Positions 1-29,507 of a DNA stretch of 29,507 nucleotides are shown here, one piece after another. The notes below the pieces were generated by a model. It was given only the letters and a program-made list of their open reading frames with translations. It made no database searches and had not been told where the DNA came from. Position numbers and translations under genes: made by a program. Source of the stretch: a virus; IMG/VR virus record IMGVR_UViG_3300046004_000785, positions 1 through 29,507 of that record; one strand, given 5' to 3'. Each line of letters starts with the position of its first letter. Within the stretch, counting starts at the first letter, position 1.

Positions 1-110
1 CCGGCTTCTTCCAGCGTCTGCCTTGCTTGACCAACTGAACTGCCGTTCTGAACGATCCCTCTCGCCTCACCCCATTTAATGACCTTCATCTCTGTATCTG
101 CGTAGCTCAT
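1..110 (-). CDS. MazG-like nucleotide pyrophosphohydrolase, N-terminal fragment
   Basis: Only the first 36 codons are present; the gene runs off the left edge. The translation begins MSYADTEMKVIKWGEARG and continues with IVQNGSS and ARQTLEEAG. This resembles the first helix and the start of the second helix of phage MazG-like all-alpha NTP pyrophosphohydrolases, where 'W..ARGI..NG....Q..K..EE.GEL' is typical. The metal-binding EExxE motif would lie just beyond the edge, so the activity cannot be confirmed. The ATG at 110 overlaps the TGA of the upstream gene (ATGA), continuing the coupled chain of this operon. Such enzymes hydrolyse nucleoside triphosphates. Family assignment rests on a short stretch and is tentative. 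Confidence 0.55.
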   Translation of the reverse strand, partial: MSYADTEMKVIKWGEARGIVQNGSSVGQARQTLEEA

Positions 111-298
111 TTGACTTGTTCCTTATCTCTATTCCGCTTAGGCAGCGGCAACCATCCGACACAAAATTCTTTATCCCAAGCACCAACGGTGGCAATGCCG
201 CCCTTGGTCAACAGGAGCACCTTCGCTCCCGCTGTTGGCATTGGGTCTCCGCACTTCGGGTACATCCACTCAGCACCCCCGGCTTGATAGCTGGTCAT
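107..298 (-). CDS. DUF551-like small phage protein
   Basis: A 63-residue protein read from ATG 298, which overlaps the TGA of the upstream gene as ATGA. An ATG five codons earlier (313) is possible but would overlap more and lacks the coupling geometry. The core runs from a Cys/Gly/Pro turn (CGDPMPTAG) through a VLLLTKGGIATVGAW strand pair to GWLPLP near the end. This is the pattern of DUF551-type phage proteins (P..G..VL......G......W.....WMPLP). The function of that family is unknown. It ends with a charged tail (KRNRDKEQVK). It is cotranscribed with the small early genes on either side. Confidence 0.6.
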   Translation of the reverse strand: MTSYQAGGAEWMYPKCGDPMPTAGAKVLLLTKGGIATVGAWDKEFCVGWLPLPKRNRDKEQVK

Positions 299-675
299 AG
301 CAGGCCCGCCCACATACCAACTGAGACTTTCTTTGCGGACGGCGGGCGCTTGGCTGTGATCGCAACCTTGTGCCGCTCGTAGGACTTGCGGCAGACGGTG
401 TTGTGGTCGATGCGCTCCGGCCGCACTGCGTCAGGCCGCCACTTGCCAGCGGCATAGATCGGCACGAGCTGGCCCTGCTTGCCGCACTCCTGACGCTCGT
501 AGTGCTGGATGTAGATCAAGCCGCGCACTCGCAGTCTGCTAACGCTGTCTTTGATCGACATGCGAGTTCTGCCTGTAAGCGGCACCAACTCCGCTGCACT
601 CATGCCGCCGATCTCCGTGATCAGGCGGAGCACTTCGTTGGAGAGTGTGGGCGTTCTTCCTGTTGATGGTTTCAT
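295..675 (-). CDS. Winged-helix DNA-binding protein (MarR-like fold), hypothetical
   Basis: A 126-residue basic protein. Residues about 12-62 look like a winged helix-turn-helix: helices around LSNEVLRLITEIGG and MSAAELVPLTG, a recognition helix around TRMSIKDSVSRLRVRG, then a wing strand LIYIQHYERQ. This layout is seen in phage HTH proteins that control replenishment of small-gene operons. The C-terminal half is rich in Arg and Lys and has no recognisable domain. The start at 675 overlaps the upstream stop as ATGA, and its own stop overlaps the next start the same way. A role as a DNA-binding regulator is an inference from the fold pattern alone. Confidence 0.6.
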   Translation of the reverse strand: MKPSTGRTPTLSNEVLRLITEIGGMSAAELVPLTGRTRMSIKDSVSRLRVRGLIYIQHYERQECGKQGQLVPIYAAGKWRPDAVRPERIDHNTVCRKSYERHKVAITAKRPPSAKKVSVGMWAGLL

Positions 676-1547
676 TGCTGCCCTCCTTGTGGTGCTGCCT
701 TCTCAAGCGGCCCAATGTCTTTTTCGTACTTAGCGATCCACATTTCTGCACGGCGCTTCTGATACTCGTACTGATCTTTCCAGTCGGTTTGATCCTGCGC
801 TTGTGGTGCTGCACCTTTGAGGGTACGAAACGCGGGATAACGGCGCTCAACCATCGCAAGCATGTACTCCATGCCGTTGTACATTCCGCACATGTAATCG
901 TCGTAGTTCCAGTTGCCTTCATAGCCCTGCACAGCCAGCATTTCACGCATGGTTGCCACAACATCGTCCGTTGGCTGTGGTGAACCAACTGCGAGAAACA
1001 GCGGGATTTCGTTTGGCGCCCATTCACCTTTTGCGCCGATCACACTGCCAATAAAGTCTTGGTGAGCGTAGGCGTAGCCAACCGGCTCCTGCTGCTCAAG
1101 CTTCGACCGCAGCATTGCTTGGGCATCGCGCATGGCTTGTGTGACTTGCGGGACTGTGAAGGTAGTCGCATGGTTCGCGTGTTCGCATCGGTGTTCAGGC
1201 CCAGGCAACGGCGGCAACTCGTCATCGCTTTGCAGTGCTGCGAGCTTTGCGCGGAGTTCATTGCGCTCTTTCAAATACCCGAGGGCTTGGTATGCTAGTG
1301 CATCACGCTCCACCTTGTGCGCCGCTGCCATTTCGTCTGCGGCTTTGCGGTACTCGTCGCGCTCAGATGTTCGTTTTGTGATAACAGCCTGTGCAATACG
1401 AGCTGTTGTTGCGATCTCGGCTTGCAGTTCTTGGATTGCAGTTGCAGCTTCGTCTGCCGCCTTCGCAAAGTCGAGATTCATGTTTCGTTCGCGGGAGATT
1501 GACGCACCTTGCGCGAGCATGGCAGTCAGTTCATCGTAGTTTTTCAT
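672..1547 (-). CDS. Ea22-like coiled-coil phage protein
   Basis: A 291-residue protein. The N-terminal 110 residues are Ala/Glu/Arg-rich and predicted coiled coil (AADEAATAIQELQAEIATTA and YRKAADEMAAAHKVERDALA). A Pro-rich linker follows, then a segment PVGYAYAHQDF and a cysteine-containing motif DDYMCGMYNGMEYMLAMVE with a following RYPAFR. The coiled coil plus a 'M.GMYNG.E..L' C-terminal motif is common in variable accessory proteins of lambdoid and related phages (Ea22-type). Their role is unknown; they lie in early operons and are often dispensable. The start codon overlaps the previous gene's TGA within a repeated 12-base junction that also provides an A-rich ribosome site. Confidence 0.65.
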   Translation of the reverse strand: MKNYDELTAMLAQGASISRERNMNLDFAKAADEAATAIQELQAEIATTARIAQAVITKRTSERDEYRKAADEMAAAHKVERDALAYQALGYLKERNELRAKLAALQSDDELPPLPGPEHRCEHANHATTFTVPQVTQAMRDAQAMLRSKLEQQEPVGYAYAHQDFIGSVIGAKGEWAPNEIPLFLAVGSPQPTDDVVATMREMLAVQGYEGNWNYDDYMCGMYNGMEYMLAMVERRYPAFRTLKGAAPQAQDQTDWKDQYEYQKRRAEMWIAKYEKDIGPLEKAAPQGGQQ

Positions 1548-1777
1548 GGTGTTTCTTTCAGTAGGGCAAGCTGCGCTTTTGTGATGGGTGGCACTTCACC
1601 CAGTCGCCCGGCCTGTTGGTAGATGTAGCCAGCCTTGACTTCTTCGGAAACCCTGCCTACTTTTACCCGGCAGTATTTGTCGCCGTCATACGATTTGACT
1701 GTGATTTCACGTACTGGAGCCATCTCGTTTGGCTTATCGCCCAGCCGCTCAAACGGGTAGTCTGTCCATGCTTTCAT
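1544..1777 (-). CDS. Small phage protein of unknown function
   Basis: A 77-residue protein starting MKAWTDYPFERLGDKPNEMA. ATG 1777 was chosen because GAAGGAAACACC just upstream gives a ribosome site and the ATG overlaps the upstream stop; a longer open frame to 1858 has no such signal. Residues 25-60 alternate charged and hydrophobic residues (REITVKSYDGDKYCRVKVG), suggesting a small beta structure, followed by a helix near the C-terminus. It ends LLKETP, nearly the same tail as the two genes upstream because all three share the same junction DNA. No family recognised. Confidence 0.7.
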   Translation of the reverse strand: MKAWTDYPFERLGDKPNEMAPVREITVKSYDGDKYCRVKVGRVSEEVKAGYIYQQAGRLGEVPPITKAQLALLKETP

Positions 1778-1938
1778 GGTGTTTCCTTCACGATTGGCAC
1801 ACAGTACGAGCGCGGGGCGTGGAATACAGAGGTGCTGCTGTCCACCTTCAATTCGCATGCAGCCTTGGTCGGGTAAAGCTCAACGAAGTGCGGTACGCAC
1901 ACACGTTGGCAAGCCATTAATATGAGTGCCCAAGTCAT
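1774..1938 (-). CDS. 54-residue DUF1482-like small phage protein
   Basis: A short gene held at both ends by ATGA overlaps: its ATG (1938-1936) overlaps the TGA of the upstream gene and its TGA overlaps ATG 1777. The protein starts MTWALILMACQRVC, a hydrophobic first segment with cysteines, then VELYPTKAACE, and near the end RSYCVPI. Small phage proteins of the DUF1482 type have the same outline: hydrophobic start, 'vy.t...C' in the middle and a late 'C.P..' motif. That assignment is by pattern only. The hydrophobic start could be a weak signal or membrane anchor. Confidence 0.65.
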   Translation of the reverse strand: MTWALILMACQRVCVPHFVELYPTKAACELKVDSSTSVFHAPRSYCVPIVKETP

Positions 1939-2228
1939 GGTGTTTCACCTTTCATTGCGGTATCAATTAGCTCAGCTAGAGTTCCGTATGTACCATATTG
2001 AGTACCACCAGCACTCAGTCTATGGGACGCTACAAATGCCACATCGTCATGTTTCCATACCGATCCGTCAGAGCGCAAATCTAAGCACCTTGCACCACGC
2101 AACCACCGATACCTTTCAGCATCTTTCTCAAGCTGTTCGATACGCTCGACCAGTGCTGCTTTTGCGCTATCCCGAATCTCTGGACTCTGCGCGTGCTCCA
2201 CAACCTCAACCAGTTCCATTGTTTTCAT
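1935..2228 (-). CDS. Conserved phage protein with E-x-YRWLR motif
   Basis: A 97-residue protein. The N-terminal half is helical and charged (VERIEQLEKDAERYRWLRG); the 'DAERYRWLR' segment is a very common motif of small proteins in phage early operons, of unknown role. The second half carries the pattern CLDLRSDGSVW and a C-terminal helix LAELIDTAMKG. It starts at ATG 2228 overlapping the previous TGA and ends in the first of three repeated junctions. Function unknown; perhaps an adaptor or a small regulator, but the sequence does not show which. Confidence 0.7.
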   Translation of the reverse strand: MKTMELVEVVEHAQSPEIRDSAKAALVERIEQLEKDAERYRWLRGARCLDLRSDGSVWKHDDVAFVASHRLSAGGTQYGTYGTLAELIDTAMKGETP

Positions 2229-2404
2229 TTCACTTCCTCAGTCTGTGGGTGTTTCAATACCTTTGCACAGGCCAGTGCCTGCTCTTTTGCATCGGCCCCG
2301 ATGAAGTATTCGACACGACACCACATAAACCATTGGCGCACTTCGACTTCCCACTTGTAGCTATCTGGGTAAGGGTATGGAACTTGTTTGATTCGTACTT
2401 TCAT
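2225..2404 (-). CDS. 59-residue hypothetical protein
   Basis: A short gene defined by ATGA overlaps at both ends (start 2404-2402 inside the upstream TGA, stop 2227-2225 inside the next ATG). The protein begins MKVRIKQVPYPYPDSYKWEV and contains an aromatic stretch RQWFMWCRVEYF and a helix KEQALACAKVLKH. The pattern of beta strands followed by one helix is compact and plausible for a folded domain. Codon use matches the neighbours. No family recognised. It is likely translated by coupling with the DUF6378-like gene upstream. Confidence 0.7.
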   Translation of the reverse strand: MKVRIKQVPYPYPDSYKWEVEVRQWFMWCRVEYFIGADAKEQALACAKVLKHPQTEEVK

Positions 2405-2676
2405 CGCTCCACCCCTTGCAGCCGGTCAGCCACGAGCTTCGAGTACCCAGCAATGTCCACCCAGCTATCGTCGTAGTCCGGGTCTCCGTTGAGGATGCGT
2501 CCGATCTTGTGGGCCACCATCTCAAGCGCCTCCCTCTGGTCATCAGCGAGATTGACCCAGCCTCTGTGCGTGTGCATCACAGCCTTCAGGTCTTGCGTCA
2601 CCTTGGCGTGGCCGGTGAACTTGCCGTAGCGCCGTCCGCGCTCATCCAATACGTTGGCTAGTGTGTTCGTCATCAC
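2401..2676 (-). CDS. DUF6378-like protein
   Basis: A 91-residue protein. The start ATG 2676 overlaps the upstream TGA; a second ATG follows at once. Residues 9-20 (VLDERGRRYGKF) and the C-terminal half (REALEMVAHKIGRILNGDP, then DSWVDIAGYSKL) match the DUF6378 pattern of phage proteins: 'R...YG', a 'K..R...' helix and a 'DSWvDiaGY' signature. The all-helical layout with acidic residues resembles small MazG-like nucleotide pyrophosphohydrolases, but the metal-binding glutamates are not clear. The exact activity is unknown. Its place beside other nucleotide and replication genes suits a role in nucleotide metabolism (inference). Confidence 0.7.
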   Translation of the reverse strand: MMTNTLANVLDERGRRYGKFTGHAKVTQDLKAVMHTHRGWVNLADDQREALEMVAHKIGRILNGDPDYDDSWVDIAGYSKLVADRLQGVER

Positions 2677-2963
2677 GTCTCTCCGATCATCTTCTTGGTT
2701 GTGAACAATGTGCTGTGCTCCGGGTGCATTGCATTCCAGAGCCGAGCGTAAAAAGCTATGTGGTCGTTGCTGATCTTGAAGTCACCACCCATGGTGACAA
2801 CCGAGATTTCCCAGCGGATGCGGTTGATGATTAGCCAGTGGCTGATCTTCCCTACTCCGCGATTCACAGCGTCCAGAGAGAAGCGCTCGAAGTGCGCCCA
2901 TATCTCCGGGTTGCGCTGGTGCCATGCCCACCAATCCTCTTTGCGTTCTTGGTAGGTTTTCAT
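2673..2963 (-). CDS. Conserved phage protein of unknown function
   Basis: A 96-residue protein with a recognisable pattern shared by many phage and prophage hypotheticals: WAWHQRNPEIWAHFERFSLD, then VNRGVGKISHWLIINRIRWE, then DFKISNDHIAFYARLWNAMHP and EHSTLF. In that family the motif order is 'F...NP..y..f..f', 'iRW', 'fK.nn...yYAR' and 'P...gfF'. Its biochemical role is not known. It is mainly helical and positively charged, so nucleic-acid contact is possible. It is linked by ATGA overlaps on both sides. Confidence 0.7.
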   Translation of the reverse strand: MKTYQERKEDWWAWHQRNPEIWAHFERFSLDAVNRGVGKISHWLIINRIRWEISVVTMGGDFKISNDHIAFYARLWNAMHPEHSTLFTTKKMIGET

Positions 2964-3160
2964 CGGTTGAAGCTCTCGTACTGGTCAATGAACGAAGAGA
3001 CTTGAGCCTCTGTAGCCCTGCCGTTGCTGATCAACTTGTACGCCTTGCCGACCCACACCTTGTAGGTGACGGCAGACTGGTAGCTACCGGAGTTGATTCG
3101 CTCCGGTACTTTCTTCAGGCGCTCAGTGAGGATGGCCTTGAGCTTTACTGCATCGGTCAT
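2960..3160 (-). CDS. 66-residue hypothetical protein
   Basis: A small basic protein starting MTDAVKLKAILTERLKKVPE with a second segment TYKVWVGKAYKLISNGRATE and a C-terminal helix. It is likely all-helical. Start and stop both lie in ATGA overlaps, directly downstream of the Cas4-like nuclease, so it is almost certainly translated. No family recognised. Position next to the nuclease hints at a helper of recombination or replication, but nothing in the sequence proves it. Confidence 0.65.
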   Translation of the reverse strand: MTDAVKLKAILTERLKKVPERINSGSYQSAVTYKVWVGKAYKLISNGRATEAQVSSFIDQYESFNR

Positions 3161-4431
3161 GGCTTAGCCTCCGGGCGGAACAACTTGAACGATCCGCACT
3201 TCGCTGTCGCTTCCTTCTGGTTGATCTGGCAAAACCACTTCTTGCCTCCGGCGACTGGAAGAAGTGATGTGGCAAATTCGCAGTGGTGGCACTCCGTCAC
3301 CGCTACGTTCGGCTCCCAGCAGGAGGTGCGCTTGTGGCAAGTGCTGCACTTGTACTCATGCTTGTTCGAGCTGATGCGGGTTGTGACGCCAGCAATGGCG
3401 TCAGCGACGCGCTCAAGCAACTTGTTGGCAAGGTAGCTGTCGTACTCAATGATCTCCGCGTGGTACTGGCTGTTGTCCTTGCAGTACGCAATGAAGAAGC
3501 ACTTGCTCACCGGCACATTAAAGCTGCGAGCTAGGTGCATTCCGTCAACGCACTGGTCAACGTAGTGAGGGTGAGACAGGTGAACACCCTTCTTCTGGAA
3601 GCTCTCGAACATCTTGCGGTTCATGCTCTTGATCTCCAGAGCCATGCGCTCCCCTCCTCCGATCAGGGTGATGAACCCGTCAAGGTGAGCGGAGTGGTGG
3701 TCGCCGTGGCTGTTGTACTCCCACTGCTGGCCGGTGGCCGGGTCAAGCTCCTCGACTACGTGGCCAGCAGCGACCAGCGCCTCGACTACCTGAGTCTCGA
3801 TGCGGTGGCCATCACCGAAGATGCGGAGCAACTGCGGAGAAGGCATGTCACCGGGGAAGCCACGGAGAGACAGCGCGTGGTATGCCATGCACTCGACGCC
3901 AATGCTTGATGCACCGATGTAGCGGCGAGTGCGCTGGTTGCTTGCGATCTCCTTGGCTACTGTGCCGAGGTCGATGATGGCGACGGCTGCCGCGCAGACT
4001 TGACGGCCCGTTTGCGTGGCAGCATCGTCGGGTTGAGCAACCAGAGGCGCACGTCCTTTACTCGCAGCAGGATTACTTTTGGCCCGAGCTTGTGCTCCGG
4101 TGGAGTCTTGCCAGCCTGACGCAAGCGCCGGTAGGTCGTGTACGAGAGAGATGAACTCAATAGGAAATCCTTGAGTTGCATGAATACTGGCTCCACCGCT
4201 GGCGGTGTACCGGATGGTGATGCTTGCATGAGTAACTACCTTGCTGGTCTGGTGCTCGAACTTGAAGTCGAGCGTGATGTCGTCCACTGATGGGCCGCGC
4301 ACTACTTGAAGGCTGGTATTCAAGTCAAGCTCATCAGCCCGCTTGGATACCGCGATGGTGATTCTCTCGATGCCTGTGGGTTCGGCCGTAGCGGAGACCC
4401 CCAGCATCGAAGTGAACGATGATGGGGTCAT
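3157..4431 (-). CDS. PD-(D/E)XK nuclease, Cas4/RecB-like
   Basis: A 424-residue open frame. From about residue 162 it reads as a RecB/Cas4-type nuclease: RYIGASSIGVECMAYHAL (entry motif with Cys181), then the catalytic pattern HLDGF (Asp251) followed by MALEIKSMN (Glu266, Lys268), and a QCVDGMHLAR helix. The C-terminal end carries cysteine pairs (YKCSTCHKRTSC, CHHC, later two single Cys). Together with Cys181 these could hold an Fe-S cluster or zinc, as in Cas4 and AddB. In phages such nucleases process DNA ends for recombination with SSB and an annealing protein, which are the next two genes upstream. Residues 1-80 form a separate beta-rich domain. Residues about 84-158 are a low-complexity linker that another gene overlaps in the +1 frame, so the true N-terminus is less certain than the nuclease core. 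Confidence 0.75.
   Translation of the reverse strand: MTPSSFTSMLGVSATAEPTGIERITIAVSKRADELDLNTSLQVVRGPSVDDITLDFKFEHQTSKVVTHASITIRYTASGGASIHATQGFPIEFISLVHDLPALASGWQDSTGAQARAKSNPAASKGRAPLVAQPDDAATQTGRQVCAAAVAIIDLGTVAKEIASNQRTRRYIGASSIGVECMAYHALSLRGFPGDMPSPQLLRIFGDGHRIETQVVEALVAAGHVVEELDPATGQQWEYNSHGDHHSAHLDGFITLIGGGERMALEIKSMNRKMFESFQKKGVHLSHPHYVDQCVDGMHLARSFNVPVSKCFFIAYCKDNSQYHAEIIEYDSYLANKLLERVADAIAGVTTRISSNKHEYKCSTCHKRTSCWEPNVAVTECHHCEFATSLLPVAGGKKWFCQINQKEATAKCGSFKLFRPEAKP
3957..4181 (-). CDS. AlpA/excisionase-like HTH protein overprinted in the nuclease gene
   Basis: A 74-residue protein in the +1 frame relative to the nuclease that contains it. ATG 4181 has GGTGGAG nine bases upstream. 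It reads MQLKDFLLSSSLSYTTY, then RRLRQAGKTPPE, then HKLGPKVILLRVKDVRLWLL. This is the order seen in AlpA/excisionase HTH proteins: a helix, 'S..T.YRL...G..P', 'LGP..V..R..DV..WL'. Codon use in this frame (CTC, AAG, TAC, CTG, GTG) looks like the neighbours, while the nuclease frame over the same bases is an Ala/Ser/Gln/Pro-rich linker. Likely role: a small DNA-binding regulator or excision factor. A shadow frame is possible, but the match to the HTH pattern is long. Confidence 0.55.
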   Translation of the reverse strand: MQLKDFLLSSSLSYTTYRRLRQAGKTPPEHKLGPKVILLRVKDVRLWLLNPTMLPRKRAVKSARQPSPSSTSAQ

Positions 4432-4434
4432 ACC

Positions 4435-4902
4435 TTAGAAGGGCATTCCGCCGTTGCCGATGGATGGGAACGAGGCGGCAGCGGCAGCGGCTGGAGTAGC
4501 GCCGATGGCATCAGCCTTGCAGTAGCCAGCTACCTTGCTGGATGGTGCGCCGTTGTAGGTGTCAGCCTTGACGATGACGCCAACGGTCAAGCCCTTCATC
4601 GAAGCCAACCCGTGCTGACCGATGTTGTCAGGATCAGGGTGGCCGGAGCAAACAAGCAAGCTCTTCAGTTGCTCAAGGCCGATACGCACAGCCTCTTGGC
4701 TGGTGTTGTAGACGTTCAGGTTGTCGGTGATGACGCCAGCTTCGCAGCGGAGTTGCACCTTCATAACTTTACCGTTGCCAGCCTTGGTGTCTTTGATTTC
4801 AACGTCACCAATCTTGCAGACGTAACGGCCAGCAGGGAGAACGGAAGCGCCAGCAGATGCGGTGATGCCAGACAGGGAGAGGTTTGCGAATGAGAAGGTC
4901 AT
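4435..4902 (-). CDS. DUF669-type single-strand DNA-binding protein
   Basis: A 155-residue protein. It shows the DUF669 pattern: LPAGRYVCKIGDVEIKDTK, AGNGKVMKVQLRCE, a strand-rich OB-fold-like middle, and RIGLEQLKSLLVCSG. A flexible Ala/Gly tail ends in GGMPF, like the acidic or 'xxPF' tip that SSB proteins use to bind partners. DUF669 proteins act as phage SSBs and are commonly encoded beside Sak4-type recombinases, as here. The stop is TAA, three bases before the nuclease start, so the two genes are one transcript. A putative promoter lies 20 bases upstream of the start. Confidence 0.8.
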   Translation of the reverse strand: MTFSFANLSLSGITASAGASVLPAGRYVCKIGDVEIKDTKAGNGKVMKVQLRCEAGVITDNLNVYNTSQEAVRIGLEQLKSLLVCSGHPDPDNIGQHGLASMKGLTVGVIVKADTYNGAPSSKVAGYCKADAIGATPAAAAAASFPSIGNGGMPF

Positions 4903-4920
4903 GAAAATTTCCAGTAAAAA

Positions 4921-4948
4921 ATAATGTGAAAGTAAACTACGAATGCAA
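4921..4948 (-). promoter_or_regulatory. Putative promoter upstream of the SSB gene
   Basis: On the minus strand TTGCAT (4948-4943) is followed after exactly 16 bases by CATTAT (4926-4921). The same TTGC start and 16-base spacing recur at four other minus-strand gene starts in this window. The element sits in the 71-base gap between the Sak4-like and SSB genes and would boost expression of the SSB and everything downstream. Prediction only. Confidence 0.4.
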
Positions 4949-4973
4949 CGATGCCAGAAGAAGAAGGACGTGG

Positions 4974-5744
4974 TTAGGCTTTTGCCGTGTCCATCTTCAG
5001 GAGAATGGCGGTGACATCTCCGGTCTCCTCGACGGTCAGGACGGAGCCGGACTCATCACGAACCTTGCCTTGCCAGCCGCCGTATGCGGAGGTGATGATG
5101 AAGCGCTTGGTGATGAACTTGTCATCCTCCTTGACTGACTTCAGGATGCCGCAGAACACGTTGTCAAAGATGCCGGGGATTTGCGCTTGCACTGCGTTGC
5201 CTTGCAGCAGGGGCATGTGCTTCACGTCACCGTTCTCGTCCTCGCCTTCCTTGGCCAGCGCGGTGATGATGACGTGGAAGGGCAAGTCACGGATGAACTT
5301 GCAAGCGCCGATCATCTTGTCCTTGTAGTCACCCCAGACCTCGAAGCCGTTGGTCTTCTTGCCGGTAGCGGCGGCAGTGGCGGCGGCCTTCACGTCAGCC
5401 CAAGCGAAGATCATGTCGGACAACTCAGTGAGAGAGTCGAGCATGATCCACTTGTAGCCAGCGGCCTTGAACTCGGGAGAGCTGATGGCACGGCAGACAG
5501 CGACGAACGAGTACACGCCAGCAGCCTCATCGACAGGGCCATCGAAGCTGGTGAATGGCAGGTAGTCGATGCCCTCACTACGGATGGAGGACAGGCCAGC
5601 CTCTCCGCTGATGATGAAGCCCTTGCCATAGTGACGCTTGAAGTGCTTGGCTTGGGTGGTCTTGCCGAAGCCGTGGATGGCGTACAGCAGGGACTTGCGG
5701 AAGGACGTGGTTTCGTCCTTGGTGTTCAATGGTTTGAATGCCAT
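4974..5744 (-). CDS. Sak4-like RecA-family recombinase (AAA_24 ATPase)
   Basis: A 256-residue protein from ATG 5744, chosen because AAGGA lies six bases upstream; an upstream in-frame TTG at 5750 abuts the ribosome site and is unlikely. Walker A is AIHGFGKT (residues 22-29). The Walker B segment is KWIMLDSLTEL, followed by a polar segment typical of RecA cores. Later motifs are FHVIITALAKE and QIPGIFDNVFCGI. This is the layout of Sak4/AAA_24 phage proteins, reduced RecA/Rad51-like ATPases that anneal single strands with help from the phage SSB. Its neighbour is the DUF669 SSB, the expected partner. Confident in the family; recombination activity is inferred from it. Confidence 0.85.
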   Translation of the reverse strand: MAFKPLNTKDETTSFRKSLLYAIHGFGKTTQAKHFKRHYGKGFIISGEAGLSSIRSEGIDYLPFTSFDGPVDEAAGVYSFVAVCRAISSPEFKAAGYKWIMLDSLTELSDMIFAWADVKAAATAAATGKKTNGFEVWGDYKDKMIGACKFIRDLPFHVIITALAKEGEDENGDVKHMPLLQGNAVQAQIPGIFDNVFCGILKSVKEDDKFITKRFIITSAYGGWQGKVRDESGSVLTVEETGDVTAILLKMDTAKA

Positions 5745-5752
5745 GATCAATC

Positions 5753-5780
5753 CTTATGAAAAAATAGTTTACTAAAGCAA
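5753..5780 (-). promoter_or_regulatory. Putative promoter of the Sak4-like gene
   Basis: Minus strand: TTGCTT (5780-5775), 16-base spacer beginning TAGTAA, CATAAG (5758-5753), then the ribosome site and ATG 5744. The geometry matches the other minus-strand promoters proposed here. It begins immediately after the stop codon of the HNH gene upstream. Confidence 0.4.
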
Positions 5781-5781
5781 T

Positions 5782-6264
5782 TCACTGGACTTGACTCCAG
5801 AGACTTCCATCCAATACCCGGCCAACCAATCTCCTGCTGACGCCGAACGCCTTAGCAATTTCAGTGTGAGGCAATCCGCTTGATGACCGAATGAATCGAA
5901 TCTCCCTAACCTTGTCATCGGTTAGCTTCGGAGCGTACCTAGCTGGCCCCCTGCCAGCGCGAACACGATCCATGGAGTTCTCGCTGCGAGTGCCCCATCG
6001 TAGGTTGGATAGTCTGTTGTCTGTTGGGATGCTGTTCAAGTGGCGGCACTCCATACCATCTGGGCACTCCCCAACAAAAGCCTCCAGTACAACCCTGTGG
6101 ACAAGCCTTGGGTGCGCCTTCTTGTTCTTGTATAGGACAACCTTTAGGTAATGAATTCCCCATGAAAGCTGGCGCAGGGGAGCGCCGGACAGCCCGGTTA
6201 CAACCCCATCATCTTGGACGGAGTACCCCGGAAATCCCGGTACATCCTTGGTGGCGACGGCCAT
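5782..6264 (-). CDS. HNH homing endonuclease with NUMOD4 and HTH domains
   Basis: A 160-residue protein from ATG 6264, which overlaps the upstream stop (TGATG). Residues 8-50 form a NUMOD4-type motif (VPGFPGYSVQDDGVV ... LRQLSWGIHYLKVVLY). Next is the HNH core HRVVLEAFVGECPDGMECRH with LNSIPTDNRLSNLRWGT. The C-terminal part is a helix-turn-helix for DNA recognition (HTEIAKAFGVSRRLVGRVLDG). Free-standing enzymes of this build cut a target site and spread their own gene by repair. It sits between a conserved phage gene and the Sak4-like gene, splitting what was probably a continuous operon. An open frame to 6315 exists, but the coupled ATG is a better start. Confidence 0.9.
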   Translation of the reverse strand: MAVATKDVPGFPGYSVQDDGVVTGLSGAPLRQLSWGIHYLKVVLYKNKKAHPRLVHRVVLEAFVGECPDGMECRHLNSIPTDNRLSNLRWGTRSENSMDRVRAGRGPARYAPKLTDDKVREIRFIRSSSGLPHTEIAKAFGVSRRLVGRVLDGSLWSQVQ

Positions 6265-6635
6265 CAGTCTTTTACCACGTCTATCACTGGCGTTCCAGCC
6301 TTGAATTCGTAGCAACCCTTCAGTTGCTCTTGCTCTGGCAGAGGTAGGCGGCGAAGGTCACGAACGTCGATGCTGTAGGACAGCTTGACGTGAGCTGGCT
6401 TGTCGCTTCCATATAGAGCATCCAACTGCTCAGCATCCCAGACAGTCTTCTCTGGGTACTTGACGCTGAGCGTGAAGCCGCCAGCGTTCATGGTGTGCTC
6501 ACCAATATCCTTGGGGAGCAGATTCAGCAGCGTCTTACGTGCTGCGGTGTAAGCGTCCTTGGCTTGCTGGTGTGCCGCCTCAGTGATTACAAAGTCTCGT
6601 ATCGCTACGAAGCCGGGGTCTTCTGTTGTACTCAT
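6264..6635 (-). CDS. Conserved phage hypothetical protein (DUF7173-like)
   Basis: A 123-residue protein, first gene of the early minus-strand operon. Helical N-terminus (AHQQAKDAYTAARKTLLNLL), then a strand-rich segment GGFTLSVKYPEKTVWDAEQL, then HVKLSYSIDVRDLRRLP, ending in VIDVV. The pattern 'y.v.v..PEK..wD.e.L' followed by 'hvk.sYSvd...f..lp' is shared by phage proteins located next to DUF669 and Sak4 genes. The function is not known, though that association suggests replication or recombination. The ribosome site AAGGACACC precedes ATG 6635. Confidence 0.7.
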   Translation of the reverse strand: MSTTEDPGFVAIRDFVITEAAHQQAKDAYTAARKTLLNLLPKDIGEHTMNAGGFTLSVKYPEKTVWDAEQLDALYGSDKPAHVKLSYSIDVRDLRRLPLPEQEQLKGCYEFKAGTPVIDVVKD

Positions 6636-6657
6636 GGTGTCCTTGTAAGAGTATGTT

Positions 6658-6685
6658 TAATTGTGTCGATTGCTTGTTATTGCAA
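6658..6685 (-). promoter_or_regulatory. Early minus-strand promoter, copy 1 of a repeated 22-base element
   Basis: TTGCAA (6685-6680), spacer TAACAAGCAATCGACA (16 bases), CAATTA (6663-6658), about 20 bases before the ribosome site of the first early gene. The 22-base block from TTGCAA to the end of the spacer recurs with few changes at 10744-10765 and 19514-19535, each time upstream of a minus-strand gene. It may be read by the host polymerase or bound by a phage regulator. Confidence 0.55.
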
Positions 6686-6707
6686 CCAACTGGATGGATT
6701 CTATGAC
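6680..6707 (+). promoter_or_regulatory. Putative divergent promoter for the primase-helicase
   Basis: The palindromic TTGCAA (6680-6685) also serves the plus strand: 16 bases later comes TATGAC (6702-6707). The leader to ATG 6758 holds an A/T-rich stretch and the ribosome site AAGGA. The shared -35 hexamer would make the two directions compete. Prediction only. Confidence 0.35.
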
Positions 6708-6757
6708 ACAATTCATGCAACCGCAACGGCGGCGAACAATTATTTTTAAGGACTTAC

Positions 6758-8752
6758 ATGACAGCAGATGAACCGGGCTTCGAGGAATACACCAGCGTGG
6801 CGTGGACAGCAGCGATGCGCTACCTTGGTATGGGGTGGTCGATCATTCCACTGCGCTTCAGTGACAAGATGCCAGCTATAGAGTGGAAGCAATACCAAGA
6901 GCGCCAACCTACTGAGGACGAGGTGACAGGCTGGTTTGAGAATGGCGTACCCAATGGCAATGGAGGACTGACCAAGGTTTTCGGATTGGCCATCATTACA
7001 GGGAAGCTGAGTGGCCTAGTAGTATGTGACTGTGACAATCAGGATGCAATTTCATACGCAATTACGGAAGCGGGCCTATTCAGTATGCTGAACGTCAGCA
7101 CTACCCGTGGCCAGCACCTCTACTTCAAGCACCCCGGTGGCAGCGAGAAGGTGCAGAACAAGGTAGGTGGTCAGGGCCGCGACTGGCCTGATGTGCATGG
7201 CCTTGATCTGCGCGGAGATGGCGGCTATGTAGTAGCACCACCCAGCCTGAAGTTCAAGAGCATTGAGGATGGCGGAGGGTTCCAGCACCAGTACAAATTC
7301 AACTGCCCAGACGATGAGATTGAAAACTTCGCGCTCGGCCTTCCTGTGTGGCCGGGTATCAAGGCGAAGCCAGTGCAGCAGCAGGTAGGGGAGTGGAGCT
7401 TCGACAACCTCTCGCTGTCGGCGGTCAAGTCCTACGGTGCTGACGTGTGGGCACAGATGGGTGATCGTGTTGCCGTGCTCAAGCGCAAGCTGCGCGATGG
7501 TGATGGCCGCAACGCTTGGCTGGTGCGGTACATCGGAGAGTGCATTGCCTCTGGCATGGAGGAGCAGCAAGCCCGTGTTGCGAGTGAGCAATTCCAGATC
7601 GAATTCTTTGAGCCGCCACTGCCCACCGTTGAGTCGGATACTGTGCTGCAGTCGGTGCTCGGCACAGACAAGCGCAACCACCCAGAGAAGTACGCAGCCA
7701 AGGAGAAGTACGATGGCAAGAACGAAGTACGCAAGGGCCGCGCAGATGCCATCCGCCTGATTGTTCCGAGCAACTTGGGCGCACTCCGCAACATGGCGCA
7801 GGGCAAGAAGTACCTGATTGATCCGTTCGTTCCGCCGCAGTCGATCATCCAAGTGGTCGGCTTCAATGGCCATGGCAAGTCCTACTTCCTGCTCAATATG
7901 TTGTGGGCCGCAGCCCGTGGCCACAGCTATGGCTCCGCTCATGTGGACGCCAAGGTTAGGGCGTTGTACCTAGACTTTGAGGGCAGCTCCAGTACAATCT
8001 CGTCTCGCATTGAGGACTGCACATCAATCCATGGAGAGATGGATGAAGGCTTCGCAATCTGGAACGCCAACGTAGCAGATGACCCGATGTGTCTGAATGA
8101 GGCGGATGGTATCGAGCGCCTTGGCAAGTTGATCAGTGACACATCACCACAGCTCGTGGTCATCGACACTGTTCGTCAAGCTTGGCTCGGCATGGATGAG
8201 AACTCTCCGCACTCTTGGGTGAAGGTCAACGCAATCGCAATGGCTTGCCGTAACTCCGGCATGTCAGTGATCATTGTTCACCACCGCAACAAGCCGACGA
8301 TGCAGGGCCACGGCCGTGAGGCTGGAAGCACCGCTCAGTTGAAAGACTTGGATGTGCAGATCATCGTGACGAAGGTGGTTCTTGATCTGGATCAAGCCAA
8401 GAGAGAGGCAGCAATGCCAGACTCCGCGACCTCAATCGCAGACTTCTCCGGTAGCACATGCACAGCATGGACATACCTGCGTAGAGCGTTGCCCACCGGC
8501 AGCATCCTTCGCATCGTGTTCGAGATTTCATTCGGCAAGCTGCGGCAAGCCACGGAGAACCATGTCACGACATACGTTGGCATGGCGCAGGACAACGCCA
8601 CTGGCAAGTGGACAACGGTTAGCAGTCTCACCCCTCTGCAAAAAGCAATGGCTCTACATGGTCATGGACGATCTGCGTGTGAGATAAGTGATTTGATAGG
8701 TGTAAGCCAGCCCACCGTTAATGGCTGGTTGTCAGGGATAGGGAGTAAATAA
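6758..8752 (+). CDS. Bifunctional primase-helicase: Prim-Pol domain plus AAA/RepA-like ATPase
   Basis: A 664-residue protein. The N-terminal domain is a bifunctional DNA primase/polymerase: GWSIIPLRFSDKMPAIEWK (26-44), the metal-binding VVCDCDNQD (Asp91, Asp93), STTRGQHLYFKHP (His120) and LDLRGDGGYVVAPPS. The central domain is a RecA/RepA-type helicase: Walker A GFNGHGKS at about residue 368, ALYLDFEGSSS, Walker B LVVIDT at about 467, and the sensor-like VIIVHHRNK. The last 40 residues look like an HTH (CEISDLIGVSQPTVNGWL) that could bind an origin. It would prime and unwind DNA for phage replication. ATG 6758 has AAGGA six bases upstream. First plus-strand gene of the divergent early region. 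Confidence 0.9.
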   Translation: MTADEPGFEEYTSVAWTAAMRYLGMGWSIIPLRFSDKMPAIEWKQYQERQPTEDEVTGWFENGVPNGNGGLTKVFGLAIITGKLSGLVVCDCDNQDAISYAITEAGLFSMLNVSTTRGQHLYFKHPGGSEKVQNKVGGQGRDWPDVHGLDLRGDGGYVVAPPSLKFKSIEDGGGFQHQYKFNCPDDEIENFALGLPVWPGIKAKPVQQQVGEWSFDNLSLSAVKSYGADVWAQMGDRVAVLKRKLRDGDGRNAWLVRYIGECIASGMEEQQARVASEQFQIEFFEPPLPTVESDTVLQSVLGTDKRNHPEKYAAKEKYDGKNEVRKGRADAIRLIVPSNLGALRNMAQGKKYLIDPFVPPQSIIQVVGFNGHGKSYFLLNMLWAAARGHSYGSAHVDAKVRALYLDFEGSSSTISSRIEDCTSIHGEMDEGFAIWNANVADDPMCLNEADGIERLGKLISDTSPQLVVIDTVRQAWLGMDENSPHSWVKVNAIAMACRNSGMSVIIVHHRNKPTMQGHGREAGSTAQLKDLDVQIIVTKVVLDLDQAKREAAMPDSATSIADFSGSTCTAWTYLRRALPTGSILRIVFEISFGKLRQATENHVTTYVGMAQDNATGKWTTVSSLTPLQKAMALHGHGRSACEISDLIGVSQPTVNGWLSGIGSK

Positions 8753-8976
8753 TGGCCACGATTAAAACAATGACCCTGGAATTCGGACGTGATTATTCAA
8801 TCAGCACCGTGACAATGAACGATGGCCAGACGGCCAAGGTGATAGGGATGGTTGACTCGGAGGCGACTGTGACGTGGATGTCAGAGTCGGAGAGCGGAGT
8901 AACCCTTGAGGACTTCGCACTCGACGTGGTGAAGAAATGCTTTGACGGCATCCTCGATGTCGTGACCGGAGGCTGA
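8752..8976 (+). CDS. 74-residue hypothetical protein
   Basis: Starts inside the primase stop codon (TAATG), so it is translationally coupled. The protein is acidic, with beta-like segments (MTLEFGRDYSISTVTMNDGQ, TAKVIGMVDSEATVTWM) and a C-terminal helix (LEDFALDVVKKCFDGILDVV). No family recognised. Its fixed place between primase and the GIY-YIG-like gene suggests a replication-related accessory role, without direct evidence. Confidence 0.7.
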   Translation: MATIKTMTLEFGRDYSISTVTMNDGQTAKVIGMVDSEATVTWMSESESGVTLEDFALDVVKKCFDGILDVVTGG

Positions 8977-8977
8977 C

Positions 8978-9457
8978 ATGGATGAAGTGAAGCCGTGGTG
9001 TACTTACCGTACCTCGCACCCCTCGGGTCACTTCTACCAAGGCAAGGGGCGCACAGCCCTTGTTGCCACGGGGAAGTACCAAGGGTCTGGTGTTCGCTTC
9101 AACCTGTCCATGGTGTGGGCAGGGTACGAGTCTCACACATGGGCAACCGTTGTGCTTGAGACGTTCGACACAGAGGACGAGGCTTATGCTGCAGAGGAGT
9201 TGTTGGTGACGCACGAGTCACTGGCCAATCCCTTCTGCATGAACATGATGCAGGGCGGGAGACGCGGTAAGTTCCGCACCCCATCTACCCTACTTCGTCG
9301 CTATCGCATGGCAGCGAAGAAGGAGCGAGCCGCCGCAGCCCGCGAGAAGAAGAAAGCGAAGGACGCACTGGCTAGGTCAGTGGCCTCCGCGAAGTTGAAG
9401 GCGGCTAAGGCTGGTCGCGTTAGTCGCACACTCAAGCGATCTACACCTTGCCCATGA
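8978..9457 (+). CDS. GIY-YIG-like endonuclease
   Basis: A 159-residue protein, one base after the previous stop. The first 100 residues follow the GIY-YIG fold: WCTYRTSHPSGHFYQGKG (in place of GIY...YIG), GKYQGSGVRF, WATVVLETFDTEDEAYAAEE with the likely catalytic Glu in the AAEELL helix, and NPFCMNMMQGG. The remaining 60 residues are Lys/Ala-rich (KKERAAAAREKKKAKDALA), a probable DNA-contacting coiled tail. Such proteins in phages are homing or repair nucleases. The 3' end overlaps the convergent integrase gene by 17 bases. The motif substitutions make activity less certain than family. Confidence 0.7.
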   Translation: MDEVKPWCTYRTSHPSGHFYQGKGRTALVATGKYQGSGVRFNLSMVWAGYESHTWATVVLETFDTEDEAYAAEELLVTHESLANPFCMNMMQGGRRGKFRTPSTLLRRYRMAAKKERAAAAREKKKAKDALARSVASAKLKAAKAGRVSRTLKRSTPCP

Positions 9458-10259
9458 TGCCCGTCAGCTTGGTCTTCACCAACCCTCGATAGCGCATCGA
9501 CATCGCCGCACTTGAGTGGCCTAGCGCAGTCACCAAGTCGGGGATGTCAGCCCCATTCTCAGCAAGCACAGCAGCGAACGCATGGCGAAGGTCATGCACT
9601 CGTAGCCTCGGCAATCCCAAGGCCGCTGTGGCCCCGTCCAGCACCCTTCCCAGACACGTTGGTACAGACCCCGCCTCTATCCCCGGAGGCGTGATGCTGC
9701 CGTTGCTAAAGATCGCACTTGTTGCAACCATCGCCAGCAAGCGAGGGGTGTACGGGATGACACGATCTATCGTCTTGCTGCGCCGGTCAACACGCTTGGC
9801 TATGCGTGTGCCGTGCCGCGTGAAGCTCTCGTGTGTCAGCGTCAGCGCCTCTCCTAGCCTTGCTCCTGTGTGCGCTAGGATCACGGTGAGTGCGTACCAA
9901 GGGCGGCTCGTCCACTTGATGTAGTCAAGCAGCAGGTTCAGCTCGGTGCCGGAGATGTCCACGTACACGGTGTCGTTCACGTAGGGTACGTCGATCACCG
10001 GAGATCGGGCAATGAGTCCGTCCTTGTAAGCTCGGCTCATCACAGCCCGGAGCTGAACAAGGTAGCGCTTGATGGTTCCCGGAGCCAGCCCAGCCCACGC
10101 CAAGTTGGCGACCATCACCAGTGATTCGCCCGTGGATGCTGCGGCCATAGTCCCGAACACGCGGCGGATGTGGCCCACCTTGTCCGTCAGGGATGCCGCC
10201 ATTGGTGCGTGAAGGGTTTTCACCCTGACGTAGTGGTCGATCAATGTGCTGATTGTCAT
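9441..10259 (-). CDS. int: Tyrosine site-specific recombinase (integrase)
   Basis: A 272-residue protein from ATG 10259, which overlaps the TGA of the regulator upstream (ATGA); a longer frame to 10340 lacks a ribosome site. The N-terminal SAM-like DNA-binding domain includes PGTIKRYLVQLRAVMSRAY. The catalytic residues are Arg134 (HTGARLGEA), a Lys-rich beta hairpin (AKRVDRRSKT), His222 and Arg225 (VHDLRHAFA), His248 (LGHSS) and the nucleophile Tyr257 (SMRYRG). All are in place, so the enzyme should be active. It would insert the phage into the host chromosome and makes the phage temperate by inference. The attachment site was not identified. Confidence 0.92.
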   Translation of the reverse strand: MTISTLIDHYVRVKTLHAPMAASLTDKVGHIRRVFGTMAAASTGESLVMVANLAWAGLAPGTIKRYLVQLRAVMSRAYKDGLIARSPVIDVPYVNDTVYVDISGTELNLLLDYIKWTSRPWYALTVILAHTGARLGEALTLTHESFTRHGTRIAKRVDRRSKTIDRVIPYTPRLLAMVATSAIFSNGSITPPGIEAGSVPTCLGRVLDGATAALGLPRLRVHDLRHAFAAVLAENGADIPDLVTALGHSSAAMSMRYRGLVKTKLTGIMGKV

Positions 10260-10705
10260 GTCGATTCCTTTTTGAATTGGTTGTTCGTTGGCTTGGTGGT
10301 TCGCAGCACTTCCATGAGTGCAGGTTTCTGGTCGAGCCACCAGCGTTTGCCGATGTGGTAGCGCTTCTCGTACTCCGTGTCAGGTATAGAGCTGAGAAGG
10401 TTCTTGTGCGACACCAGCATCACACTCCTGCTTGGTATGTCGAGGGCGTTGAGTGCTGCCTTGAGGTGTAGCTTGATCGTCGTGTCGTTGCACTCCATGA
10501 TCTTGGCCAGCTCTTGGTAGCCCACCCCACCCAACGATGCGGTCAGTACAGCGTGGCGCTTGACGGTCAGGTGGTCGAGCTTCTCGCGGAGCACGGCCTC
10601 CTCGCTGCTCTGCGCTACCTTGGCGGACTGTGGTGCGATTGCGTTCTCGATGTTGATTAGCTTAGCCAGAATTAGGTTCAGGCTTTCCTGCATTTTTGCG
10701 GTCAT
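10256..10705 (-). CDS. LuxR/GerE-type HTH regulator
   Basis: A 149-residue protein. Residues 1-45 are helical with a coiled-coil look. Residues about 46-98 are a LuxR_C-like HTH: LTVKRHAVLTASLGGVGYQE, LAKIMECNDTTIKLHLKAAL, NALDIPSRSVMLV, with the usual 'L..R...VL', 'i...l..s..TiK.hl' and 'L...sR' spacing. The C-terminal part is basic and Trp-containing (KRWWLDQKP). Strong ribosome site AAGGAG six bases before ATG. It is coupled to the integrase, so it may control integration or excision; regulation of a lysogeny switch is inference. No receiver or autoinducer domain is present. Confidence 0.7.
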   Translation of the reverse strand: MTAKMQESLNLILAKLINIENAIAPQSAKVAQSSEEAVLREKLDHLTVKRHAVLTASLGGVGYQELAKIMECNDTTIKLHLKAALNALDIPSRSVMLVSHKNLLSSIPDTEYEKRYHIGKRWWLDQKPALMEVLRTTKPTNNQFKKEST

Positions 10706-10737
10706 AACAGCTCCTTGATGCGTGGTCTATATGAAAA

Positions 10738-10765
10738 AGTGTATGTCTATTGTTTATTATTGCAA
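10738..10765 (-). promoter_or_regulatory. Minus-strand promoter, copy 2 of the repeated element
   Basis: TTGCAA (10765-10760), spacer TAATAAACAATAGACA, TACACT (10743-10738), about 30 bases before the regulator-integrase start. It is a close relative of the element before the early operon, so the two transcripts may be co-regulated. Confidence 0.5.
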
Positions 10766-10892
10766 CCATTTTACCAATCCTTTTGATGTAGGCTAAGACC
10801 CCATCGGTTGCGTGATGGCGGTAGTCCACCCGATTAGGGGTGAGGGTGACGCTGCGTGCGGGATGCACATGCCGTCTTCTGCGCGGTGGAAA

Positions 10893-11327
10893 CTAGCGGC
10901 GGTGTGACTCGGCCTTGCGGTCAAGGAATGCCCTCGCTGCATAGGTGTACATCAGGCCGTCGTGCTTCTCGTGAAGATCAATCGGCAGCCCGATCACCTC
11001 TAGCCAGTCCTTGAACTCCCACCCCCGCTTGGATGGGGTGCCGAGCATCCACTCAAGGTCTCTGTCTGAGTATGTGGACATCAGGACTGCCGGACGCTTG
11101 GGTGCAATCACGCTACTGGAGAACGAGCGCAGCGCCATGCGGTCTGACGGGAACAGCTTTGGCCCTCCGGTAGCGGCAGGCTGGTAGCCTCCGTTGTCGT
11201 AGCTCCTCGGTGCTGGCATCGGAGAGCTTCGATACACCTCCGTCACCACCTTCTTCGGCTCGTCGAGTGATATGCCCTTGCCATAGGTAGCGGCGAGAGC
11301 GTCTGTGATTTCGTTCATGTTGATCAT
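10893..11327 (-). CDS. Hypothetical protein, last gene of the accessory operon
   Basis: A 144-residue protein. ATG 11327 overlaps the upstream TGA (ATGA) and follows AGGAGTTCACC. N-terminus MINMNEITDALAATYGKG; a Pro/Gly/Tyr-rich middle (PMPAPRSYDNGGYQPAATGG) suggests disorder; the C-terminal half has SDRDLEWMLGTPSKRGWEFK and a helical end FLDRKAESHRR. No family recognised. It lies downstream of the CobT-like gene. The 187-base gap after it holds three short hairpins without U-runs plus the integrase-operon promoter. Confidence 0.65.
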   Translation of the reverse strand: MINMNEITDALAATYGKGISLDEPKKVVTEVYRSSPMPAPRSYDNGGYQPAATGGPKLFPSDRMALRSFSSSVIAPKRPAVLMSTYSDRDLEWMLGTPSKRGWEFKDWLEVIGLPIDLHEKHDGLMYTYAARAFLDRKAESHRR

Positions 11328-11542
11328 GGTGAACTCCTAAGTAAGTCGATGATGTATGTCATGCCTGATGTGTCCCACTTCTGAACTTTTGAGTCCTTAC
11401 GCATGGACTCGACTGCGTTCCAGAAGCGCACCCCTTTGCAGGGGGCGAGTGCTCTCCACCACGAAGGTATCTGCATCACCTTCGCCCTCCGCCACTGACG
11501 GAGGTACTTGGCGCTAAGCTGCTCGCTTGAAACCTGCCGCAT
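11324..11542 (-). CDS. 72-residue hypothetical protein
   Basis: Starts inside the end of the CobT-like gene (29-base overlap) with a near-perfect ribosome site, AAAGGAGG, before ATG 11542. The protein is basic and Trp-rich (SAKYLRQWRRAKVMQIPSWW, KGVRFWNAVESMRK) and ends in a hydrophobic TYIIDLLRSSP. The overlap and strong ribosome site make it a real gene. No family recognised; small size and charge fit a nucleic-acid or protein-binding accessory factor. Confidence 0.65.
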   Translation of the reverse strand: MRQVSSEQLSAKYLRQWRRAKVMQIPSWWRALAPCKGVRFWNAVESMRKDSKVQKWDTSGMTYIIDLLRSSP

Positions 11543-13751
11543 GGCCAGCCTCCTTTGCGATGAGCTTGGCCAGCTTGCGGATCACTGGCTCGTAAGCATC
11601 CGCACCGCTAACCTCCACGTTGTCAGGGAACAGGTGGCTCACTTGCATACCGCTGATTCCGACGCCGATCATGTGGACACCAACCGCCTTGGCCAGTGAG
11701 TGCGCCTCCTCCATGATGTCCTTCGGACTCTGCTTCTCCAGTGGTCGATCAGCCTGACCATCTGTGATGTGCAGGTAAATCTTCTTGGCATGGTTCTCTC
11801 GTGCCATGTCAGTCAGGTCAGCGAACACAGCGCAGTAGCTTGGAGTGCCGGACTCAAGCGCCTCAACGCCGATGCCGAACGCCTCACGCACCCTTGGGTT
11901 CGAAGTGCGCTCACGCTTGTACTTGATGACGCCACGGGTGAGCAGCCCGACGTCAACGTACTCCGCAGGCAGCTTGGCTGCAGCCCTGCGCTGAACATCT
12001 GCGGCTAGCACCTTGACTGCGGCAAAGTAGTCATCGCTTGTGTACGTCTGCCCCTTCCCTTGGTATACGAAGTTGCCCCACATCTCCACTTGGATGTCGC
12101 AGCCGGTACGCTCAAGCGCCTCGCTCAGTGCATACGCCAGCTTCAATGCCTCCTGTGCATTCACACCATCCATCGAACCGCTGCCGTCGATGCTGATGTA
12201 GAGCAGAGTGTCCATGTCCTTGCCGTCTGTCCGCTTCTGGTACACAGACTCTCGCCCCTGCATTGCTTGCACCAAGCGCACCGATTGCAGGCGGCCAGAC
12301 TTGTGACCCGACTCCCAATGCCTGTCACTCCGAGCCTGCAGCTCAAGCTCAAGGATGCGACGGATCATTGCCTTCTTGCCAGACAACTCAGCATCAATGC
12401 TCGCCATGAACTGCACTCCTCTCCGTTGGATGCGGCTGTATGAACCACTGTGGGCCGCCATCACTGCATCCTGCATGGATACCTTCAGCGACAGGCGCTT
12501 CGTCCATGACTTATACATGCCCTTCTTCTTGACGACGCGACCTCTCTTCATCTCAGGCTTGGTGTTACTGATGTCGGACACCACATCATTGAGTGCCTTG
12601 GCATACATGTCAGCGTCATCAATGCCGCTCACGTCCGGGGTCTCAGTCTTCTGCTGAGGCACCGTACCCATGCCATTGCCGGAGCCTTTGGCGGAGCCGC
12701 CACGGCTGGTCTCCATGCCTTGGGATTCCTCGCCGTCATTGCCAGCGGACTCATCCTTGCCGCCACCGCCTTGTCCTTGTCCTTGTCCTTGCGCTCCGCC
12801 CTGATCTCCTGCCTCCTCTCCACCCTCTCCGCTACCCTTCCCGTCGCCTTCTCCTTCGCCAGCTCCAGCTCCTTCGCCCTCTCCGTCACCGCTGCCTGAG
12901 TCACCCGGCTGGCCATCGTCACCCTTCTCACCTTCGCCGTCACCACCCTCACCCTCGCCGGGCTTACCTCCGGGCTGCGGTGGCTGCTGGGGTTGAGGCT
13001 GCGGTGGTTGCTCGGGTGGTGGAGGTGGAGGAGTCATCTCCGAGTAGTCCGAGTACGCCTTGAAGATTTCGTCAGCCAACTCGAACGACTTGACCGTACC
13101 CTTCTTAGCCTCAACGTCATCGAGGTGGTTGCCGCTGTACCCCGTTGGCAGGGCCACCATCTGCTTCGCACACCGATCAGCCAGCGCATGGAGGCCGGGG
13201 TCTGCCGCCTTCATGTGCTCGTTCAGCACCTCGAACACGCCGCCAGACTCAACACCCACTGCAGCACGGGCGATGGACTGCAGCATGATGCGGAACTGCA
13301 AAGGCTTTGGCAGTGCAGCCACCACATCCTCTGGCTTGCCTCGGCTCTCAAGCTGGGTGAGTAGCATCTTCGCAGCATGGGAGTTGGTTGCTGTCAGCCC
13401 GTGTGCCATGCCGGGGTACTCAAGTATCCCTGCCTGCTCGATGCGAACGTCCTCGCAGTATTGCAGGATGGTGGAGTGATGACTGTTGCCAGCATCATTG
13501 ATCGCCTTGAGCCGTGCCATACCAGCGGGGCTGGTGTCGGTGCAGCGGACGTGCATGGATTCATGGTCACGGAAACCACGGATGATGTCCTGCTGGTCAA
13601 CCGTGATGTCCGCTGCTGGCGGCAGGGCTGGCAGGTAGATGGTGGTGCCATCCGTGTGGGCTTCCGCCCCCTCGAATACTACGCGGACATCCTTGCGTCC
13701 GAACACCTTGGATGATGACTCGATTGAGTCGCTGAATACGCCTGATTTCAT
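11514..13751 (-). CDS. CobT-like VWA protein with N-terminal HExxH motif
   Basis: A 745-residue protein. Residues 63-67 read HESMH, a zinc-protease type HExxH, followed by ILQYCEDVRIEQAG (Glu100/Asp101), the usual third-ligand region of VWA-linked metallopeptidases. Residues about 240-365 are a Pro-rich then Gly/Glu-rich acidic low-complexity linker. The C-terminal third is a von Willebrand A domain with the metal-site motif DGSGSM at about residue 522 and IYLHITDGQADRP later. This arrangement is close to CobT, the VWA partner of the AAA+ ATPase CobS in cobaltochelatase, and the CobS-like gene is two genes upstream. No CobN catalytic subunit is visible, so a chelatase role is doubtful; a MoxR/VWA-type remodelling pair is an alternative. 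Confidence 0.8.
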   Translation of the reverse strand: MKSGVFSDSIESSSKVFGRKDVRVVFEGAEAHTDGTTIYLPALPPAADITVDQQDIIRGFRDHESMHVRCTDTSPAGMARLKAINDAGNSHHSTILQYCEDVRIEQAGILEYPGMAHGLTATNSHAAKMLLTQLESRGKPEDVVAALPKPLQFRIMLQSIARAAVGVESGGVFEVLNEHMKAADPGLHALADRCAKQMVALPTGYSGNHLDDVEAKKGTVKSFELADEIFKAYSDYSEMTPPPPPPEQPPQPQPQQPPQPGGKPGEGEGGDGEGEKGDDGQPGDSGSGDGEGEGAGAGEGEGDGKGSGEGGEEAGDQGGAQGQGQGQGGGGKDESAGNDGEESQGMETSRGGSAKGSGNGMGTVPQQKTETPDVSGIDDADMYAKALNDVVSDISNTKPEMKRGRVVKKKGMYKSWTKRLSLKVSMQDAVMAAHSGSYSRIQRRGVQFMASIDAELSGKKAMIRRILELELQARSDRHWESGHKSGRLQSVRLVQAMQGRESVYQKRTDGKDMDTLLYISIDGSGSMDGVNAQEALKLAYALSEALERTGCDIQVEMWGNFVYQGKGQTYTSDDYFAAVKVLAADVQRRAAAKLPAEYVDVGLLTRGVIKYKRERTSNPRVREAFGIGVEALESGTPSYCAVFADLTDMARENHAKKIYLHITDGQADRPLEKQSPKDIMEEAHSLAKAVGVHMIGVGISGMQVSHLFPDNVEVSGADAYEPVIRKLAKLIAKEAGHAAGFKRAA

Positions 13752-13930
13752 GGTGAACTCCTTTGTTGGTTACGTTTCAATTGGCTGACGACTGCTTGCA
13801 TGATTGCAATTGCCTCAACCCTTCGCTGAACTGAGCCCGCATACGCTGGGCCGAAGTCGATCTGCGTGTCAGCGACCAACTCCTCCAGCGTTTCGAGCAC
13901 GAACTCCGCTTGCTTCAGCGGGTTGCTCAC
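13748..13930 (-). CDS. 60-residue hypothetical protein between the CobT-like and CobS-like genes
   Basis: Joined to both neighbours by ATGA overlaps (start in the CobS-like TGA, stop in the CobT-like ATG). The protein is mostly helical: NPLKQAEFVLETLEELVADT, YAGSVQRRVEAIAIMQAVVS, and a basic tail LKRNQQRSS. The tight coupling implies equal expression with the AAA+/VWA pair, and it may be a small adaptor of that complex (inference). No family recognised. Confidence 0.7.
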   Translation of the reverse strand: MSNPLKQAEFVLETLEELVADTQIDFGPAYAGSVQRRVEAIAIMQAVVSQLKRNQQRSSP

Positions 13931-15876
13931 GCCAGTTCCTTGTTGGTGTCGATGCCACCCAAGGAGTTGTTGGCGATCTCGGTCAGACGCTGACGGAACT
14001 CCTCACCCGCTGCGTCGTACAGCTTGGACTTGAATGCACAAGACAGGATGCGCTTCTCGTCCTTGAACCCCATCTCCATCAGGTCAATGACCTCACGGGC
14101 AAAGGCCATGCTTCGACGTGGGCTGTAGCTGATGGGCGTCTGGCCAGTGACGAATGCTTGGCGCATCTCAGTGCCGAACTTCGCCAGACGCTGCACCATC
14201 TCCTTCGCCATGGTGGGTACGATGCTGGTGATGAGCCCGATCTCTTCGTCGAGGCTCATGTACGGCACGTTGATGAAGGTGCTGAAGCGATCCAACGTAG
14301 CGGCGGAGAGGATTCGGCACGCTGGGTACAGGCCAGACGGGTCTCCGTTGCCAGCCGTGTTACCGGTGGCACAGATACGCATCATCGGAGAGCGACCAAC
14401 CACCCGGCCGCCGTCTTCAAGCAGGGTCAGCGGCTTGCCTTCGAGCAATGGTTGCAGGGTGTAGAGCGCATTGGGGTGGCCAGCGTCGATCTCGTCGCAG
14501 AGCAGGATGTATCCGTTGACGGATGCACGCTCGATGATTCCCTCCAGCCAGTTGGAGTTGGTTCCACCGTTGCCATCACCCTGCAGGTTCATGCGTCCAA
14601 CCAACTCCGACCTGTCCACGTTGCTATCGAAGGCTACTCGTGCAACTGGCCAGCCGAGACGAGAGGCGATCTGCTCAATGAACGTGGTCTTGCCGCTACC
14701 CGTGTGTCCTGTCAACCACTGGTTCTCGTTACGTGCAAGGCAGCGGAGAGACTTGATCAGCATCGACTTGCGGAAGATGTACTCGTCGTTGATGGCTGGC
14801 ACGTCAGCGTGGTGTGCATTCCATGTGAAGGACGGCACCATCAGGTTCACACCCTTGAGCTGCGGGAACAGGGTGCTCGCCTGAACCATGGTCATCTGGC
14901 CAGAGGGGATGGACGACGATGCTGCAACGATGGCAATGGTGGATGGCATGGCGGCCTGACCGCTGAGCTTGGAGCGGAGATCGTTGATCACCTTGTTGGC
15001 GGCCAACTCAGCGTCAACCGCTGCGCTCTTGAGGCTGATGTTCTCCGCAATGCTTGCCATGATGTGGTCGATGGTGAGTCCGAGGCCGGACTGCGCCAGC
15101 ACGCCGTCGATGATTGGCTTGAGTGCTGGGTTGATTGGGGTGACGTTGATTGTGGATGTAGTCATAGCGGAAACTCCTTGTGTTGTTGATGTGGAAACGG
15201 AAGCGGGAACGGTTGGTGTTGTGGTTGCGATAGAGAGCGGGCCTTGGTAGCCATTGGGGAACGGCTTGTTCGCAGCCCAAGCACAGGCATCGACGATGGT
15301 GGTGCAGCCAACCGATGAACCCATCATCTGAGCCAGCTCTTCAATCCGCTCAGCCAATGCGTGTCCTGCCATCTCCTTGTACTCAATGGACTCGAACCCG
15401 AAGTCATCTCCGAAGCTGCCCCAGCCTCCGTTCTCCGCATTCGACAGCAGCATCCACTCAACCACCGGCCCATAGGACAGCGTTGCCGCGAGTGCCACCA
15501 TGTTGTTGAGGCTGATGTTCGCCAGTATGTAGCTGTACGTCAGCTTGCCTTTGTACTTGGCGAGCGCCGGGATGTTCAGCCCATCTATCACTCTCGCTGC
15601 TGCGTCCGCATCATCATGGTGATCCAACCTTGACCGGATCAATGCGGCCACCGCCTGCTTGGTGTCTGAGATGGACACACCTGCCTCAAGAATGCAGTAG
15701 AGCTGCGACAGCGAGCCGATGGTCGGCTGCGCTGCGAGCCCGATAGCGCGGACAGCGTACTCGTTGAGGCTCTTGCAGCCACCGAAGACGCAAGTGTCTG
15801 TGAGGTTGCCCAATGGGTAGTCGATGGCAGCGTTCGTAACGTAGTCTGCTGCGGATTGCTTGAGTAATTTGGCCAT
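13927..15876 (-). CDS. CobS/MoxR-like AAA+ ATPase with extra N-terminal domain
   Basis: A 649-residue open frame. The C-terminal 260 residues are a CobS-type AAA+ ATPase: Walker A GHTGSGKT (390-397), DRSELVGRMNLQG, Walker B ILLCDEIDAGHP, sensor MRICATGNTAGNGDPSG, and an arginine-containing LSAATLDRFSTF. CobS ATPases power VWA partners, and the CobT-like protein is two genes downstream. The first 237 residues are a distinct domain of unknown type followed by a Thr/Ser-rich linker. At residue 238 a Met is preceded by AAGGAG, the same leader found before most genes of this operon, so a shorter 412-residue ATPase is probably also made, or is the main product. ATG 15876 has AGGAG upstream. Confidence 0.85.
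   Translation of the reverse strand: MAKLLKQSAADYVTNAAIDYPLGNLTDTCVFGGCKSLNEYAVRAIGLAAQPTIGSLSQLYCILEAGVSISDTKQAVAALIRSRLDHHDDADAAARVIDGLNIPALAKYKGKLTYSYILANISLNNMVALAATLSYGPVVEWMLLSNAENGGWGSFGDDFGFESIEYKEMAGHALAERIEELAQMMGSSVGCTTIVDACAWAANKPFPNGYQGPLSIATTTPTVPASVSTSTTQGVSAMTTSTINVTPINPALKPIIDGVLAQSGLGLTIDHIMASIAENISLKSAAVDAELAANKVINDLRSKLSGQAAMPSTIAIVAASSSIPSGQMTMVQASTLFPQLKGVNLMVPSFTWNAHHADVPAINDEYIFRKSMLIKSLRCLARNENQWLTGHTGSGKTTFIEQIASRLGWPVARVAFDSNVDRSELVGRMNLQGDGNGGTNSNWLEGIIERASVNGYILLCDEIDAGHPNALYTLQPLLEGKPLTLLEDGGRVVGRSPMMRICATGNTAGNGDPSGLYPACRILSAATLDRFSTFINVPYMSLDEEIGLITSIVPTMAKEMVQRLAKFGTEMRQAFVTGQTPISYSPRRSMAFAREVIDLMEMGFKDEKRILSCAFKSKLYDAAGEEFRQRLTEIANNSLGGIDTNKELA
15165..15179 (-). 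promoter_or_regulatory. Internal ribosome site and start within the CobS-like gene
   Basis: AAGGAG (15179-15174) stands eight bases before an in-frame ATG (15165), in the Thr/Ser-rich linker ahead of the ATPase domain. The surrounding bases (AAGGAGTTTCCGCTATG) resemble the leaders of the genes at 13751, 15876, 16289, 19773 and 20393. It suggests two proteins from one frame, or an in-frame fusion of two former genes. Confidence 0.55.
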
Positions 15877-15899
15877 GTGATAACTCCTAGTTGATGTTG

Positions 15900-16289
15900 T
15901 TAAGCGCCGAGGATTCGGGCGGTGAGGCGGGCAATGACTTGCCCTACGTTGGCAGCTCCGACAGTGGCGAACACCACGTCAGCGAGCTGGTCTGGATCGG
16001 AAGGCAGAACGTGAGAGAGCGCCTTTGCCGAGTAGGTGGGAACAGGCATGGCTGGCATGGATGCTCCGCCAGCGCTGTTCATTACGGACACGAGATGGTT
16101 GCGGTACTCGACGACCCGCACCAGTTGCTTCTCTCCGAGAGCGGTGCGCTTGTCGATGCGTCCTTGCACGATGTCGAACACGTCCTTCACGGATGCGGTG
16201 CCGGTATGGATGAGGACATCCAAGTCTTGAATGCCGAGGCCCATCAGTTTGTTGGCGACTGCTGGTGCTGTGTGTGTTGCTGTTGTCAT
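15900..16289 (-). CDS. 129-residue hypothetical protein
   Basis: Ribosome site CTAGGAGTTTTCAC before ATG 16289. The protein has a mixed helical N-terminus (AVANKLMGLGIQDLDVLIHT), a basic middle (GRIDKRTALGEKQLVRVVEY), and an Ala/Gly/Val-rich C-terminal half (GAANVGQVIARLTARI). No family recognised. It directly precedes the CobS-like gene in the operon and may belong to that system; nothing in the sequence shows how. Confidence 0.65.
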   Translation of the reverse strand: MTTATHTAPAVANKLMGLGIQDLDVLIHTGTASVKDVFDIVQGRIDKRTALGEKQLVRVVEYRNHLVSVMNSAGGASMPAMPVPTYSAKALSHVLPSDPDQLADVVFATVGAANVGQVIARLTARILGA

Positions 16290-16366
16290 GTGAAAACTCC
16301 TAGTTGAGAACGAAAGAATCCCCAGCGCTGCGTCAACAACGCTGTAAGGACAGGGGAACGGGGTAG

Positions 16367-16480
16367 TTAAGCCTTGATGATCGTCAGGTATGCAACTAAT
16401 GCAACCATGCTGACCACAAGGTAGGCTATGAGGGAGACGACTGCCTCACCTCTCTTGGCGGCGGGGTGCTGCACTAGCAC
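16367..16480 (-). CDS. Possible small single-pass membrane protein (37 residues)
   Basis: Begins at a GTG (16480) that overlaps the end of the lipoprotein gene; a second GTG at 16474 is also possible. The basic start HPAAKRGEA is followed by a clear membrane segment VVSLIAYLVVSMVALVAYLT. The ribosome site is weak, so translation depends on coupling to the lipoprotein gene. It is a plausible small inner-membrane partner of the lipoprotein. Low confidence because of size and the unusual start. Confidence 0.4.
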   Translation of the reverse strand: MLVQHPAAKRGEAVVSLIAYLVVSMVALVAYLTIIKA

Positions 16481-16614
16481 TTCACGAAGCTGATGCGGGG
16501 CAGTCCGTCGAAACCGTAGAGGGTTTCAGTACACCAGCCGTCGGAGCTGGCGCTTGAGGTGTGAGCGCAGCCGGTGAGTGCTGCGAGGATTGCGATGGCG
16601 ATGATGTGTTTCAT
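16474..16614 (-). CDS. Small lipoprotein (46 residues)
   Basis: The protein starts MKHIIAIAILAALTGCAHTS, a textbook lipoprotein signal: basic start, hydrophobic core and lipobox LTGC with Cys16 as the lipidated residue. The mature part is only about 31 residues (SSDGWCTETLYGFDGLPRIS ... VKC) with two more cysteines that could form a disulfide. ATG 16614 overlaps the upstream TGA (ATGA) and has AGGAG upstream. It would be anchored in the host envelope. The role is unknown: superinfection exclusion and lysis are both seen for phage lipoproteins, but it lies in an accessory operon away from the visible late genes. Confidence 0.75.
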   Translation of the reverse strand: MKHIIAIAILAALTGCAHTSSASSDGWCTETLYGFDGLPRISFVKC

Positions 16615-16781
16615 ACTGTTGCTCCTGATTGGTTGATGATCTCGACGTTGCCGCCGTTGCGAGCCGCAGTCTGAATGCTAACTCGGTACTGCTTCTTCGC
16701 CGCCTTGTAGCTACTGAACTCGTAGCTCTTGATGACCTTGCCAGTACGGTCAGTGACCAGCACGCTGAACAGTTCGTTCAT
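16611..16781 (-). CDS. 56-residue hypothetical protein
   Basis: Start ATG 16781 overlaps the upstream stop and has AGGAG upstream; the stop overlaps the lipoprotein start. The protein is MNELFSVLVTDRTGKVIKSY, then EFSSYKAAKKQYRVSIQTAA, then a short NGGNVEIIN strand. This beta-helix-beta outline with conserved-looking Lys/Arg suggests a small folded domain. No family recognised. Confidence 0.65.
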   Translation of the reverse strand: MNELFSVLVTDRTGKVIKSYEFSSYKAAKKQYRVSIQTAARNGGNVEIINQSGATV

Positions 16782-17110
16782 GCCTTGCTCCTGATGCCAT
16801 CGAGTACGCAGGCGGCATCACTGATGTCATGCACCTCAACGTCCTCTGGTGCTTGGTCAACGTACACGAGACGGAAGCTGCTTGCTGTGAGGTGGACTGC
16901 ACTGGTGATCTGCCCACTCATCTGCGCCACTGCTGCCCGTGTGATGGTGTCGAGTGCAACCTCCGCTGCCTCGTGCTCACAGTCGCAGACCATGACGCCT
17001 TCGCCCTGCTCTGTAACGGTGTGAATGGAGCGCCATTCCTTCGTCTCCGGGTGCTGCAACTCAACGATGCACTTGCGGTTCGAGCATTGGCCCGGTGTGA
17101 TTTTGATCAT
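16778..17110 (-). CDS. 110-residue hypothetical protein
   Basis: ATG 17110 is preceded by TAAGGAGTTAGAC, a strong ribosome site; the longer open frame to 17164 has none. The protein has a CSNRKCIVELQHP start, WRSIHTVTEQ, VMVCDCEHEAAEVALDTITR and a C-terminal beta-rich SSFRLVYVD. Several cysteines (C..KC, CDC) hint at metal binding or disulfides. No family recognised. Its stop overlaps the next gene as ATGA. Confidence 0.65.
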   Translation of the reverse strand: MIKITPGQCSNRKCIVELQHPETKEWRSIHTVTEQGEGVMVCDCEHEAAEVALDTITRAAVAQMSGQITSAVHLTASSFRLVYVDQAPEDVEVHDISDAACVLDGIRSKA

Positions 17111-17120
17111 GTCTAACTCC

Positions 17121-17567
17121 TTATGGTCTGCATTGTTTAAGAACCTCGTCATCGGGACGAACACCGTTTGCTATTGCCATTGCACGGTAGCTGGCATGAA
17201 GCTCATGCCCGCCGTCGCTCACTCCTCTGTACTCCATGTGCTTCATGCGTGCAGTCAGGTTGTTGTCAGCACCTCGCAACACGAAGCCAGCGCAGGTCTT
17301 TGTGTTGTCGAGGCTAGAGTCATGGCACCCGAAGGTGTTGGTTGCCATGTCGTATGCGGTGGATGCCGAGTGCCTGAACGCTGAGGCAGGGAACTCTCCG
17401 GTTGCGTCCACCCTCCACGGGCACTTGGCGCATGGCTTCTTCATCACTCCACCCTTCGTGCTCGCCACCGTGATGACTTGGTGGTCACGCCCAGCAGCGG
17501 TCACTGCCACCACCTTGCTACCCTTCTTGCCTACCTGCCCAATCGTTGCGCCATTGTTCTTGGCCAT
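17121..17567 (-). CDS. DUF6283-like cysteine-rich protein
   Basis: A 148-residue protein from ATG 17567 with AGGAGATAGGC upstream; the open frame extends to 17714 but that part overlaps another real gene. The core matches the DUF6283 pattern: KKPCAKCPWRVDATGEFPAS, then NTFGCHDSS and TKTCAGFVLRGADNN, i.e. 'PC..CPWR', '..f.CH' and '.CAG'. The four cysteines and a histidine suggest a bound metal. The N-terminal 45 residues are basic and flexible. The function of this family is unknown; it is found in phages and actinobacteria. Confidence 0.75.
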   Translation of the reverse strand: MAKNNGATIGQVGKKGSKVVAVTAAGRDHQVITVASTKGGVMKKPCAKCPWRVDATGEFPASAFRHSASTAYDMATNTFGCHDSSLDNTKTCAGFVLRGADNNLTARMKHMEYRGVSDGGHELHASYRAMAIANGVRPDDEVLKQCRP

Positions 17568-17569
17568 GC

Positions 17570-17707
17570 CTATCTCCTGAAAAAGAATTGTCGAAAGCAA
17601 GAGGCGCAGTACCAACGGGATGCACCCATCTCGACTCCACCCTCCGGCACTGCCGTCTTGCTGCACTTGCTGCACTCTCGCAGCGGCCTGTTGCCCTTGG
17701 CATCCAT
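17570..17707 (-). CDS. 45-residue zinc-ribbon protein
   Basis: Two CxxC pairs, RECSKCSKTAV and RWYCASCFRQ, spaced as in a small zinc ribbon, with an aromatic C-terminal end (FFFRR). ATG 17707 overlaps the upstream stop as TGATG, and the stop is two bases before the DUF6283-like start. Both ends are therefore constrained. Probably a minimal DNA-, RNA- or protein-binding zinc module. It was recognised from coupling and cysteine pattern, not from a long frame. Confidence 0.65.
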   Translation of the reverse strand: MDAKGNRPLRECSKCSKTAVPEGGVEMGASRWYCASCFRQFFFRR

Positions 17708-17850
17708 CACTCAAGCGTCATCCAGATGGCGAGGATGGATAGGTATGTGACCATCCACATCACCGGCTTGATTGCTGCCAATGCTTGGTACTTGAAGCGG
17801 GTGATGCGTTGCTGGCGCATGAGGCGGCGGAGATCACGCGAGTAGTTCAT
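17707..17850 (-). CDS. Small membrane protein (47 residues)
   Basis: Start ATG 17850 overlaps the upstream TGA (ATGA). A very basic N-terminus (RDLRRLMRQQRITRFKYQ) is followed by a hydrophobic helix (VMWMVTYLSILAIWMTL) that would span the inner membrane with the basic end in the cytoplasm. It ends in a single Glu. No family recognised. Confidence 0.6.
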   Translation of the reverse strand: MNYSRDLRRLMRQQRITRFKYQALAAIKPVMWMVTYLSILAIWMTLE

Positions 17851-18200
17851 AACGTCACCCTTTTGGTTGGTTGGATACATGCCACTGCCTTGAGCAGTTC
17901 ACCCAAGGTATTGGCTTTAGCTAGGTGCTTCTCAACGAAGCCCTCCATGTGTGCGGTGTGAGCATCCGTTGCCCACTCCACTTGCCAGTGCTCACCCTCG
18001 ACTACGTTGCGCTGATCGCAGACCTGCAACTCCAGCGGCCGCCCTGTTGTGCAAGCTGGCCAGAAGTGCTTGACTGCACGCACGCTGCGGAGAGCGAACT
18101 CCGCTGGTGTCGTAGGCATATGCTCGTCAGGCATATCGAAGAACTTGCGGAGGAACTCGCCGCGTCCGGGTGGTGCGAAGAGCAGTGCGGTTACTCGCAT
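17847..18200 (-). CDS. 117-residue hypothetical protein
   Basis: ATG 18200 lies inside the end of the upstream gene (10-base overlap) with GAGG nearby. The protein has a hydrophobic start VTALLFAPPGRGEFLRKFF, a Pro/Thr turn (MPTTPAEFALRSV), WPACTTGRPLELQVCD and a helical C-terminus EGFVEKHLAKANTLGELLKA. No family recognised. It is part of the accessory operon of small genes between the SSR at 20.4 kb and the AAA+/VWA pair. Confidence 0.6.
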   Translation of the reverse strand: MRVTALLFAPPGRGEFLRKFFDMPDEHMPTTPAEFALRSVRAVKHFWPACTTGRPLELQVCDQRNVVEGEHWQVEWATDAHTAHMEGFVEKHLAKANTLGELLKAVACIQPTKRVTL

Positions 18201-18589
18201 ACCGTTGCCTCAGTCATGGCTTGCAGTCCCGCTATAACGCCTTCCTCGACGTAAGTGAACGGCACTCCATCCGGTAGGTCGATGCCAAGCACAGCCTTGA
18301 CTGCGCTGCGATGGACGTGGGCGATAGCTCCGGTGCGGTGGTTGTGTACCTCCTCCGCCTTCACGGTGCTGCCGTGCGGTGTCGCCTTGATCTCGACTAG
18401 AGCGAGGTACTCCTCACGCATAGCCTCGTGCTCAGGACACAGTGCAAAGCCCATGAAGTTGTCACGCTCAAGGCTTTCTTGCAGCTTGCCGAAGATGATG
18501 CGAGTGCTGAGCAGCACTACCTCGTCATGCTTGATGCCGCATACCGGGCAGATGCTGTGGCCCATGCCAACGTGTGATTTCTCGCTCAT
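18191..18589 (-). CDS. Zinc-ribbon phage protein of unknown function
   Basis: A 132-residue protein. HSICPVCGIKHDEVVLL near the N-terminus and GFALCPEHEAMREEYLALVE further on provide CxxC and CxxH pairs for one zinc. The pattern 'SEKSHV.......CP.CG...d..vll' plus '..G..LCPEH...........ALVE' is widespread in phage and prophage hypotheticals. The C-terminal half has a His-rich strand (HNHRTGAIAHVHR) and a final helix. The role is unknown. ATG 18589 overlaps the upstream stop (ATGA). Confidence 0.7.
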   Translation of the reverse strand: MSEKSHVGMGHSICPVCGIKHDEVVLLSTRIIFGKLQESLERDNFMGFALCPEHEAMREEYLALVEIKATPHGSTVKAEEVHNHRTGAIAHVHRSAVKAVLGIDLPDGVPFTYVEEGVIAGLQAMTEATVCE

Positions 18590-18825
18590 GCTGTCACCTC
18601 AAGAAAGTTAATGATTGATGCCTTGTCAGACACCAACGGGTCAGCGTCTGCGTAGAGCAGCACAGCCTCGGGTGAGTCCGCGTTACCGCAGATCACGAAG
18701 GACTTGAACTTCGCCACGCTCATGCCTTTGAGGTGCGTTGAGAGCAGCCAAAGGATGTCTGACGGGTCAGAGAGGAGGTTGCCTTGGGCATTGATGGCTG
18801 CCCGTAGTGCTTGTGCTTGTGTCAT
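18586..18825 (-). CDS. 79-residue hypothetical protein
   Basis: ATG 18825 was chosen because the longer open frame to 18969 overlaps the preceding real gene and has no ribosome site; the signal here is weak (TAGG). The protein starts MTQAQALRAAINAQGNLLSD, has a helix DILWLLSTHLKGMS and a strand-helix end AVLLYADADPLVSDK ... IINFLEV. It may be an alpha/beta domain. No family recognised. Its stop overlaps the zinc-ribbon gene start. Confidence 0.6.
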   Translation of the reverse strand: MTQAQALRAAINAQGNLLSDPSDILWLLSTHLKGMSVAKFKSFVICGNADSPEAVLLYADADPLVSDKASIINFLEVTA

Positions 18826-18833
18826 GTTGAAGC

Positions 18834-19112
18834 CTATCTGTAGAAGGTGAGGGAAGCGCACTCTGAGAGCATCTTGGCCTTGGCCTGATCTCGCGTGAGA
18901 GCACGGACAAACAACCGAACGCCATCCCCGAGAGCGCAGTACAAGGGGTCGCTTGGGTAGCCACCCCAATAGGCTCCGCCATCGTCGTAGTCGCCATCGA
19001 CCATGTTGACTCGGAACAAGCGGGTCTTGGTGCCGGGCAAGGGATCACAGAAGGATGGCCTGCCCATCGGTGCGCCACGACCGTTTGATACGTCACTGAA
19101 CTGCTTGGCCAT
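18834..19112 (-). CDS. Conserved phage hypothetical protein
   Basis: A 92-residue protein from ATG 19112, one base after the upstream stop and with GGAG eight bases upstream. Central motif RLFRVNMVDGDYDDGGAYWG, then DPLYCALGDGVRLFVRA and a C-terminal helix LTRDQAKAKMLSE. The 'dGGAYWG....PLyCA....r.FvRA..r..A' pattern occurs in many phage and plasmid hypotheticals. The N-terminal 25 residues are polar and probably flexible. Function unknown. Confidence 0.7.
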   Translation of the reverse strand: MAKQFSDVSNGRGAPMGRPSFCDPLPGTKTRLFRVNMVDGDYDDGGAYWGGYPSDPLYCALGDGVRLFVRALTRDQAKAKMLSECASLTFYR

Positions 19113-19113
19113 T

Positions 19114-19494
19114 TCAATACTCCGATACAAGGATGAGTGAGAACGCTTGGCCTTCGCCGTCATCGTTCGCAAGCAGCATCGGCCACTCGCCGTCCGGCAT
19201 ATCAGTGGAATGGATGATGCGAGTGCCGCGTGGAACGTCTCCGCTACCGGAGAGTTCGATGACCGCCTTGCCATCAGCAACCTTCACGTTGATGGTGAGC
19301 AGGGTCTCGTCCCACTTGACCATGACGCGAGGGAACTCGGTGGCAATGATGTCGAGCAGCCAGTAGCAGCCAGCCTCACAGCATTCCTTGATGCCGTTTG
19401 AGTAGACGACGCCCCGAGCAAGCGGGTGTCGGTAGAAGTTGTCGGCTCCGTTGCGGGAGGCGTTGAAGGCTTTGATGAAAGCTGTTGTGTTCAT
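19114..19494 (-). CDS. DUF6876 family protein
   Basis: A 126-residue protein with the DUF6876 outline: NFYRHPLARGVVYSNGIKEC, EAGCYWLLDIIATE, a strand pair around VKWDETLLTINVKVADG, IIHSTDMPDGEWPML and a C-terminal SLILVSEY. Members of this family are small phage and plasmid proteins of unknown role. ATG 19494 has TGGAG six bases upstream and a promoter element 14-41 bases upstream. It heads the second half of the accessory operon. Confidence 0.75.
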   Translation of the reverse strand: MNTTAFIKAFNASRNGADNFYRHPLARGVVYSNGIKECCEAGCYWLLDIIATEFPRVMVKWDETLLTINVKVADGKAVIELSGSGDVPRGTRIIHSTDMPDGEWPMLLANDDGEGQAFSLILVSEY

Positions 19495-19507
19495 GTGTGC
19501 TCCAGAT

Positions 19508-19535
19508 TGTATATGCTTATCGCTTACTATTGCAA
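19508..19535 (-). promoter_or_regulatory. Minus-strand promoter, copy 3 of the repeated element
   Basis: TTGCAA (19535-19530), spacer TAGTAAGCGATAAGCA, TATACA (19513-19508); this is the best -10 match of the three copies. It lies between the DUF6876 gene and the stop of the gene upstream, so it adds a second transcription start to the accessory operon. Confidence 0.55.
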
Positions 19536-19536
19536 C

Positions 19537-19773
19537 TTATGCAATGAATGCAACTGTGCGACGAAACTTGTGGAACACAGGGACTGCGCCCTTGAACTCA
19601 CTGCGAACGCTGTCAGCCAATGACTCGAAGGCGTCTTGATCGGAGAGGATGTTGCCTCGTGCCCACACATGGGCTACTCGCGCAGGCTTGACGAACTCGC
19701 GCATCTCAGGTGGCAGGAAGCTGATGCCTCGTGCGAAGGATGCTGAGGACTTGACGTTGTGTGTTTTACGCAT
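19537..19773 (-). CDS. 78-residue hypothetical protein
   Basis: ATG 19773 follows CTAGGAGTTTCAC, the leader type common in this operon, so translation is well supported. The protein is basic with an aromatic core: SSASFARGISFLPPEMREFV, HVWARGNILSDQDAFESLAD and a C-terminal FHKFRRTVAFIA. No family recognised. The stop is two bases upstream of the promoter element before the DUF6876 gene. Confidence 0.65.
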   Translation of the reverse strand: MRKTHNVKSSASFARGISFLPPEMREFVKPARVAHVWARGNILSDQDAFESLADSVRSEFKGAVPVFHKFRRTVAFIA

Positions 19774-19786
19774 GTGAAACTCCTAG

Positions 19787-19969
19787 TTATGCGTGGTGCT
19801 TGTCGAAATGACGTGCTACCCAAATGCCTACGCTCACCCCATAGAGGCTCGTGTAGGCATAAGGCTGGCGAGTCCAGACTGCTTCGTTCTCAAAGTTTGT
19901 GATGGTGGGCCGCAGAACTGCGCTCAAGACACCCAACGAGGCCAAGCTCTCATCGCCTTCGTCTGTCAT
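19787..19969 (-). CDS. Possible 60-residue protein
   Basis: An open frame from ATG 19969 to a TAA followed directly by the ribosome site of the next gene. The second half (TRQPYAYTSLYGVSVGIWVA) is aromatic and hydrophobic, possibly a membrane segment, and ends HFDKHHA. The start has no clear ribosome site; an internal TTG or GTG could be used. It fills an otherwise empty 200-base gap and fits the spacing of the operon, but the evidence is thin. Confidence 0.35.
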   Translation of the reverse strand: MTDEGDESLASLGVLSAVLRPTITNFENEAVWTRQPYAYTSLYGVSVGIWVARHFDKHHA

Positions 19970-19987
19970 GTACGAGACATTCCATCC

Positions 19988-20005
19988 CTATGCCCGAAGG
20001 CATAG
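19988..20005 (-). other. UUCG tetraloop hairpin
   Basis: On the minus strand CTATGCC TTCG GGCATAG forms a perfect 7-bp stem capped by a cUUCGg tetraloop, a very stable cap. It lies 17 bases after the stop of the gene at 20022-20393. No U-run follows, so it is more likely an RNA-stabilising or processing element than a terminator. Confidence 0.6.
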
Positions 20006-20021
20006 AGCTGGCGAGTCAGGC

Positions 20022-20393
20022 TTACAAGCCGAGCTTCTTGGCGATAGCCGCGAGGATCACGCCCTGAGCGTCAACCTTGGCTTCGAGGGCGGTAGTACGC
20101 ACGGTGAGCGTCACGCGCTTGCTCGGTGCCGCAGGCACGTCCTTGGCGACCTTGGTGGCTTTCGCCTTCGTTGCCTTGGGTGCTACGGGTGCGACCTTCT
20201 CTGTCGTGCGGGTGAAGGTGTGCGCCATCTTCGCGGCAACGATGTCCTCGCGCCCTTGCGACTTGGCGGCTGCGACAGTCCACTTGCCTGATGCCTCGCG
20301 CTTGGATGCGCGGCGGGCGATCTCGGCCGTAGCCTCGGGTGTGGACATTGCGCGGAGAGTTGCGCCAGAGAGGGAAGTGATGGAAGCGGTCAT
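20022..20393 (-). CDS. Ala/Lys-rich basic protein, first gene of the accessory operon
   Basis: A 123-residue protein from ATG 20393 after CAGGAGTTCACAC; the longer open frame to 20492 has no ribosome site. The N-terminal 60 residues have a helical Arg-rich segment (EATAEIARRASKREASGK). The middle is a Lys/Ala/Pro-rich stretch (VAPVAPKATKAKATKVAKD) like histone H1-type tails. The C-terminus is a short coiled-coil-like helix (ALEAKVDAQGVILAAIAKKL). DNA binding is plausible from charge. No family recognised. Confidence 0.65.
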   Translation of the reverse strand: MTASITSLSGATLRAMSTPEATAEIARRASKREASGKWTVAAAKSQGREDIVAAKMAHTFTRTTEKVAPVAPKATKAKATKVAKDVPAAPSKRVTLTVRTTALEAKVDAQGVILAAIAKKLGL

Positions 20394-20455
20394 GTGTGAA
20401 CTCCTGAGATCGGGGAAGCAAGACGCTTCGTTGCCGATAACCTTCAGATTCACTA

Positions 20456-20470
20456 GTTCTCTTCGAGAAC
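20456..20470. repeat. Inverted repeat, operator candidate
   Basis: GTTCTC TTC GAGAAC: two 6-base arms in perfect inversion around a 3-base centre. It lies 63 bases upstream of the accessory-operon start (20393) and 250 bases before the late promoter candidate. The size and symmetry fit a dimeric repressor site. The same string was not noticed elsewhere in the window. Confidence 0.45.
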
Positions 20471-20660
20471 GGCGCGCGAGCGGGCGCGTCATGAGCGCGT
20501 GCGGGTGCGGGTGCTGCGGGCATTGCGTGTAGCGAAGTTAGCGCGCACTTACGTGGGAGCGCACGCTAGGAGCCGTCATCCCCTTTGAAAGGCGACAACC
20601 CAAGGGGGGTAGGGGGCCGCCCCGCCGTTCGTTTTCGCGTTTACCGTGACCCGTCCCCCC

Positions 20661-20682
20661 GCAAATTTCCAGCAAATTTTCA
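20661..20682 (+). repeat. Tandem 11-base repeat upstream of the terminase genes
   Basis: GCAAATTTCCA is followed at once by GCAAATTTTCA, differing at one base. A/T-rich short direct repeats near the small terminase gene can be binding sites for that protein during packaging. This function is inferred from position. Confidence 0.4.
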
Positions 20683-20711
20683 GTACGCCAAGCCAGCTAC
20701 ACGTACAACTT

Positions 20712-20740
20712 TTGCAACTCTCCGCCTCCGCTGCGACAAT
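20712..20740 (+). promoter_or_regulatory. Putative late promoter
   Basis: TTGCAA (20712-20717), 17-base spacer, GACAAT (20735-20740), 26 bases before ATG 20766. It would drive the terminase and structural genes rightward. The same palindromic TTGCAA used by the minus-strand promoters appears here with a different spacing. Confidence 0.45.
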
Positions 20741-20765
20741 AAGCAACTTACGCAACGGAGCACCA

Positions 20766-21437
20766 ATGGCTACCAAACCAATCATCCGCAACGACTACAC
20801 CTCAACCACAGACCCGTCAGACCCTGACGCTATCCCTGCTTTCGAGACGGCACTTGGCCTGAAGGGCAAGTCTGCAGCGGGACGACAGCGCAAGCCGACG
20901 TTCGTGAACAAGAACGCCCTCTCCAACTTCAACTCATCCGTCGATCCAGCGGTGCTGAAGAACCAAGTGGCGGCAGCTAACGTGGCAGCGCTCTACTCCA
21001 AGAACTCTCTCCGTCCAGATGAGATAGCAGCGCTTCGACGCCGAGCCTTCGAGATCGTGGCCACAGAGATGGAGAGCGCAGCATCCGTGATGGCTGGCTC
21101 GAAGGTGTGGAACCCTACTCAGTTCCGTCTGTTTGGCCTGCTGGTTGACAGGGTGCTACCGAAGATGTCCACCATCTCCCTCGAAGACAACTCTGCCAAG
21201 AAGCTGGATGACATGTCAATCGAGGAGCTGGAGGCCATCGCGCTTGGCAAACGCAAGCATGAAGCGGTGGATGCTGTGGTGAAGATCGGAGCTGAGATAG
21301 GAGACGCTGAAGACAAGAAGGCGAACGCTTCAGCGGACAGAAAGCTCAACAAGATCGTCAGGGAAGCAGCGTCTACGGACGTGGCTGAGAAGGCGTACAT
21401 GGCCAAGAAGCAGGAGAAACCAGCTCCAAAAAAGTGA
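20766..21437 (+). CDS. Small terminase subunit candidate
   Basis: A 223-residue protein from ATG 20766 with CGGAG six bases upstream. The N-terminal 60 residues are polar and probably disordered. A helical core follows (LRPDEIAALRRRAFEIVATE, FRLFGLLVDRVLPKMS), then a helix with MSIEELEAIALGKRKHEAV and a Lys-rich tail (MAKKQEKPAPKK). Call based mainly on position: first late gene, two genes before the large terminase, beside a packaging-site candidate, with a helical, DNA-binding-like composition. Small terminases are too diverse to confirm by eye. Confidence 0.55.
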   Translation: MATKPIIRNDYTSTTDPSDPDAIPAFETALGLKGKSAAGRQRKPTFVNKNALSNFNSSVDPAVLKNQVAAANVAALYSKNSLRPDEIAALRRRAFEIVATEMESAASVMAGSKVWNPTQFRLFGLLVDRVLPKMSTISLEDNSAKKLDDMSIEELEAIALGKRKHEAVDAVVKIGAEIGDAEDKKANASADRKLNKIVREAASTDVAEKAYMAKKQEKPAPKK

Positions 21438-22024
21438 GGAAGCCTCTCACAGACACCCAGAGACTAAACCTGTCGAAGGGCGTTGGGAGAGGCGGCAAGA
21501 GTCCGAGAGACCTGTGGATAGAACAAGGCATGACGGCTGCTGAAGCGGATGCCAGAGAGCTTGAGCGCATAGCTCTACAGCAAGCGGTACGCTCCCGTAC
21601 CATGGCCATTAGAGCTGAGAAGAAAGCGCTGTCACTTGGTCTCGGAGATGCTGTTGTCGTAGCCACAACCATTGAGGAAGTGAAGCGAGACATCACCAGA
21701 GAGTTCAAGCAGAGCCCGCTCAAGGGTATGCAGCGCCAGACAACAGTGGTTCGTCGTCAGCAGAAGCGGATGGCTGACACGGAGCTGCGTGAGCAACGCT
21801 CCCTCGACCCTCGCGTCAAAGGGTTAAAGGGTGTGACTGGCGTTGAGGTAGACGAGGACGGAACCATTGGCCTGAAAGCTCTGAGAGAGCAGCGGCCTGA
21901 CATCTTCGCCATGACGCCAATCCCTGTAGAGGGTCGTGAAGACGGCGCATCCAAGCGAATCAACCAAGCAAGACTGGCCAATGGCCGAGAGGATAAGTTC
22001 TATGACAAGCGTAAGCCCCGTTGA
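21434..22024 (+). CDS. Hypothetical protein in the packaging operon
   Basis: A 196-residue very basic, helical protein. It starts at GTG 21434, overlapping the TGA of the previous gene (GTGA). Segments of note: GMTAAEADARELERIALQQA, VKRDITREFKQSPLKGMQRQ, VRRQQKRMADTELREQRS and a C-terminal NQARLANGREDKFYDKRKPR. It overlaps the start of the large terminase by 23 bases. Possibly a packaging accessory or scaffold-like factor; no family recognised. Confidence 0.65.
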   Translation: MRKPLTDTQRLNLSKGVGRGGKSPRDLWIEQGMTAAEADARELERIALQQAVRSRTMAIRAEKKALSLGLGDAVVVATTIEEVKRDITREFKQSPLKGMQRQTTVVRRQQKRMADTELREQRSLDPRVKGLKGVTGVEVDEDGTIGLKALREQRPDIFAMTPIPVEGREDGASKRINQARLANGREDKFYDKRKPR

Positions 22025-24758
22025 TCAGAAGGAAGCAGCTCTATACCTGCTGCGTCTGCGGCAGAGTGCCAACAGCTTCCCCGGCTTCATGAGCTACTAC
22101 TACGACATGAGCTGGGAGGCGTTCCACATCGAGATGCAGGAGGTTCTTGATCTGCTGGAGAAGGACGCCCTCCTCTCTCGCGGTGGCAATCCGATCAGGA
22201 ATCTGCTGCTGACGATGCCTCCACGCCATGCCAAGAGCTTCAATGCGACGGTGAACTTTCCGGCCTATGCACTGATGCGGAAGCCGTACAGAGAGATCAT
22301 GATCAGCTCCTACAACGCTGAGCTGGCGGCTACGTTTGGCCGTGGCACTCGGGACATCGTGACGGATCAGAAGGCTCGCAAGGCGTTCAAGGGCTTCGAG
22401 ACCAGCAGAGAGACACGAGCGGTTGACTTCTGGAAGACGACGGCTGGCGGGGCGTACTACTCGGTTGGCCTGAACGGCACGACCACCGGCCGTGGAGCAA
22501 ACTGCTTGGCTGGCGATACTGAGTTGCTTGTCATGACTGGACGAGGAGCAACTTATACAACTACAATGACCTCTCTGTTCTACGACAAAGAGGCCACCCA
22601 TGTACTCTCCTACGACCACGCTACTAAGTCACCCGCTTGGGCAAGGATCAACTCCCACTCAAGAACTCCGGCGAGCGAATTATTTGAGATCAGCGATTCC
22701 TCTGGAGGAGTTGTTGAAGCTACTGGAGAGCATCCCTTCTACGTCGCAGGACGCGGGTACGTCGAGGCGAAAGACGTTGCCCCCGGCGATATTCTCTTGC
22801 GCCTGTTGCCAGAAGACCTCGATAAAGCAGGCGTTCGACGTTCTGAAGTCGATCAAGCGCGGGCACAAAGACCTGTACTGCTCTCTGAAGTGCAGTCAGA
22901 CGCACCATGCCACGAAGAACACACCTCTGTGCCGGGTGTGCGGAGAGCCAGCGAAGATGAACAGCTCAAGGAGGTATTGCAGTCCGGCTTGCTTGGATCA
23001 AGCGAGGGAGCTGAGGCTTGTGACTCACGTTCACCAGTGCAAGCAGTGCCTGTCGGAGTTCGAGTCCAAGAGCAGCAAAACTCAGTTCTGTTCCATGAGT
23101 TGCAAGAATATGCAACATTCGCAATCAATGACGATGGCGGGGAATCCGAGGTTCACGCACGGGCACTTCGGGGAGAAGCGTCAACCACACACGATCAAGG
23201 CGTTCACGAAAGCGCGTCCGAAGATCAGGGAGAGGGACGGGATGAAGTGCGTATCGTGCGGTTCCGTAGGGAGTCTGCACGTTCACCACATCGACCACAA
23301 CCCGTACAACTGCGTTTGGAGCAATCTGGTGACTCTGTGTGCGTCGTGCCATCACAAGCACCATGCCCACGAGAGGAAGACAGGCAAATCACTGTTTCCA
23401 TGGTTAGGCGAGTACGCAAAGAATGCTTCGTCTACAACATCTCCGTAGAGGGCAACGAGAACTACTTTGCCAACGGTGTTCTCACTCACAACTGCTTGGA
23501 GGTTGATGACCCGTACAAGTCTCGGGAAGAGGCTGACAGCGCGACACAGCGCCGTAAGGTCTGGGACTTCTATACCTCTGGCCTGCTCAGCCGGATGCAG
23601 CCGGACAGGGATGGACAGCCAGCGTTCCAGATCGTTACGCAGACCCGCTGGCACCCCGATGACATGGCTGGACGGATACAGGAGAGCGCGGAGTTCAAGC
23701 GCGGAGAGTGGCTCCACCTCAACTACCAAGCTCTGACGAAGAAGGAGCGGAAGGTCTATGTCCGCAGGAACTCGCTGCCAGAAGATGACCCTCGCTACGT
23801 GCCAAACGTGACGGTTGAGCAGATCGAGACCGGCCGACGCACCGACCATGAGGCTGGCGGCTTGCTGTCTGAAGGTCTGGTGACGCCAATGGTAGAGGTG
23901 TCGGATGAGTACACCGCCCTCTGGCCAAGCCGCTTCCCTGTCGAGTTCCTTCAAGGCCAACGCAGCGTGCTTGGCGAGCGGGATTTCCAGTCTCTGTACC
24001 AGCAGAGTCCCTATGTACTCGGTGGCAACATCGTCAAGGAGAACTGGTTTAAGCGGTACAACGCGGACACCAAGCCGCTGGAGTTCCATGCCATAGCCAT
24101 TGGCGTTGATACAGCATTCAAGGCCAAGGCGGTCAACGACTACTCCGTATTCACCGTCGCTGGCATCACAGAGATTGGCGACATCTACATCCTCAACGTC
24201 TTCAGAGACAAGCTGGAGTTCCCTGACCTGAAGCGCAAGGCCATAGCGATCAACTCAGCGTACCGTGGCCAAGGGCTACGAGGCTTCTGGATCGAGGACA
24301 ACGCTTCCGGCCAGTCGCTTATCCAAGAGCTGAGGGCCAACAGCGGAGTGCCAGTGATCCCGTGGAAGCCGGGAGCGAACGACAAGGTGCTGCGTATGAC
24401 GAGCATCACGCCGTTGATCGAGAGTGGCCGGGTGTTCATACCCGAGGAGGCGCATTGGCTTGAGGACTGGCTGGGAGAGCTGGTTCAGTTCCCGTCCGTC
24501 AAGCACGACGATCAGGCCGACAGCTTTGTGATCGTGGTGGACGTTCTGAGCAGGATGGTAGTGACTGGCCTCAAGGAGTTCACAGCACCGATTGGAGAGT
24601 TGATGGGCAAGACAGGCTTCAAGGACTTGCTGTTTGCTGGTCAGGAGATGAAATCAGACCCGAATGGATGGGGTGGTAGCGGCGGGAGCTTTGGCGCTGC
24701 TGTAGGCGGCTCTGGTGGACTTGGTGGATTCGGAGCTTGGAAGGGCTGGGGTCAGTAA
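22002..24758 (+). CDS. terL: Terminase large subunit interrupted by an intein
   Basis: A 918-residue precursor from ATG 22002 (GAGGA nine bases upstream). N-extein residues 1-167 carry the ATPase Walker A-like PPRHAKS (73-79) and end GTTTGRGAN. The 330-residue intein follows. The C-extein begins CLEVDDPYKS, the Walker B of terminases, so the intein sits directly before the catalytic acidic pair. The C-terminal half has the RNase H-like nuclease: AIGVDTAFKAKAVNDYSVFT (Asp), FWIEDNASGQSLIQEL and VKHDDQADSFVIVV (Asp). After splicing, a 588-residue motor-nuclease would remain, normal for the family. The tail is Gly-rich. The enzyme cuts and pumps phage DNA into proheads through the portal encoded downstream. 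Confidence 0.92.
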   Translation: MTSVSPVDQKEAALYLLRLRQSANSFPGFMSYYYDMSWEAFHIEMQEVLDLLEKDALLSRGGNPIRNLLLTMPPRHAKSFNATVNFPAYALMRKPYREIMISSYNAELAATFGRGTRDIVTDQKARKAFKGFETSRETRAVDFWKTTAGGAYYSVGLNGTTTGRGANCLAGDTELLVMTGRGATYTTTMTSLFYDKEATHVLSYDHATKSPAWARINSHSRTPASELFEISDSSGGVVEATGEHPFYVAGRGYVEAKDVAPGDILLRLLPEDLDKAGVRRSEVDQARAQRPVLLSEVQSDAPCHEEHTSVPGVRRASEDEQLKEVLQSGLLGSSEGAEACDSRSPVQAVPVGVRVQEQQNSVLFHELQEYATFAINDDGGESEVHARALRGEASTTHDQGVHESASEDQGEGRDEVRIVRFRRESARSPHRPQPVQLRLEQSGDSVCVVPSQAPCPREEDRQITVSMVRRVRKECFVYNISVEGNENYFANGVLTHNCLEVDDPYKSREEADSATQRRKVWDFYTSGLLSRMQPDRDGQPAFQIVTQTRWHPDDMAGRIQESAEFKRGEWLHLNYQALTKKERKVYVRRNSLPEDDPRYVPNVTVEQIETGRRTDHEAGGLLSEGLVTPMVEVSDEYTALWPSRFPVEFLQGQRSVLGERDFQSLYQQSPYVLGGNIVKENWFKRYNADTKPLEFHAIAIGVDTAFKAKAVNDYSVFTVAGITEIGDIYILNVFRDKLEFPDLKRKAIAINSAYRGQGLRGFWIEDNASGQSLIQELRANSGVPVIPWKPGANDKVLRMTSITPLIESGRVFIPEEAHWLEDWLGELVQFPSVKHDDQADSFVIVVDVLSRMVVTGLKEFTAPIGELMGKTGFKDLLFAGQEMKSDPNGWGGSGGSFGAAVGGSGGLGGFGAWKGWGQ
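22503..23492 (+). mobile_element. Intein in the large terminase (Hint domain)
   Basis: Block A: CLAGDTELLV with Cys1 at 22503. Block B: EATGEHPFYV with the TxxH His. The Hint N-part ends near EAKDVAPGDILL (about 22801). Block F/G: CFVYNISVEGNENYF and NGVLTHN, ending in His-Asn, with Cys as the +1 extein residue (codon 23493). All residues needed for Cys-type splicing are present. Both splice junctions have the same ten bases, AACTGCTTGG. The roughly 200 codons between the two Hint halves read as a low-complexity, charged linker in this frame because the endonuclease is encoded in another frame. Confidence 0.9.
22600..23448 (+). CDS. HNH homing endonuclease nested out of frame inside the intein
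   Basis: This frame is +1 relative to terminase and intein. From about 22789 it is clearly protein-like: a row of zinc-finger pairs (FSCACCQKTS ... LYCSLKCSQTHH, PLCRVCGEPAKM ... RYCSPACLDQ, HQCKQCLSEF ... QFCSMSCKN), then the HNH core IRERDGMKCVSCGSVGSLHV, HHIDHNPYNCVWSNLVTLCA and SCHHKHHAHE. It ends at its own TAG (23446-23448) within the intein C-terminal block. Codon use is normal in this frame. Possible starts: ATG 22600, with AAAGAGG six bases upstream (282 residues), or TTG 22777, with GAGG nine bases upstream (223 residues). It would cut intein-free terminase genes and so spread the element. Intein endonucleases are normally fused in frame, so this nesting is unusual. Confidence 0.85.
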   Translation: MYSPTTTLLSHPLGQGSTPTQELRRANYLRSAIPLEELLKLLESIPSTSQDAGTSRRKTLPPAIFSCACCQKTSIKQAFDVLKSIKRGHKDLYCSLKCSQTHHATKNTPLCRVCGEPAKMNSSRRYCSPACLDQARELRLVTHVHQCKQCLSEFESKSSKTQFCSMSCKNMQHSQSMTMAGNPRFTHGHFGEKRQPHTIKAFTKARPKIRERDGMKCVSCGSVGSLHVHHIDHNPYNCVWSNLVTLCASCHHKHHAHERKTGKSLFPWLGEYAKNASSTTSP

Positions 24759-24783
24759 TCTCGAAGCTCAAGTTTGAGCCGCG

Positions 24784-24819
24784 AAAAAGAAAACCCCGGT
24801 AGCTTGCAGACCACCGGGG
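24784..24819 (-). terminator. Rho-independent terminator of the minus-strand ncRNA
   Basis: Minus strand: CCCCGGTGGT (24819-24810), loop CTGCAA, GCTACCGGGG (24803-24794), then TTTTCTTTTT. This is a 10-bp stem with two G-U pairs and a 10-base U-rich tail. On the plus strand the sequence after the hairpin is not T-rich, so the signal works for minus-strand transcription. It may also protect against transcription running backwards into the terminase gene. Confidence 0.8.
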
Positions 24820-25347
24820 CTAAACCTCTTCCGAGGAACTAGGACACATGACACACAGAAACACAGGTGCAAGTGTAGCCTACTTACGCGACGAGGATGG
24901 TTGGCTGACGAGGTGGACGAGGCTTAAACAAAGGAGTGCCTACTGGAAATGAATCCAGCAGGCATCTCTTTAATGGCAGCTTTCCGCTTCTCAGCGTCTT
25001 GCACGGTCTGCCAACTTACCACCGCTACCCACCAGAACTGAACGGTGGACGCCGATAAGCGATTGCTCCTTTGGTGCTGCATCTTCTTTGCACCAGATAC
25101 TGTCAGGTAAGAACGTAGTAGTGTTGGTGCTGCGGGTCTACACATCGAAAGAGCAAATACTCAATTACACGATGCTTCCAACCGCTACCCCATGCCAACA
25201 TCAAAACCCGATAGACCCCGACAGGCTGGGACGCACCACGCAAAAAGCCGTTTACAACTGCCCTCTGATCGCACGCCCCAAGTATTAGTTGGAGCCAGAA
25301 GGCATGTGTAAACGGCTTGAATTTCTTTGTCGAGTGCGATCCCAACG
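24785..25347 (-). ncRNA. Large structured noncoding RNA candidate, about 560 nt
   Basis: This gap between terminase and portal has no convincing gene. On the minus strand it is framed by a promoter (25382-25354) and a terminator. Helices seen: 25318-25307 with 25256-25245 (12 bp, perfect); 25304-25297 with 25266-25259 (8 bp, one G-U); 25295-25289 with 25281-25275 (7 bp, one G-U). The 8-base bulge 25274-25267 pairs exactly with 25341-25334, a pseudoknot. Further helices: 25218-25212/25140-25134, 25174-25170/25147-25143, 25095-25090/25077-25072, 25048-25043/25024-25019, 25013-25008/24979-24974. The hairpin 24971-24930 has about 17 bp. Loops GAGA (24992-24989) and GGAA (24832-24829) are GNRA type on this strand. 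G-U pairs would be C-A mismatches on the plus strand. Family unknown; phage-borne large ornate RNAs are a comparison only. Confidence 0.65.
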
Positions 25348-25353
25348 GGGTGA

Positions 25354-25382
25354 ATAGTAGCATTAATTTAGGACGAAAGCAA
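25354..25382 (-). promoter_or_regulatory. Sigma70-like promoter of the ncRNA
   Basis: Minus strand: TTGCTT (25382-25377), 17-base spacer, TACTAT (25359-25354). This is the best consensus match noticed in the window. Transcription would start near 25347 and run away from the portal gene, ending at the terminator near 24785. The spacing (17) differs from the 16 bases of the repeated minus-strand promoters. Confidence 0.6.
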
Positions 25383-25396
25383 TTTTATGTGTGAAA

Positions 25397-27310
25397 ATGT
25401 CATCCATGAACTCCTCTTGGTTTGACTATCGCTCGACTGGCCTTGGTGACAGCGTTACCGTGGCCGACCTGTCCAAATATGCTGACAAGCTGATGGGGTA
25501 CAACGACATCTCGGAAGACTTGTCTCACGACGAGGAGAAGCGGCTTGTCGAGTACGTCAAGACGATCTCAGAGATGTCTTACAAGTCGATCTCCAAGCGG
25601 TACGACTCTTGGAAAGATGCTGACCGGGCGCACGATCTCTACGTTCCAGCCGAGGCAACCGCCTTCAGGAACAAGGTTGTCATCGCTGACACCCGCGCCA
25701 TCTCCGACACCGTTCTCACCTACTTCATGGCAGCGATCACTGGCCGGAACCCCATGTTCCAGCTCGAAGGATTGAACCGCGCCAGCCGCAAACCAGCCGT
25801 TCTTCTTGAGCGCGTGCTCCATCAACAGATGCGTGCAGGCGCTGGGGAAGCGCGACTGGCCCAGCAGTTCCTTGACCTGATTCGCTACGGCTTCGCGCCT
25901 ACCAAGTACGTCTGGAACGACAAGGCCAACTCCAACGTAATCGTCAACTGCGACCCCCGTAAGACCTTCCCTGACCCTCGTGCTCAGGCTGGCGCCGTGG
26001 ACAAGATGCAGTTCATCGTGTTCTCCGACCATGCCTCCGGCTCTTCGCTGCGTCGTTCCGGCATGTACCCGAAGATCACGAAGTACCCACGGATGCTGGA
26101 GAACTCCACTGTCGTCGCTGGCTGGGATAGCCACCAGTGGCACAAGGAGTCTGGCAATGGCTGGAACGTCAACCCCAACACCCTGATGGATGGCAGCTCG
26201 AACCACCAGTTCAAGGTTGGCCGGAGCCACGTCATTGATGAGGCTTGGATTTGCTTCAACGGCTACGAGCTTGGAATGCCAAGCCTTGGCGAGGTGTGGA
26301 TGGTTGTGACCATCGTTGACGAGCGCTTCGTCATCCGCGCCCAGCTCTCACCTTACGGCCGACAGTTCCCTTGCGTAGCTCCGGGCTTCGGCTTCGACAG
26401 CCACAAGACGCACCAGCAGAGCTTGTACGACATGCTCCTGCCACTGCACGAGCTTGGCACTTGGCTCCTCCGCAGCCGCGTGGACAACGTGCAGGCCGCT
26501 CTCAACAACCTGATCTTCGCTGACCCGACGAAGGTGGCGATCCACGATCTGATCAACCGCAACCCTTGGGGCATCGTTAGAACCTTGCCGGGAACCAAGC
26601 CGGGAGAAGGCGTCCACATCGCTCAGGTGCCGGACGTTACCGCTGGCCACTACCGCGACATGCAGTTCCTGACTGACATGAAGCAGCGCGTGGCAGCCGC
26701 CTCCGACGCTCAGCAGGGTATGCCCACCGGGGATGTCCGCACAGCTACCGAGATTCAGCGCCTGACTCAGCTTGGCTCTCAGCGCCTTGGCGTGTTGTCG
26801 AGGGTGATCTCCGCCACCGGCATTCGTCCGGGCGTGCGGATGATGGCCAGCAACATCCAAGACGCACTCAACTACTCCGGCTCTCTCCGCGTCAAGGAAG
26901 ATCAGAACAGCGATCTGCTGCGCGGAATGGTGGACAACGGCTACGTCAACTATGACGTGGGCATGTTGCAGGGCGAGATCGAGTACATGGTTGTGGACGG
27001 CACCCTGCCTCTGGAGCCAACCCGCAGTCCAGAGACTTGGATGAACATCCTGCAAGTTGTGAATCAGTCTGGATTGCAACTTGAGTACGACACTGGAGCC
27101 ATGATTGAAGAGGCGATCAAGAGCATGGGAATCCCTGATGTCGATCAATTCAGAATATCGAGAGACAAACTCCAAAGCGAGGGACTCAGCCCAAGTCAGA
27201 AGATGGCTTTGATGGAGAAGTCTCGCGGTCAATCAGCGGTAGTTGATCAGAACGAGCTTGAGCAACAGATCACACGCGGAAACATCACTCCACTCAGGGC
27301 TGCAGCATGA
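25397..27310 (+). CDS. Portal protein (head-tail connector)
   Basis: A 637-residue protein from ATG 25397 (an in-frame GTG at 25391 is also possible; the ribosome site is weak). Long helical N-terminal part (DEEKRLVEYVKTISEMSYKS, KRYDSWKDADRAHDLYVP), a core with NKVVIADTRAISDTVLTYFM and PMFQLEGLNR, a stem-like QQSLYDMLLPLHELGTWLLR, and a region QGMPTGDVRTATEIQRLTQLG ahead of a long C-terminal helix zone. The 'T..T.......l...' helix before the crown is typical of portal proteins of podovirus-like phages. It forms the ring through which terminase pumps DNA. Its size and position right after terminase support the call. Confidence 0.75.
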   Translation: MSSMNSSWFDYRSTGLGDSVTVADLSKYADKLMGYNDISEDLSHDEEKRLVEYVKTISEMSYKSISKRYDSWKDADRAHDLYVPAEATAFRNKVVIADTRAISDTVLTYFMAAITGRNPMFQLEGLNRASRKPAVLLERVLHQQMRAGAGEARLAQQFLDLIRYGFAPTKYVWNDKANSNVIVNCDPRKTFPDPRAQAGAVDKMQFIVFSDHASGSSLRRSGMYPKITKYPRMLENSTVVAGWDSHQWHKESGNGWNVNPNTLMDGSSNHQFKVGRSHVIDEAWICFNGYELGMPSLGEVWMVVTIVDERFVIRAQLSPYGRQFPCVAPGFGFDSHKTHQQSLYDMLLPLHELGTWLLRSRVDNVQAALNNLIFADPTKVAIHDLINRNPWGIVRTLPGTKPGEGVHIAQVPDVTAGHYRDMQFLTDMKQRVAAASDAQQGMPTGDVRTATEIQRLTQLGSQRLGVLSRVISATGIRPGVRMMASNIQDALNYSGSLRVKEDQNSDLLRGMVDNGYVNYDVGMLQGEIEYMVVDGTLPLEPTRSPETWMNILQVVNQSGLQLEYDTGAMIEEAIKSMGIPDVDQFRISRDKLQSEGLSPSQKMALMEKSRGQSAVVDQNELEQQITRGNITPLRAAA

Positions 27311-27531
27311 CCACACCAACAGCGGAGCAGCTTGCTCCAAACGTCGATCCATTGCTCCGCGAGTACATCCAGCTCTGCATCGCGGAGGCGATCACCAAGG
27401 CTCGAATTGAGTCTCGTGTGAACACCGTCCGCATGGAGTCCTTGGCTGCTGCGCTCGACGAGCGCCTTGATCAGATTGAACAATTCGAGCGTCAGGTGCG
27501 TAGTCACCTCGGCGTGTTCGTACCGGAGTAA
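27307..27531 (+). CDS. Small coiled-coil protein after the portal
   Basis: A 74-residue protein whose ATG overlaps the portal stop (ATGA). The second half is strongly helical and charged (SLAAALDERLDQIEQFERQV), with a hydrophobic tip SHLGVFVPE. Such small helical proteins in head gene clusters can be scaffold or connector accessories; no family recognised. Its stop is three bases before the tail-fibre start, so it is translated with the neighbours. Confidence 0.65.
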   Translation: MTTPTAEQLAPNVDPLLREYIQLCIAEAITKARIESRVNTVRMESLAAALDERLDQIEQFERQVRSHLGVFVPE

Positions 27532-27534
27532 AGC

Positions 27535-29235
27535 ATGGGATACCAAGTAACACGTCCAGACACCGACCAGCTCAAATTCACCAGCTCCAAGACTGGAGAT
27601 TGGGTACTTGAGGACTACCTGCAAGCTGCGGAGCTTGGTAACAAAACACTCTCCGAGTTGCTGCTTGAAGTGTGGAATGCTGACGGAACACTTCGGACAT
27701 TCACCACAAACACTGCACTAGATGCTGCTGTTGCTCAAGCCGGAACCCACTCCAACAACGCATTTCTGTGGTCATTTGATGCGGGTGCCCACAAGGTTGC
27801 TGCCTCGAACAGCGCTATTGCAGCAGCCTCCAGTGCTGCTCTTGCGACGAGTAATGGAGCAACGCAGGTAGCTCTTGCTGCCACCCAAGCGGCTGCGGCA
27901 TTGGTCAGCGCAACAGCGGCATCCAACATCGTCTTAGGTGTCAGCACTACGCTGCCAGCGATTCGCCCATCGCTGAACCTTGACTTCACCAACAGTCGCT
28001 CAGTCGATCCTCGCATCACGTTTACCCGATCCAGCACAGCTACCCGCATCAACCATTTGGGCGTGCTGGAAACCGTGGCTGCGAACATTCCGCGCTTGGA
28101 CTACGACCCGGTGACGCTGGCTTGCAAGGGGTTGCTGATTGAAGAAGCTCGGACGAACACCATACGCAATAGTAAGAACACTGGCGCAACTGTCGGGGTT
28201 GTTGGGTCTGGCGGAGTCATTCCTACGTACTGGGCAGTCACAGGCTCACCGGGAACTGTGGTACGAGAGGTGATCGGCACGGGCGTTATCGACGGAGCAG
28301 AATACATTGACCTGCGCCTCAGTGGGACTACGAGTACCACTAATTTCGGGTATGCGTTTGAGCCCTCTACCGGAGGGGTATCGGGAACAATAGGACAGAC
28401 GTGGACAGAGGGTGTCTCGGTTGCTCTTATTGGAGGAAGCCTATCAAATGTTGGCTATATAAAGCTGCAATTGACCGAGAGGGATGGCGCTGGTGCTGGA
28501 TTGGCATCCTACGGCGTAACCGATGTAAAGTCTTTGTTGACTCCATCCTTGAGTCGCCATGTCATTACCTATGCACTTGTCAATGCTGGAACCACACAAG
28601 TGCAGCCAAACATACTGGTGGGCTGGACAAGCACTGGTGTCGCGGTAGATATAACCTTGCGCTTGTCTGCTCCGCAGCTTGAGCAAGGTTCATTCGCCAC
28701 ATCCTACATCCCAACCAGCGGCTCCCAAGTCACCCGCGCTGCTGACGTTGCAAAGATGGATGGGGCAAACTTTACCCCTTGGTACAAGGGAACCGAGGGA
28801 ACGTTTGTTTTAACTGCTTCCGCTGGGTATGTGATAGGTTCCGGTTCTGCCTGTGGCCTCGTAGTGGGTAACGGCACAAGCACCACCTATCTGACTTTGT
28901 TCACATCAAAGAGTAATGGGAAGCCGGGTGTGTACTCTCAACTTTCTGCTACCACTCAGGGTAGTACATCAAGTGCATCTAGCGTAGCTTCAGGCACTAT
29001 GTACGTGTCTGCTGCTGCCTATAAGACCGACGATTTTGCTGTGAGTGTTAACGGAGCCACAGCAGCCGCAGACTTTACTGGCAGCACACTTGAGACGGCA
29101 TCACCGGCAATTGACCGTCTAATACTTGGCTCTGGTTGGGATGCCGCATCGTCAACCCTCAATGGCCATATCCGAAACGTCTCCTACTACCCAAAACGTC
29201 TCACCAATTTAGAGATTCAATCGCTCTCTGCATAA
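27535..29235 (+). CDS. Tail fibre or spike protein with LamG-like C-terminal domain
   Basis: A 566-residue protein. N-terminal 70 residues: short anchor-like segment (GYQVTRPDTDQLKFTSSK). Residues about 80-140 are an Ala-rich helical stretch (AASSAALATSNGATQVALAA) of the kind forming a trimeric coiled shaft. From about 150: LDFTNSRSVDPRITFTRSST, ATRINHLGVLE, GLLIEEARTNTI and SAPQLEQGSFATSYIPTSGS, motifs of a carbohydrate-binding phage fibre module. The last 150 residues look like a second beta-sandwich ending in LNGHIRNVSYYPKRLTNLE, as in LamG/concanavalin-like domains. It binds host surface sugars by inference. Placement directly after the portal is unusual. Confidence 0.75.
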   Translation: MGYQVTRPDTDQLKFTSSKTGDWVLEDYLQAAELGNKTLSELLLEVWNADGTLRTFTTNTALDAAVAQAGTHSNNAFLWSFDAGAHKVAASNSAIAAASSAALATSNGATQVALAATQAAAALVSATAASNIVLGVSTTLPAIRPSLNLDFTNSRSVDPRITFTRSSTATRINHLGVLETVAANIPRLDYDPVTLACKGLLIEEARTNTIRNSKNTGATVGVVGSGGVIPTYWAVTGSPGTVVREVIGTGVIDGAEYIDLRLSGTTSTTNFGYAFEPSTGGVSGTIGQTWTEGVSVALIGGSLSNVGYIKLQLTERDGAGAGLASYGVTDVKSLLTPSLSRHVITYALVNAGTTQVQPNILVGWTSTGVAVDITLRLSAPQLEQGSFATSYIPTSGSQVTRAADVAKMDGANFTPWYKGTEGTFVLTASAGYVIGSGSACGLVVGNGTSTTYLTLFTSKSNGKPGVYSQLSATTQGSTSSASSVASGTMYVSAAAYKTDDFAVSVNGATAAADFTGSTLETASPAIDRLILGSGWDAASSTLNGHIRNVSYYPKRLTNLEIQSLSA

Positions 29236-29244
29236 GGAATCACC

Positions 29245-29481
29245 ATGATCGACATTCTCGGAACCCTATACGCGCCCACAGTGGAGGGGGTTGAGGCTAT
29301 TGCGCTCCCCGGCTACCACGTCAACACGCCATCGCCAGTGCCTGAGTGGGTTGCTTTCCAAGTCACCCCAGCAGCACCACGCCGGGTGTTCGGTGGTCAC
29401 GCCACTTTCTTTTACAGCTTCGCAGATGAGGCTGAGTTTCTACTCCAGCGCACCGCTGCGAACCTTGAGCCACAGGAGTAA
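29245..29481 (+). CDS. 78-residue hypothetical structural-region protein
   Basis: Nine bases after the tail-fibre stop. The protein starts MIDILGTLYAPTVEGVEAI, contains LPGYHVNTPSPVPEWVAFQV and a C-terminal FGGHATFFYSFADEAEFLL. The 'PgyhVN....P....w..f.v.P..prrvF.G' pattern occurs in small proteins next to phage fibre genes, of unknown role. A ribosome site (AGGAG) for the next gene lies across its stop codon. Confidence 0.7.
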   Translation: MIDILGTLYAPTVEGVEAIALPGYHVNTPSPVPEWVAFQVTPAAPRRVFGGHATFFYSFADEAEFLLQRTAANLEPQE

Positions 29482-29486
29482 CACAC

Positions 29487-29507
29487 ATGCCACTATTAGT
29501 AGGAAAA
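29487..29507 (+). CDS. Start of the next gene (partial, 7 codons)
   Basis: ATG 29487 with CAGGAG nine bases upstream; the sequence ends after MPLLVGK. A similar start opens some small basic phage proteins (DUF6496-type, 'MPl.kGkS...'), but seven residues cannot confirm it. Listed only to mark that the late operon continues to the right. Confidence 0.4.

Follow-up and report, generated by a model that had tools for sequence, protein, structure and literature searches.

Homing inteins are classically built with the endonuclease fused in frame, and the endonucleases that inteins carry are often degenerate. A second architecture, the split or "fractured" intein, in which a freestanding endonuclease gene lies between the two halves, was reportedly described by Dassa et al. 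in 2009. HNH genes also adjoin phage terminase genes, where they can be required for packaging.

Recent work on phage DNA methylase genes has added a further arrangement. The ShiLan domain and the Pacc40 insert, described in 2025, are out-of-frame HNH elements for which neither an intein nor an intron was found, and the insert is thought to remain in the protein (PMC11855218). For the large terminase (TerL), one account places the mycobacteriophage TerL1-e inteins at the Walker B site (PMC5050341). A 2015 comparison of brucellaphages mentions in passing that all of them have, inside the gene for the large terminase, a putative intein-encoded HNH gene in a different frame (PMC4422536). Full-text searches of the open-access literature turned up no general account of inteins whose endonuclease is overprinted.

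An intein and an HNH gene on the same bases

The window analyzed here is a virus contig of 29,507 nt (29.5 kb; IMGVR_UViG_3300046004_000785). Its TerL gene is one unbroken frame, with 0 stop codons across an intein at 22503-23492, and the same bases hold an HNH gene in the +1 frame. The features of the locus are as follows.

22002..24758, + strand: TerL gene holding the intein (TIGR01630, 1.3e-23; PHROG 38, 2.9e-90)
22503..23492, + strand: complete intein of 330 aa, Cys1 to Asn330, then Cys+1, just before the TerL Walker B motif
22503..22832, + strand: N-terminal Hint half with blocks A and B, TGEHPF (AlphaFold pLDDT 85-97, residues 1-100)
22587..22602, + strand: candidate HNH start ATG 22600 with an upstream AGAGG Shine-Dalgarno-like sequence (dG -5.8)
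22600..23448, + strand: overprinted HNH endonuclease gene, 282 aa, +1 frame (PHROG 1271, 7e-25)
22600..22776, + strand: stretch coded twice, for the Hint N domain and an HNH N-terminal extension (host third-position changes reduced)
22833..23363, + strand: host-frame linker, stop-free and predicted disordered (pLDDT <50 in residues 111-187 and 198-287)
23364..23492, + strand: C-terminal Hint half, block F VYNISV and block G VLTHN/C (pLDDT 85-96, residues 291-331; TIGR01443)
23446..23448, + strand: HNH stop codon TAG within the block F codons for Val-Glu (block F reads VYNISVEGN)

TerL probably starts at ATG 22002 rather than at GTG 21936, the start of the listed ORF, judging from the sequence and from comparison with a close relative, L013. 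In the TerL frame, the Pfam model Intein_splicing matches 22503-23492 (9.5e-13), as do the NCBI end models TIGR01445 (intein_Nterm) and TIGR01443 (intein_Cterm, 3.3e-07), so the boundaries and the stop-free frame given in a preliminary description of this DNA are correct. Block A with the nucleophile Cys1 (CLAGDT at 22503), the block B TxxH (TGEH), and blocks F and G (VYNISV...VLTHN/C, Asn and then Cys) are all present. Among 15 aligned inteins, all of which match PF14890, T74 and H77 of block B are invariant, and Cys1 also occurs in the related loci (class 1, below) whose N end was read. AlphaFold runs, which used family alignments with one row from the phage record collection left out, model Hint residues 1-110 and about 291-331 at pLDDT 70-97 and the ~180 residues between them mostly below 50. 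The preliminary description had read this middle portion as low complexity, in line with its predicted lack of order. Foldseek searches of the PDB with the host-frame model returned RadA, NrdJ-1, and other inteins, with E values down to 4.3e-07. By these predictions the TerL insert has the Hint fold of inteins, and its motifs suggest that it splices out of TerL. An RNA intron was considered and rejected, as an Rfam match was absent within the window.

Most of the HNH protein comes from the linker bases read in the +1 frame, which is open over 22570-23448 and contains CxxC zinc-finger pairs and an HNH core (VHHIDHN...NL..LC..CH). PHROG HNH families match this frame in all 26 aligned members, among which H170, H171, N183, C158, C161, C188, C191, and H192 are invariant. 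Profile searches, which the preliminary description had called for, thus assign the host frame to Hint and intein models and the +1 frame to HNH families. The part of the HNH protein encoded from 22777 is modeled at a mean pLDDT of 89.8; a PDB fold search with this model gave weak HNH matches only, none of them significant (best E, 0.097). As had been described, the zinc-finger HNH frame closes at its own stop inside the C-terminal Hint block, and the HNH genes of three related loci (L002, L005, and L013) likewise terminate inside block F.

Elsewhere in the window, two large neighboring genes on the - strand (11514-13751 and 13927-15876) resemble cobaltochelatase CobT and a phage "porphyrin biosynthesis" ATPase family. 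PHROG matches include a Cas4-like exonuclease (3157-4431, - strand), a primase/polymerase-like protein (6758-8752, + strand), and an integrase (9441-10340, - strand). The phage may be temperate.

Recurrence and avoidance of host-frame stops

Searches of annotated phage genomes by tblastn with both products hit one and the same gene, TerL, in Gordonia phage Clown and likewise in Synechococcus phage S-EIVl. In each, the HNH is offset +1 from Hint, and the whole is annotated as a single terminase gene. The HNH alignment, used to scan viral contigs, matched 80 loci. In more than half of these, the frame one position before the HNH (HNH-1) is unbroken for ~440 to 1250 residues, the shortest being cut by contig ends, and has 0 stops across the HNH. 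Nearly all of these loci carry Hint block F in the form searched, and their third frame always contains stops. The preliminary description had named linker frames full of stops in homologues as evidence against its reading; loci flanked by a fused Hint have none, while freestanding HNH homologues have 2 to 41 in the HNH-1 frame.

With near copies removed and two loci (L210 and L103) added, there are ~41 distinct loci in the same phase, here called class 1. Two of them are isolated phages, nearly all sit immediately ahead of the Walker B motif of TerL, and many are merely 23-40% identical to the window. The search for the same arrangement in related terminase inteins, also suggested beforehand, was therefore successful. 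L103, from a contig of a planctomycete MAG, is the single nested case from the genome-contig scan. Loci picked solely by a downstream Hint C-terminal motif show the same division into nested and freestanding genes with two exceptions. In L073, the HNH is in frame with Hint. L054 (1-2390) is a split TerL intein in the order TerL-IntN, homologous HNH gene, IntC-TerL; adjacent reading frames overlap at both joints, the IntN stop with the HNH start (697-700) and the HNH end with the IntC ORF. It is possibly a relative or an intermediate of the overprinted form. A tree of nested and freestanding HNH proteins groups most Walker B-site elements, with low support. Given its recurrence across dozens of divergent phages, the double-coded element is a real, largely overlooked class of mobile element.

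Some loci depart from the common layout. The host ORFs of L024 (2131-5787) and L059 (1711-5469) are ~1220-1250 aa, exceeding those of other intein-bearing TerL genes. In L007 and L008, an HNH ORF directly follows TerL and is itself followed by an apparent second copy of the TerL C-terminal tail, which suggests insertion near the end of TerL with duplication.

How the host frame stays open can be read from codon usage. When the HNH protein was kept and its synonymous codons were shuffled, the host frame acquired a mean of 7.2 stops versus 0 observed, and 0 of 2,000 shuffles were stop-free, so an open frame by chance was rejected. In the class-1 phase, a host-frame stop arises only where an HNH codon has T in its third position and the next codon starts with AA, AG, or GA. 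Since NNT to NNC is always synonymous, avoiding such stops is free for the HNH protein. Across 38 nested HNH genes, T occurs at 0 of 740 NNY codons before AA, AG, or GA versus 1,665 of 2,920 (57%) at other NNY codons, a comparison that is partly circular because nested status was assigned by the open host frame, although flanking Hint motifs chosen independently yield the same nested/freestanding split. Freestanding homologues show no such avoidance (475/701 in the same contexts versus 981/1,428 elsewhere). This contrast and the absence of intermediate loci are what is informative beyond the 0/740 count.

A different HNH family occurs in the opposite phase. The contig of L006, shared with L183, carries it in a TerL intein at another site (...DEYSHG/C...SN/S), and a scan with this HNH found ~14 distinct loci whose HNH+1 frame is unbroken (class 2), at least 9 of which have Hint motifs. 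Host-frame stops in class 2 come from, for example, ATG followed by A, and silent removal is impossible. The 12 class-2 proteins have 14 methionines in total, with 0 before K, N, T, I, or M, versus 71 of 195 in 35 class-1 proteins. Substitution-phase switches are seen in L183/L184 and L191/L193, the latter pair having few changes. Since phase, site, and HNH subfamily are unrelated between the two classes, the nested arrangement appears to have arisen at least twice. One class-2 nested HNH intein (L204:619-3126) lies in a gene that resembles a portal protein by eye, and the arrangement may thus extend beyond terminase. In L194 (753-1232), the class-2 HNH has one stop in its own frame and the host frame is open; this is possibly a decaying endonuclease.

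Mobility, expression, and selection

We consider it highly probable that the locus is a composite mobile element in which an intein splices out of TerL and a separately translated, overprinted HNH protein drives homing. Read in the TerL frame, the intein would splice itself out and so leave the essential packaging motor working. One base over, the TerL mRNA would yield, by internal initiation, a freestanding multi-zinc-finger HNH homing endonuclease. This enzyme would cleave TerL genes that have no intein, at their Walker B codons, and the whole element would be copied in during repair. The linker would be an incidental host-frame reading of the HNH gene, selected chiefly for having no stop.

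Empty sites among close relatives bear on this proposal. Four TerL relatives (L208, L211, L212, and L213) are 61-79% identical to the window and intein-less, reading GTTTGRGAN/xLxVDDPYKS at the site, while L013/L209 and L210 carry the insert. The insertion is exact and replaces the +1 residue alone, with Cys in the window. We infer that exact insertion together with empty sites is the trace left by homing, and the sporadic presence of the element among close relatives is consistent with homing through putative cleavage of the empty site.

The same observations weigh on the most durable of the alternatives, that splicing does occur but the HNH protein serves the terminase as a cofactor in packaging, like the terminase-associated HNH of HK97-type phages, and not as a homing endonuclease. 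In its favor, nearly all class-1 loci are in TerL, and an HNH beside the terminase can be needed for packaging, as argued for brucellaphages (PMC4422536). Nevertheless, relatives as close as those with empty sites do without the insert at the same site, the insertion is precise, with Cys+1 replacing the residue normally found there, and related HNH genes stand free elsewhere, one of them between split-intein halves (L054). We therefore regard a packaging cofactor as unlikely.

How the HNH protein is made is a second point of divergence. ATG 22600 is kept in all three closest relatives (including L013 and L210), and the HNH-frame sequence downstream of it is conserved while that upstream is not. 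The protein is therefore likely translated separately by internal initiation, with ATG 22600 the probable start. The preliminary description had offered two starts, ATG 22600 and TTG 22777, where HNH homology begins. The former is the better candidate: the three closest relatives all have the ATG, and TTG, which is TTA in L013, was rejected. Good Shine-Dalgarno sequences precede GTG in S-EIVl (AGGAG) and in L006 (GGAGGTGA). Shine-Dalgarno matches, which had been cited in favor of both starts, lend no support across the family: strength at HNH-frame start codons is 16% versus a 9% background, which is not significant (p=0.10). The best score per locus is -7 or below in 17 of 36 loci versus 0 and 4 in the other frames, but this striking difference arises because the HNH frame has more start codons there, and it is not used as evidence. 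Start positions differ among HNH families.

A +1 ribosomal frameshift within the intein, also put forward in the preliminary description, would instead produce a TerL-N/Hint-N/HNH fusion in place of a separate protein. Such a fusion would account for the weak Shine-Dalgarno signals, and the HNH frame is indeed open ahead of the candidate starts, from 22570 on. However, the host frame has no stop there to serve as the classical +1 stimulus, the three closest relatives all keep ATG 22600 but not the sequence just upstream, and class 2 has its HNH genes in the opposite phase. Frameshifting is thus unsupported and appears slightly less probable still than a packaging cofactor.

Substitution patterns identify the frame under selection. 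Between the window and L013, the HNH proteins are 72% identical, against 50% for the host-frame residues encoded beneath them. In the exteins, the most rapidly changing codon position is the host third (0.42 and 0.47 per site); within 22777-23350 it is the HNH third (0.42-0.50), and past the HNH stop it is once more the host third (0.47). The same switch from host to HNH and back to host occurs in nine pairs from several subfamilies. The codon-position test that had been proposed thus reveals the change of frame directly at the ends of the HNH gene, and the HNH frame is under purifying selection. Host third positions are also depressed near the HNH start in the nine-pair comparison. Between the window and L013, 13 of 59 changed over 22600-22776 versus 263 of 581 in the exteins (p=0.0005), with a similar drop in two other pairs; therefore, some of the Hint N domain lies in doubly coding sequence. 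Most of the linker appears, from these patterns, to be constrained solely via the HNH, its own sequence being barely constrained beyond the absence of stops. The earlier suggestion of selection for both products consequently holds for the HNH and the Hint ends but hardly for the linker.

These data leave little room for the HNH frame being a relic, that is, a once-fused endonuclease knocked out of frame with its expression lost. Degenerate endonucleases are indeed common in inteins, but decay would preserve neither frame nor motifs in ~41 divergent loci, and here HNH third positions are fastest in nine pairs and the catalytic and zinc residues are invariant, making this very improbable. Finally, two indels from sequencing or assembly error, which could explain the window taken alone and which the preliminary description had named as a way to overturn its reading, can be dismissed, as the same phase offset occurs in the isolates Clown and S-EIVl and in ~40 contigs, and host-frame stops are avoided at 740 of 740 chances.

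Relation to known systems

In this element, a splicing unit and its putative mobility gene are written into one stretch of DNA, each in its own frame, in an essential gene and across dozens of divergent phages. We propose that an overprinted endonuclease within an intact intein is probably a widespread, recurrently evolved build of homing intein in phages, with one HNH family always in the phase where stop avoidance is free and another in the costly phase, paid for with methionine loss. It would be largely unrecognized because gene callers report the TerL frame only. Since overprinted endonucleases escape routine annotation, counts of "mini-inteins" without an endonuclease are likely too high. 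The locus is also an unusually clean natural system of overlapping genes, in which the selected frame can be read from substitutions and switches at gene ends, and it suggests how a gene can come to lie within another with hardly any coding penalty. How homing inteins originated, in their freestanding, split, overprinted, and fused forms, becomes testable within one gene family.

The mycobacteriophage TerL1-e inteins share the TerL location of the window intein; an out-of-frame HNH goes unmentioned in the accessible part of their description (PMC5050341). The preliminary description had held that known inteins carry the endonuclease in frame, yet the arrangement is not wholly unrecorded, as brucellaphage TerL is one earlier sighting (PMC4422536). 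That case concerns one phage group, is likened to the window by its description only, and comes in the accessible text with no analysis of splice motifs or selection (PMC4422536).

The ShiLan-type elements are alike in hiding a zinc-finger HNH in another frame of a stop-free insert and in a sporadic distribution suggestive of homing (PMC11855218). They differ in having no self-splicing domain, whereas the window HNH is flanked by a full Hint domain, and because of this the window insert would be able to splice out of an essential protein.

Canonical HNH inteins have Hint and HNH too, with the HNH at the usual insertion point between the Hint N and C parts. In these, the endonuclease forms one domain of the intein chain, in frame with Hint; in the window and about 40 further loci the HNH lies +1 to Hint and would be a separate protein. 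Fractured inteins resemble the window in placing a separate endonuclease gene between the Hint N and C parts, and L054 is such a case in TerL. They differ in that the window keeps both Hint halves on one chain, with the endonuclease gene overprinted on the bases between them.

Follow-up and report, generated by a model that had tools for sequence, protein, structure and literature searches.

Between the genes for the terminase large subunit and the portal of a phage genome in IMG/VR lies, on the minus strand, what is probably an autonomous transcription unit for a predicted phage noncoding RNA, whose family is absent from Rfam 15 (we put this reading at about 60%). The window, that is the whole stretch of DNA analysed, is a virus record of 29,507 bases. 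On our best reading of the combined analyses, the RNA would belong to a new family of the same general kind as GOLLD and ROOL.

The gap between the two packaging genes measures 630 nt and contains no recognised gene. The window has 13 portal relatives, 12 of which also contain the end of the terminase (not seen in L014), and the slot sequence was compared in nine of these 12 loci. A minus-strand open frame, read off the sequence, occupies the slot in L003, L008, L010 and L011 (that of L010 had no PHROGs match), there is no insert in L004, L006 and L012 nor, judged by match coordinates only, in L005, L007 and L013, and L009 and L015 have other sequence. Since the content of the slot varies in this way, we regard the RNA as an exchangeable insert outside the packaging genes. 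A separate observation concerns the neighbouring terminase gene (21936-24758), whose intein is overlapped in another reading frame by a plus-strand frame of 282 aa (22600-23448). This frame is conserved at 72% over 282 aa in L010 and at 58% over 277 aa in L003. It shows an HNH-like spacing of cysteines and histidines by eye, no Pfam domain was named in it, and it is possibly a homing endonuclease gene overprinted on the intein.

Folded as the minus strand, the 599 nt analysed are more stable than 100 out of 100 shuffles (z -5.4), compared with z -4.3 and one equally good shuffle in 100 for the plus strand. The 5' module of 115 nt, here called the head, combines two hairpins, a short one (P1) and a long one (P2) ending in a U run; the loop of P1 pairs with a strand internal to P2. 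P2 is built from outer arms (25318-25307 and 25256-25245), inner arms (25303-25297 and 25266-25260) and an apical hairpin (25295-25289 with 25281-25275). The features of the locus are as follows.

21936 to 24758, plus strand: terminase large subunit with intein, neighbour of the RNA slot
24785 to 24821, minus strand: intrinsic terminator with U-rich tail, stem 24821-24792, probable 3' end
24785 to 25233, minus strand: body, about 450 nt, assessed by fold z, body-core model R2 and scans for relatives
25234 to 25348, minus strand: head module of P1, kissing pseudoknot, P2 and U run, from the match to covariance model R3 and covariation
25242 to 25246, minus strand: U run after P2 (TTTTT, 25246-25242), terminator-like and conserved in relatives (alignment A2)
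25245 to 25318, minus strand: P2, from covariation
25267 to 25274, minus strand: 3' kissing strand (GTGCGATC), internal to P2, from covariation
25329 to 25346, minus strand: P1 hairpin, arms 25346-25342 and 25333-25329, the loop holding a kissing strand
25334 to 25341, minus strand: 5' kissing strand (GATCGCAC), in the P1 loop, from covariation
25354 to 25382, minus strand: promoter-like TTGCTT-17-TACTAT, with TTGCTT at 25382-25377 and TACTAT at 25359-25354
25391 to 27310: SU10-type portal, neighbour of the RNA slot

Relatives of the head were collected from IMG/VR by a scan with the back-translated 86-aa frame of the minus strand, which yielded nine loci from 11 stretches, all covering the 5' part of the RNA, and by two head motif scans, with 10 true heads on reading among 19 stretches in the first and 19 among 38 in the second. 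After removal of duplicates (L120 and L023, which repeat L104 and L022), 18 distinct sequences including the window formed the head alignment A2. In these, 98.7% of 700 cells are paired and 13 out of 39 pairs, in 35 cells, change on both sides, whereas slid controls are paired at 38-50% with double changes in at most three pairs and three cells; none of the shuffles attained the observed values. The kissing helix, of which seven pairs were counted, is paired in 100% of cells and changes on both sides in four of the seven, P1 is likewise 100% paired with such a change in one of five pairs, P2 reaches 98.8% with five of 19, and the apical hairpin of P2 is paired in 96.5% of cells. Read as minus-strand RNA, the 18 heads contain 63 G-U cells and a single A-C cell, which fixes the strand of the head and extends across the relatives the G-U polarity that had been read from the window. 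Furthermore, the covariance model R3, built from the 17 other heads with the window excluded, matched the window head with 72.8 bits (E 1.1e-14), and its other matches in the 16 sources were confined to the L137 head and weak ones on the opposite strands of both heads.

The original prediction had described a structured minus-strand RNA with an 8-bp pseudoknot joining 25341-25334 to 25274-25267. The pseudoknot is present and changes in a compensatory manner in relatives, as do the helices P1 and P2, and the structured RNA is borne out by covariation over the 5' 115 nt, by the independent R3 match and by broken reading frames in six out of 18 heads. Compensatory changes in related phages had been proposed as one check, and helices that do not covary beside a conserved open frame as one refutation; on both counts the outcome favours RNA. 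A protein-coding stretch or pseudogene, perhaps the wreck of the slot protein of the relatives, is extremely improbable: minus-strand frames of 86 and 73 aa do exist in the window and relatives hold a minus-strand frame in the same slot, but the changes in the head are compensatory and the insertions and deletions in those six heads fall in the commonest open head frame. The 86- and 73-aa frames were rejected as proteins since neither has a Pfam match and tblastn gave a best E of 2 for the first and nothing for the second.

In the relatives, a second noncoding module, the body, lies 3' of the head, and two body motifs found at least 120 stretches (one motif) and 109 stretches (the other) in IMG/VR. 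Among the matches listed, 192 distinct regions upstream of the body motifs include 173 with a P2-like stem and U run, and in 135 of these 173 the P1 loop matches the P2 interior over at least 7 nt (59 of 847 swapped controls), although the 135 matches are not independent events because the upstream regions are interrelated. These 135 heads, again among the matches listed, use 68 different kissing sequences. R3 was run on 93 of the loci, chosen by body motif alone, and gave 71 matches, that is 66 loci after subtraction of five opposite-strand doubles. Judged from sequence, the same predicted head fold is thus common to many uncultured phages despite changing sequences.

Matches among 50,697 deposited phage records were limited to MW202484 and MW202753, which both come from Manatee Spring, and one further query of phage records gave none. 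At the DNA level the RNA of the window had a single match in phages, of 27 nt (E 0.6) in three Edwardsiella phage records, and the plasmid searches gave no match. A motif scan of genome contigs returned 60 stretches, none a true head when read in context, and 369 genomes of one class and eight single genomes all lacked the body motif. Genes annotated as hypothetical proteins cover the RNA in both of the deposited relatives, and in deposited phage records such annotations lie over the RNA at 2947-3306 of L137 and 2847-3278 of L138. Ahead of the B-type body of L138, at 2848-2990, there is a head that shares the topology but is unrelated in sequence (kissing strands CTGATAAC and GTTATCAG).

Transcription signals frame the RNA in the window. 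The promoter was found as described, 7 nt before P1, though only seven of its 12 bases agree with the consensus, and a promoter scan of the window at a threshold of 9/12 found none. Its support comes from its place, because a -10 box ending 7 nt before P1 has the commonest spacing in the family: sigma-70-like sites of at least 8/12 precede P1 in 119 of the 135 heads compared with 22 of 135 after shuffling, and the distance from the end of the -10 box to P1 is exactly 7 nt in 54 heads and within 4-8 nt in 95. The window therefore shares with the family a promoter beside P1 and a U run after P2, the promoter itself being weak; this weakness by consensus counts against the autonomous reading. At the other end, the predicted terminator with a U-rich tail is present in the same direction, with a 12-pair stem (7 G-C), a loop of 6 and the tail TTCTTTTTCG.

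The helices drawn in the 3' 450 nt of the window, its body, gained no backing, since the fold of this part is weak and shows no strand preference (z -2.2 for the minus strand, -2.8 for the plus) and no relatives were found: 39 pattern stretches yielded none that was confirmed, and the body-core model R2 gave at most 2.4 bits (R2 also misses L022, L024, L036 and L106). A conserved body core, which in relatives begins 10-36 nt after P2, was not detected in the window. The lack of relatives, of an R2 match and of a minus-strand fold preference counts against the autonomous reading. The window therefore belongs to the family through its head, whereas its body is peculiar to it; its terminator is good. 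The predicted length of about 560 nt is supported by the terminator and the promoter-head-body layout of the relatives, and not by conserved structure in the 3' part of the window. In the relatives, 93.8% of 1163 cells are paired in bodies of subtype B1 and double changes occur in 21 of 66 pairs (96 cells), compared with at most 13 pairs and 19 cells in slid controls; an RNAalifold structure of subtype B2 (A4) was discarded owing to poor alignment. Some variation in layout was seen as well. Eight out of 27 B1 bodies are longer (349-419 vs 209-257 nt), and in L155, L176, L180 and L192 the head stands upstream of the body motif by far more than the usual 10-36 nt, so that an extra domain seems to be inserted between them. 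By eye, an open frame is apparently inserted between head and body at about 5150-5450 of L022, and is missing from L024.

Downstream of the RNA, L149 and L153 have an intrinsic terminator and then, on the opposite strand, the next recognised gene (sigma-factor-like; phrog_2693), and in L140 a terminator follows the RNA with a major head gene about 500 nt further on. As the window is of the same kind, we prefer an autonomous RNA, with a cis-acting leader as the main rival. The latter, a possible though clearly less probable explanation, would make the RNA an early-operon leader, its head acting as a regulated terminator or else as an antiterminator RNA like HK022 put, the window holding a displaced copy. 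As a leader would have it, P1 begins at about +1 and the U run at the end of P2 is conserved, and the head would decide in cis whether polymerase passes this U run into the body and the downstream genes. The RNA of L016 lies ahead of two genes, one small and regulator-like, the other replication-initiation-like, and the next same-strand open frame begins at a median of 37 nt (B1) or 132 nt (B2) by crude calls. Terminator-like sites within 110 nt of the body end are few, 5 in 74 relatives compared with 3 in 74 for a control region, and together with the many bodies that run into a same-strand early gene they suggest that the RNA could be a leader in most phages. Against this, the window, L149 and L153 have no same-strand gene directly after the RNA, the terminator closing the unit, and a leader alone leaves the conserved and covarying body unexplained. 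Crude frames placed the next gene on the same strand in 57 of 79 cases and on the opposite strand in 22, a count that was set aside because 15 inspected loci showed shadow frames among the opposite ones.

That the head alone is the functional product, P2 and its U run ending a small RNA about 100 nt long and the rest being spacer, is unlikely. The terminator-like end of P2 and the failure to find relatives of the window body would fit this, but the body of the relatives follows 10-36 nt after the head and covaries, and 450 nt further along the window there is another good terminator. Replication-primer transcripts are exemplified by ColE1 RNA II, and a role as primer or origin transcript of that type is very improbable here. 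The length, the hairpins near the 5' end and the replication genes nearby in some relatives are compatible with it, as is the cumulative GC skew of the window, which peaks near 24.5-25 kb (24501-25250); this peak may, however, reflect only the composition of this element, with its C-rich plus strand.

Under the preferred autonomous reading, transcription would start at about the first base of P1, as the promoter spacing suggests. P1 would fold on emerging, and its loop would then capture the complementary strand inside P2 to give a compact kissing fold at the 5' end, whose base pairs are shown by covariation and whose three-dimensional arrangement we infer. The U run at the end of P2 may release a fraction of the transcripts as RNAs about 100 nt long, while the remaining ones would read on into the body and end, in the window phage, at the terminator near 24785. 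The body would presumably act in trans, with the head as a putative folding, stability or assembly domain. In the window the unit fills a terminase-portal slot in which the nearest relatives have a minus-strand open frame or nothing.

A bolder and rather doubtful extension treats the kissing pair as a specificity tag, the short head RNA that stops at the U run also kissing the nascent heads of like RNAs in trans. Such trans kissing might, again doubtfully, decide whether polymerase stops or reads on, as in an RNA-only immunity or copy-control system; with similar reserve, the body could be a second, trans-acting product, and the system could have spread through uncultured phages. The 68 kissing sequences in 135 heads, each matched within its own molecule, are what a specificity tag would lead one to expect.

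Overall, a structured RNA in more than 100 uncultured phage contigs lacks an Rfam entry, and its kissing pair, changing in step across many sequences, is a defined and testable object. Should the RNA act like GOLLD or ROOL, it would widen a class without known role; should it work as an attenuator, the control of phage genes would gain a new RNA switch.

Comparison with known families gave no assignment. No family of Rfam 15, GOLLD and ROOL included, matches the RNA of the window or of the relatives scanned, nor did the group I and group II intron models match in any of these. At E up to 10 the window gave seven Rfam matches, the best with E 0.023 and all below the gathering score, the best three lying on the terminator hairpin. 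L016-L024 had none (at E up to 5, none in L016 and three sub-threshold in L019), and 14 further loci had only tRNA, Proteo-phage-1 and int-alpA. In the portions of the literature searched, no account of this RNA was found.

The P4 immunity RNA (cI RNA) and the kissing RNAs of plasmid copy control are short and structured, their pairing sequences set specificity, and they belong to the leader of replication genes; the present RNA differs in that both kissing strands are in one molecule, its action in trans being hypothetical. HK022 put is a structured RNA in early phage transcripts (PMC9378689) and is in this respect alike; put is a cis element, however, whereas the unit of the window is closed by a terminator of its own, with no gene after it.

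GOLLD and ROOL are large structured noncoding RNAs found in phages and prophages; they contain pseudoknots or kissing loops and are encoded near tRNAs, and GOLLD has one half that is conserved, another that is less so, and sometimes an internal tRNA (PMC12286853). With regard to tRNAs, a tRNA-like structure is present inside the RNA of L151 (3327-3442, minus strand) and two tRNA genes lie just upstream of the head in L162 (896-1062, plus strand), the only one of 19 loci scanned with tRNA genes; none was found in the window. The kissing-head RNA differs from both families in lacking an Rfam match to either, in its U run after P2 and in the promoter beside P1, and it is smaller than GOLLD. GOLLD and ROOL are nevertheless the nearest to it in kind.
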